Assembly (NCBI GenBank): GCA_937891825.1
Contig: CALAHN010000081.1
Location: 70,700-119,717, forward strand
Length of the DNA: 49,018 bases
Origin: an uncultured Alphaproteobacteria bacterium
Lineage (GTDB): Bacteria; Pseudomonadota; Alphaproteobacteria; Bin95
Reading direction: 5' to 3'
Shown here piece by piece: positions 1 through 49,018 of the stretch. The translations under genes were made by a program, and so were the position numbers. The notes under the pieces are model-generated. The model worked only from the letters and a program-made list of their open reading frames with translations, was not told the DNA's origin and did not search any database. Every line of letters begins with the position of its first letter. Position 1 is the first letter of the stretch.

Positions 1-1611
1 GTTGTGGTGGCCAACAGCCTGGGCGCCGGCGTCGTCGAGTCCGAAGCGCTGATGGCGTTCCTGCCAAACCTTTGCCGCAGCTTGTTCGATGAGCCCTTGA
101 TGCTGCCTTCGGTCGCGACCTGGTGGTGCGGGCAGCCGAAGGAGCAGGCCTACGTTCTCGATCACCTCGACCGTCTGGTGGTGCGGCCATCCTTTGCGCG
201 GACGTCCATCCTGGACAGCCATGCCGGCGCCATCCTGCCGAGCGAGCTTTCGGCGGCCGACCGCGAAGCGCTCGCCATGCGCATCCGTCGGGACGGCGGT
301 CGCTATTTCGGCCAGGAAACGCTCAGCCTGCCGACAGCGCCGATCTGGCGCGGCGGCGTGCTGGAGCCGCGTCCGGTCATGCTCAGGGTGTTCGTCTGCG
401 CCGATAAGAACGGCAGTTTCCGGGTGATGCCCGGCGGCCTGGCGCGGACCACGGAGGATATGAACTCCCGCACCATGCGGATGAGCCAGGGCGACGCCAG
501 CAAGGATGCCTGGGCGCTTTCCGATACGCCGGTCAGCAATTTTACCCGGCTCGCGGCGCCGGATCAGCCGATCACCCTCAGGCGCAGCAGCGCCAATCTG
601 GCGAGCCGGGCGGGCGACAACCTGTTCTGGTTCGGCCGTTATGCCGAACGGGCGGAGAACTCGATCCGCATGATCCGCAGCATGCTGCACCGGATTTCCG
701 GCGAAATCGGCATTGGCGAAGACCCGGCGACCCTGGCGCGACTGACCCATGCGCTGGTCGAGATCGGCTACCTGCCCGAAGGCGCCGATCAGGACGTTGT
801 CGACGGCAAGCTGGTCGCGCTGGAGAGCGCGCTGATCGACCTCATCTCCAAGCCGGACATGCCGAACGGCCTGTTGTCGCTGCTCGCCGACCTCTGCCGC
901 ACGGCGGCGCTGGTTCGGGAGCGGTTGAGCGTCGATTCGTGGCGCATTCTGAACGCCCTCCGCGATCAGGCGAACGCCGTGACCGAAGCGCCGCTGCATA
1001 TGGAAGACGGCATCGAGCTGCTGAACGCCATGCTGATCGATCTGGCGGCCCTTTCCGGCATGCACCAGGAGAACATGACGCGCAATCTCGACTGGCGCAT
1101 GACCGATTCCGGCCGGCGCGTCGAACGGGCGAGCCATATGACCCTCTTGCTGCGGGAGATGACCGTCGACAGCGACCCGGCCGCCGAGGGGCGGCTCGAT
1201 CTGCTGCTGGAGCTTGGCGACAGCTCGATGACCTACCGGACCCGATATCTGACCTCGGCGCGATTGTCGCCGGTGCTGGACCTATTGTTGATCGACGAGA
1301 CCAATCCCCGGTCAGTCGCCTTTCAGGTCGCGGCTCTGGTCCGGCATGCCCATGCCTTGCCGCGCAACAGCGCGCTCGCCGTATTGCCGCAGCATGAATA
1401 TCTGATCGAGCAGTTGATGAGCCGCCTGCGCCTCGCCGACGCGCAAGCCATGTCCGACCAGCGCGACGATGACGGCGTCCGGTCATCCTTGCTGGAGTTT
1501 CTGAACGCGACCGAAGTGCAGGTCGATGGCTTTTCCTCGGCCTTGGCCAGGGCCTATTTCAGCCACGTCGCGCCCATGCGCAGCATCTCCGGGGCGATGA
1601 CCGCGCCATGA
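1..1611 (+). CDS. Circularly permuted ATP-grasp / alpha-E domain protein (5' truncated by window edge)
   Basis: The reading frame is open from base 1, so the true start lies outside the window. Residues 1 to about 190 match the C-terminal part of circularly permuted type 2 ATP-grasp proteins (LPSVATWWCGQ, then the RPVMLRVFV and MPGGLARTT segments). From about residue 200 to the end it is an alpha-helical alpha-E (DUF403) domain, starting around NLFWFGRYAERAENSIRMIR. Full-length fusions of this kind are roughly 800 residues, so about a third is missing. The stop overlaps the start of the transglutaminase gene (ATGA). ATP-grasp, alpha-E and transglutaminase genes often occur together, and comparative genomics has proposed that they make or modify peptides. 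That role is inference here. Confidence 0.88.
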   Translation, partial: VVVANSLGAGVVESEALMAFLPNLCRSLFDEPLMLPSVATWWCGQPKEQAYVLDHLDRLVVRPSFARTSILDSHAGAILPSELSAADREALAMRIRRDGGRYFGQETLSLPTAPIWRGGVLEPRPVMLRVFVCADKNGSFRVMPGGLARTTEDMNSRTMRMSQGDASKDAWALSDTPVSNFTRLAAPDQPITLRRSSANLASRAGDNLFWFGRYAERAENSIRMIRSMLHRISGEIGIGEDPATLARLTHALVEIGYLPEGADQDVVDGKLVALESALIDLISKPDMPNGLLSLLADLCRTAALVRERLSVDSWRILNALRDQANAVTEAPLHMEDGIELLNAMLIDLAALSGMHQENMTRNLDWRMTDSGRRVERASHMTLLLREMTVDSDPAAEGRLDLLLELGDSSMTYRTRYLTSARLSPVLDLLLIDETNPRSVAFQVAALVRHAHALPRNSALAVLPQHEYLIEQLMSRLRLADAQAMSDQRDDDGVRSSLLEFLNATEVQVDGFSSALARAYFSHVAPMRSISGAMTAP

Positions 1612-2489
1612 TCTACGACCTCAGCCACATCACGACCTTCAACTATGCCGCCAATGTCGATATCTCCCAGCATGTCGTGCATCTCACGCCGCGGCGGACG
1701 CCCGGCCAGACGGTGCACCGCTATGCTCTCCTGATCGATCCGACGCCGACCGTCTCCAAGGCTTCGCGGGATTATTTCGAGAATCTGACCACATATCTCA
1801 CGGTCGAGCAGCCGCATCGGCGGCTGCGGATCACGTCAAACTCGCGGGTCGAGGTTACATCCCAGCCCTCGCCAGAGCCTTCGACGACCGCGCCCTGGGA
1901 TGCGGTTAAGACCGCCGTCGAAGGCGCCGTCGATGCGCCGAGCCTGCACGCGGCGCAGTTCGCCTTCGAATCGCAGTTCACGGTCTCGGTCGGTGCCTAT
2001 GAATATGCCTTGCCGTCCTTCCCCGAAGGGCGGCCGTTGCTCGAAGCAGCGATCGACTTGATGCGGCGCATTTTCAAGGACTTCAAGTATGAGGGCGGCG
2101 CGACGGACATCTACACGCCGATCGACACGGTCCTGAAGCTGCGGCGCGGCGTCTGTCAGGATTTCGCCCATCTCCAGATCGCCTGCCTGCGCGCCTTCAA
2201 TCTGCCTGCGCGCTATGTCAGCGGCTATCTTCTGACCCATCCGCCGGAAGGCCAGGAAAAGCTGGTCGGCTCCGATGCGTCCCATGCCTGGCTTTCGGTC
2301 TGGGTTCCGGAACATGGCTGGGTCGATCTCGACCCGACCAACAATGTCGTCCCGACAGACGAGCATATCACCGTCGCCTGGGGGCGTGACTATGGCGACG
2401 TCAGCCCGATCTCCGGCATGGTGCTCGGCGGCGGCGAACAGAAGATCAAGGTCGAAGTCGACGTGCGCCCGGCCAAGATTACCTGCTGA
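1608..2489 (+). CDS. Transglutaminase family protein
   Basis: A 293-residue protein with the bacterial transglutaminase N-terminal beta region (residues 1 to about 90), then a transglutaminase-like core. The catalytic triad is visible: Cys183 in RRGVCQDFAHLQ, His226 in DASHAWLSVW, and an Asp in GWVDLDPTNN (Asp242 is the likelier). It starts inside the last codon of the upstream ATP-grasp/alpha-E gene, so the two are translationally coupled. No signal peptide is seen, so it probably acts in the cytoplasm as a peptidase or amide-forming enzyme on the product of its partner. It converges on the next gene and the two overlap by 11 nt. Confidence 0.9.
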   Translation: MIYDLSHITTFNYAANVDISQHVVHLTPRRTPGQTVHRYALLIDPTPTVSKASRDYFENLTTYLTVEQPHRRLRITSNSRVEVTSQPSPEPSTTAPWDAVKTAVEGAVDAPSLHAAQFAFESQFTVSVGAYEYALPSFPEGRPLLEAAIDLMRRIFKDFKYEGGATDIYTPIDTVLKLRRGVCQDFAHLQIACLRAFNLPARYVSGYLLTHPPEGQEKLVGSDASHAWLSVWVPEHGWVDLDPTNNVVPTDEHITVAWGRDYGDVSPISGMVLGGGEQKIKVEVDVRPAKITC

Positions 2490-3912
2490 AGCGCTCCTGC
2501 GCCGCCGTTTCGGCCAGAACGCCGTCCTGGCGGATGGTCCAGCCTTGGGCGGCCGGCGCGAAGGCGGCGGCGCGGACGCGGTTGTAGAGGTAAAGCCAGG
2601 GCGGGTCGTCCCTTAGGGCGCGGAACGCCGCGGCATAGAGCGCCTCGCGCGCTCGCTCGTCGACCGCCCTGCGGCCGCGATCCAGCAGCGCTTCGACCTT
2701 GGCATTGGCGTAGCCCTGCCACCAGGCGCCCTGCCAGCGGCTATCGATTTTCTCGTTCAGCACCCGGAAAACGCTCATCGGGCTTGAATCGAAAACGCAC
2801 ATGTCGCCGATTGCCTTGGCGCGCACCCGCTCGGCATAGGCGACGCGGTCATCGTGATAACGGATATCGAGCCGGATCCCGAAAGGCGCGAGCTGCGCCG
2901 CCACTGCCTGGGTCAGCGCGACGGCTTCATCAGGCAGCCGGGTCGGGCAATCGACCGTGAGCGCGAGGCCGCCGTCGCATCCGGCGTCCCGCAACAGCGC
3001 CTGGGCGGCCGCGCGATCGGTCAGGTCGGGCGCGGCCGGATCGGCGCCGAAATGGCCGCCGGAGACATAGCTCCGCAACGGCGCCCCGGCGCCTGCCAGC
3101 ACCGACGCGATCAACGCATCGCGGTCGAGCGCCAGATTGACGGCGCGCCGCAGCCTGGCGTCGCGAAACGGGCCCGAGGCGGCGTTCAGCAGATAGATGA
3201 TCGAGACCGGATCGACATGGGCCTGCAGCCGGGCGGCCGGGCCGGGGTCGTCATCTGGCGCCAGCCGGGTCGCGATCTGGGCCGCGCCTGCGCGGACGGC
3301 GGCAAGTCGGTCCTTCGGATCGGGCATTTCCAGCCAGATCAGTTTGGGTTTCGCCGCGCTTTCAGCCCTGCCCGGATGCGGCGACATCTCGATGCGGCCG
3401 GGCGCGATGGCGTCGATCCTGTAGGGGCCGCTGCCGATGGGCGCCGCCAGAAAATCCGGCCGGTCGGTCAGGTCCGGCGGCAACAGGTAGCCGGGGGCCA
3501 GCACGTCGAGCAGGTCGGCCGTCGGCTTTGGCGTCTCGATCTCCAGGGTCAGGGGACCGGTCGCCGCGATTGTCGCGTCGCCAAGATACTGGCCCCATAC
3601 GGCGGGCGCGCCCAAGGTCGCGCCGATCTCCGGCCGTTGCATGCGGGCGATGGCGAAGCGCGCCGTTTCGGCGTCGATCGGCTGGCCGTCATGGAAGGTC
3701 TGGCCGGGCCGCAGGCGGAAGGTCCAGCGACGAGCGTCCGGCGAAAGCGACCAGCTTTCGGCGGCGGCAGGGCGGTAGCGGCCGCCAGCGTCGCGACGGA
3801 CCAGCGCTTCGAACGCCGCTTCCAGGAGCGCCAGGTCGTCAGCCTGGTCGGTGCAGTCCTGGGGATCGCGCAGCGCCGCGCGGCTTTGGACGATTGTGAT
3901 GGCTTCGGGCAT
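2479..3912 (-). CDS. ABC-type peptide/nickel substrate-binding-like protein, no signal peptide
   Basis: A 477-residue protein of the SBP_bac_5 (DppA/OppA) family. Diagnostic stretches are AAESWSLSPDARRWTFRLRPG with TFHDGQPIDAE near residues 50-80, the IGSGPYRIDAI region, and LRRAVNLALDRDALI in the second lobe. The start chosen is ATG at 3912; the frame stays open upstream to 4683, but that extension is antisense to the pentapeptide gene and has no homologous character. Family members normally carry a Sec or lipoprotein signal. This one begins MPEAITIVQSRAA and shows none, so it is either cytoplasmic or misannotated at the 5' end. No permease or ATPase gene is adjacent. It lies 17 nt downstream of the pentapeptide-repeat gene on the same strand. 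Confidence 0.82.
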   Translation of the reverse strand: MPEAITIVQSRAALRDPQDCTDQADDLALLEAAFEALVRRDAGGRYRPAAAESWSLSPDARRWTFRLRPGQTFHDGQPIDAETARFAIARMQRPEIGATLGAPAVWGQYLGDATIAATGPLTLEIETPKPTADLLDVLAPGYLLPPDLTDRPDFLAAPIGSGPYRIDAIAPGRIEMSPHPGRAESAAKPKLIWLEMPDPKDRLAAVRAGAAQIATRLAPDDDPGPAARLQAHVDPVSIIYLLNAASGPFRDARLRRAVNLALDRDALIASVLAGAGAPLRSYVSGGHFGADPAAPDLTDRAAAQALLRDAGCDGGLALTVDCPTRLPDEAVALTQAVAAQLAPFGIRLDIRYHDDRVAYAERVRAKAIGDMCVFDSSPMSVFRVLNEKIDSRWQGAWWQGYANAKVEALLDRGRRAVDERAREALYAAAFRALRDDPPWLYLYNRVRAAAFAPAAQGWTIRQDGVLAETAAQERFSR

Positions 3913-3929
3913 GGACCGGCCCCGACCCG

Positions 3930-4703
3930 TCAGTTGCAGCCCTGACGGCTGGCGGAGCCGTCGGGCAGGGTGGCCCGGCACAGGTTTGCATGCTGGATGC
4001 TGGCCGGCAGCGTCGCGATCCGGAGGTGGGCGCGGGTGAAATCCGTACCGGCGGTTTCGGCGCCGCTGAGGTCGGCCTTCCAGAGGTCGGCGCTCCAGAA
4101 ATCCGCGCCTTCGATGCGGGCGTCGCGGAAGAATGCGCCTGCCAGGCCGGACTTTCGGAAGATGGCGCCGGCGCCGGCGATCTTGTCGAAGATCGAGGCC
4201 GGCGCCTTGGCTCCCGCGAAGGATGCGCCTTCGATGCTCGATCCGGTGAAATCGACGCCGCGCATCCGCGACCGGGCAAACGTGGCGCCCGCAGCTTCGA
4301 CCTTGCGGAAGGTCGCGAGCGTCAGCCGGGCGCTGCTGACGACGGCGCCTTTCAGGTCGGCGCCGTCGAAATTGGCCTCGACTAGGTTCGCGATCACGAA
4401 CTGGGCGCCCGCGAGACGGGCATTGCTGAAGTCGGCGCGCGCGAGGCTGGCGCCGGCGAGGTTGGCGCCTTCGAGATTGGCTCCGGCGAAGGAGGCGCCG
4501 TCCAGAAATGCGCCGCCAAGGTTCCGTCCCGCGAGATCGGCGCCGGCGAAATCCGCTTGCTCCAGATGGCATTTGACGCAGTCGGCGCCTGCCTTGACTG
4601 CTGCGACGGCCTCGCTGTCGGCCGCCTTGGCGGCGCCGGGTAAGGCCAGGGAATGGAGTAGGGCCAGCGCAAGCGCTGCGCACAGGACGTGGAAGCGGCG
4701 CAT
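3930..4703 (-). CDS. Exported pentapeptide-repeat protein with a CxxCH motif
   Basis: A 257-residue protein. The start at 4703 was chosen because it gives a clean signal peptide (MRRFHVLCAALALALLHS..., cleavage expected after AKA near residue 27). After it comes DCVKCH, a CxxCH motif with Cys42, Cys45 and His46, and then continuous pentapeptide repeats of the A(D/N)L/F type to about residue 240 (ADFAG, ADLAG, ANLEG, ANLAG). These fold as a right-handed quadrilateral beta helix in known family members. Many such proteins begin with a CxxC-type cap, so covalent heme attachment is possible but unproven. The substrate-binding-like gene follows 17 nt downstream, suggesting an operon. The function is unknown. 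Confidence 0.87.
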   Translation of the reverse strand: MRRFHVLCAALALALLHSLALPGAAKAADSEAVAAVKAGADCVKCHLEQADFAGADLAGRNLGGAFLDGASFAGANLEGANLAGASLARADFSNARLAGAQFVIANLVEANFDGADLKGAVVSSARLTLATFRKVEAAGATFARSRMRGVDFTGSSIEGASFAGAKAPASIFDKIAGAGAIFRKSGLAGAFFRDARIEGADFWSADLWKADLSGAETAGTDFTRAHLRIATLPASIQHANLCRATLPDGSASRQGCN

Positions 4704-4771
4704 AAGGATCCCTTCGGTTCGACCGCCGCCACTATGGCATGGCGGTTGGGCGATTTCACGGGGGCGGATTT

Positions 4772-4792
4772 GCCTATATAAAAAATCTAGGG
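4772..4792. promoter_or_regulatory. AT-rich patch between divergent genes, possible promoter
   Basis: The 121-nt gap between the pentapeptide gene (minus, start 4703) and cinA (plus, start 4825) contains one AT-rich stretch (CCTATATAAAAAATCTAG) in otherwise GC-rich DNA. It could supply -10 elements in either direction. No convincing -35 box was identified, so this is a weak call. Confidence 0.25.
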
Positions 4793-4824
4793 GCTGCTGG
4801 CCATGATGCTGCGAAGGAACGAAA

Positions 4825-6084
4825 ATGCGGGTAGAGATCGTCTGCACGGGCGACGAGGTGCTGAGCGGGAAGACGATCAACACCAATTATAGCCATATGG
4901 CGCGCCGGCTTCAGGAAGTCGGCATCGATGTGCTTTGGGGCACGACCGTCGGCGATGACCGGAAGAGCTTGCAGGAAGCGTTCCGTCTGGCCTCGGGGCG
5001 GGCGGATGCGGTGATCGTCAATGGCGGGCTCGGCCCGACGGTCGACGATCTCAGCCAGGAAGTCGCGGCGGAAGCGGCCGGGGTCGGCCTGATCCTGAAC
5101 GAAGCCTGGCTCGAGAATATTCAAGGCTTCTACAAGGCGCGCGGCCGGGTCATGCCGCCGAACAACCGGAAGCAGGCGATGCTGCCCGAGGGGTCGGAGT
5201 TTATCGACAACCCGGTCGGCACGGCTTGCGGCTTCGCGATCGACATCGGCGGCGCGCGCTTCTTCTTCACGCCGGGCGTGCCCCGGGAAATTCACAAGAT
5301 GCTCGAGGATGAGATCATCCCGCGCCTGCTGCAGATGAGCGGCGAACAAGCGGTCGTCCGGCTGAAGCGCTTCCATTCCTTCGGCCTTGGCGAATCCCGC
5401 GTCGACGACATGCTCTCCGGCCTGGAGGCGACCGCCGGCGGCCAGGTCAAGCTTGGCTTCCAGGCCCATTATCCCGAGCTTGAGACGAAGCTGCTCGCTC
5501 GCGGCCCCAATAGCGCGGCGCTGGAAAGCCTGATGGCGCCGCTTGAGGCGACGATCCGCGAGCGGCTGGGATCCTATCTCCTGGCCGAGGATATGGCGTC
5601 GCTTGAAAGCGTCATCCTGGCGGGGCTCCGGGACATCGACGGCACGCTGGCGATCGCCGAATGCGGCACGCATGGCGCGGTCGCCGGCCGGATCGTCGCC
5701 GCCGACGATGCGGGCGCCGTGTTCCGGCGGGGCGGCCTCGGCGCTTCGGTCAAGGCCCTTGCGACCGCGCTCGATATCCCGGACGCCGATGTCTCGGCGA
5801 CGACGGCCGCCCGGTTCGCCGAGGCGGTCAAGGCGACCTCGCGGACGAGCCATGGCCTCGCGGTGATGATCCCGCCGGGCGAGGAAGGCGGCGCCGGCGG
5901 CGGCCAGGGCGATGTGCTGATCGCGATCGCGGCGCCGGGCAAACCGACCCAGACCCGACAGGCCCGCATCGTCGGCGGCAAGGACCGGGTGCGCGCGGGC
6001 GGCGTCGAAATGGGGCTGGATTGCCTCCGCCGCAGCCTTCAGGGCCTCGCCATCGACGACAAGGTCGATTTCGAACGCCAGTAG
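4825..6084 (+). CDS. cinA: CinA-family protein with degenerate C-terminal (PncC-like) domain
   Basis: A 419-residue protein. Residues 1 to about 170 form the MoaB/MogA-like (molybdopterin-binding, COG1058) domain: IVCTGDEVLSGKTINTNY, VNGGLGPTVDD, NPVGTACGF and FFTPGVPREIHKML. In CinA this half is a pyrophosphatase acting on ADP-ribose-type nucleotides. The C-terminal half aligns in position with nicotinamide-nucleotide amidase (PncC), but the expected AESCTGG motif reads AECGTHG (residues 278-284), and the GAVSEE and GIAGPGGG motifs are not recognisable. The deamidase half is therefore probably inactive or diverged. It is not obviously co-transcribed with neighbours. Confidence 0.88.
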   Translation: MRVEIVCTGDEVLSGKTINTNYSHMARRLQEVGIDVLWGTTVGDDRKSLQEAFRLASGRADAVIVNGGLGPTVDDLSQEVAAEAAGVGLILNEAWLENIQGFYKARGRVMPPNNRKQAMLPEGSEFIDNPVGTACGFAIDIGGARFFFTPGVPREIHKMLEDEIIPRLLQMSGEQAVVRLKRFHSFGLGESRVDDMLSGLEATAGGQVKLGFQAHYPELETKLLARGPNSAALESLMAPLEATIRERLGSYLLAEDMASLESVILAGLRDIDGTLAIAECGTHGAVAGRIVAADDAGAVFRRGGLGASVKALATALDIPDADVSATTAARFAEAVKATSRTSHGLAVMIPPGEEGGAGGGQGDVLIAIAAPGKPTQTRQARIVGGKDRVRAGGVEMGLDCLRRSLQGLAIDDKVDFERQ

Positions 6085-6114
6085 CGCCACGGATCGCTAT
6101 GGCGCCGAGAGAGG

Positions 6115-7050
6115 CTATCCGGCGGCGGGCGGGCGGCGTTTGAAGACGATGCCGCCCGATTGGCCGAGCGCCACGCCGCCGATGACGAGCACGGCGCCCA
6201 GCGCTTGCGTGAGGCTCAGCCAGTCGCCGAGCAGCAAGGCGGAGAATGCGGCGCCGAACACCGGCGACAGATACAGATACAGCACCATGCTCGCGAGACC
6301 GAGCCGGCCAAGCCCGCCGGACCAGGCGGCGTTGCCGAGGCAGCCGACGATCAGGGCGAGATGCAGGAACGCCAGACCGACATTGAAGTCGATCCGGCCC
6401 CAGGCGCCGTCGACCATGCCGGGCACGGCGAGCGGCAGCAGGAAAATCGCGCCGAAGAGCGCGGCCCACCCGGTCGTCGTCCAGGCCCCCAGCCGCATCA
6501 CATACGGGCGCGACAACAGGCCGAACAAGGCCCAGACCGCGGCGATCAGCACGAACAGCAGGTCGCCGAGCAATTCCTCGTCCGTCAGCGGCTGGGCGGG
6601 CGCGAGGCCGTCGTTCACGACCAGATAGACCCCGAGGAAGGCGACCGCCGCGCCGATCCAGATCATCCGGCCGACGGGCTGGCCAGCGATGCGGGCGAAG
6701 ATCGCGCCGAACATGGGGGTCGTCGCGACCAGGATCACGGCCTTCGCCGGGCTGGTCATCTGCAGAGCGATCCCCCACACGCCCTGGAAGATCGCATAGC
6801 CAAGGAAGCCAAGGCACCCGAGCGCCAGCGCATCCTTCGCGGTGATCGCCGTCCGCTGGCCAAGCCCCTTCGCCAGAAGCAGCATGAACGCGCCCGCGAT
6901 CAGATAGCGAAAGCAGGAGAACGATAGCGGATCGACGGCGCTGACCACCTGCTTCCCGAACGGATAAGCGGACCCGAACGTCACGGCGACAAAGAGGCCC
7001 ATCATGTGGCCGGCCATCCGGCCGCCGTCAGCTTTGGCGGGGTGCTGCAT
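6115..7050 (-). CDS. EamA/DMT-family transporter
   Basis: A hydrophobic protein of about 311 residues with ten predicted membrane segments in two EamA repeats (first repeat from MGLFVAVTFGSAYPFGK, second from LLGDLLFVLIAAVWALFGLLS), the layout of drug/metabolite transporters. Several starts are possible: GTG 7068, ATG 7050 and ATG 7017. ATG 7050 was picked because AGAGG lies just upstream; 7017 would put the first helix closest to the N terminus. The C-terminal tail is positively charged (FKRRPP). It is divergent from a second DMT transporter at 7217. Substrate unknown. Confidence 0.85.
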   Translation of the reverse strand: MQHPAKADGGRMAGHMMGLFVAVTFGSAYPFGKQVVSAVDPLSFSCFRYLIAGAFMLLLAKGLGQRTAITAKDALALGCLGFLGYAIFQGVWGIALQMTSPAKAVILVATTPMFGAIFARIAGQPVGRMIWIGAAVAFLGVYLVVNDGLAPAQPLTDEELLGDLLFVLIAAVWALFGLLSRPYVMRLGAWTTTGWAALFGAIFLLPLAVPGMVDGAWGRIDFNVGLAFLHLALIVGCLGNAAWSGGLGRLGLASMVLYLYLSPVFGAAFSALLLGDWLSLTQALGAVLVIGGVALGQSGGIVFKRRPPAAG

Positions 7051-7216
7051 GGACCTCTGGACGCTCACGCCTTTCTCTGTCGCGCGGGCGTTCGCGACGG
7101 GCCGCCATACTGGCGGCGGCCGCCAGCCGCTGCAAGCGGCCGCGCTTTACGGCTGGCGCGAATGGTTTAGGGTGCCGCCGCCGCCCTGGCGTCCGTTGGG
7201 ACTGTATCCGCCCCTC

Positions 7217-8122
7217 ATGCTGTTGCGCGTCGCGCCTTTGATTTTCGTCCTGTTCTGGAGCGGCGCGTTCGTCGCGGCGCGGGGCGGCTTGCCGGATTTC
7301 ACGCCATGGGCGTTTCTGGCGCTGCGGTTCTTTGCGGCCAGCCTGATTCTGCTCGTCCTGGCCTTGCTGGTCCGTGAGGCGAACCCGGACTGGCGGTCGT
7401 TTCGCCGGCGTTGGGCCGGGGTCGTCGGGGCCGGGATTTTCATGAACGGCCTTTATCTCGGCTTGTTCTTTACGGCGATGCAGGAAATTCCGGCCGCGAG
7501 CGCCGCGCTGATCGGCTCCTTGACGCCGCTCCTGACGGCCGTCCTCTCCGGGCCGCTCTTGGGGGAGCGGTTCAAGCTGGCGCAATGGGCCGGATTTCTG
7601 CTGGGCATTCTGGGCGTGGCGCTGGTCGTCGGCGTCGACTATGTCGCGCTGGATGCGGGCGCGGGCATCGCCGCGGCGTTCGCCGGGGTCGTCGCGTTGA
7701 CCTTCGGCACGCTCTGGCATGCGCGGGTCGGGCGCGGCTTGCCGCTGCTCGCGACCAACGCCGCGCAGATGGCGGCGTCCGGCATTTTCTGCGTCATCGT
7801 CATGGCTCTGGTCGAAACCCCAAGCATCGTCTGGAGCCAGCAGGCCATCCTGTCCTTCGCCTATCTGACGATCGGCGTCTCGTTTGGCGGCATGGGCTTG
7901 TATCTGCTGATGCTGCGCCATGGCGCGGCCGGCAAGGTGGCGGCGAATTTCTACCTGACGCCGGGCACGGCGGCGCTGCTGGCCTTTCTGATCCTCGGTG
8001 AAAGTCTGCGGCTGGAAGCCTTGCTGGGATTGGCTGCGGCCACGGCCGGCGTTTGGCTGGTGCAGCGCGGCGGCGTCAAGCTGCCGTTGGCGCCGAAATC
8101 GGCGGCGGACAAGCCTGTCTAA
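7217..8122 (+). CDS. EamA/DMT-family transporter
   Basis: A 301-residue inner-membrane protein with about ten helices. It begins MLLRVAPLIFVLFWSGAFVA, the usual first helix of EamA transporters, and contains IPAASAALIGSLTPLLTAVLS and FYLTPGTAALLAFLILGE, the standard end-of-repeat segments. An in-frame extension back to 7004 overlaps the divergent gene and lacks membrane character, so the internal ATG was chosen. Its TAA stop interlocks with the TAG of the convergent glycosyltransferase gene (8119-8122). It is not closely similar to its divergent neighbour, so this does not look like a recent tandem duplication. Substrate unknown. Confidence 0.86.
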   Translation: MLLRVAPLIFVLFWSGAFVAARGGLPDFTPWAFLALRFFAASLILLVLALLVREANPDWRSFRRRWAGVVGAGIFMNGLYLGLFFTAMQEIPAASAALIGSLTPLLTAVLSGPLLGERFKLAQWAGFLLGILGVALVVGVDYVALDAGAGIAAAFAGVVALTFGTLWHARVGRGLPLLATNAAQMAASGIFCVIVMALVETPSIVWSQQAILSFAYLTIGVSFGGMGLYLLMLRHGAAGKVAANFYLTPGTAALLAFLILGESLRLEALLGLAAATAGVWLVQRGGVKLPLAPKSAADKPV

Positions 8123-10215
8123 GAGCCGATCTGCCGGTCCATCGCCGCGCATGCGTCGGCAAAATCCGCGGCGAAAGCCTTGCCGTCGAGGAGCCGCGAC
8201 TGGCGGAGCCGCCGCCGCATAACGCCGCGAATCGCCGCCAATGGCTGCGGGTCGCGCGCCAGCGCCAGCGCCTGGGCGACATAGCCAGAGCCATCGGCGG
8301 CGGCGAGGTCAGGGAAGCCCGCATGGGTCATGACCGTCAGCCCATAACGGCTGAGCGACTGGCCGCCCGCGAGCGTCACCGTCGGCACGCCCATCCAGAG
8401 CGCCTCGCAGGTCGTCGTCACGCCGTTATAGGGCATGCTGTCGAGGGCGATATCGACCTGCCCATAAAGCGCCAGATGCTCCGCCTTGGTCGCTGTCGAG
8501 CCCATCAGCGTGGCGCGCGCCGGATCGATGCCGGCCGCTTGCAGCCGCCGCTCGAAATGGGCGACGGCCGCGGCGCAGCGGAAGCCGTTATCCTTCAGCA
8601 GCAGCCGGGCGTCCGGCAGGGCTGTCAGGATTTCCGCCCAGAGCCGAAGCGTCCTCGGGCTGGTCTTGGCGATGCGGTTGAAACTGCCGAAGGTGACATG
8701 GCCGTTCGCCAGCGCCGGCAGCGGCGCGACCGCGGCCGCATCGTCGGGCGGCCGGAAGCACAAGGCCGGCCCGGCGAGGACGATCGGCGTTTCGACCATC
8801 GGCTCCGCCGATCCGGGCGGCGTCAGGAGCGCGTCCGAAAGTTTGAAGTCGATGGCCGCCAGGCCGGTGGTCGACGGCCAGCCGAGCCAGCTCGCCTGAA
8901 TGGCCGCCGGCCGGAGGGCGAAGACATCCAGGCGCGTGTCGCCGGTATGTCCGGCGAGGTCGACCAGGATATCGATCCCGTCGGCGCGAATGGCGGCGGC
9001 GGTTTCCTCGGCTGTCCATGCGGCCGTGTCCCGCCAGCCTGACGCCAGCCGTTTCAGCCGGTCGGTCACCGCATCGGGCTGGGCGATGTTCGCATAGGCA
9101 TGGAGCGCAATGCGGTTCGGATCGAAATGCGCGAACAAGGGTTCGACGAAAGCGCCGACGGAATGGCTGCGAAGATCGGCCGAAACGAAGCCGATGCGGA
9201 GCGGCTCGCCGGGGCCGCGCGGCCGCTTCGAGGGCCGATCCGCAATGGCCAGGTCAGCCACGGCCGCCCGGCAGACCGCCGCCAGGTCTTCGGCCGAATT
9301 GCCGTCGTCATAGGCGGTCGCAAGGCAGAGATTGCGGCGGGCGGTCGCGTGGCCGGGCTCGCGCGCGATCAACGCCTTATAAGTCGCCTGCGCCCATCGC
9401 GGCCGGCCCTGGTCGAGCCGGCAGCTTGCGAGATTGTTCAGGACGTCGCCGCGATCGGGCGCGACCGCGAGACCGCCCAGATAGGCGGTCGCCGCCGCCT
9501 CGTACTGGCCAAGCGCCTGCAGTTCGACGCCAAGCGCGCCGTAGGCGTCATGCAGGTTGGGGTCGATCGCGATAGCGTCCCGATAACTGGCGATCGCCGC
9601 ATCGCGCTGGCCGAGCGCCGAAAGGGCGTTGCCAAGCGCGCCGAGCAGCGTCGCGTGGCCCGGCGTATGGCGCGGCGCATGAGCGAGCGCCCGACGATAG
9701 GCTGCGACGGCCGCTTCGTTCCGCCCCAGCGCCTGCAGCGCCTTGCCCAGATGGGCGGCCGCGGTTGGGTCGCCCTTGGCTTCGGCCTGCTCGAAGCTCG
9801 ATGCTGCTTCGTCCTGTTCGTTCAGGAGCGCTGCGGCGCGGCCGCGCAGCATCCAGCCTTTGGGCTCATTGGGCATCGCGGCCGTGAACGGCCGGATCAC
9901 GGCGAGCGCGCCCGCCGCATCGCCCTTGCCGATCAGCAGGCGGGCGAGTTGCAGCCGCGGGGCAGGCGCTTGCGGCGCCAGGCGAAGCGCCGTCGCGCAG
10001 GCGTCATGCGCCGCGTCGATCAGCCCTTGGCCTTCCAGCAGCGGCGCGAGCAGGGTTAGGGCGCGATGCTCGTGGGGCGCGGCCTTGAGGACAGCGCGGT
10101 ACTGGCGCTCCGCCTCGGCCAGATCGCCGGAGCGATGCAGCGCGAAGCCATGACGAAGCGCGGCCTCCGGATCGAAGGCTTGGGCGGGCAGGGCGATTGG
10201 CTGAGCGGATGTCAT
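8119..10215 (-). CDS. TPR / O-GlcNAc-transferase-like protein (GT41 family)
   Basis: A 698-residue protein. Residues 15 to about 310 are a chain of tetratricopeptide repeats (RHGFALHRSGDLAEAERQYR, then units ending in ALGR, ALGQ). Residues about 330-690 are the SPINDLY/OGT catalytic region: LRIGFVSADLRSHSVG, ILVDLAGHTGDTRLDVFALRPA, WLGWPSTTGL, VTFGSFNRIAKTSP and DSMPYNGVTTTCEALWMGVP, the UDP-sugar site. Family members glycosylate Ser/Thr of proteins; in bacteria flagellin and surface proteins are common targets, but the target here is unknown. ATG 10215 was chosen because the TPR homology begins straight after it. It is the last gene of a three-gene operon, 35 nt after the small membrane protein. 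Confidence 0.92.
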   Translation of the reverse strand: MTSAQPIALPAQAFDPEAALRHGFALHRSGDLAEAERQYRAVLKAAPHEHRALTLLAPLLEGQGLIDAAHDACATALRLAPQAPAPRLQLARLLIGKGDAAGALAVIRPFTAAMPNEPKGWMLRGRAAALLNEQDEAASSFEQAEAKGDPTAAAHLGKALQALGRNEAAVAAYRRALAHAPRHTPGHATLLGALGNALSALGQRDAAIASYRDAIAIDPNLHDAYGALGVELQALGQYEAAATAYLGGLAVAPDRGDVLNNLASCRLDQGRPRWAQATYKALIAREPGHATARRNLCLATAYDDGNSAEDLAAVCRAAVADLAIADRPSKRPRGPGEPLRIGFVSADLRSHSVGAFVEPLFAHFDPNRIALHAYANIAQPDAVTDRLKRLASGWRDTAAWTAEETAAAIRADGIDILVDLAGHTGDTRLDVFALRPAAIQASWLGWPSTTGLAAIDFKLSDALLTPPGSAEPMVETPIVLAGPALCFRPPDDAAAVAPLPALANGHVTFGSFNRIAKTSPRTLRLWAEILTALPDARLLLKDNGFRCAAAVAHFERRLQAAGIDPARATLMGSTATKAEHLALYGQVDIALDSMPYNGVTTTCEALWMGVPTVTLAGGQSLSRYGLTVMTHAGFPDLAAADGSGYVAQALALARDPQPLAAIRGVMRRRLRQSRLLDGKAFAADFADACAAMDRQIGS

Positions 10216-10250
10216 CCGCCGACGATGCGGCGGCGATGGTTTGCGCCGGA

Positions 10251-10541
10251 TTAACGCCGCCGTCGCGGCCGCCCCCATGCCAGGAACAACACGGCGAGGC
10301 CGCCCAGAATCGGCCAGGCGGGCCAGAGCAGGAAGGTCTGGATGACCGGATCCCAAAGCCAGGGCGCCACATAGCGCTGGGTGACGGCCTGGGCGAGGTT
10401 CAAGCTCTCGGGCGCCAGGCGGAAAGCGATTTCGCCGAAGGCGATCAGCCGCCATTCGCCATATTGAACCAGCCCCATCGCCTCCCAGACCAGAACGGCG
10501 ATGGCGGCGGCCAGAAGCAGCAGGCCGATCAGGCGTCGCAT
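10251..10541 (-). CDS. Small two-helix membrane protein, hypothetical
   Basis: A 96-residue protein with a hydrophobic helix at the N terminus (LIGLLLLAAAIAVLVWEAMG) and a second near the C terminus (WPAWPILGGLAVLFLAWG), ending in a basic tail (RPRRRR). The roughly 45 residues between them are amphipathic and probably periplasmic. The start at 10541 overlaps the end of the upstream glycosyltransferase gene by 13 nt, and the GT41 gene follows 35 nt later, so it is surely co-transcribed with both. I do not recognise the family. A membrane anchor or scaffold for the glycosylation enzymes is a guess from position only. Confidence 0.68.
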   Translation of the reverse strand: MRRLIGLLLLAAAIAVLVWEAMGLVQYGEWRLIAFGEIAFRLAPESLNLAQAVTQRYVAPWLWDPVIQTFLLWPAWPILGGLAVLFLAWGRPRRRR

Positions 10542-11788
10542 GGCGCGGATCCTTTGCATTTGCCGGCGAATGTCCGACCCGGGAACAAACGCCACGGCGC
10601 CTGACAATGCAAGGTCCAGGGAACCCCGGGCGTGCGTTTGCCCGCCGCGGTCAGCCGCTGGCGCCACCATCGGGCATCCCGGACGCCGTGGCGGACTTCG
10701 ACATAGACCAAGCGCGTCGCCGCCTTGAACAGGCTGTCGAGGAGCCAGGGAATATCGTCCTCCGGCATGGCGTCGAGGGTCCCGAGCGCGATCGCTGCGT
10801 CCGCCGCATGGGGCGCGCCGGCCAGGGCGTCGGCAAGCGCCAGGGGCGTCGCCGTCGCCGCGCCGGCCAAATCCCCGCCGCCCAGCGCCAGGACCGACCG
10901 AACGCCGAGGCGCTCGGCATTGCGGAGGAAGCGGTCGGCCGGCAGGGGCTGCGCCGGCCGGGCGGCGGCGACCGCGAATTCGGGGCTTGGGTTCGTATTT
11001 GTGAAAATCGTGAAGCCTTGCGCGTCCGCTTCGGCCTCAAGGCCTTCCCAGAGCGCGCCATGGGCGTGGGGGATATAGGAGATTTCGTTCGGGAACGGCC
11101 GCCAGGGCTGGCTTTGCAGGGTCGTGAAATGCAGCAGCTTCGACTGGCCGGCGCGGTATTCCTTGTCGCGCGCGTTCCATTCCGGCGGCAGCGGCGTTCT
11201 GAGCCCGGCCGCGTCGATCAGCGCGAGAAAAGCGCGGTGTTTCCGGCGGCCGGACCGGGCCAGGGCGGCTGGCCAGATCGGGGCCATCCGGGCGCAATCG
11301 ATCGTCATCACCGAGGTGTCGCCGTCGTTCAGCATCGCCGCCCCGCCGTCGCCGAGCGGCAGATCGAACAATTCCGCCGGATCGGCGAGATAGATCTGAT
11401 CGACGTCATTATAGATCGCCCGACCGGCGCCGCCCGCCATCGCCGGTATCGCATAGCGGTAATTGCTGAAGCCGGTCTTCCAGAAGCGGCGGTCGAACCC
11501 GGCGAGCTCCCGCATCAGGTAGACGTGATAGGCGCGCTTGGGGTCGCGGTGCTTGAGGATCGACCAGACCAGCACGCGCTCGCCCCGCGCCTGCCCGGTT
11601 TCCGTGCCGATGAAGATCCGCACCGGCGGCCGCGTATCGCCTGCGACGATGGCTGGAAAACTGGCGAGCGCCGGCTTGTCCCGCATGGGACGCGGCCGGT
11701 CGAGCGCCAGGCGCAGCACATAGCCGAAGCGACGATGGCGGAGCGGCGTCTTGAAGGACGGGTCTCGTTTCGTGGGCGGCGATAGCAT
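10529..11788 (-). CDS. GT8-like glycosyltransferase with C-terminal methyltransferase-like region
   Basis: A 419-residue protein. Residues 55 to about 230 look like a nucleotide-sugar-dependent transferase of the glycogenin/LgtC type: VRIFIGTETGQARGERVLVWSI at the N terminus, then AIYNDVDQIYL with a DxD metal motif (Asp128, Asp130). The region after about 300 (RSVLALGGGDLAGA, DIPWLLDSLFKAATRLVYVEV, DARWWRQRL) resembles a SAM-methyltransferase fold, without an obvious canonical GxGxG. ATG 11788 is preferred; the frame continues to 11896 without homology. First gene of the operon with the small membrane protein and the GT41 enzyme, suggesting a shared protein or envelope glycosylation job. Confidence 0.78.
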   Translation of the reverse strand: MLSPPTKRDPSFKTPLRHRRFGYVLRLALDRPRPMRDKPALASFPAIVAGDTRPPVRIFIGTETGQARGERVLVWSILKHRDPKRAYHVYLMRELAGFDRRFWKTGFSNYRYAIPAMAGGAGRAIYNDVDQIYLADPAELFDLPLGDGGAAMLNDGDTSVMTIDCARMAPIWPAALARSGRRKHRAFLALIDAAGLRTPLPPEWNARDKEYRAGQSKLLHFTTLQSQPWRPFPNEISYIPHAHGALWEGLEAEADAQGFTIFTNTNPSPEFAVAAARPAQPLPADRFLRNAERLGVRSVLALGGGDLAGAATATPLALADALAGAPHAADAAIALGTLDAMPEDDIPWLLDSLFKAATRLVYVEVRHGVRDARWWRQRLTAAGKRTPGVPWTLHCQAPWRLFPGRTFAGKCKGSAPCDA

Positions 11789-11976
11789 CGACAAGTCCTG
11801 GCGGCGGCGCGGATCGATCAGGAAAGCTTTGGCCCGACGGCAGCGGAATCGGCCAGCCTGACATTCCTGTTCTAGCTGGCTGGCGTCGCTCGGCAAGTTA
11901 GGTCAAACTTCCATGATCGCAGTTGGGGCTGGAGCAGCGCGTGTCCTGAAGGGCGCGCGCGCCTTGCTCCCATTGA

Positions 11977-12004
11977 TTGAAAGCGCTCACCATGTCCATA
12001 TTTT
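11977..12004 (+). promoter_or_regulatory. Candidate sigma-70-type promoter for the biotin carrier gene
   Basis: TTGAAA (11977-11982) and TATTTT (11999-12004) are separated by 16 nt, about 50 nt before the biotin-carrier start at 12054. The 265-nt gap between the minus-strand glycosyltransferase gene (11788) and this gene must also hold the divergent promoter, which I could not place. Matches are partial, so confidence is modest. Confidence 0.4.
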
Positions 12005-12053
12005 GGCGATGCCGCCATGATGTGGGTTAATCCAGCAGGAACAGGCAATAAAG

Positions 12054-12275
12054 ATGGCGGATGTGAAGGTTGTCGCGGAATCGTCAGGCACGGTCGCGCG
12101 CATTGAGGCGGAAGTTGGCGCCAAAGTCGCCGCGGACGATACGATTTTGATTGTCGAGGCGATGAAGATGGAAATTCCGATCGAGGCCGGCGTCGCCGGC
12201 ACGGTCAAGGAAATCCTGGTCGAAGCTGGCGACGCGGTCGAAGAAGGCGACGATGTCGCGATCATCGCGACCTGA
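12054..12275 (+). CDS. Stand-alone biotin/lipoyl carrier protein
   Basis: A 73-residue single-domain protein consisting only of the biotinyl domain. The biotin attachment site is EAMKME, with Lys38 as the acceptor, followed by the second half of the flattened beta barrel (GVAGTVKEILVEAGDAVEEGDDVAII). The full domain is present and there is no fused carboxylase or linker. Such free carriers serve acyl-CoA or urea-type carboxylases, but no biotin carboxylase or carboxyltransferase gene is adjacent, so its partner must be encoded elsewhere. The acyl-CoA ligase at 12904 is close but is not biotin-dependent. Confidence 0.9.
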   Translation: MADVKVVAESSGTVARIEAEVGAKVAADDTILIVEAMKMEIPIEAGVAGTVKEILVEAGDAVEEGDDVAIIAT

Positions 12276-12374
12276 AGGCGGCCCTGCCGCGTTTGATCCG
12301 TCGCCGGTTCGTCTGCGTAAGCCTTGAAAAGCGCCGAAGGCGAGCGGCGCGCGGCGCGAAGGAGGGCCGGGGCG

Positions 12375-12809
12375 ATGCGAAGTCTTCGACTGATGCGTTC
12401 AGCGTTTGCGGGGGCGCTGGCCGTATGCCTGCTGGCGCTCTGGGCGCCAGCGGCGGCGGCTGACGATGCGGCCGATATCCGGGCATTGCTGGAAGCGCAG
12501 ACCGCCGCGTTCACGGCGGGCGACGCGGACCGCGCGTTCGGCTTTGCCTCGCCCAACATTCAGGCGCGCTTTGGCGACGCCGAGACCTTCCTTCTGATGG
12601 TCGAATCCGGATATGGCGCGTTGATCGGTCCATCGGCCTATCGGGTCGAGGAGATTGAGCTTCGCGGCGACAAGGGCGCGGCCAGCGCCCATGTCGTCGG
12701 CAAGGACGGGCGGATATACAAGGCGGTCTATCCCCTGGCGCGCCTGCCGAGCGGCGAATGGCGCATCGACGGCTGTTTCCTGGAACAGGGCAAGGGACGA
12801 ATGTCCTGA
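12375..12809 (+). CDS. Exported DUF4864-family protein
   Basis: A 144-residue protein. The start at 12375 was chosen because GGAGGG lies upstream (12361) and a signal peptide follows (LMRSAFAGALAVCLLALWAP, cleavage expected after AAA). The mature part matches DUF4864: ADIRALLEAQTAAFTAGDADRAFGF, then ARFGDAETFLLMV and the closing GEWRIDGCFLE. The fold is probably the NTF2-like cone, as in other small proteins with this pattern, but no catalytic residues are known. It lies between the biotin carrier and the acyl-CoA ligase on the same strand, with gaps of about 100 nt on both sides. Confidence 0.82.
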   Translation: MRSLRLMRSAFAGALAVCLLALWAPAAAADDAADIRALLEAQTAAFTAGDADRAFGFASPNIQARFGDAETFLLMVESGYGALIGPSAYRVEEIELRGDKGAASAHVVGKDGRIYKAVYPLARLPSGEWRIDGCFLEQGKGRMS

Positions 12810-12834
12810 GCAGGCCAGCGCGCTAGACGAACTT

Positions 12835-12855
12835 CGCCGACGGCGCTTGTCGGCG
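12835..12855 (+). terminator. Hairpin after the DUF4864 gene, possible terminator
   Basis: A perfect 7-bp stem (CGCCGAC / GTCGGCG) with a 7-nt loop lies 26 nt after the DUF4864 stop and 49 nt before the next gene. It has no T-run, so it would not be a strong intrinsic terminator. Confidence 0.3.
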
Positions 12856-12903
12856 GAAGGCGCCGCGGGGTAGCCTTTCCCAAATGAATGGGAGGGCACG
12901 AGC

Positions 12904-15063
12904 ATGGCGACGACCGTCGCATCCAGGGATACGCTGCGGCTAGAGAGTTTGCGGGCCTTCTTCGAGCCGGCCCAGGTCGCCGTCATCGGCGCATCGACCG
13001 ATTTCACCAAGATCGGCGGCCGGCCGATCCACAACATGAAGATTGCCGGCTACAAGGGCCGCGTGCTGCCGATCAATCCGACGGTCAAGGAAGTTCAGGG
13101 CCTGCCGGCGTTCCCGGACCTCGCCAGCGTCGACGGGCCGGTTGACATGGCCATCGTCGTCGTGCCCCAGGCGCGCGGCCTGGTGGAGCCGGCGATCCGG
13201 TCCTGCATCGACAAGGGCGTGAAGGCGGCGATCATCCTCTCATCCGGCTTCGCCGAGATCGACGCCAAGGGCGCCGCCGCCCAGGCGCGCATCGCCGCCG
13301 CCGCAAAGGAAGCCGGCCTCCGGATCATGGGGCCGAACTGCATGGGCACCATGAACGCCAATACCGGCATGATCGCGACGTTCACGTCCGGTCTGGTCGA
13401 TAGCGGCCCGGATATCGGCGGCATCTCCATCGCCAGCCAGTCCGGCGCCTTCGGCTCCCATTGCTTCATGCTGGCCCGCGAACGCGGCCTCGGCATCAAT
13501 CTCTGGGCGACCATGGGCAATCAGGCGGATGTCGAGTTCTCGGACTGCGTCGCCTACATGGCCGAAGACCCGAACACGAAAGTCGTGATGGGCTACATCG
13601 AAGGCATTCAGGACGCGAACAAGTTCCAGGCGGCGCTCGCCCATGCCCAGGCGCAGAAGAAGCCGATCGTGCTGATGAAGGTCGGCACGTCGGATATCGG
13701 CTCGGCCGCCGCCGCTTCGCACACGGCGTCGCTCACCGGCTCGGACGCGGTCTTCGACGCCATGCTGAAGCAGTATGACGTCTATCGCGCCCGCTCGATC
13801 GACGAGATGTTCGACGTGGCCTATGCCGCGAGCTTCGGCAAGTTCCCGGTCACGCCGGACCTTGGCGTGATCACGGTCTCGGGCGGCGTCGGCGTCATCA
13901 TGGCCGATGCGGCGGCCGAAGCCGGCCTGACCTTGCCGGAGCTGCCGAAAGCCACCCAGAAGGCGATGCGCAAGCTCGTGCCGTTCGCCGGCACCCGCAA
14001 TCCGCTCGACGTGACGGCGCAGTTCATCAACGACACCAGCTTGATGAAGCCGATGTATGAGGCGCTGCTCGACGACGGCGGCTATGGCTCGTCGATCTGC
14101 TTCGGCGCGGCGGTCGGCCTCAACACGGCGATGATGGCGAAGATCACGCCGCAGCTTGAAGCCATCGGCGCGAAATATCCCGACCGGGCGCTGGCCATGT
14201 CGATCGTCAGCCGGCCGGAGACCCGCGCCGCCCTGGAAGCCGCAGGGTTCATGGTGTTCGAGGACCCGAGCCGAGGCATCAATGCGATCGCGGCGCTGCA
14301 TTATTTCGGCAAGGCGTTCAACGCCAAAGGCAAGCGCAAGGCGCCGCCAAAGCTCCCGAAAGGGGCGCCGAAGGTGGAAGCCGGCAAAGCCCTCAACGAG
14401 ACCGCGTCGAAGGCGCTGCTGGCGGCCTCCGGGGTGCCGATGGTCGATGAGCGCACGGTGACCTCCGCCGCCGCCGCGAGCAAGGCCGCGACGGAGATCG
14501 GCTTTCCGGTCGTGATGAAGATCGTCTCCGCCGATATTCTGCACAAGTCGGAAATCGGCGGCGTCATCCTCAATGTCGCCAGCGCCAAGGACGCGCAGGC
14601 GGCGTACAAGACGCTGCTGGAGCGGGCGGCGACCAAGGCGCCCAAGGCGCATGTGGACGGGGTGATGGTCGCGCCGATGATTTCGGACGGCGTCGAGACG
14701 ATCATGGGCGTCGTCCGCGATCCCATCTTCGGCCCAACGGTGATGTTCGGCCTCGGCGGCGTCTTCGTCGAGGTCCTGAAGGACGTGACCTTCCGGGTCG
14801 CGCCCTTCGGCGTCGATGTGGCGATGGAGATGATCGGCGAGGTCAAGGGCCGGGCCATGCTCGACGGCGTGCGCGGCGCGCCGCCCTCGGACGTGGCGGC
14901 GCTGGCCAAGGCCCTGGCGCAGCTTTCCAGCTTCGCGGCGGCGAATGCCGATACGCTTGAAACCGTAGACGTGAACCCGTTCCTGGTCCGCCCCAAGGGC
15001 AAGGGCGCCGTCGCCGTCGACGCCCTGGTGATCGGCCAGGGCGCTCCGACCGGGGGGCACTGA
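12904..15063 (+). CDS. Acyl/acetate-CoA ligase family protein (ADP-forming), fused alpha-beta
   Basis: A 719-residue protein. An N-terminal CoA-binding Rossmann domain (FFEPAQVAVIGASTDFTKIGG, residues about 20-145) is followed by succinyl-CoA-synthetase-like ligase domains (SQSGAFGSHCFMLARERGLG; AAAASHTASLTGSDAVFDAM with the expected phospho-histidine) and a C-terminal ATP-grasp domain from about residue 490 (GFPVVMKIVSADILHKSEIGGV, GLGGVFVEVLKDVTFRVAPF). The class interconverts acyl-CoA + ADP + Pi with acid + ATP + CoA; the actual acyl group cannot be read from the sequence. A GGGAGGG ribosome-binding site precedes the ATG. First gene of a five-gene operon, with its stop overlapping the next start by one base. 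Confidence 0.93.
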   Translation: MATTVASRDTLRLESLRAFFEPAQVAVIGASTDFTKIGGRPIHNMKIAGYKGRVLPINPTVKEVQGLPAFPDLASVDGPVDMAIVVVPQARGLVEPAIRSCIDKGVKAAIILSSGFAEIDAKGAAAQARIAAAAKEAGLRIMGPNCMGTMNANTGMIATFTSGLVDSGPDIGGISIASQSGAFGSHCFMLARERGLGINLWATMGNQADVEFSDCVAYMAEDPNTKVVMGYIEGIQDANKFQAALAHAQAQKKPIVLMKVGTSDIGSAAAASHTASLTGSDAVFDAMLKQYDVYRARSIDEMFDVAYAASFGKFPVTPDLGVITVSGGVGVIMADAAAEAGLTLPELPKATQKAMRKLVPFAGTRNPLDVTAQFINDTSLMKPMYEALLDDGGYGSSICFGAAVGLNTAMMAKITPQLEAIGAKYPDRALAMSIVSRPETRAALEAAGFMVFEDPSRGINAIAALHYFGKAFNAKGKRKAPPKLPKGAPKVEAGKALNETASKALLAASGVPMVDERTVTSAAAASKAATEIGFPVVMKIVSADILHKSEIGGVILNVASAKDAQAAYKTLLERAATKAPKAHVDGVMVAPMISDGVETIMGVVRDPIFGPTVMFGLGGVFVEVLKDVTFRVAPFGVDVAMEMIGEVKGRAMLDGVRGAPPSDVAALAKALAQLSSFAAANADTLETVDVNPFLVRPKGKGAVAVDALVIGQGAPTGGH

Positions 15064-15956
15064 TGGACGACCTCGCCAGCCGCTTTCCCTATCTGCCCTA
15101 CGACAACCGGCCGAAGCTGGAATGGCCGAACGGCGCCCGCGTCGCGCTCTGGGTGCTGCCGAACATCGAGCATTACGAATACCGGCCCGCGGTCGAGAAC
15201 GTGCGTTCGTCCTGGCCGCGCATGCCGGCGCCGGACGTGCTTGGCTACGGCATTCGGGATTACGGCAACCGGGTCGGCGTCTGGCGCATGTTCGACCTGT
15301 TCGACAAGCACAACGTCAGATGCACCGTCTCCCTGAACTTCGGCATCATCGAGCATTATCCGGATATCTGGGAGGCGATGGAGGCGCGGCAGTACGACTA
15401 TGTCTGCCATGGCCTCTATAACAGCCGCTACATGTGGGGCCTGAACGAGGCCGAGACCCACGCCGTCATCAAGGATTGCGTCGATACCTACCGGAAATAT
15501 TCCGGTCGCCAGTTGAACGGCTGGTTCGGCCCGGCCGCGAGCGGCACGTTCTGGGGGGCGGAAGCTTGCGCCAAGCACGGCATCGGCTTCTCGACCGATT
15601 TCTATCACGACGACCAGCCCGTGCCGGTCAAGACCAAGAACGGCGATCTCCTGGCGATCCCCTATTCCATGGATGTGAACGACGCCGTCGTCTACCGCTG
15701 GCAGACCGAGGGCAAGGAATTCGCCCGCATGATGTGCGACATGTTTGATGTGCTCTATGCCGAGGGCGCCAAGAGCGGCACGGTCATGCCGCTTTGTCTG
15801 CATCCCTATCTCTACGGCCAGCCGCATCGGCTGAAGTATCTCGATGAGACGCTGGCTTATATCCTGGGCCATGAGGGCGTCTGGCAGGCGACCGGCACGG
15901 AGATCATGAACTGGTGTAACCGGCACTGGGTTCCGAAGCTCGGGGCCGCCGGCTAG
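15063..15956 (+). CDS. Polysaccharide deacetylase / PuuE-allantoinase-like hydrolase
   Basis: A 297-residue protein of the carbohydrate esterase 4 (NodB-like) fold in its PuuE-type branch. Markers are RVGVWRMFDLFDKHNVRCTV near residue 75, YDYVCHGLYNSRYM, GWFGPAASGTFW and TDFYHDDQPVPVKT. The last corresponds to the DDxPY segment of allantoinase-type relatives, so a small amide or ureide is likelier than a polysaccharide. The canonical metal Asp motif (TFDDG) is not seen, as in other PuuE-branch proteins. It starts on the last base of the ligase stop (TGATG) and its own stop directly abuts the next ATG, so it is tightly coupled in the operon. Confidence 0.82.
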   Translation: MDDLASRFPYLPYDNRPKLEWPNGARVALWVLPNIEHYEYRPAVENVRSSWPRMPAPDVLGYGIRDYGNRVGVWRMFDLFDKHNVRCTVSLNFGIIEHYPDIWEAMEARQYDYVCHGLYNSRYMWGLNEAETHAVIKDCVDTYRKYSGRQLNGWFGPAASGTFWGAEACAKHGIGFSTDFYHDDQPVPVKTKNGDLLAIPYSMDVNDAVVYRWQTEGKEFARMMCDMFDVLYAEGAKSGTVMPLCLHPYLYGQPHRLKYLDETLAYILGHEGVWQATGTEIMNWCNRHWVPKLGAAG

Positions 15957-16970
15957 ATGCTGCGCTTCGGCGTCTTCGATCATCTCGACCAGAGCGGCAG
16001 GCCGCTGCAGGACATCTACAGCGCGCGCCTCGATCTGATCGAGGCTTATGACCGGGCCGGATTCTACGCCTATCACCTGGCGGAGCATCATGGCTCGCCC
16101 CTCGGCCTCGCGCCGAGCCCGAGCGTGTTCCTCGGCGCGGTCGCGGCGCGCACCCGGCGCCTGCGCTTCGGGCCGCTGGTCTACACCCTGCCGCTCTATG
16201 AGCCGCTCCGGCTGATCCAGGAAATTGGCATGCTGGACCAGATGAGCGGCGGCCGGCTGGAGGTCGGCGTCGGCCGCGGCATCGTTGCGTTCGAGACCGC
16301 GTTCTTCGGGCTGACCCATCTGGAGACGCCGCCCAGGTTCGAGGAAGCGCTGGATATTCTGCTGACGGGCCTCGGGGCCGACCGGCTGACCTATGACGGC
16401 CGCTTCTGGACCTATCGGGGCGTGCCGATGGAAATTCCGCCCGTGCAGCGGCCGCATCCGCCGATCTGGTACGGCGTCGGCCGTCCGGACCACGGCGCCT
16501 GGACGGCGGCGCGGGGCATGAACATCGTCGCGAACGGCGAAGCGGCCGCCAACCGCCTGATCTTTGATGCCTACCGGGATGCGGGCGGGCCGGCCGACGC
16601 GAAGCTCGGCTTCGCGCGTCATCTCGTCCTGGCCGAAACCGACGCTGAAGCCGAACGGCTGGCGGCGCCGGCGTTCGCCCGCTGGCGCGCCAATCTCGCC
16701 AAGCTCTGGCGCGACAATGGCGCCGATCCGATCCGCTTCCCGAAAGACTTTGCCGAAGCGAAGGCGCGCGGCCTCGCCATCGCGGGTGCGCCGGCGTTCG
16801 TGCGCGACGAACTCGCCCGGCAGATCGAAGCGTCGGGCGCCACATACATGCTGTGCCGCTTTGCCTTCGGCGACCTGACGCCGGACCATGCCCGCCGCTC
16901 GCTCGAGCTTTTCGTCGGCGACGTCGCGCCCGGTTTCCCGGGCGCGCTGGCGGACGCTGACATGAACTGA
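15957..16970 (+). CDS. LLM-class flavin-dependent oxidoreductase (bacterial luciferase-like)
   Basis: A 337-residue protein of the luciferase-like monooxygenase family. It begins LRFGVFDHLDQSG, has YAYHLAEHHGSPLGLAPSP around residue 40, LRFGPLVYTLPLYEPLRL and MSGGRLEVGVGRGI, the standard landmarks of FMN/F420-type TIM barrels. Alphaproteobacteria normally use reduced FMN from a separate reductase; none is encoded nearby. There are zero bases between the previous stop and this ATG. Within the cluster it could perform an oxidative ring-opening or N-oxidation step before the deacetylase, amidase and GGT-like enzyme act. That order is inference. Confidence 0.9.
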   Translation: MLRFGVFDHLDQSGRPLQDIYSARLDLIEAYDRAGFYAYHLAEHHGSPLGLAPSPSVFLGAVAARTRRLRFGPLVYTLPLYEPLRLIQEIGMLDQMSGGRLEVGVGRGIVAFETAFFGLTHLETPPRFEEALDILLTGLGADRLTYDGRFWTYRGVPMEIPPVQRPHPPIWYGVGRPDHGAWTAARGMNIVANGEAAANRLIFDAYRDAGGPADAKLGFARHLVLAETDAEAERLAAPAFARWRANLAKLWRDNGADPIRFPKDFAEAKARGLAIAGAPAFVRDELARQIEASGATYMLCRFAFGDLTPDHARRSLELFVGDVAPGFPGALADADMN

Positions 16971-17001
16971 CGGCGCGCAGCAGCGCGTAAAGGGGGAAGC
17001 C

Positions 17002-18633
17002 ATGCCGACCGAGGCCAATGCGATCATCGTCGCCGCCCAGCCCGAAGCCACGGAGGCCGGCGCGCGGGTCTTGATGCGGGGCGGCAACGCCGTCGACGCC
17101 GCGATGGCGGCCGCGCTCGTCCAGGGCGTCGTCGATCCGCAGATGTGCGGCATCGCCGGGTTCGGCTCCTGCCACCTCTATCTGCCGGACAAGGGCGTCC
17201 ATACCTGCATCGATTTCCACGGCCAGACGCCGCTTGCCGCGACCCCGTCGATGTGGGCGAACCGGATCGAGGGCGAAACCCGCGACGGCTTCGGCTTCAT
17301 CCTGGAAGGCCGCGTCAACGATTGCGGCTATGAGGCGATCACGACGCCCGGAAGCTTGCTGGCCTACCATGAGGCCGTGACCGAATTCGGATCGTGGGAT
17401 TGGGCCGACGTTTGCGCGCCCGCGATCGCCCAGGCCGACAAGGGCTTCGTCGTCCGGCCCCATGTGGATTTCTGGTGGCGCCAGGGCGCGATCCATGGCC
17501 GGGTCGGCGTGACGGAGCGGTTGGGCTTCTCGAAGACCGGCCGCGACATCTATTTCCGGCCCGATGGCGCGCTGAAGGGCCTGGGCGACCATGTCGTCAA
17601 CCCGGATATGGCGCGGACCTTGCGCCGGATCGCCAAGGGCGGCGCCGAGATTTTCTATCGGGGCGAGATCGCCGACGCCATCGACGCCGACATGGCGCGC
17701 CATGGCGGCCTGATGCGCAAGAAGGACCTGGAAAACTACCGGACCGTTCGAGCCGACCCGCTCTGGACCACATATCGCGGCCGGCGGATCGCATCGAACC
17801 GTCCGCCCGGCGGCGGCGTGCAATTGCTGGAAATGCTGAACATCCTGGAGCATTTCGATCTGGACGCGATCGGCCATAACACGACCGAATATATCCGCAT
17901 CGTCGCCGAGGCGATGAAGCAGGCGACCGTCGACAAGGACGCCCATGTCGGCGACCCGGCCTTCGTCGACGTGCCGCTGGATCGCCTCCTGGGCCAGGCC
18001 CATGCGGCGGCTCAGGCCGAGCGCATCCGGCGGGCCGAGAAGGCCAGCGTGCCGCGCTATCAGGGCGGCATGGCGGAGCCGAAGGATACGACCCATGTCG
18101 TCGTGCGGGACGCGCGCGGCAATATCGTCACCATGACCCATTCGCTCGGGATGCCGTCCGGCGTCATCACGGACGGGTTGGGCTTCATGTACAATGGCTG
18201 CATGGGCGTGTTCGACCCAAGGCCGGGCCGGGCCGGATCGATCGCGCCGGGCAAAAGCCGGTTTTCCTCGCTTTGCCCGTCCATCGTGTTCGAAGGCGAC
18301 GAGCCCCGGATCGCGCTTGGCGCGCCCGGCGGCACCCAGATCGCGATGGGCGTCCTGCAAACCTTGCTGAATATGCTGGACTTCGGCATGTCGCCGATGG
18401 AAGCGGTCGCCGCCCCGCGCTTTTCCGCGACCAGCGACGTCATCGACATCACGAACCGGATTCCCGGTTATGCGGTCGAGCCGCTGGAAGCCGACGGCTA
18501 CACGGTCCAGCGCTCGCCGTTGACCTTCGCGTTCGCGGCGCCCCACGCCATCGACTTTCATCCCGGCCAGCCGCTGCGCGGCGGCGCCGATCCGAGCCAT
18601 GACGGCGCCGTGCTCCAGGTGCGCCAGCCATGA
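17002..18633 (+). CDS. Gamma-glutamyltransferase family protein
   Basis: A 543-residue Ntn-hydrolase. The large-subunit landmarks are present (ATEAGARVLMRGGNAVDAAMAA near the N terminus; IASNRPPGGGVQLLEMLNILE), and the autoprocessing site is KDTTHVVVRDARGN, where Thr363 should become the N-terminal nucleophile of the small subunit. The later GGT elements (SLGMPSGVITDGLGFMYNG, FSSLCPSIVF) are visible. No signal peptide is seen, so unlike classical periplasmic GGT it is probably cytoplasmic and may act on a different gamma-glutamyl or acylated amine. A strong ribosome-binding site (AAAGGGGGAAG) precedes it. Its stop overlaps the amidase start (ATGA). Confidence 0.92.
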   Translation: MPTEANAIIVAAQPEATEAGARVLMRGGNAVDAAMAAALVQGVVDPQMCGIAGFGSCHLYLPDKGVHTCIDFHGQTPLAATPSMWANRIEGETRDGFGFILEGRVNDCGYEAITTPGSLLAYHEAVTEFGSWDWADVCAPAIAQADKGFVVRPHVDFWWRQGAIHGRVGVTERLGFSKTGRDIYFRPDGALKGLGDHVVNPDMARTLRRIAKGGAEIFYRGEIADAIDADMARHGGLMRKKDLENYRTVRADPLWTTYRGRRIASNRPPGGGVQLLEMLNILEHFDLDAIGHNTTEYIRIVAEAMKQATVDKDAHVGDPAFVDVPLDRLLGQAHAAAQAERIRRAEKASVPRYQGGMAEPKDTTHVVVRDARGNIVTMTHSLGMPSGVITDGLGFMYNGCMGVFDPRPGRAGSIAPGKSRFSSLCPSIVFEGDEPRIALGAPGGTQIAMGVLQTLLNMLDFGMSPMEAVAAPRFSATSDVIDITNRIPGYAVEPLEADGYTVQRSPLTFAFAAPHAIDFHPGQPLRGGADPSHDGAVLQVRQP

Positions 18634-20069
18634 GCGACGCAATCCTCGGCATGACCGCGACGGACCTCGCCAGCGCCATCCGGGCGCGCCAGGTTTCACC
18701 GGTCGAGGCGATGCAGGCTGTACTGGAGCGCGCGGCGGCGGCGCAGGCGCGCTGCAACGCCTTCATCACCCTGGATGGCGCGCGTGCGCTTGAGGCGGCG
18801 CGGGCGGCGGAAGCGGCCGTCGTCGCGGGCGAGCCGCTCGGCGCCCTCCACGGCGTGCCGGTCTCGGTCAAGGACCTCTGCAACACGGCGGACTTGCGGA
18901 CGACCTTCGGCAGCCTCGCCTACAAGGACAATATCCCGGCGGCCGATTGCGTCGCCGTCGCCCGCCTCAAGGCCGCCGGCGCCATCGTCTTCGCCAAGAC
19001 GACCACGCCGGAGTTCGGCCACAAGCCCCTGACCGAAGCGCCGTTGTTCGGGCGGACGCTGAACCCCTGGGATCTGACGCGAACGCCCGGCGGCTCCTCC
19101 GGCGGGTCGGGCGTCGCGGTGGCGGCGGGCGCTGGGCCGCTCGCCGTCGGCACCGATGGCGGCGGGTCGACGCGCATTCCGGCGGCGGCTTGCGGCGTCG
19201 TCGGCTTCAAGCAGTCGCTCGGCGTCGTGCCCCACGATCAGACGCCGGATGTGTTCGGCCTGCTCGCCTATGTCGGGCCGATGGCGCGCACTGTCCAGGA
19301 CGCCGGGCTGATGCTGGATGTCATGGCGGGGCCCCATGCCAGCGATCCGCACTCTCTCGGGCGCGATCTCCAGGGGCTTGCCGCAGCCGCCGCCCGGCCG
19401 GGCGACCTGAAGGGGCGGCGGATCGGCTACCGCCTGACCATGGGCAACGACCGGGTCGATCCCGAAACCCGCGCCGCGTTCGAGGCGTCGCTCGCGGTGC
19501 TGGCCGATCTCGGCGCCGACCTGGTCGAGCGGAATGACGCCTTCGAGAACACGCTCCCGGTCTGGGGGCCGCTGACCTTCTCGATCTGGGCCTGCCGGTT
19601 CGCCGGGGCCGAGCAGACGCTGGGCGACGCCATGTCCGCCACCCTCCGCCACTGGATGGGCGAGGGCCGGCGCTTCGGCGCGACCGAGGTGCAGCAGGCG
19701 ATGGAAGCGCGCACCCGCCTGTTCCGCCAGGTCCAGAGCTGGTTCGAGGAGATCGATTTCCTCGCGACCCCGACCCTCGCCGCCCCGGCGTTGCCGGCGG
19801 ATCAGGACCCGTTGCAGCCCGTCGTCATCGACGGCGGCCCGGCGGGCGGGCTGCGCGACGGCTGGTATCCCTACACCCACCCCTTCAACTTGACCGGCCA
19901 CCCGGCGATCACCGTGCCGAACGGCTTCACGGCGGCCGGCCTGCCCGCAGGCGGCCTGCAACTGGCGGCGCCCTGGTTCGCCGACGCCGACCTGCTATCG
20001 GCCGCCGCCGCCTACGAAGCCGCCCGCGGCGACGACGACCGCCGGCCGCCGGGCTTCGGGATCCGTTGA
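18630..20069 (+). CDS. Amidase (amidase-signature family)
   Basis: A 479-residue amidase-signature enzyme. The Ser-cisSer-Lys triad is visible: Lys81 in VSVKDLCNT, the Gly/Ser-rich GGSSGGSG loop from residue 154 on, and Ser180 in GTDGGGSTRIPAA. Family members hydrolyse linear amides; substrate choice lies in the C-terminal region and cannot be read here. It starts within the stop codon of the GGT-like gene and ends the operon. Paired with the GGT-like and deacetylase-like enzymes it suggests stepwise removal of amide or carbamoyl groups, with the acyl product activated by the CoA ligase. Confidence 0.93.
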   Translation: MSDAILGMTATDLASAIRARQVSPVEAMQAVLERAAAAQARCNAFITLDGARALEAARAAEAAVVAGEPLGALHGVPVSVKDLCNTADLRTTFGSLAYKDNIPAADCVAVARLKAAGAIVFAKTTTPEFGHKPLTEAPLFGRTLNPWDLTRTPGGSSGGSGVAVAAGAGPLAVGTDGGGSTRIPAAACGVVGFKQSLGVVPHDQTPDVFGLLAYVGPMARTVQDAGLMLDVMAGPHASDPHSLGRDLQGLAAAAARPGDLKGRRIGYRLTMGNDRVDPETRAAFEASLAVLADLGADLVERNDAFENTLPVWGPLTFSIWACRFAGAEQTLGDAMSATLRHWMGEGRRFGATEVQQAMEARTRLFRQVQSWFEEIDFLATPTLAAPALPADQDPLQPVVIDGGPAGGLRDGWYPYTHPFNLTGHPAITVPNGFTAAGLPAGGLQLAAPWFADADLLSAAAAYEAARGDDDRRPPGFGIR

Positions 20070-20127
20070 CGTTTTCAATGAACCGCGCTTCCTGTGGATG
20101 CTGAAGACGGTGCTTGGAAAAGGCCGA

Positions 20128-20403
20128 TCAAGGCCACATTTGCGCGGCGTGAAGCACACGAAGCACCGTCACCGCGGCTGCGGTTTCGGCGTAGACCACA
20201 ATGTAGTTGGGCCGGACCACCAGTTCCCGTGTTCCCTCTACCCTGCCGGGTCGGCAGCGTTTCGGGTGAGCCTGCAACTGCGCCACCTTGCCCTGGATTT
20301 CCTGCATCAGGGCAAGCGCCGCATCCGGGTTATCGTCCGAGATGTAGTCGACGATCGCCATAAGGTCCGCAACCGCAGAGGCCTTCCATTGCAGTTCAGG
20401 CAC
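20128..20403 (-). CDS. ParE/RelE-superfamily toxin
   Basis: A 91-residue protein with the ParE-type layout: an N-terminal helical hairpin (KASAVADLMAIVDYISDDNPDAAL), then the beta sheet (RVEGTRELVVRPNYIVVYAE, VTVLRVLHAAQMWP). ParE relatives poison gyrase and RelE relatives cleave mRNA on ribosomes; the basic residues needed for RelE catalysis are not obviously present, so ParE-like action is the better guess. It overlaps the end of the antitoxin gene by 8 nt, the normal antitoxin-first order. Both lie on the minus strand opposite the catabolic operon. Confidence 0.88.
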   Translation of the reverse strand: MPELQWKASAVADLMAIVDYISDDNPDAALALMQEIQGKVAQLQAHPKRCRPGRVEGTRELVVRPNYIVVYAETAAAVTVLRVLHAAQMWP

Positions 20404-20689
20404 GGCGTTTCCCGTCGATCAGAGCGCGCGCCTCGTGCATCACCTGCTCATGCGGCGTAGCCGGCCGCTGGTCGGCCAGCGCCGCCTGCACCTTGGCGCG
20501 GAACCAGGCATCGTAGGCGTCCTGGTCCATCGTCAGGCCGGCGGGCAGGCCGCCTTCCGCGGCGACGCGGGTCAGTAGAATGCGCACCGCATCCGAAAGC
20601 GTCAGGCCAACATCAGCCAGGGCGTCGGTTGCTTGCGCCTTGAGTTGGTCGTCCACGCGAACATGGAGCATCGAGGTTCGGGCGGGCAT
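20396..20689 (-). CDS. RelB/DinJ-family antitoxin
   Basis: A 97-residue protein whose N terminus is a ribbon-helix-helix DNA-binding motif (MLHVRVDDQLKAQATDALAD, VGLTLSDAVRILLTRVA) and whose C terminus is an extended charged tail that would wrap the toxin. ATG 20689 was chosen because AGAGGA sits just upstream and the RHH domain begins at once. The frame continues to 20800, but that would take the palindromic operator into the coding region. It precedes the toxin and probably represses the operon with it as corepressor. Confidence 0.9.
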   Translation of the reverse strand: MPARTSMLHVRVDDQLKAQATDALADVGLTLSDAVRILLTRVAAEGGLPAGLTMDQDAYDAWFRAKVQAALADQRPATPHEQVMHEARALIDGKRRA

Positions 20690-20710
20690 GGCATGTCCTC
20701 TTGTTTCTGA

Positions 20711-20739
20711 GGATAATGTGTAACTCAATTGAGATACAA
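20711..20739 (-). promoter_or_regulatory. Toxin-antitoxin promoter with palindromic operator
   Basis: An 18-nt near-perfect palindrome (20720-20737, GTAACTCAATTGAGATAC, with one mismatched pair) lies 30 nt upstream of the antitoxin start. Read on the minus strand, TTGTAT (20739-20734) and TTATCC (20716-20711) sit 17 nt apart, with the palindrome in the spacer, so RHH dimers bound there would block RNA polymerase. The box assignment is tentative; the palindrome is plain. Confidence 0.65.
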
Positions 20740-20803
20740 ACGAAAGACGCCAAGGGGCGCCGGCAGGTCGATCCGCCGGAGATTCTGCGCCAGCCGCCAA
20801 GCT

Positions 20804-21280
20804 TCAGCTCGCTGCCATCAGCGCTTCCGGGTCGGTCAGGCGGCGGAGGCGGTCGGCGGCGGTTCGGGCGAAGCGGGTCAGCAGGGCTTTCCGGCGCGCG
20901 GCCTTGACCGGCAGCAAGGGCGCTTCGCGGATGAGGGCGCCGCCGAAGGGATCGACGCAGAATAGGCCATGATCGCCAGGCAACAGGGCGCTTGGGAACT
21001 CGGCCGGGACAGCGAAGTAGAACCGATCGCAGTAGTCGAGATAGTCCGGCCACTTGCTGTCGGACAGGAAATCCTCCCGGCTGCTTTTGACCTCGACCGC
21101 GATCAAGGCGCCTGCTGCGCCGACGCCGAAAACATCGACGCGCCGGCCGGTCTCCAGGGAAAACTCGCTGAGCGCGGCATAGCCCATGTCGCCAAGCAAC
21201 CTGGCCGCGCCCCGCGCCAGCGGCACGCCGGGGCGCTCCAGGGTCGTCGGGCCGCGCTGATGACCGATCGGACTGGGCAT
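20804..21280 (-). CDS. mmcB: MmcB-type DNA repair nuclease (DUF2248)
   Basis: A 158-residue protein matching the alphaproteobacterial MmcB family: LARGAARLLGDMGYAALSEFSL, GRRVDVFGV, VEVKSSREDF, SKWPDYLDYCDRFYFAVP and the basic end ARRKALLTRFARTAADRL. The PD-(D/E)xK-like residues are Asp49, Glu63 and Lys65. The founding member acts in mitomycin C damage repair. ATG 21280 was chosen because it fits the family length and leaves a LexA-box-like site (21314-21328) upstream; longer starts at 21331 or 21418 would place that site inside the gene. It ends about 115 nt upstream of the antitoxin gene on the same strand. Confidence 0.88.
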   Translation of the reverse strand: MPSPIGHQRGPTTLERPGVPLARGAARLLGDMGYAALSEFSLETGRRVDVFGVGAAGALIAVEVKSSREDFLSDSKWPDYLDYCDRFYFAVPAEFPSALLPGDHGLFCVDPFGGALIREAPLLPVKAARRKALLTRFARTAADRLRRLTDPEALMAAS

Positions 21281-21313
21281 GGATCGACGCTCCGGTAGCC
21301 ATTGTTCAGACGT

Positions 21314-21328
21314 GTTTCTATTATGTTC
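21314..21328 (-). promoter_or_regulatory. Candidate LexA (SOS) box upstream of mmcB
   Basis: The plus strand reads GTTTCTATTATGTTC, that is GTTT-N7-GTTC, one mismatch from the alphaproteobacterial LexA box GTTC-N7-GTTC. It lies 34 nt upstream of the mmcB start. The placement and the gene's role agree with SOS control, which is known for mmcB in Caulobacter. Confidence 0.55.
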
Positions 21329-21552
21329 CATTGGACTCGCCAATTCAAGCGCAGGGGCTGCCAGTAGTAGGCCAAACGCGCGTTGGCCGTCGGGCTCAGA
21401 GGGCTCCATGATGCGCATGCGTTACGCCTTTGGCGGATCGAAGCTCCAACGCCCGTTTGTCGGGCGAGCGACGGTCGTAAGTCTTTGGCGACGCCAACGA
21501 GACAGAGCGTCGCGGCCGCCAAGCCTCCTGCGGGCGGCCCCGGCGCTTTGAG

Positions 21553-21585
21553 CCCAGCCCAGCGTCCGTCCCACGCTCGGCTGGG
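21553..21585 (-). terminator. Hairpin downstream of bolA, possible terminator
   Basis: CCCAGCC and AGCGT pair with ACGCT and GGCTGGG across a 7-nt loop (12 bp with one C-C mismatch), starting 30 nt after the bolA stop. There is no T-run in either direction, so termination is possible but weakly supported. Confidence 0.4.
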
Positions 21586-21615
21586 CGCCTCGCTTTCTGG
21601 GGCGGCGCCCTTGGC

Positions 21616-21885
21616 CTATTCGCCCGGCGCCTTGACCTCCATCGACAGCGCATGCACCGGCCCCGCGAGCTCATCGGCGAGCGCGGCATAGACCGCGCGC
21701 TGCCGCGCCACCCTCGACTGGCCCCGAAACGCTTCCGCGGTCATGCGCACATGGAAATGCGTCTCGCCGCCTTCCCGGAACCCCATATGGCCGCGATGGC
21801 GCTCCGACTGGTCTTCGACATCCAGCGTCGATGGCTTGAACGCAGCTTGCAGCTTCGTTTCGATGGCGGCGGCGATTATGCCCAT
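21616..21885 (-). CDS. bolA: BolA family protein
   Basis: An 89-residue protein with the BolA fold: an N-terminal helix (IIAAAIETKLQAAFKPSTLDVEDQS), the conserved H-R-G-H segment ERHRGHMGF, then THFHVRMTAEAFRGQSRVARQRAVY with the invariant His. BolA proteins pair with monothiol glutaredoxins in Fe-S handling and stress responses; no glutaredoxin gene is adjacent. The start at 21885 gives the standard family length. It lies 32 nt downstream of recG on the same strand and may be co-transcribed. Confidence 0.93.
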   Translation of the reverse strand: MGIIAAAIETKLQAAFKPSTLDVEDQSERHRGHMGFREGGETHFHVRMTAEAFRGQSRVARQRAVYAALADELAGPVHALSMEVKAPGE

Positions 21886-21917
21886 GGCTTGGGTCTCCGG
21901 TTCCAGGGAAGGGTCGG

Positions 21918-24008
21918 TCAGCCGGTCCGCGCATAGCGCGCCGCGGCGTCCCGTTCGAAAAGATAGAGCAGCGCCCGGAGCGCGAGGCCGCGGTCGCCGG
22001 CGAGGATGTCGTCGCCCGCCGCGCCGCGCGCCAGGATCAGGTCGACGTCCCGGCGGGCGAGCGCCACCAGATCGGCCTGGGCGTCCAGGTCGGCGATGCG
22101 GAATTGCGGCAGGCCGCTTTGGCGGGTGCCCAGGACCTCTCCGGCGCCGCGCAGGCGAAGGTCCTCCTCGGCGATCTTGAAGCCGTCGGCGGTGGCCGAA
22201 ATCGCGAGCAGACGCTGCTTTGCAGTTTCGCTGACGCCATCGGCGCGGAGCAGCAGGCAGAACGAGGCCTTGTCGCCCCGTCCGACGCGGCCGCGCAACT
22301 GGTGCAACTGGGCGAGGCCGAAGCGTTCCGCATGTTCGATCACGATGATCGTCGCTTCCGGCACGTCGACGCCGACCTCGACGACCGTCGTCGCGACCAG
22401 CAGCGTCGCGTCGCCGGCGGCGAAGGCGGCCATGGCGGCGTCGCGCTCTTTCGGTTTCATCTGCCCGTGCGCCAGCGCGACCTTGGCGCCGAAGCGCGCG
22501 GCGAGCATGGCGGCCCGGTCCTCGGCGGCGGCAAGGTCGCTCACCTCCGACTCCTCGACCAGCGGGCAAATCCAATAGGCCCGTTCGCCCCGCGCCATCG
22601 CCCGCTCCAGGCCGTCGATCACGTCGGCCATGCGGGCGATCGGCGTGACGGTGGTCGTGATCGGCTGGCGGCCGGGCGGTTTGTCGGGGATCGCGACATG
22701 ATCCATGTCGCCATAGGCGGTCAGCATCAGCGTGCGCGGGATCGGCGTCGCGGTCATCGACAGAAGATGCGGCGCCAGGCCCTTCGCCGCGAGCGCCATG
22801 CGCTGGTCGACGCCGAAGCGGTGCTGCTCGTCGACGACGATCAGGCCAAGATCCCTGAACGTCACGTCGTCCTGGAAAAGCGCGTGGGTCCCGATCAGGA
22901 TATCGATCTCGCCGGCTGCCAAGGCCATCAGCGTCGCCTGCCGGGCCTTGCCCTTGTCCCGCCCGGTCAGGACAGCGACCGCGAGCCCGAGCCGCTGGCC
23001 AAGGCCGGCGAGGGTGCGGCCGTGCTGCCGCGCCAGCACATCCGTCGGCGCCATCAATGCGGTCTGCGCGCCGCCTTCCGCCGCCGCGACCGCCGCCATG
23101 AAGGCGACGACGGTCTTGCCGCTGCCGACATCGCCCTGCAGCAGCCGCTGCATGCGCCGGCCGGATTTCATGTCGCCCAGAATTTCCGACAGCGCCTGCA
23201 ATTGTCCGGGCGTCAGGCGGAAGGGCAGGGCGTCCATGCAAGCCGCCATGCGCGCCTCGGAGAGCGCGAAGGCGCGCCCGGCGCCCGTGGTCCGCCGCCG
23301 CCGGATCAATGCGAGCGCCAGTTGGTTCGCCAGTAATTCGTCATAGGCGAGGCGGAGGCGCGCCGGGTGATTGGGCTCGATATCCGCGCTCGCGGCCGGG
23401 GCATGGGCGCGGATCAGGCTATCGCGCCAACTCGCCCAGCCGCGTTCCCGCATCAGGGCGGGGTCGAGCCATTCCGGCAGGTCCGGCGCCTTGGCGAGCG
23501 CGCCGGCGATGGCCTTCCTCAGCGTCTTGGGCTGCAGGCCGGCGGTCATCGGATAGACCGGTTCGTGGGCGGGCAGGGCGTCCTCGTCGCCAGGGGGCGC
23601 GATGTAATCCGGATGGGCCATCTGCGGCCGGCCCTGAAACCGTTCGATCATGCCGGAGATGACGCGGGTTTCGCCGACGGGCAATTGCTTTTCCAGCCAG
23701 TCGCCGCGGGCATGAAAGAACACGAGATCGATTTCGCCGGTGTCGTCGCCGGCGATGACGCGGGCCGGGCGCCGCCCCTGGCCGGGCCTGATCTCGAAGA
23801 CGATGACTTCCAGCGTCGCGATCCGCCCGGCTTCCGCATGGGCGACGGCGGGGCGGTAGCTGCGGTCGATCAGACCGGACGGCAGATGCAGGCAAAGGTC
23901 GACCACATGCTTGCCCGCGACCTTCTCGATCAGCGTCGCAACGCGCGGCCCGACGCCGGGCAGGCTGTCCGTCGATTGAAAGAGGGGGAAGAGGACTTCG
24001 GGCCGCAC
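21918..24008 (-). CDS. recG: ATP-dependent DNA helicase RecG
   Basis: A 696-residue helicase that regresses stalled forks and processes branched DNA. The N-terminal wedge/OB region begins LFPLFQSTDSLPGVGPRVATLIEK. Superfamily 2 motifs follow: LLQGDVGSGKTVVAF (Walker A at residues 292-299), IVVDEQHRFGV (DExH), SMTATPIPRT, then ERFGLAQLHQLRGRVGRG and SGLPQFRIADL near the end. GTG at 24008 was chosen: it follows GGAG closely and fits family length, and upstream in-frame sequence lies antisense to sdhE. It is divergent from sdhE-mfd with a gap of only 54 nt. Confidence 0.96.
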   Translation of the reverse strand: MRPEVLFPLFQSTDSLPGVGPRVATLIEKVAGKHVVDLCLHLPSGLIDRSYRPAVAHAEAGRIATLEVIVFEIRPGQGRRPARVIAGDDTGEIDLVFFHARGDWLEKQLPVGETRVISGMIERFQGRPQMAHPDYIAPPGDEDALPAHEPVYPMTAGLQPKTLRKAIAGALAKAPDLPEWLDPALMRERGWASWRDSLIRAHAPAASADIEPNHPARLRLAYDELLANQLALALIRRRRTTGAGRAFALSEARMAACMDALPFRLTPGQLQALSEILGDMKSGRRMQRLLQGDVGSGKTVVAFMAAVAAAEGGAQTALMAPTDVLARQHGRTLAGLGQRLGLAVAVLTGRDKGKARQATLMALAAGEIDILIGTHALFQDDVTFRDLGLIVVDEQHRFGVDQRMALAAKGLAPHLLSMTATPIPRTLMLTAYGDMDHVAIPDKPPGRQPITTTVTPIARMADVIDGLERAMARGERAYWICPLVEESEVSDLAAAEDRAAMLAARFGAKVALAHGQMKPKERDAAMAAFAAGDATLLVATTVVEVGVDVPEATIIVIEHAERFGLAQLHQLRGRVGRGDKASFCLLLRADGVSETAKQRLLAISATADGFKIAEEDLRLRGAGEVLGTRQSGLPQFRIADLDAQADLVALARRDVDLILARGAAGDDILAGDRGLALRALLYLFERDAAARYARTG

Positions 24009-24062
24009 TCGCCATGCTCCATTCGCGGCGATATATCCTAAACGGAATTGAGGGAGGCGGAA

Positions 24063-24320
24063 ATGTCTGAAGACGCGCGCAGAAAGCGCTTGCGCTATAG
24101 GGCCTGGCATCGTGGCACCAAGGAAAGCGATATTATCCTGGGCTCGTTCGCCGACGCGCATCTGGCGACGCTCGACGCCGAGGGCCTGGACGCCTTCGAA
24201 TCCCTGCTCGATGTGCCCGACCCCGAAATCTACGATTGGGTCATCGGCCGCGCGCCGGTGCCGGCGGAGCGGCAGTCCGACCTGATCACGGCGCTGCTCG
24301 CCCATAGAATCACATTTTGA
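24063..24320 (+). CDS. sdhE: Succinate dehydrogenase assembly factor SdhE
   Basis: An 85-residue protein of the SdhE/SDHAF2 family (COG2938), which helps FAD attach covalently to the succinate dehydrogenase flavoprotein. The key RGxxE motif is HRGTKESDIILGSF, followed by the usual helices (LDAEGLDAFESLLDVPDPEIYDWVIG). Start at 24063 was chosen over 24048 because GGAGG lies just upstream and the helical domain starts at MSEDARRK. The mfd start codon overlaps its stop (TGATG). The sdhE-mfd pairing next to recG is common in alphaproteobacteria. Confidence 0.92.
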   Translation: MSEDARRKRLRYRAWHRGTKESDIILGSFADAHLATLDAEGLDAFESLLDVPDPEIYDWVIGRAPVPAERQSDLITALLAHRITF

Positions 24321-27300
24321 TGCTGGACGTGACGACGCGATTGACGCCAGGCCGCGCGCTGCTGGCCGGCGCGCCCGACGGCGCGGAGATATGGGCGCTC
24401 CGGGAGGTGCTGCGCGGCGCCGGCGTTCGCAATCTGGTATTCGTCGCCCGCGACGCGGAGCGCCGGGCGCGGGTCGAGGCCGACCTTGCCGTGTTCTTGC
24501 CTGAAGCTCGGGTGATCGGGCTGCCGGCCTGGGACTGCCTGCCCTATGACCGCTCGTCGCCGAACCGCGAGATCGTCAGCGAGCGCATGCGCGGGTTCCG
24601 TGCGCTCGCCGGCCTGGCCGAGGCGACAAGCCAGCCGACCGTGATCGCGACGACCGTCAATGCGCTGTTGCAGCGGATCCCGCCCGCGGCATTGCTGACG
24701 GCGGCGGTGGAGCTGAAGCCCGGCGGCCGTTTCGACGAAGCCGCCTTCCGCGCCTTCGTGTCCGTCAACGGCTATACCCGGGCCGATACGGTGATGGAGC
24801 CGGGCGAATATGCCTTTCGCGGCTCCATCGTCGATGTCTTTCCGGCCGGCGCCGAAGGTCCGGCGCGCATCGACCTCTTTGGCGACGAGGTCGAGGCCAT
24901 CCGCGCCTTCGATCCCCTGACCCAACGCAGCGAAGGCGCGATCGACCGGCTAATGTTGGCCCCGGCCAGCGAGGCGCCCCTGGACGCCGCCGCGATCGAA
25001 CGCTTCCGGGCGGGCTATGGCGCGCTGTTCGGCGGCGTCGCGATCAAGGATCCGCTTTACGAATCGGTCTCCTCCGGCCGCCGCCACCCCGGCATGGAGC
25101 ATTGGCTGCCGCTCTTCCACGCGGAGATGGCGACGATCTTCGATCTGTTGTCGCCCGATGCGGCGCTGGTCCTCGATCATGCTTTCGACGAAGCCGTGCA
25201 GGCCCGGTTCGACGCCATCGCCGACCATTTCTCGGCGCGGGCGGAGATGCTGGCGGGCGGCGCGGACGAGCAGCCCTACCGGCCGCTTGCCCCGAACGCG
25301 CTTTATCTGGCGCCCGAAGACTGGTCGAGCCGCCTGCTCGAATGGCCGGCGCTGGCGCTCGATCCGTTTCTTGGGGCCGACGGCGCGCTGACGGTCGGCG
25401 CCCGCTCGATCCTGGACTTCGCGGAAGCGCGGGCGCGGTCCGACAGCGCGCTTTATCAAGCCGTCGCCGACAAATTCGCTGCCGCCGGCAAGGGCAAAGG
25501 CAAGAACAAGGGCAAAGGCAAGCAGCGGGCGGTCCTGGCGGCGTCCAGCATCGGCGCTCTCGACCGCTTGAAACGCCTGATCCGGCAGGACGGCGGCTTC
25601 GAGGCGATCCAGAGTGTGCCGACCCTCGACGCCGCGCTCGCCTTGCCCGAGGGCGTGGCGGGCGCGCTCGTCGCCGAAATCGAACACGGGTTCGAGGCGG
25701 ATAGCCTCCTCCTCGTCACCGAAGCGGATATCCTCGGCGAGCGCATGCATCGCCGCCAGCGCCGTCGCCGCCGCGCCGACGCTTTCCTGACCGAGGCCAG
25801 CGATATCGCCGAGGGCGATCTCGTCGTCCATCTGGACCACGGCATCGGCCGCTATGAAGGCCTGGAGACGGTCAAGGCCGGCGGCGCGCCCCATGACTGC
25901 CTCCGCGTGATCTATGATGGCGGCGACCGCCTGTTCGTGCCGGTCGAGAACATTGACGTGCTATCCCGCTTCGGCAGCGAAAGCGACGGCGCGCAGCTCG
26001 ACCGGCTGGGCGGCGCTCAATGGCAGGCGCGGCGTGCCCGGGCGAAGGAACGCATCCGTGAGATCGCGAACCAGTTGATCGCCGTCGCCGCCCAGCGCCT
26101 GCTGAAGCCTGCCGAGATGCTTGAGGCGCCTGAAGGCGTCTATGAGGAATTCGCGGCGAAGTTCCCGTTTGACGAGACCGAGGATCAACTGAACGCCATC
26201 GCCGAAGTCTTCGCCGATCTGGCTTCGGGCCGGCCGATGGACCGGCTGATCTGCGGCGACGTCGGCTTCGGCAAGACGGAGGTCGCGCTTCGCGCCGCCC
26301 TGATCGCGGCGATGAGCGGCCGTCAGGTCGCGGTCGTCGCGCCGACGACCCTGCTGGCGCGCCAGCACTTCGCGACCTTCTCCAAGCGCTTCGCCGGGCT
26401 GCCGATCGAGGTGCGGCAATTGTCGCGGCTGGTTACGGCGAAGGACGCGACGGCGACGCGCAAGGGCCTGGCGGACGGAACGGTCGATATCGTCATCGGC
26501 ACCCATGCGCTGCTCGCGAAGTCGGTCTCCCTGCCCAATCTCGGCTTGCTCATCGTCGATGAGGAGCAACGCTTCGGGGTGACGCACAAGGAACGGCTGA
26601 AGCAGATGAAGGCGGATGTCCATGTGCTGACGCTGACCGCGACGCCGATCCCGCGGACCCTCCAGATGGCTCTGGCGGGCGTGCGCGAGATGAGCGTGAT
26701 CGCGACGCCGCCGGTCGACCGGCTGGCGGTGCGCACCTTCGTCGGCCCCTATGACGCCTTGCAGGTCAAGGAAGCGATCCAGCGGGAGCGCTTCCGCGGC
26801 GGCCAGACCTTCTATGTGGCGCCACGGGTGCGCGACCTGGATACCCTGGTCGAACGGGTGCAGACGCTCGTGCCCGACGCGCGCGCCGTCGTCGCCCACG
26901 GCCAGTTGTCGCCGCGCGACCTGGAAGACGTGATGTCGGCGTTTTACGAGGGCCGCTACGACGTGCTGATTTCGACCAATATCGTCGAGTCGGGCCTGGA
27001 TATCCCGACGGCGAACACGCTCCTGATCCATCGGGCCGACCGGTTCGGCCTGGCGCAGCTTTATCAGTTGCGCGGCCGCATCGGGCGCGGCAAGGAACGC
27101 GGCTACGCCTACCTGACCGTGCCGCCGGACCGGCAGATCACCAAGACGGCGCAGCGCCGGCTGGAAGTTATGCAGACGCTGGACGCCCTCGGCGCCGGGT
27201 TCACCCTCGCCAGCCATGACCTCGATATCCGCGGCGGCGGCAATCTTCTGGGCGATGAACAATCCGGCCATATCCGGGAAGTCGGCGTGGAGCTGTATCA

Positions 27301-27823
27301 GCAGATGCTTGAGGAAGCGGTCGCCGCCGCCCGCGATGGCGACGACGCCGCGGCAGCGCGCGAGGAAGCCTGGTCGCCGCAGATCAGCCTGGGCTCGGCG
27401 GTGCTGATCCCCGAAGCTTATGTGAAGGAGCTGCCTGTCCGCCTCGGCCTCTACCGGCGGCTTTCGGCGCTGGAGACCGAGCACGATCTGGAGGCGTTCG
27501 CGGCGGAGCTGGTCGACCGGTTCGGCGCGCTTCCGGTCGAGGTCGAGAACCTGCTGGACGTTATGTCGGTCAAGCAGCTTTGCCGGCGCGCCCATATCGG
27601 CAAGCTGGACGTTGGGCCGAAGGGCGCCGTCGCGAGCTTCCACAAGGGCTCGTTCCCGAACCCGGCTGGGCTGGTGCAGTACCTGACCCAGCAGATGGGC
27701 ACGGCGAAGCTTCGGCCCGACAACAAGCTGGTGATTACCCGCGCCTGGGAGGAGACGAGCTTGCGAGCCAAGGGCGTGAAACGCCTGCTCGCGACCCTGG
27801 CGGAGATCGCGGAAGCCACCTGA
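24320..27823 (+). CDS. mfd: Transcription-repair coupling factor Mfd
   Basis: An 1167-residue protein. The N-terminal UvrB-like part (residues 1 to about 330) has LPAWDCLPYDRSSPNREIVSE and GEYAFRGSIVDVFPAG. A CarD/RID polymerase-binding domain begins near residue 495 (EGDLVVHLDHGIGRYEGLE). The translocase has Walker A GDVGFGKT at residues 646-653, LLIVDEEQRFGV, TATPIPRTLQ and the RecG-like TRG region; the TRCF C-terminal domain closes it. It displaces stalled RNA polymerase and recruits UvrA. An unusual Lys/Gly-only stretch (GKGKGKNKGKGK) interrupts the protein near residue 390, between the UvrB-like half and the RID. ATG 24320 overlaps the sdhE stop; a TTG one codon earlier is possible. Confidence 0.97.
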   Translation: MLDVTTRLTPGRALLAGAPDGAEIWALREVLRGAGVRNLVFVARDAERRARVEADLAVFLPEARVIGLPAWDCLPYDRSSPNREIVSERMRGFRALAGLAEATSQPTVIATTVNALLQRIPPAALLTAAVELKPGGRFDEAAFRAFVSVNGYTRADTVMEPGEYAFRGSIVDVFPAGAEGPARIDLFGDEVEAIRAFDPLTQRSEGAIDRLMLAPASEAPLDAAAIERFRAGYGALFGGVAIKDPLYESVSSGRRHPGMEHWLPLFHAEMATIFDLLSPDAALVLDHAFDEAVQARFDAIADHFSARAEMLAGGADEQPYRPLAPNALYLAPEDWSSRLLEWPALALDPFLGADGALTVGARSILDFAEARARSDSALYQAVADKFAAAGKGKGKNKGKGKQRAVLAASSIGALDRLKRLIRQDGGFEAIQSVPTLDAALALPEGVAGALVAEIEHGFEADSLLLVTEADILGERMHRRQRRRRRADAFLTEASDIAEGDLVVHLDHGIGRYEGLETVKAGGAPHDCLRVIYDGGDRLFVPVENIDVLSRFGSESDGAQLDRLGGAQWQARRARAKERIREIANQLIAVAAQRLLKPAEMLEAPEGVYEEFAAKFPFDETEDQLNAIAEVFADLASGRPMDRLICGDVGFGKTEVALRAALIAAMSGRQVAVVAPTTLLARQHFATFSKRFAGLPIEVRQLSRLVTAKDATATRKGLADGTVDIVIGTHALLAKSVSLPNLGLLIVDEEQRFGVTHKERLKQMKADVHVLTLTATPIPRTLQMALAGVREMSVIATPPVDRLAVRTFVGPYDALQVKEAIQRERFRGGQTFYVAPRVRDLDTLVERVQTLVPDARAVVAHGQLSPRDLEDVMSAFYEGRYDVLISTNIVESGLDIPTANTLLIHRADRFGLAQLYQLRGRIGRGKERGYAYLTVPPDRQITKTAQRRLEVMQTLDALGAGFTLASHDLDIRGGGNLLGDEQSGHIREVGVELYQQMLEEAVAAARDGDDAAAAREEAWSPQISLGSAVLIPEAYVKELPVRLGLYRRLSALETEHDLEAFAAELVDRFGALPVEVENLLDVMSVKQLCRRAHIGKLDVGPKGAVASFHKGSFPNPAGLVQYLTQQMGTAKLRPDNKLVITRAWEETSLRAKGVKRLLATLAEIAEAT
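25486..25526 (+). repeat. Low-complexity Gly-Lys codon repeat inside mfd
   Basis: Tandem GGCAAG/GGCAAA units with one AAC encode GKGKGKNKGKGKQ within mfd. Short hexamer repeats of this kind can expand or contract by slippage, always in frame because the unit is six bases. Confidence 0.75.
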
Positions 27824-27843
27824 TCCGCGCCGCCCGCTCAAGC

Positions 27844-27859
27844 TGGCATGGGCCTTGCT
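27844..27859 (+). promoter_or_regulatory. Candidate sigma-54 (RpoN) promoter
   Basis: TGGCATGGGCCTTGCT matches the RpoN consensus TGGCACG-N4-TTGCW at all but one fixed position, with the -24 GG and -12 GC doublets correctly spaced. The predicted start would lie near 27870, leaving a leader of about 50 nt before the lytic transglycosylase ATG at 27921. Sigma-54 drives flagellar genes in several alphaproteobacteria. Confidence 0.65.
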
Positions 27860-27920
27860 GCTGTCATGGCGAACCTGGGCCTCACTCCTTTTGTCCGGCA
27901 AGTAGAATGAACGGGGCGAT

Positions 27921-28793
27921 ATGCGCAACGACAGTCTTATGAAGCTTGATTTTGCTGGCCTTTCACGCTCCAGCCCTGGCGGCGATGTCAAGACCGCGCT
28001 GGCGGCGGCGGCAAATGCGACCGGGATCGATTTTGCCTATCTGGCTGCTGGCGCTTCCCTGGAAAGCAGTCTCGACCCGAACGCCAAAGCCAAGACAAGC
28101 TCGGCCGCGGGGCTGTTTCAGTTTATCGAATCGACCTGGAGCGGGATGGTCGAGCGGCACGGCGCGAAGGTCGGCCTCGCCAAGGAAGCGGCGGCGCTGG
28201 CGGGCGGCGATGTGTCGGCGGTCGAGCGGCGCCGGATCATGGACCTCCGCTACGACCCGGATATCGCGGCGCGCATGGGCGCCGAATTCGCCGCCGAGAA
28301 CCGCGATCATCTCCGGCAATCGATTGGCCGGGAGCCTGAGGACGTCGACCTCTATCTGGCGCATTTTCTCGGGGCCGGCGGGGCCTCGAAGTTCCTTGGC
28401 AAGCTGGACGCGGCGCCCAATGCGGCGGCCGCGCGCGCCTTCCCAGCCGCCGCCAAGGCCAATCCGTCGATTTTCTACGACGGCGACCGGGCGCGGTCGT
28501 TCAGTGAAATCAGGGGCCGCTTCGAGACGAAGCTGGCGGCCCGGGCGGGCGACATCGGCCTGATCGCCGAGCGTCAGGCCGGGCCAGCATCGCTGGCCCC
28601 GGCCCCGGCGCCGTTCGCTAATTCGGGCGCGAAGATCGTATCGCTCGCCGCGGCGCGGGAACGGCCGCAGGCGATCGCGGGCGACCCCTATTTCACGACC
28701 CTGGTGACGGCGCAGCTTTCGATGAACGACAGCCTTGCCCGCGTCCGCTCGCCGGATCAGCGCCCGGACAGCGCCTATCGCGGTCTCCTTTAA
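27921..28793 (+). CDS. Lytic transglycosylase-domain protein, possibly flagellum-associated
   Basis: A 290-residue protein. Residues about 30-175 form an SLT-type lysozyme-like domain: AAGASLESSLDPNAKAKTSSAAGLFQFIESTW, written here as two motifs, the catalytic Glu48 in ASLESSLD and the AAGLFQFIESTW loop. The C-terminal third is Ala/Pro-rich and low in complexity. No classical signal peptide is seen, as in several flagellar muramidases exported by other routes. It would cleave peptidoglycan, for example to let a rod or appendage pass. The sigma-54 promoter upstream supports a flagellar link, but no flagellar gene is in the window. Its TAA interlocks with the stop of the convergent AEC transporter. 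Confidence 0.84.
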   Translation: MRNDSLMKLDFAGLSRSSPGGDVKTALAAAANATGIDFAYLAAGASLESSLDPNAKAKTSSAAGLFQFIESTWSGMVERHGAKVGLAKEAAALAGGDVSAVERRRIMDLRYDPDIAARMGAEFAAENRDHLRQSIGREPEDVDLYLAHFLGAGGASKFLGKLDAAPNAAAARAFPAAAKANPSIFYDGDRARSFSEIRGRFETKLAARAGDIGLIAERQAGPASLAPAPAPFANSGAKIVSLAAARERPQAIAGDPYFTTLVTAQLSMNDSLARVRSPDQRPDSAYRGLL

Positions 28794-29731
28794 CTCGCGA
28801 ACAGGACGGTCTGCAGCAGCCAGAGCGTCGCCGGCAGCGACAGGAAGGCGATGGCGGTCTGCAGGGTCACGATCGCGGCCATCAACGGCGCATCGCCGCC
28901 CAATTGCCGCGCCAGGGTATAGGCCGAGGACGCCGTCGGCGCCGCGCCGAAGATGACGGCGACCATGGTCTGGGCTTCCGTCAGGCCGACGAGCCGCGCC
29001 AGCAGCGCCACCGCCGCTGGAAAAATCAGCAGCTTCGCGAGCGTGGCGAGCGTCGTCGGGCCGATGGCGACCGCCAGATCCTCCGTCCGGAGATTGGCGC
29101 CGACGCACATCAACATGATCGGCAAGGCGGCGGCTCCCAGGATGCGCGCGATATCGTGGATCACCGGCGTCGGCTGGCCGTCGAACCCCAGGTTCCAGGC
29201 GACGCCGACGGCGACCGCTAGCAGCAGGGGATTGCGCGCCAGGTCCTTGAGGATCGCGGCCGCGACCTGCATGCCGCGGGCCTTGCTGACCAGCGCCACC
29301 ATCAGCGTCACCATGGAGATGTTGGTGACCGGGATCAGCATCGCCGCTGCAAGCGCCGCGAGCGCCAGGCCCTCGCCGCCATAAAGCCGTTCGGCGACCG
29401 CGAGGGTGATGAAGGTATTGTGCCGCGCCGATCCCTGCAGGATCGAACTCGTGACCGGTCCGGCATATCCGGCAAGGCGCGACGCTCCCAGGCCGAAGGC
29501 GACGGCGGCGGCGAACGATCCGAGGATCACGATCGCATAGTCGCCGACCAGATCGGCGTCGAACGCAGCGGTCGACATGTTCTGGAACAACAATGCCGGC
29601 ATCAGCACCCAGTAAACCAGCTTGTCGTTCTGGTTCCAGAAATCGAAGCTGGGTATGCCGCCGCGGCGCAGGCCGTGGCCCAGCACGATGATTGCGAAGA
29701 TCGGCGCGATCGCGACCGCGGTGATCAGCAT
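28790..29731 (-). CDS. AEC-family (auxin efflux carrier-like) transporter
   Basis: A 313-residue membrane protein with about ten helices in two five-helix halves. Landmarks are IFAIIVLGHGLRRGG, LVYWVLMPALLFQNMS, the central loop, and AAVALLARLVGLTEAQTMVAVIFGAAPTA, split by Gly/Pro breaks typical of the family. Bacterial members move dicarboxylates such as malate or malonate, or amino acids; the substrate here is unknown. It follows xerC by 42 nt on the same strand and may be read through from it. Confidence 0.88.
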   Translation of the reverse strand: MLITAVAIAPIFAIIVLGHGLRRGGIPSFDFWNQNDKLVYWVLMPALLFQNMSTAAFDADLVGDYAIVILGSFAAAVAFGLGASRLAGYAGPVTSSILQGSARHNTFITLAVAERLYGGEGLALAALAAAMLIPVTNISMVTLMVALVSKARGMQVAAAILKDLARNPLLLAVAVGVAWNLGFDGQPTPVIHDIARILGAAALPIMLMCVGANLRTEDLAVAIGPTTLATLAKLLIFPAAVALLARLVGLTEAQTMVAVIFGAAPTASSAYTLARQLGGDAPLMAAIVTLQTAIAFLSLPATLWLLQTVLFAS

Positions 29732-29773
29732 CGCTTGTCGCTTCGGCTGGCGCCGCCGCGCCGTCGGGTCGGC

Positions 29774-30709
29774 TCAGGCGCGGGGATGGGCGGCATTGTA
29801 TGCTTGCAGGAGCCTGGCCTGGTCGACGCCGAGATAGCGCTGCGTCGTCGAAAGGCCGGCGTGGCCGAGCAATTCCTGGATGGTCCGAAGATCGCCGCCC
29901 GCCGATAGGAGATGCGTCGCGAAGCTGTGGCGCAAGGCATGGGGCGTCGCGGTCTCGGGGAGGCCAAGGGCGCGGCGGATTTCCCGCATCCGGCGCCGGG
30001 CGACGCCATCGGCGAGCAGGCCGCCGCGCTCGCCCAGGAACAGCGGGTCGGTCTTGGCGACGACATGGGGACAGGCCGCGAGATAGGCGTCGACCGCCCG
30101 GACCGCGGCCGGCAGTATCGGGACCATGCGCTGCTTGCCGCCCTTGCCCGTGACGATGAGCGTGTCGCCGAGCGGCGCCGCGTTCCGGGTCAGCGCCAGC
30201 GCTTCTCCGATGCGGAGGCCGGCGGCATACAGCAGCAGGAAAAGCGCGTGATCGCGGAGCGCCGTCCATTCCGGCGTGCGGAGCGACTTCGGGATCGCGG
30301 CCTCGGCCAGCACCGCCGCCGCGGCTCCGGGATCGAGCGGGCGGGGTTGCCGGCGCGGCTGCTTCGGCGCGCGGACGCCCGTCGCCGCCGTCTCGGCGAT
30401 CAGGCCGCGCTTTGCGAGATGGCGCATCAGGCCGCGCACGGCGGCGAGGCCGCGCGCGCGGCTGGCGGCGCCGACGCCATTGCCTGCCCGCCGGGCGAGC
30501 CAGGCCCGGTAGTCGCGGACATGCAGGCCTTCCAGGGCCTTCAGGTCCGGCGCGTCGCCCAGATGGCCGTTCAGGAAACCGAGGAAATCCTGCACATCCC
30601 GTTCATAGGCGCGCTGGGTGTTCGCCGCCGCGCGCCTGGCGCCGCCCAGCCAGGCTCGCCACTCGTCGAGCGCGGCCAGAAGGTCGGGGGCGAGCGCGGC
30701 GGGCTGCAT
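29774..30709 (-). CDS. xerC: Tyrosine recombinase XerC
   Basis: A 311-residue site-specific recombinase. The SAM-like core-binding domain spans residues about 8-105 and the catalytic domain about 125-300. All catalytic residues are visible: Arg166 (AGLRIGEAL), Lys189 (VTGKGGKQR), His257 and Arg260 (PHALRHSFATHLL), His283 (LGHAGLSTT) and Tyr292 (QRYLGVD). With XerD it resolves chromosome dimers at dif. The gene context (fsa, DUF484, then this) is the usual chromosomal one, so it is housekeeping XerC rather than a phage or integron integrase. Its start overlaps the DUF484 stop (ATGA). Confidence 0.95.
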   Translation of the reverse strand: MQPAALAPDLLAALDEWRAWLGGARRAAANTQRAYERDVQDFLGFLNGHLGDAPDLKALEGLHVRDYRAWLARRAGNGVGAASRARGLAAVRGLMRHLAKRGLIAETAATGVRAPKQPRRQPRPLDPGAAAAVLAEAAIPKSLRTPEWTALRDHALFLLLYAAGLRIGEALALTRNAAPLGDTLIVTGKGGKQRMVPILPAAVRAVDAYLAACPHVVAKTDPLFLGERGGLLADGVARRRMREIRRALGLPETATPHALRHSFATHLLSAGGDLRTIQELLGHAGLSTTQRYLGVDQARLLQAYNAAHPRA

Positions 30710-31458
30710 CAGGTCTTGCCGTGATCGAAATCGAGCCAGGCTGCAAAAGTGCCGCCAAGGGCCTGGCCCAGGAATGCGAGCAGGTCGTCGGCCTGATCGG
30801 GCGCGTAGGCGTCCGCCTCCCGGCCGCCGATGGCGAGCAGCGCCTTCGGCGCGTCCGGCCCCATGTCGATGCGCACCAGCGCCGCCGAGCGCACGATGCC
30901 GGCGGCGGGGCCGAACAGCACCGGGTCCGGCGAGAGATCGGCGATGAAGCGCGAACGCCGGGCGGCTCCGCCAAGATAGGCGTCGACATCGCCCGTGCGC
31001 ATCGGCTGCACGCCGGCCGGCGTCGGGTCGGCGACATCATTGCTCTCGACGCAAAGCGTCACGGTCTCGCAGTGCAGGATTTCCGGGTAACGATGGGTCA
31101 CCGACTCGACCAGGGCCTCGAAGCTGGCGGCGCGGATGGCGGTCAGCGTCGCCTCGAAGATCGTCTGCTGGGTCGAGAGATTGGCGCGCGAGACCGCGAG
31201 CAATTGCTCCCAGTTCTCTCGGAGCTTGCTGAGCTCGCTCCGGTGGCGGTCGACCATGAAGCGCTGCAGGTCGACGACGCCGTCGCCGCCCCGGTCGGGC
31301 GGCGCGAGCTTCGCCGCGATATCGGGCCGGCGCACCAGAAAGTCGGGATGCCGCAGCAGCCAGTCGGCGACCGCGGCTTCGTCGAGCGGCTGGGCGGCCG
31401 CGTTTGCGGCGCCGTCGGATTTTGAAGCGTCGGATTTGGAGGCGTCGGGATGGCTCAC
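30709..31458 (-). CDS. DUF484 (GAF-like) family protein
   Basis: A 249-residue protein. After a short Ser/Asp/Lys-rich N terminus comes the family signature [18 protein letters not shown], a coiled segment ([21 protein letters not shown]) and a GAF-like C-terminal domain. Function is unknown, although genes of this family nearly always lie beside xerC. GTG at 31458 was chosen because it forms a GTGA overlap with the fsa stop; a TTG at 31485 would overlap fsa by 31 nt and adds nothing conserved. Its stop overlaps the xerC start. Confidence 0.88.
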
Positions 31459-32111
31459 AGGATTGACTGACCGGTCTTCGACCAATCCGAGAGGAACGCG
31501 GCCAGGCCCTTGTCGGTCAGGGGATGGGCGTAAAGCTGGCGGATCACATTCGGCGGGATCGTCGCCACATGCGCGCCGGCCTTGGCGGCGGCCAGGACGT
31601 GGCCGGGGCCGCGAATCGACGCCGCCAGCACTTCGGTCTTGAGCGCGTCATATTGATCGTAGATCTGGACGATATCCTCGATTAGCAGCATGCCGTCTTC
31701 GCCGATGTCGTCCAGCCGGCCGACGAAGGGCGATACGAAAGCCGCGCCGGCCTTCGCCGCCAGCAGCGCCTGATTGGCCGAAAAGCAGAGGGTGACGTTC
31801 ACTTGCCGGCCCTCGTTGGCGAGGACGCGGCAGGTTTTCAGGCCGTCGACCGTCAGGGGCACCTTGACCGCGACGTTCTTGGCGATGGCTGCGAGCTTGC
31901 GGCCTTCCTTCAGCATGGTATCGAAGTCCGTCGCGGCGACTTCGGCCGAGACAGGACCCGGAACGATGTCGCAAATCTCGGCGATCACTTCCAGGATGTT
32001 GCGCCCGGATTTTGCGATCAGCGAAGGGTTTGTGGTGACGCCGTCCAGCAGGCCGGTTTCAGCCAAGTCCTTGATTTCGGCGATCTCCGCCGTATCGACA
32101 AAAAACTTCAT
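31455..32111 (-). CDS. fsa: Fructose-6-phosphate aldolase / small transaldolase
   Basis: A 218-residue TIM-barrel of the short transaldolase (TalC/FSA) subfamily. It begins [16 protein letters not shown], has [13 protein letters not shown] at residues about 24-36, and [10 protein letters not shown] with the Schiff-base Lys83. [33 protein letters not shown] completes the pattern (split: [18 protein letters not shown] and [13 protein letters not shown]). Sequence does not separate transaldolase from FSA activity. Start at 32111 fits the family; 32120 is also possible. First gene of the fsa-DUF484-xerC operon and divergent from priA with a 61-nt gap. Confidence 0.93.
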
Positions 32112-32172
32112 GGCGCTCACTCTTCAAATTCGGCGCAGGCGCGCCCCAAAACAGCAGGCAAACCCATACCCG

Positions 32173-34389
32173 ATGGCGACCGACGAAGCCAGCGCCGAGC
32201 CCCGGCTCTTTCCAGATGACGGCGACGCCTGGGTCCCGCGCCCGGTTCTGACGACCGCGCCGCTGAAAGGACCGCTGACCTATCTGGCGCCGCCGCATCT
32301 GCCGCCCGGGACGTTGCTTGAAGCGCCGCTGGGCGGGCGGAGCGTCACGGGCGTCCTCTGGGATGACGCCGCGGCCGATCCGGACGTGCCCCTGGCGAAG
32401 CTGAAGCCGATCGGCGCCGTGCTCGCCGCGCCGCCGCTGCCGGAAGGGCTGCGCCGACTGATCGACTGGACGGCCGGATATTGCCTGGCGCCGCCGGGCG
32501 CTGTGCTGCGGATGGCGCTGCCGCGCGCCGCCCTGGCCCCGGCGCCGAAGCGCACGCTCTATCGCCTGGCCGCGACGCCGCCGGACGGCATGCGCATGAC
32601 GCCAGCCCGCAAGCGCTTGCTCGCAGCGCTTGCCGACGCGCCGGCCTTGCCGGGGCTGGAGGCGGCGCGGATCGGCGGCGTCGGCCAGGGCGTCGTCAAG
32701 GGCCTCGCCGACGCCGGCGCGCTGGAGGCGATCGTCATCGCGGGCGATCCGCCGCCGGACGCGCTTGAAGGCCGCTCGGCGCCGGGGCTGTCGCGGGAAC
32801 AGGCGGCGGGCGCAGCCCGGCTGCGGGACCGCGTCCGGGCGGGCGCATTCTCGGTCGACCTGCTGGACGGCGTCACCGGCTCGGGCAAGACGGTCGTCTA
32901 CCTGGAGGCGGTCGCGGCGGCCTTGAGCGCCGGGCGGCAGAGCCTTTGTCTGTTGCCGGAAATCGCGCTCACCGATCAATGGCTGGACCGGTTTCGCGGC
33001 CAATTCGGCGCTGCCCCGGTCGTCTGGCATTCAGAGCTTGGCGCGGCCGAGCGGCGCCGCGCCTGGCGGGCCGTGGCTGACGGGTCGGCGCGGGTCGTCG
33101 TCGGCGCGCGCTCGGCGCTGTTCCTGCCGTTTCGCGACCTTGGCCTGATCGTCGTCGACGAAGAACATGACGGCGCCTTCAAGCAGGATGACGGCGTCCG
33201 ATATCACGGCCGAGATCTGGCCGTGGTGCGCGGGCGCATCGAGGCGGCGGCGGTCATCCTGGCCTCGGCGACGCCGTCGCTCGAGACGCTCGCGAACGTC
33301 GAGCGCGGGCGCTACGGCCGGATCGTCCTGCCCGAGCGCCACGGCGCGGCGGAGACGCCGCCGGTGACGCTGATCGACCTCAGGCGGACCCCGCCGGAGC
33401 GCGGCCGCTGGATCGCGCCGCCGCTGGTCGAGGCGGTCGATCAAACCCTGGCGGCGGGCGAGCAGATCTTGCTTTTCCTCAATCGCCGCGGCTATGCGCC
33501 GCTGACGCTCTGCCGGGCCTGCGGGGCGCGGATGGAATGTCCAAGCTGCAGCGCATGGCTGGTCGAGCATCGCCTGCAGGGCCGCTTGATCTGCCATCAT
33601 TGCGGCCATAGCGCCCGGCTGCCGGAGACCTGCGAGGCCTGCGGCGCCGAGGGCCAGTTCGCCGCCTCCGGTCCCGGCGTGGAACGGGTCGCGGAGGAAG
33701 CCCGCGAGCGGTGGCCCGACGCCGCGGTCGAAATCGCGTCCTCCGATACGCTGCAAGGGCCGGAGGCGCTCCGGGATTTCACGCGCCGCATGGCGGCCGG
33801 CGCGATCGATATCGCAGTTGGGACCCAGGTCCTGGCGAAAGGCCATCACTTTCCCGGCCTGACCCTGGTCGGCGTCGTCGATGGCGACCTTGGGCTCGGC
33901 GGCGGCGATCTCCGTGCGGGGGAACGCACTTTCCAGCTCCTGACCCAGGCGGCGGGCCGCGCCGGGCGCGCCGAGGCGCCGGGCCGCGCCATGGTGCAGA
34001 CCCACCAGCCGGAGCATCCGGTGATGCAGGCGCTCGAAGCAAGCGACCGGGATGCGTTTGTCGCGGCAGAATCGGCGGCGCGGAAACTGGCGCGGCTGCC
34101 GCCCTATGGCCGCCTGGCCGCCGTGATCGTCTCCGGCAGGGACCCGGCCGCGACCGAGCGGCAGGCGCGCTTGCTGGCCCGGGCCGCGCCGACCTTCAAG
34201 GACGCCCGCATCCTCGGTCCGGCGCCGGCGCCGCTGGCCCAGCTTCGGGGACGCTGGCGCTGGCGCCTGCTGCTGATGGCGGGACGGTCGGCCGACGTCC
34301 AGGCCATCCTGACCGAATGGCTGGGGGCGGTTAAGCTGACGGACGGCGTGACGGCGCAGATCGACGTCGACCCCTATTCCTTCCTCTGA
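32173..34389 (+). CDS. priA: Primosomal protein N' (PriA helicase)
   Basis: A 738-residue helicase that reloads the replisome at collapsed forks. The N-terminal DNA-binding part has PLTYLAPPHLPPGTLLEAPLGGR. Helicase motifs are GVTGSGKT at residues 233-240, IVVDEEHDGAFKQ and ILASATPSLE. The zinc-binding insert starts at Cys447 (CRACGARMECPSCS ... CHHCG ... CEACG) with all eight cysteines expected of the family. ATG 32173 was chosen: the frame is open back to 31774, but that part is antisense to fsa. The atp operon follows after 269 nt. Confidence 0.95.
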   Translation: MATDEASAEPRLFPDDGDAWVPRPVLTTAPLKGPLTYLAPPHLPPGTLLEAPLGGRSVTGVLWDDAAADPDVPLAKLKPIGAVLAAPPLPEGLRRLIDWTAGYCLAPPGAVLRMALPRAALAPAPKRTLYRLAATPPDGMRMTPARKRLLAALADAPALPGLEAARIGGVGQGVVKGLADAGALEAIVIAGDPPPDALEGRSAPGLSREQAAGAARLRDRVRAGAFSVDLLDGVTGSGKTVVYLEAVAAALSAGRQSLCLLPEIALTDQWLDRFRGQFGAAPVVWHSELGAAERRRAWRAVADGSARVVVGARSALFLPFRDLGLIVVDEEHDGAFKQDDGVRYHGRDLAVVRGRIEAAAVILASATPSLETLANVERGRYGRIVLPERHGAAETPPVTLIDLRRTPPERGRWIAPPLVEAVDQTLAAGEQILLFLNRRGYAPLTLCRACGARMECPSCSAWLVEHRLQGRLICHHCGHSARLPETCEACGAEGQFAASGPGVERVAEEARERWPDAAVEIASSDTLQGPEALRDFTRRMAAGAIDIAVGTQVLAKGHHFPGLTLVGVVDGDLGLGGGDLRAGERTFQLLTQAAGRAGRAEAPGRAMVQTHQPEHPVMQALEASDRDAFVAAESAARKLARLPPYGRLAAVIVSGRDPAATERQARLLARAAPTFKDARILGPAPAPLAQLRGRWRWRLLLMAGRSADVQAILTEWLGAVKLTDGVTAQIDVDPYSFL

Positions 34390-34473
34390 GCGAGGGCGCG
34401 CGGACCCGCTACAGGCCGCTGTTGCGCCGGATCGGGACGCTTGCGGCAAATTGCAGCAAGAGCGTGCTGTTTC

Positions 34474-34493
34474 TGCGGGATTGTGCGGGATTG
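34474..34493 (+). repeat. Two tandem copies of a 10-nt unit upstream of atpH
   Basis: TGCGGGATTG occurs twice in direct tandem, 166 nt before the atpH start. The 269-nt priA-atpH gap should hold the atp promoter. I could not place its boxes with confidence, and the repeat may be a regulatory site or chance. Confidence 0.45.
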
Positions 34494-34658
34494 AGCGCAG
34501 GCGCGCTTGCGTGACGACGCTGCCCTGTGATAGCGACACGGTCATTCTTGGCGGCGACGGAGCAGGCGATGCTTCGTGCGCCGTTTCGCGGTGTCTGATA
34601 GTGTCGATATGATGCTGGGCGGCAGCGTTTCGGGCAAACTTTATTGAAAGGGTCTAGG

Positions 34659-35218
34659 GTGGCGTCCCAAGCTGGATCCAAATTTGCGATCGCGGAGCGC
34701 TATGCCGCGGCCCTGTATGACTTGGCGGATGAGCGCAAGGCGCTCGACGCCGTCGCTGACGATCTGCGCGGCTTCGCCGCCGCGGCGGCCGGGAGCGACG
34801 ACCTGCGCCGCCTGATCCGGAGTGCTGCGATCGCGCGGGAAGATCAGATCCGGGCGCTGCAGGCCATCGCCAAGGACAGCGGCATGAACCCGCTGACATC
34901 GAATTTTCTGGCGCTGGTCGCGCGCAATCGGCGCTTGTTCGCCCTTGACGCCATCACCGACGCTTTTCTCGCCGTTCTCGCCGAACGTCGCGGCGAGGTG
35001 ACCGCCAGGGTCACGTCCGCGATGGAGCTCACAGACGTCCAGCGCGGCCAGATCACCGATGCGGTGAAGCAGGCAGTTGGCGCGAACGCTCAAATTGAAA
35101 CCCGCGTTGATCCGAGCTTGTTGGGCGGCCTTGTCGTCCGGGTCGGGTCGCGCATGTACGACAGCTCGCTGCGTTCCAAACTGCAGCGTCTTGAAATTGC
35201 TATGAAGGGAGCTGCTTG

Positions 35219-35219
<1 letters not shown>
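34659..35219 (+). CDS. atpH: ATP synthase F1 subunit delta
   Basis: A 186-residue protein, the stator subunit joining F1 to the peripheral stalk. The N-terminal six-helix domain starts [17 protein letters not shown], and the C terminus has the family end [30 protein letters not shown] (split here: [19 protein letters not shown], then [10 protein letters not shown]). GTG 34659 was chosen because GAAAGGG sits upstream; a TTG at 34644 is the alternative. It leads the atpHAGDC operon and its stop overlaps the atpA start by one base. The F0 genes are elsewhere, as usual in alphaproteobacteria. Confidence 0.94.
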
Positions 35220-36748
<1,529 letters not shown>

Positions 36749-36816
36749 AATCGCGGGTAGGCCCGGCGCCGCAACAGCGGCCCGAATATCGGCAATAGGA
36801 GCGGAAAGCTAGGCGC

Positions 36817-39170
<2,354 letters not shown>

Positions 39171-39200
39171 GCAGGGTTTCGCCTGCCGAGGATAAAATAA

Positions 39201-39614
39201 ATGGCCGACAATAAAGTCGCATTCGAGCTGGTTTCCCCCGAACGTCTGGTGGTTTCCATGCCGGTCGACATGGTCGTTGTGCCCGGTGGGGACGGCGATT
39301 TCGGCGTGCTGCCTGGGCACGCGCCGCTGATCGCGTCCGTCCGACCGGGCGTCATCGAAATCTACGAGGGCCGCCAGGTCAGCGATCGGATCTTCGTGTC
39401 CGGCGGCTTCGCCGAAGTCACGAGCGAGCGCTGTACGGTTCTGGCCGAGGCGGCGATGCGCGTCGCGGATATCGACGTCGGCAAGGCGGAGACCGATCTC
39501 CGCGACGCCGAGGCAGCGCTCGCCGAAGCCGCCGATGGCACGGCCCGCGCCGATGCCGAACGGATGATCGGCGTCGCACAGGGCAAGCTGGACGCCGTCA
39601 AGCGGGCGCATTAG
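39201..39614 (+). CDS. atpC: ATP synthase F1 subunit epsilon
   Basis: A 137-residue subunit that contacts the c-ring and can inhibit ATP hydrolysis. The N-terminal beta sandwich has VVPGGDGDFGVLPGHAPLI and VFVSGGFAEV-type sequence (IFVSGGFAEVTSERCTVLAE). The C-terminal helical part (ETDLRDAEAALAEAADGTAR) is complete. Last gene of the operon, followed by a hairpin at 39630. Confidence 0.95.
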   Translation: MADNKVAFELVSPERLVVSMPVDMVVVPGGDGDFGVLPGHAPLIASVRPGVIEIYEGRQVSDRIFVSGGFAEVTSERCTVLAEAAMRVADIDVGKAETDLRDAEAALAEAADGTARADAERMIGVAQGKLDAVKRAH

Positions 39615-39629
39615 TCGCGGACAGTCGCC

Positions 39630-39650
39630 GAAGACCGAAACCCGGTCTTC
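39630..39650 (+). terminator. Hairpin ending the atp operon, probable terminator
   Basis: GAAGACCG pairs perfectly with CGGTCTTC across a 5-nt loop, 16 nt after the atpC stop, followed by only TT. Position and perfect stem favour a terminator; the short T-run makes it weak as an intrinsic one. Confidence 0.5.
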
Positions 39651-39769
39651 TTGGCGCGTCGTTCAGCAATCAACGCAAGGTTTGAGCCTCTGGATGAGGA
39701 CGCGCCGTACTCCGGCGGCGGCCCAAAGCTGAGGCGCGACGCCGTGCGCCGCGACTGGGCGTCCCTGTC

Positions 39770-39799
39770 TTGCGTTTTCCCAACTTCATTGAATAATGT
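39770..39799 (+). promoter_or_regulatory. Candidate promoter for the ferritin-like gene
   Basis: TTGCGT (39770-39775) and TAATGT (39794-39799) are 18 nt apart in the most AT-rich part of the gap. The implied leader of about 145 nt is long for a bacterial mRNA, so either the leader is regulatory or the real promoter is nearer to 39951. Confidence 0.25.
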
Positions 39800-39950
39800 C
39801 CCGATCCGGTCCTGGATCGAGGTTAATCGCGCCTGATCGTTCCTGCAGCTTTTGGCGCGGCGCAGATGGCGGTATGATCTTGATCTTGCCGCAATTGGTT
39901 TCCATATCGTTAGCCTGTCAAGATGTTCAGGCAGCGGAGAAATTTCTACC

Positions 39951-40766
39951 ATGTCGCCCCATTGGTCCGTTGACACAGATATTCCGTGGGACCAGCTGGA
40001 TCTTGCGAAAGCCGACTTGAAGACGCTTGAGCTGGTCAAAGCAGCCGCACTGGTTGAATCGAACGCCTCGGAATATGCGGAATACCTTTGCAACGTCTTT
40101 CATGACGATCCGGCATTCCAGCAGCTCGCCCGCCACTGGGCGGTCGAGGAAGTGCAGCATGGCGTGGCGCTCGCCCGCTGGGCGACGCTCGTCGACCCCA
40201 CCTTCGACTATGCCGCCCGCTTCGCGGCCTTTCGCGAAGGCTACCAGATCGCCATCGAAAGTTCGGAGAGCATTCGCGGCTCCCGGTCCGGCGAACTGGT
40301 CGCCCGCTGCATGGTCGAAGTCGGGACAAGCTCCTATTACACCGCCATCGCCGACGCGACCGAGGAGCCCGTGCTCCGCGAGATCTGCCGCCGGGTCGCG
40401 ACCGACGAATGGCGTCACTACGCGATGTTCTACAAGGCCCTGAAGCGCTACTTGGAGCTCGAGCGGCCGAATCGCCTGCAGCGCCTGAAGATCGCCGTCG
40501 GCCGCGCCGCCGAAACCGAAGACGACGAACTGGCCTATGCATTCTTCGCGGCCAATACCGACGGTTTGGATGTCTATGACCGGCGCGCCGCCGCACGGCG
40601 CTATTTTGAGCGCACGCTGCCCCTCTATCGTCCGCGGCACATCGAGCGGGCGATGGCGATGATTTTCAAGGCGGCCGGCTTCGAGCCGCGCGGCCGCGTC
40701 AGCCGGACCGTCACCCGCGGCCTGACCTATTACGTTCAGCGCCGGGCCCGTCGGCTCGCCGCGTGA
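39951..40766 (+). CDS. Ferritin-like di-iron protein
   Basis: A 271-residue mainly helical protein. Ligands for a carboxylate-bridged di-iron site can be read off a four-helix bundle: Glu36 or Glu41 (ALVESNASEYAEYL), Glu67-x-x-His70 (AVEEVQHG), Glu123 (ARCMVEVGTSSYY) and Glu153-x-x-His156 (TDEWRHYAMF). This E, ExxH, E, ExxH pattern fits the ferritin-like/acyl-desaturase-like superfamily. The C terminus is basic (YYVQRRARRLAA). ATG 39951 was chosen for its GGAGAAA upstream; an earlier in-frame start at 39852 adds unrelated sequence. Role unknown: iron oxidation, peroxide removal or a lipid oxygenase are all possible. Confidence 0.8.
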   Translation: MSPHWSVDTDIPWDQLDLAKADLKTLELVKAAALVESNASEYAEYLCNVFHDDPAFQQLARHWAVEEVQHGVALARWATLVDPTFDYAARFAAFREGYQIAIESSESIRGSRSGELVARCMVEVGTSSYYTAIADATEEPVLREICRRVATDEWRHYAMFYKALKRYLELERPNRLQRLKIAVGRAAETEDDELAYAFFAANTDGLDVYDRRAAARRYFERTLPLYRPRHIERAMAMIFKAAGFEPRGRVSRTVTRGLTYYVQRRARRLAA

Positions 40767-40836
40767 TCCGGCTGGCGGCGTCGGCGATCCGGGGGTAGTC
40801 TCGTCGGCCAAGAACGCTGGATCGGAGACCGCCCCC

Positions 40837-41811
40837 ATGTCAGACCTGCCCGCCCGGATCGATATTCAGGAGGAAGGCCCCCGTGAGGGCTTCCAGATCG
40901 AACCCGGCCCCATCGCCACGGACCGCAAGATCGCGCTGATCGACGCGCTGACCGAAACCGGCTTGAAGAAGATTCAGGTCGCCTCCTTCGTCAACCCGAA
41001 GCGCGTCCCCGGCTGGGCCGACGCGGGCGAGGTCGTCGCCGGCTTCAAGCGGAAGCCCGGCGTCGCGCATCATGTGCTGTGGCTGAACGAGAAAGGCCTG
41101 GAACGCGCGCTTGCCTGTCAGGACATCGATATGTTCGGCTCGATCTCGACGACGACGTCCGAGACGTTCATGGGCATGAATACGAACCGCGGCTTCGCCG
41201 AAAACGTCGTGGTGCAGCGCAATCAGATCGCCACGTACAAGCAGCATGGCGTGCCGGTCACGCGCGCCTCGATCATGACGGCCTTCGGTTGCAATTTCGA
41301 AGGCGATATCGCCCCCGCCCGCGTCGTCGAGCGGCTGGAGGAGCTGATCGGCCTCGCGGAAGACGAAGCCGTCGACATCAAGATCATCAGCCTCGCAGAT
41401 ACGGTCGGCTGGGCGACGCCGCGGTCGGTCAAGCAGGTGGTCGGCGCTGTCCGGGACCGCTGGCCCGACAAGCGCATCTGCCTGCATCTCCACGATACCC
41501 GGGGCTGCGGGATCGCCAACGTCTATGCCGGGCTGGAACTGGGGGTCGATCTCTATGACGCCTCCGTCGCCGGGTTGGGCGGCTGCCCCTTCGCCGGGCA
41601 CAAGGGCGCTGCCGGCAATGTCTGCACCGAGGACATGGTGTTCATGTGCGAGGAAATGGGCATCGAGACCGGCATCGATCTGGAAGCCCTGATCGAAGCC
41701 GCCCGCCTTGCCGAAGATATCGTCGGCCACGACCTGCCGGGCAAGGTGATGCGCGGCGGCGCGTTATCGGCGCTCCGCCGGGAAGCGAAAGCGCGAGCGC
41801 GGCGCGCTTAA
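40837..41811 (+). CDS. Hydroxymethylglutaryl-CoA lyase-like enzyme
   Basis: A 324-residue TIM barrel of the DRE-TIM metallolyase family. The N-terminal motif reads GPREGFQ (Arg16, Glu17), where classical HMG-CoA lyase has RDGLQ, so the metal Asp is replaced by Glu. The other landmarks are normal: LHLHDTRGCGIANVYAGLE with the two metal His, and VAGLGGCPFAGHKGAAGNVCTEDMVF with the catalytic-loop Cys. A lyase cleaving HMG-CoA or a related 3-hydroxy-3-methylacyl-CoA is expected, but the Glu variant leaves the substrate open. It follows the ferritin-like gene by 70 nt. Confidence 0.85.
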   Translation: MSDLPARIDIQEEGPREGFQIEPGPIATDRKIALIDALTETGLKKIQVASFVNPKRVPGWADAGEVVAGFKRKPGVAHHVLWLNEKGLERALACQDIDMFGSISTTTSETFMGMNTNRGFAENVVVQRNQIATYKQHGVPVTRASIMTAFGCNFEGDIAPARVVERLEELIGLAEDEAVDIKIISLADTVGWATPRSVKQVVGAVRDRWPDKRICLHLHDTRGCGIANVYAGLELGVDLYDASVAGLGGCPFAGHKGAAGNVCTEDMVFMCEEMGIETGIDLEALIEAARLAEDIVGHDLPGKVMRGGALSALRREAKARARRA

Positions 41812-41828
41812 GCATGCGCTAGATCAAA

Positions 41829-41858
41829 CCAGTCTTAGGCGGAAACGCCTGAGACTGG
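41829..41858. repeat. GAAA-loop hairpin repeat, copy A
   Basis: A 30-nt inverted repeat: outer arm CCAGTCT/AGACTGG, inner arm AGGCG/CGCCT, loop GAAA, one mismatched pair. GATCAAA-type sequence flanks it on both sides. It lies 17 nt after the HMG-CoA-lyase-like gene and has two sister copies at 43991 and 46065. Confidence 0.8.
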
Positions 41859-41883
41859 ATGATTTGAACGATATCAATAAGAT

Positions 41884-41919
41884 AGAGCACGACGCGCTCA
41901 TTTGAGCGCGTCGTGCTCT
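41884..41919 (-). terminator. Perfect 17-bp inverted repeat spanning the kinase stop codon
   Basis: AGAGCACGACGCGCTCA is repeated exactly in inverse at 41903-41919, with only two bases between. The right arm (minus-strand 5' side) is the last codons of the histidine kinase gene; the stop codon (41898-41900) sits at the tip. In the minus direction the hairpin is followed by a modestly T-rich run (CTATCTTATT), so it probably ends the kinase transcript and may stop convergent transcripts too. Confidence 0.7.
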
Positions 41920-43962
41920 AGGGCTGTGATGACGGCTTGCCTAAACGACCGGACGTCGATCGGCTTGACGATCGTCGCCTGTACCCTTGGCAGGGCGTCG
42001 GCGATGCTGTCGTTCAGCGAAGGGCCTGACGCCAGCACGATGATAGGGATGTTGCGGGTTTCCGTGCCCGCCCGCAGGCGGTTCGCGATTTCGATGCTGG
42101 GCGCGCCTAGGCTGTCGAGATCGAAAACGATCAAATCGGGCGGGCTGACCGTGGCCAACTCCAGGCCAAGCAGGGCGGAAGGCGCAATTTGCATCGTCAA
42201 GTTCGGGATGTTGGAAATCAGATCCTGGATCGTTGCGCCGTTGCTCGGATTCTCGTCGATATAGAGCAAGGCGCGCGCCGGCCCGGCGACGCTCGGGACC
42301 GCCGACGGATCGTTCGAGTTGGCCGTCACCGCCGCCGCTGGTCGGATTGGGGCTGTCGTTGCCTCGCCGCGCGGCAGCTCGATCCAGAACGTCGAGCCGA
42401 CGCCGGCCTCGCTCATGAAGCCGATCTGGCCGTCCATTGCCGAAATCAGCCGCTTGCACAGGGAGAGCCCGATGCCGACGCCCTCGATCGCCGTCGCTTC
42501 CAGGCCAAGGCGGTTGAACGGTTGGAACACCTGGCCGTGTCGGTCCGCCGGAATGCCCTGGCCGGTATCGGCGACCTCAATGCGGATGCCGTCCCCGGCG
42601 ACGCTGGCGGAGATCGTCGCCCGCCCGCCTGTCCGGTTGTACTTGATGGCGTTTGACGCGAGGTTCAGCAGAACCTGACGGAGGCGCTGGGGATCGGCGA
42701 ACACGGCGCCGACGTCTGCGTCCGTCTCTACGCCAAGGCGCACGTCCTTGGCGTCGGCGATCGGCGACATTGTCCGGTGCACATCATCCAGCATGGCCGC
42801 CACGTCGACGGGCTTCGGCGTCAGTTTCAGGCGGCCGGATTCGATTGTCGCCAGATCGAGCACTTCGCTGACCAACTCGAGCAGGTGCTGCCCGCTCCCG
42901 ACGATCAAGCTGGCATATTCGCGCTGTTCCGCGCTCAGGCGCCTGCTTTTGTCCAGTTGCAGCATTTGCCCAAAGCCCATGATCGCATTGAGCGGCGTGC
43001 GGAACTCGTGGCTCATGCTGGCGAGGAATTCGGATTTCGCCTGATTGGCCGTATCGGCCGCCAGGCGGGCATTCCGTTCCGACGCCGCCAGTACCCGGGA
43101 TTGCGCTTCGCTCAATTCCTGGGCTTCCCTGGCCAGCATCCACGCGGTCACGTCCCTGCCGACGCCGCGATATCCAGTGAAAGCGCCGTCCTCGGCAAAG
43201 ACCGGCACGCCGCTGATCGATATCCAGATGGCGCGTTCTCCGGGGCAACCGGCGCTGGAACGTGAAATCCCGGAACGGTTCATGGCGATCGAGCGTCGCC
43301 ATGTGGGCTTGCCAGTATTCGGGGGAATTCTGATTGGCGGTGTTGACGTCCCGGCGCTTGCCGAGCGCCGAGTCGGGATGCAGACCGGTTACGCGCTCAA
43401 AATTATGGGACAGATAGGCGATGCGATGCGCTTCATCGCTTTCCCAGAACCAGTCCGCGGCGGCGGTCGCAAAGTCCAGAAAGCGCTGTTCGCTGGCCTG
43501 CAGCGCTTCCTCGGCGCGGACGCGATCGGTGATATCGATGCCATAGGTCACCCTGCCGCCGGTCGCGGTCCGGCGTTCATGCAGCAGGTGGCGCCGGTCG
43601 TTCGGCAAACGCACCTCGAACGGCTCGGTCGCGGTCTCTCGAAGGGCCAGGCGGTCGGCGATCCAGGCTTCCGGGTCGCCTTCGGCTTCCGGCAGCAGTC
43701 CGAGGGCGGCGCGGCGGCGAATAAAGTCGGTGAAGCTCAGGCCAGGCCGGCAAAGTTCGGGCGCCTGGGCATTGTCCGCCTTGAAACGGGCATTGAACGC
43801 GAGCAGACGATCATTGCGGTCCCAGAGCGAAAAATTTCCCGAAATCTCCTCGATGCCGGCCCGAAGCTCTTTGTAAAGCCGGAGGCGACGCCAAACGTGA
43901 ATGCCCGCCCAAACGGCAAGCAGGCCTGCGATCACGGCGGCAATCCACGCGGTGCCAGTCAT
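41898..43962 (-). pseudogene. Hybrid PAS sensor histidine kinase, broken by a one-base frameshift
   Basis: Two overlapping frames together make one kinase. The first (43962 to about 43243) encodes a membrane helix (residues about 5-22) and two PAS-like regions (SGNFSLWDRNDRLLAFNARF; FLDFATAAADWFWESDEAHR). The second (from about 43243 to 41898) continues PAS 2 (ERAIWISISGVPVFAEDGAF), then HisKA with SMSHEFRTPLNAI, HATPase (NLASNAIKYN, DTGQGIPAD, GIGLSLCKRL) and a C-terminal receiver domain (IVFDLDSLG, IVKPID). Homology passes from one to the other at a G4 run (43242-43245; CCCC on the coding strand). Deleting one C gives LPGERAIW and a continuous 687-residue protein. It may be a real mutation or a sequencing slip. 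Confidence 0.82.
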
Positions 43963-44287
43963 CGAGTTTTGCCGCTCCGATCAGATCAAGTCGCGCTCGG
44001 GCGGAAACGCCCAAGCGCGGATGATCGATTTGATTACGCTCAAGCATGGCGCGCCAGCGCGTTTGGAAATCTGGTAATGGATCGAAATCCAGCCGCGCCC
44101 GACCATCATGCGGAGAGCAATCAAGGCGCGCTATGCCATTGCATTTGCGAGCCGCCTTCAATCTCTCTGGCGGCGAGAGTGCCCTATGTCGGGGCCGCTT
44201 GTCACGCCCGATTCGCGGTGTTTGCGGGGCGGCGCAATCGCGCCGGGGCCATGGCTGTCCGGTGCGGTCGCGGCGGTCTGCGGCCGT
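43963..44287. other. 325-nt gap between the histidine kinase and bufferin operon 2
   Basis: It must hold the promoter of the minus-strand kinase gene, and contains hairpin repeat copy B (43991-44020), 29 nt upstream of the kinase start. Other short GC-rich inverted repeats are present (for instance around CTCTCTGGCGGCGAGAG near 44162). No gene or promoter boxes could be supported. Confidence 0.5.
43991..44020. repeat. GAAA-loop hairpin repeat, copy B
   Basis: A 30-nt inverted repeat of the same design as copies A and C: inner arm GGGCG/CGCCC, loop GAAA, outer arm CGCGCT/AGCGCG, one C-A mismatch. GATCAAG precedes it and GATCGATTTGATTA follows. It lies between the kinase start and the bufferin operon end. 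Confidence 0.8.
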
Positions 44288-45100
44288 CTACGCGCCGTCG
44301 GCCGCCGCATACCCGGCGATGACGCCAGCTTCGATCCAGGTGCGAAGATAGCCCGCCATCAGCGTCGCTGCGTCAATGGCGTCGGCGAACTCGAGCAATG
44401 CTTCGCAAAGGTCGGCGAAGCAGCCGCCGCTCGCCGCCAGATCGAGCGCCGCCGCCTCTGGCGGCTCCAGGCTGCGGAAGCGGGCCTTGTCCGCCATCCG
44501 CCAGATCAGCCAGCGCTGCGGCAGCGGTCCGTCCGCCTCCGCCTTCGCCGCTGCGGCTGCCGCCAATGCCGGATCGTCCGAAGCATCGAGCGCCAACCAG
44601 GCCTCCGGGCCGCCATGCCGCGTTTCCAGGCGCCTGAGGTCTTCGACGAAGGCGAAGGTCAGTCGCGGCCAGTCCTCTGGGTGCAGGGCGGCCATGGCTT
44701 CCAGCCCGACGCGGGGTTGATCCTCGGCGACGAAAACCTCGCCCATCGCCCATTCCAGCCGCGCCAGCTCGGCGAGCCATGGCCGGTCCGACCAGGGGGC
44801 GACGGCTTCGATGAACGCCGGCAGATGGCGGCCGAAGAAGCGGGCGTTGGGGTGACGGGATGGATAGGCTTCGACATAAGCCGCCGCCAGCGTGAGGAAT
44901 CCATCCGCGCCCAGCGCCTGCCGCAGCTTCTCATAGTCGCCTTCCAGCACCTCGGCGAGGCGGGCGCCGTAGGCGTGCTCGTAAACATGCAGCAAGGTCG
45001 CGCGGGGCGCTCTGGCGCTATCCCGAATGTGCGGCAGGATCGCGGGATCGCCCTTGAGGATGCGGGCGGCGAAGGCGCGCTGCAAGGCGGCGAGCCGCAT
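44288..45100 (-). CDS. bufC: BufC-type DUF2063 partner protein (bufferin operon 2)
   Basis: A 270-residue protein of the DUF2063/HvfC family, which accompanies DUF692 (MNIO) enzymes and binds the precursor peptide so it can be modified. The N-terminal DUF2063 helical region (LAALQRAFAARILKGDP, LLHVYEHAYGARLAEVLEGD, YEKLRQALGADGFLTLAAAY) covers about the first 90 residues, with YPSRHPNARFFGRHLPAF next. Its ATG overlaps the end of the bufB gene by one base (45100), so the two are translationally coupled. Third gene of bufA2-bufB-bufC. Confidence 0.87.
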   Translation of the reverse strand: MRLAALQRAFAARILKGDPAILPHIRDSARAPRATLLHVYEHAYGARLAEVLEGDYEKLRQALGADGFLTLAAAYVEAYPSRHPNARFFGRHLPAFIEAVAPWSDRPWLAELARLEWAMGEVFVAEDQPRVGLEAMAALHPEDWPRLTFAFVEDLRRLETRHGGPEAWLALDASDDPALAAAAAAKAEADGPLPQRWLIWRMADKARFRSLEPPEAAALDLAASGGCFADLCEALLEFADAIDAATLMAGYLRTWIEAGVIAGYAAADGA

Positions 45101-45981
45101 CAGGCGCCTGCGGCCGCTGCGAGGGCGCGCGCCTGTTCAAGCTCCGCTTCAAGCTCGGCGAGCGGCGGGATCCGGGCGTCCCGTTCGATCATCGTCGAAA
45201 CCGGGCCGAGCAGGCGCACGGTCGCGCCGTAAAGCTCCCAGACCGCGTCGACCACCGTCGCATCGTGGGTGTCGATGATGTGGGTCGTATTGTGTTCATG
45301 CCCGGCCAGATGGATCTGGATGACCCGCTCCGCCGGCAGCGCCCGGATGAAGTCCATCGGCTCGAAGCCATGATTGAAGCCGGACACAAAGACATTGTTG
45401 ACGTCAAGCACGAGATTGCAGTCGGCCCGGCGCGCCAGTTCCGCGAGGAAGGTCCATTCGCTCATCTCGGAACTGGCGAACGTGACATAGGTGGAGGCGT
45501 TCTCCAGCGCGATCCGCTGGCCAAGCGCGTCCTGAACCTGGCCGACGCGCTGGACGACATGGTCGAGCGCTTCCTCTGTGAACGGCACCGGCAGGAGATC
45601 GTGGAGATTGACGCCATCCACGCCGGTCCAGCAAAGGTGATCTGAAATCCAGGCCGGATCGACCCTGTCCGCCAGGGCCTTCAGCCCGCGAAGATAGTCC
45701 GCATCCAGGGGATCGATGCCGGCGATGGATAGCGAGACGCCATGCATGACGAGCGGATACCGGTCGCGGACGCGCATCAGATTGGCGAGCGGCCGCCCGC
45801 CGGCCGCCATGTAATTCTCGGAGATGATTTCGAACCAGTCGATGCGCGGCTCGGGCAAGTCCGACGGCCGGTCCAGGATTTCGCCATAGTGCTGCGGGCG
45901 GAGGCCAAGCCCGAAACCCAGATAGGGCCGCTCTCCGGCGGGCGTGTCCGCCCTGGCTGGCGTGCGCATGGGAAGGGCCAT
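45100..45981 (-). CDS. bufB: MNIO (DUF692) peptide-modifying enzyme BufB (bufferin operon 2)
   Basis: A 293-residue TIM barrel of the multinuclear non-heme iron oxidative enzyme family. Conserved segments with metal ligands are WFEIISENYM, YPLVMHGVSLSIAG, WISDHLCWTG, RIALENASTYVTF, LVLDVNNVFVSGFNHGF and VIQIHLAGHE. In bufferin systems the enzyme oxidises cysteines of the BufA precursor, reported to form thiooxazole groups. It lies 139 nt after its precursor gene; that gap contains hairpin copy C, which may lower enzyme expression relative to peptide. Confidence 0.93.
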   Translation of the reverse strand: MALPMRTPARADTPAGERPYLGFGLGLRPQHYGEILDRPSDLPEPRIDWFEIISENYMAAGGRPLANLMRVRDRYPLVMHGVSLSIAGIDPLDADYLRGLKALADRVDPAWISDHLCWTGVDGVNLHDLLPVPFTEEALDHVVQRVGQVQDALGQRIALENASTYVTFASSEMSEWTFLAELARRADCNLVLDVNNVFVSGFNHGFEPMDFIRALPAERVIQIHLAGHEHNTTHIIDTHDATVVDAVWELYGATVRLLGPVSTMIERDARIPPLAELEAELEQARALAAAAGA

Positions 45982-46064
45982 CGAATTACTGCCTCAAACA
46001 ACAACGCGACCGGGAACCCTGGGGCGCCCGGCCGCGTCGCTCGCTTTCAATCGACTGGATCGAA

Positions 46065-46094
46065 CCAGACTTGAGCGGAAACGCCCAAGTCTGG
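46065..46094. repeat. GAAA-loop hairpin repeat, copy C
   Basis: A 30-nt inverted repeat: outer arm CCAGACTTG/CAAGTCTGG with one mismatch inside, inner arm GCG/CGC, loop GAAA. GATCGAA and GATCAAA flank it. It lies between the bufA2 and bufB genes of one operon, 27 nt after the precursor stop, so it could protect or attenuate the transcript. Confidence 0.8.
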
Positions 46095-46120
46095 AAATCC
46101 GATCAAATGACAGCGTGGGA

Positions 46121-46375
46121 TCAGGTGACCTTGCCGCCAGCTTTCGTGCAAGCTTCAGCGGAAGCGGCTTTCGTCCAGCCCTGGCCCTTGCAGGCGTTCT
46201 GACCGGCGCAGGAGCTCGACGCGGTCTTGCAGGCGCTCGTGCCCTTGCAGGAATTCGCGCCGGAGCACTTGACGCCCTCGCCGGCGAATGCAGGGGCGGT
46301 GGCGACCGTGCCGGCGGCGAACATTGCGGCGGCGGCGGCGGCGACCATCAGTCCAGTCGTTTTCGAAGCTTTCAT
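46121..46375 (-). CDS. bufA2: BufA2-type bufferin precursor peptide (six Cys)
   Basis: An 84-residue exported peptide. Residues 1-31 are a signal peptide (GLMVAAAAAAMFAAGTVATA, cleavage after AFA). The mature part has six cysteines, Cys37, 43, 49, 56, 62 and 76. The first five occur every six or seven residues in near-repeated units (CSGANS, CKGTSA, CKTASSS, CAGQNA, CKGQGW). This matches bufferin-2 precursors, periplasmic copper-buffering RiPPs made by MNIO enzymes. It heads the operon with bufB and bufC. Metal specificity here is inferred from the family. Confidence 0.88.
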   Translation of the reverse strand: MKASKTTGLMVAAAAAAMFAAGTVATAPAFAGEGVKCSGANSCKGTSACKTASSSCAGQNACKGQGWTKAASAEACTKAGGKVT

Positions 46376-46483
46376 GGCGTTACTCCCTTATTCGGTTTCA
46401 GATCTACTTAGCGACAACTCTTCGCCGCTCAAGTACCTCTATCTACGCCCAAGCGGGACAATCGTATCATAAACGAATATCAC

Positions 46484-46498
46484 ATCTCTGTGAGAGAT
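46484..46498 (-). terminator. Small hairpin after the doxX gene
   Basis: ATCTCT/AGAGAT with a 3-nt loop lies 2 nt beyond the doxX stop. On the minus strand it is followed by moderately AT-rich DNA (GTGATATTCGTTTATGATAC) that may also contain the bufA2 promoter. Weak evidence for a terminator. Confidence 0.3.
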
Positions 46499-46500
46499 TC

Positions 46501-46974
46501 TCAGCGCCCGCCGATACGGCGCTGGATCAACGCATCGAGCGCGATGCGTCCCGGTCCGCGCGCCACGATCAGCAGCAATACCCCGGCCCACAGCAGGTGA
46601 ATGTCCCAAAGCGCGGGATAGACCCAGAACTGAATGACCGCGGTCATGCAGAGAAGCGCCAGCGCCGCAATGCGCCCGCCAAGCCCGACGATCAGCAGGG
46701 CGGGGAAGATGTGCTCCGCATAGGTCGCGAGATATGCCGCGATCTCGTGCGGGATCAGCGGCAGCGCGTATTCGTATTCGAACAGCACGAAGGTCTGATC
46801 CGCGAGCGTCAGCCCCTCGCTGGTTTTGGTCATGCCGGACTTCAGGAACACCATCGCGATGCCGATGCGCACCGCCAGCAGGATTATGTCCATGGGAATC
46901 CGGTTGGCCCAATTGAGCGCCCGGTCCCAAATCCCAAGCACGCCCTCCCGTGGTATGACGCCTGTCTCGTACAT
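46501..46974 (-). CDS. DoxX-family membrane protein (bufferin operon 1)
   Basis: A 157-residue protein with four membrane helices (MDIILLAVRIGIAMVFLKSG, YAEHIFPALLIVGLGGRIAA, LALLCMTAVIQFWVYP, HLLWAGVLLLIVARG). It is the fourth gene of the DUF2282-DUF692-DUF2063-DoxX operon, the usual order of bufferin-1 (gig) operons, where its role is undefined; electron transfer or membrane tethering is possible. ATG 46974 was chosen because GGAGG lies directly upstream. It starts 39 nt after the bufC stop. Confidence 0.88.
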   Translation of the reverse strand: MYETGVIPREGVLGIWDRALNWANRIPMDIILLAVRIGIAMVFLKSGMTKTSEGLTLADQTFVLFEYEYALPLIPHEIAAYLATYAEHIFPALLIVGLGGRIAALALLCMTAVIQFWVYPALWDIHLLWAGVLLLIVARGPGRIALDALIQRRIGGR

Positions 46975-47013
46975 TTTGCCCTCCTCGCGTCCATGACGCC
47001 TGTTTCTTGTCAA

Positions 47014-47796
47014 TCATTCAGCGAACAGCCCGAGCCGCAGGCCGAGGCCAAGGCCCTGGCTCCAGTCCGCGTCTCCCTCATCCGCGGCGGCGGCAGCGAC
47101 GTCGCCGAGCGGCAGGGACGCCGCCAGCCGGGTCAATGTCCGGAAGGTCGGCGCATCCATGGCTTCCAACAGCACGTCGAACCCAGGCCGCCAGAGCGCC
47201 AGGCAGGCCGCCTGCCCGGACAGCAGGTTTGGGCCGACGTCGCCTGCCTGCACGCCCTGCCAGAGCCGGTGGACCGGGAAGGGCGCCCGGAGGAGGCGAA
47301 GCGTCGGATGCGGCGTGAGCCTGACATTCGGCAGGTCGCCTTCCGGAACGGCCGCCATGCGGCCAGGCGTGAGCGCGGCCGCCGCAGGCGCGTGCAAGCT
47401 TTCGTGCATCGCCCATTCCAGGCGCGCGACATCGATCGCATAGGCATGCTCCGCCATGCCCGGCCCATCGGCGAGGGCGCGCGCGAGGCCCGCGCCATAT
47501 TCGAACAGGCACGGACTGACGGGGGGATGGGCCCGGGCATAACGGAGCGCCAGGCTGTCGAAATACGCAGCGCCCACCAAGGCGCGCGTCGCCCCGTAAA
47601 TCCCAGCGAGCGCGTCCGTCAGCGTGACGGCATAGTGATTGCGGTGGATATTGAGGCGGCTGGCGGCTGGAATGCCATCGGCCCGGATCGCGGCGACGAG
47701 GGGCGTCGGGGGATGCGGCGGCGCGCCATCGACGCCGGCATGGGCCAGGGCGTTCGTGCGGAAATCCGCCTGCAGGGCGATCAGGTCAAGCGGCAT
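47014..47796 (-). CDS. bufC: BufC-type DUF2063 partner protein (bufferin operon 1)
   Basis: A 260-residue DUF2063/HvfC-family protein: LIALQADFRTNALAHAG at the N terminus, then RLNIHRNHYAVTLTDALAGI and YGATRALVGAAYFDSLALRY, matching the helical pattern of the operon-2 copy. Sequence identity between the two copies appears low, so the operons are old paralogues or separate acquisitions. ATG 47796 overlaps the end of bufB by 11 nt. Confidence 0.86.
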   Translation of the reverse strand: MPLDLIALQADFRTNALAHAGVDGAPPHPPTPLVAAIRADGIPAASRLNIHRNHYAVTLTDALAGIYGATRALVGAAYFDSLALRYARAHPPVSPCLFEYGAGLARALADGPGMAEHAYAIDVARLEWAMHESLHAPAAAALTPGRMAAVPEGDLPNVRLTPHPTLRLLRAPFPVHRLWQGVQAGDVGPNLLSGQAACLALWRPGFDVLLEAMDAPTFRTLTRLAASLPLGDVAAAAADEGDADWSQGLGLGLRLGLFAE

Positions 47797-48652
47797 CGAC
47801 CGCCCTCGCGCCGTCGAGGATGCCTTGGGCCGTCGCGGCTTCCCGCGCCAGCACGGCGAATTCGGGGATGCGGGCATCCCATTCGATCAGCGCCGGGACG
47901 CGCCCGAAGCGATCGATCGCGTGGCGGAACAGCCGCCAGACCGCCGCGTCGACCGCCGACCCGTGATCGTCGATCCGAATTTCGCCGCCGCCGTCGAGCG
48001 GCTTCACCGCGTGGCCGGCCAGATGGATCTCGCCGACGCTCCCGACCGGGGTCTCATCGATGTAGCGGAAGGGGTCGAAGCCGTGATTGCGGGCGTTGAC
48101 ATAGACATTGTTGACGTCAAGCAAGGCCTTGGCGCCGCTGCGGCGGCAGGCTTCGGCCAGGAACGCCTGTTCGGACATATCCGACGCCGCATAGGTCAGG
48201 TAGGCGCTGGCGTTCTCCACCAGGATCGGGCGACCGAAGGCGGTTTGCGCCCGGTCGATATTGCGGACGACGACGGCAAGCGCCGCTTCGGTGTAGGGCA
48301 GCGGCAGCAGGTCGTTCAGATATGCGCCCGCCGACCCGGCAAAGGCCAGATGTTCGGAGATCAGGCCAGGCTCGATGCGCCGCGCCAGGCCGGCCAGGCG
48401 TTCGAGATGGTTGGGGTCGAGCCCGTCCGCCGCGCCAAGCGACAGGCCGACGCCGTGCATGGCGAGCGGATAGTCGGCGCGAATACGCTCCAGATACAGA
48501 AACGGCGCGCCATAGCCCAGATAGTTCTCGGGATGGAATTCGAACCAGGAGACGGCGGGGCGCGTCGCCAGCACATGCGCGAAATGCGGCGCCCGCAGGC
48601 CGATCCCGGCCGCGGCCGGGATCGCTCCTGGCGCCGTGGGCGCGTCCGGCAT
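47786..48652 (-). CDS. bufB: MNIO (DUF692) peptide-modifying enzyme BufB (bufferin operon 1)
   Basis: A 288-residue MNIO-family TIM barrel with the same landmarks as the second copy: WFEFHPENYLGYG, YPLAMHGVGLSLGAADG, LISEHLAFAG, PILVENASAYLTY, LLDVNNVYVNARNHGFDP and VGEIHLAGHA. It should modify the DUF2282 precursor encoded directly upstream, whose stop is 26 nt before this start. ATG 48652 was chosen by homology (IGLRAPHFAHVL begins soon after); the frame runs on upstream over the precursor gene without meaning. Confidence 0.93.
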   Translation of the reverse strand: MPDAPTAPGAIPAAAGIGLRAPHFAHVLATRPAVSWFEFHPENYLGYGAPFLYLERIRADYPLAMHGVGLSLGAADGLDPNHLERLAGLARRIEPGLISEHLAFAGSAGAYLNDLLPLPYTEAALAVVVRNIDRAQTAFGRPILVENASAYLTYAASDMSEQAFLAEACRRSGAKALLDVNNVYVNARNHGFDPFRYIDETPVGSVGEIHLAGHAVKPLDGGGEIRIDDHGSAVDAAVWRLFRHAIDRFGRVPALIEWDARIPEFAVLAREAATAQGILDGARAVDAA

Positions 48653-48678
48653 GCCGCGCCCCGCCTCCTGGCCCAGGA

Positions 48679-48936
48679 TCAGCCCGCCGCTTTGGCGCCG
48701 CCGACCAGGCGGTCGCAAAGACCGCCCGGAATCAGCACCCAAGCATCCTTCTGTCCGTCGACGGTCGACGTGCCGGCGCAGGACGAGGTCGCGGTCTGGC
48801 AGTCGTTGGCGCCGGCCTTGGCCACGCCGTAGCATTTTTCCATCTTGGCGTCGGCGGCGATCGCGCCGCCGCCCATGGCGAGGGACGATCCGACGGCGGC
48901 CGCGACGGCGGCGGCGATCAATTGCGGCTTGTTCAT
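48679..48936 (-). CDS. bufA1: BufA1-type bufferin precursor peptide (DUF2282, four Cys)
   Basis: An 85-residue exported peptide of the DUF2282 family. The signal peptide covers about residues 1-28 (LIAAAVAAAVGSSLAMGGGA). The mature part has exactly four cysteines: Cys35 (MEKCYGVAKAG), Cys46 (ANDCQTATS), Cys53 (SSCAGTSTVDGQKDAW) and Cys74 (LIPGGLCDRLVGG), the bufferin-1 pattern. The central two are the ones modified in studied relatives. AAGGAG precedes the ATG at 48936. First gene of operon 1. Its promoter is probably near the window edge; no ECF sigma factor gene is visible before the sequence ends. Confidence 0.92.
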   Translation of the reverse strand: MNKPQLIAAAVAAAVGSSLAMGGGAIAADAKMEKCYGVAKAGANDCQTATSSCAGTSTVDGQKDAWVLIPGGLCDRLVGGAKAAG

Positions 48937-49018
48937 GGTACAGGCTCCTTGCGCTTGGTTTGGCGGATTGCTGTTTTGCATGACCCGCCGACATCCGGCG
49001 GATCACGGCGAGCACTTA

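Follow-up and report, generated by a model that had tools for sequence, protein, structure and literature searches.

Tandem bufferin operons of two classes, and a candidate common operator, in an alphaproteobacterial genome

In Buf1 bufferins the central cysteines are modified and the outer cysteines form a disulphide (PMC12452194), and the other class considered here, Buf2, has been suggested to be similar to Buf1 in function and chemistry (PMC12452194). Sigma-F controls two MNIO operons of Caulobacter crescentus, the Buf1 operon and CC2905-CC2907, via the sequence GTAACC-N16-CGAA (PMC3511200). The two bufferin families are known from earlier publications, as are their copper role and the presence of both in a single cell, and the locus described here adds a further example. 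The most useful by-product of its analysis is a predicted operator, a palindrome which is the new element here.

The stretch of DNA analysed (the window; 49,018 nucleotides from an uncultured alphaproteobacterium) is read here as carrying two bona fide bufferin (captophorin) operons in tandem, which would produce two periplasmic copper-binding RiPPs and be expressed as two transcription units under one regulator recognising TCAC-N6-GTGA. The probability of this reading as a whole is put at about 0.8.

The seven genes and their recurrence in other genomes

Seven genes lie on the minus strand, running from 48936 to 44288 in the order bufA1-bufB1-bufC1-doxX, a gap of 125 bp, and bufA2-bufB2-bufC2. 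A check of the open reading frames placed all seven on that strand with plausible starts, and ribosome-binding sites were seen for most. The first gene, bufA1 (48679-48936), has a start and a ribosome-binding site and encodes a Buf1 precursor of 85 amino acids with a Sec signal peptide and four Cys, matching PF10048 (DUF2282) at 79.3 bits against a cut-off of 22.4. Read by eye, its N-terminus contains a hydrophobic stretch ending AIA-AD. It is followed by bufB1 (47786-48652), encoding the MNIO bufferin maturase of the Buf1 operon (288 aa; PF05114; NF050167 at 347.6 bits, cut-off 310), bufC1 (47014-47796), encoding a DUF2063/PME-type-1 partner protein (260 aa; PF09836, 66 bits), and, as fourth gene of the operon, doxX (46501-46974), encoding a DoxX-family membrane protein (157 aa; PF07681, 56 bits). 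The second operon begins with bufA2 (46121-46375), whose product is a Buf2 precursor of 84 amino acids with a Sec signal peptide and six Cys (NF050166 (BufA2) at 81.3 bits, cut-off 60). The MNIO bufferin maturase gene bufB2 (45100-45981; 293 aa; NF050167 at 371.3 bits, cut-off 310) comes next, and its stop is overlapped by the start of bufC2 (44288-45100), the gene for a second DUF2063/PME-type-1 partner (270 aa; PF09836, 63 bits). The host genome, which is 99.97% complete, holds exactly two BufB genes, one DUF2282 gene and one BufA2 gene over the cut-off. Copper-efflux neighbours were sought in the window flanks, where the Pfam-matching genes are unrelated (ATP synthase subunits, a histidine kinase and others).

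The original prediction had placed two complete bufferin operons of different classes next to each other on one strand. The open reading frames and the profile searches agree with this gene content, and the coordinates and gene calls were correct. The operons had been called 'back to back', which is right as to adjacency, but strictly the arrangement is a head-to-tail tandem. The predicted Cys counts, four in mature BufA1 and six in BufA2, were both confirmed, and the comparison of the precursors with the DUF2282 and Buf2 profiles, set beforehand as a refuting test, was passed by both, at 79.3 and 81.3 bits. The assignment of doxX to the Buf1 set also stands: doxX is present in 19 of 21 Buf1-only loci, and the only Buf2-only locus with the gene is L017, a broken tandem contig.

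The family set for the host genome comprised only 14 genomes. One of the same genus, G013, has all seven genes intact and in unchanged order (locus L015), and in another, G012 (L016), the tandem is present as far as the 3.5-kb contig reaches. In G009, from another genus of the family, bufC1-doxX-bufA2-bufB2-bufC2 lie on one contig (L017), and a second (L018) has bufA1 and the first part of bufB1, ie this genome apparently carries the tandem too, in an assembly broken inside bufB1. Because it is present in G013, G012 and apparently G009, the tandem is not private to one strain, and an assembly artefact is unlikely, since it recurs in relatives that were assembled separately.

In a class sample of 385 genomes, Buf2 was found above the cut-off in 20 and Buf1 in 134. 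Buf1 was present in 17 of the 20 Buf2 genomes and in 117 of the 365 others, a co-occurrence above expectation (Fisher p = 3e-6, in survey samples which are not independent by descent). Four of the 17 co-occurring genomes, from three families, have the two classes no more than about 5 kb apart, where random placement in genomes of such size predicts about 0.08. The four are the window genome and G013 (tandem), G287 (L025, convergent) and G084, whose mosaic locus L029 has the order bufB1-bufC1-bufA2-bufB2-bufC2-bufA1-doxX. Of 23 more Buf2 genomes in the phylum sample, 12 also had Buf1, and in one family (f13) there were four genomes with Buf1 and Buf2 in divergent orientation, about 2 kb apart or less. 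Buf1-type genes were flagged near 8 of 80 Buf2 loci in the GTDB contig set, where flanks extended to 7 kb at most; among these eight are two divergent pairs (L077 and L098), an opposite-order tandem (L089) and three partial or doubtful cases (L115, L121 and L139). A survey for the tandem arrangement had been proposed with the original prediction, and the pairing does recur: Buf1-Buf2 linkage is uncommon but recurrent, and its order varies (tandem, reversed, convergent, divergent, mosaic). The accompanying remark that few loci have been studied is true of the biochemistry, but not of in silico work, in which the families are well surveyed.

Precursors and maturases

When the precursor profiles were compared with hhalign, C1, C2, C3 and C4 of Buf1 aligned with C1, C3, C4 and C6 of Buf2. 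By homology with Buf1 and its modified central cysteines, we infer four modified Cys and one disulphide for Buf2. In 102 Buf2 precursors, Lys follows C2, C3, C4 and C5 in 99, 85, 89 and 98%, respectively, and follows C1 or C6 rarely or never. Window BufA2 has Lys after three of the four inner Cys; the Ala after C4 is a variant seen in 6 of the 102.

In a tree of 46 BufB sequences all 21 Buf2-linked enzymes form one clade (support 100/100), with window BufB2 inside it. BufB1 lies outside that clade, clustering with the relatives' Buf1 enzymes (99/92). A quick tree of the BufC proteins likewise splits by precursor class, and BufC2 falls in the Buf2-linked clade. The class-wise clustering of the enzymes is a confirmation and no discovery, since clustering by precursor has already been reported (PMC12452194). 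Both window enzymes retain all the conserved BufB motif blocks (ENY, HGV, S[DE]H, EN, D.NN, H.AG and E[RW]D). BufB2 has Ala at a site reported as Asp in Buf2 enzymes (PMC13097082); this appears to be ordinary variation, because about half of the aligned BufB2s also have Ala there. Comparison of this Ala with the loss of Lys after Cys gave no consistent connection, as many Ala-type BufB2s have fully Cys-Lys precursors. The only strong structural matches to the AlphaFold model of BufC2 (pLDDT 93) were the MNIO partner proteins NGO1945 (3dee) and TglI, and the same two proteins (TglI as 8hci_A) were the only strong matches to the BufC1 model, which is of modest confidence (pLDDT 79).

These trees bear on two other accounts of the pair. 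The order A-B-C is common to both operons, as it would be if one were a local duplicate of the other, but the two BufBs belong to different supported clades, each nearest to its own class in other genomes, and the BufCs behave likewise. Local duplication is rejected, its probability being put close to nil, because the BufBs and BufCs of the window fall with their own classes. More substantial, though still doubtful, is the idea that the maturases are not precursor-specific, ie that either BufBC pair modifies BufA1 and BufA2 alike and the second operon is chiefly a source of extra dosage. BufB1 and BufB2 are 44% identical and alike in their motif blocks, BufA1 and BufA2 are homologous, Buf1 and Buf2 enzymes are probably isofunctional in the published view, and tandem precursors with a single MNIO exist (PMC12452194). 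However, enzymes and partners alike separate by precursor class, identity between the two window BufCs is no more than 29% over 127 residues, and the genome keeps a full maturase set for each precursor. The Buf2 motif, moreover, has a charged residue after Cys, and substrates of that kind were not processed by FonBC (PMC13097082). The parallel split of BufB and BufC suggests cognate pairs, with which cross-modification would still be compatible.

A palindrome upstream of bufA genes

The gap between doxX and bufA2 contains the palindrome TCAC-N6-GTGA (46480-46493; TCACAGAGATGTGA on the minus strand), a candidate operator 104 bp before bufA2 and the only copy in the window. It is overlapped by a weak promoter-like site on the minus strand, CTCACA-17-TATGAT (46466-46494), for which the consensus scan gave one hit where 0.1 was expected. 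The window stops at the end of contig C81, which leaves only 82 bp upstream of bufA1 and cuts off its promoter. Among relatives in the family, the bufA1 promoter of L018 carries the palindrome exactly, and that of L015 has it in the aligned place with a single mismatch; from these relatives an operator is predicted for the window's own bufA1 as well. Elsewhere in the doxX-bufA2 gap L015 and L017 have diverged, yet both keep the palindrome.

The bufferin loci, 1.66 Mb in all, contain 33 copies of TCAC-N6-GTGA, and 21 of these fall in the 2.8% of the sequence upstream of bufA, scored as 60-400 bp before the first Cys codon of the gene. This strong enrichment concerns bufA1 as well as bufA2 and spans families. 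It was the best-enriched of 3340 dyads tested, with a nominal P of 4e-25, the runner-up having 3e-8. In held-out loci 6 of 36 bufA1 genes were preceded by it, against 0.14 expected over the set from shuffling, but only 1 of 20 bufA2 genes; taken over all bufA genes examined, the exact palindrome precedes only about one in six. In the mosaic locus L029 each likely transcription start is preceded by a copy, three in all. A slightly stricter form, TCACR-N4-YGTGA, has only three copies across the entire genome of 4.3 Mb. Where the motif occurs elsewhere in genomes G000, G013 and G009, it is near unrelated genes or inside genes, and one copy in G009 precedes a gene which, by eye, resembles a catalase-peroxidase. 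An all-against-all comparison of neighbour genes gave no conserved regulator gene beside the palindrome-bearing loci. No mention of TCAC-N6-GTGA was found in a literature search, and prior publication is still possible.

The palindrome and the sigma-F-like site are distributed differently. Of the bufA genes in the discovery set, 22 have the former, 30 the latter and none both; in the held-out set one bufA2 promoter has both patterns. NrsF, the sigma-F inhibitor, had no match in six genomes of the window's family, the C. vibrioides control being positive. Regulation by sigma-F and NrsF is an optional feature, found in some Buf1 clusters and not defining for them. On balance TCAC-N6-GTGA is probably the operator of an undescribed regulator which would serve both bufferin classes in lineages without sigma-F/NrsF. 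The paired operons would then be one co-induced unit, and the palindrome would mark a second class of regulation beside that of sigma-F, the two being for the most part mutually exclusive.

Proposed function and comparison with known systems

By homology with their relatives, the two operons are expected to function as bufferin systems. In the cytoplasm each precursor, with its Sec signal peptide, would be oxidised before export by the BufB-BufC pair of its own operon, selected Cys being turned into 5-thiooxazoles. The predicted targets in BufA1 are the two central Cys, with a disulphide between Cys1 and Cys4. In BufA2 they are the four inner Cys (C2-C5), with a disulphide between Cys1 and Cys6, and BufA2 would thereby offer about twice as many ligand groups per peptide as BufA1. 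The mature peptides would chelate excess periplasmic copper; thiooxazole formation and copper binding are proposed from data on relatives (PMC12452194, PMC13097082). The layered buffering suggested in the original prediction stays conjectural, and the published view of Buf1 and Buf2 is one of similar function and chemistry (PMC12452194). The operons would probably form two transcription units, induced together by one DNA-binding regulator recognising TCAC-N6-GTGA.

Two parts of this scheme have competitors. All seven genes may form one transcript, with the palindrome incidental. They share one strand, the gap is short and the order is conserved in the family, and read-through from doxX could cross the 125 bp. 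That same gap, however, holds the palindrome together with a promoter-like site, and divergence of the gap in L015 and L017 has spared the palindrome; a single transcript is possible but is not the favoured arrangement. An unlikely alternative to copper is that the system serves another metal, or thiol or oxidative stress, with DoxX taking part in that response. In Caulobacter, chromate and cadmium elicit a response of the sigma-F targets (PMC3511200), there are reports of operons induced by gold and of MerC fusions (PMC12452194), and the palindrome in G009 before the catalase-peroxidase-like gene (identified by eye) would fit such a role. Yet the bufferins and captophorins that have been characterised bind copper (PMC12452194, PMC13097082), and no mercury, gold or arsenic genes were seen beside the window operons or L015.

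This naturally linked pair, in which exactly two precursors occur with two maturase sets, offers a clean setting for studying the precursor specificity of BufBC and for asking why both bufferin classes are retained in many bacteria. Numbers for Buf1-Buf2 pairing are provided by the survey. The common palindrome provides a concrete handle on bufferin regulation outside the sigma-F lineages, which is unexplained in the cited literature (PMC12452194, PMC13097082, PMC3511200).

Among known systems, methanobactin is the most readily set apart. MbnB is a distant MNIO homologue of the window BufBs, but the MbnB profile TIGR04159 gave 29.6 and 61.4 bits with them, far under its cut-off of 325, and the partner is DUF2063 rather than MbnC; a methanobactin-type system was rejected on both counts. 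The window precursors also differ from methanobactin in having Sec signal peptides. The captophorins, oxazolin and fontiphorin (PMC13097082) resemble the window systems in combining an MNIO and a PME-type-1 partner with a Sec-exported, Cys-rich precursor and in the expected 5-thiooxazole, but have EGKCG repeats, whereas the window precursors are of the DUF2282 and Cys-Lys types. The second operon is like the described Buf2 (Buf_6/12Cys, Cys-Lys) operons (PMC12452194, PMC13097082) in its six-Cys precursor, its BufB2-clade enzyme, its DUF2063 partner and the lack of a doxX of its own. It departs from them in having Ala for Lys after C4, Ala for the enzyme Asp, and a position directly behind a Buf1 operon. 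The first operon (48936-46501) has the gene content and order of the Caulobacter Buf1 operon CC3254-CC3257 (DUF2282, DUF692, DUF2063, DoxX; PMC3511200, PMC12452194), and the precursor class and the BufB and BufC families are also alike. Unlike in Caulobacter, no NrsF match was obtained in genomes of the window's family and a sigma-F-type GTAAC promoter was not found, and here the Buf1 operon is linked to a Buf2 operon.

The split sensor kinase

Beyond bufC2 in the window, and separated from it by about 325 bp, a PAS/HisKA/HATPase sensor kinase is encoded on the minus strand (41898-43962). It is split over two overlapping frames, with the N-terminal part at 42784-43962 and the C-terminal part at 41898-43283 (both minus), and a frameshift is therefore present, which could be a true mutation or a fault of the assembly.

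Palindromes at bufferin loci and elsewhere

Two divergent Buf1/Buf2 pairs (L077, 4627-4939; L098, around 6495) have one TCAC-N6-GTGA palindrome each, positioned at or between both precursor genes. Three such palindromes are found at a mosaic locus, bufB1-bufC1-bufA2-bufB2-bufC2-bufA1-doxX (L029 of genome G084, 1228-5757, minus strand), in which a permuted Buf1 set encloses the Buf2 set.

Away from bufferin genes in G009, of the window's family, the palindrome at L220 position 3049 precedes by about 110 bp an ORF which, by eye, resembles a catalase-peroxidase, and may hint at an oxidative-stress link. Another, at L222 position 2951, is upstream of a small exported ORF resembling a cytochrome c'-type protein, which adjoins a cytochrome b561-like ORF (both by eye).

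Sigma-F-like sites

In the divergent Buf1/Buf2 pairs of one family (L180-L183; G711, G617, G591 and G597), both precursor genes are preceded by GTAAC-N-CGA sites. These are a candidate second way of co-regulating a linked Buf1/Buf2 pair, and resemble the GTAACC-N16-CGAA element through which sigma-F regulates the C. crescentus Buf1 operon (PMC3511200).
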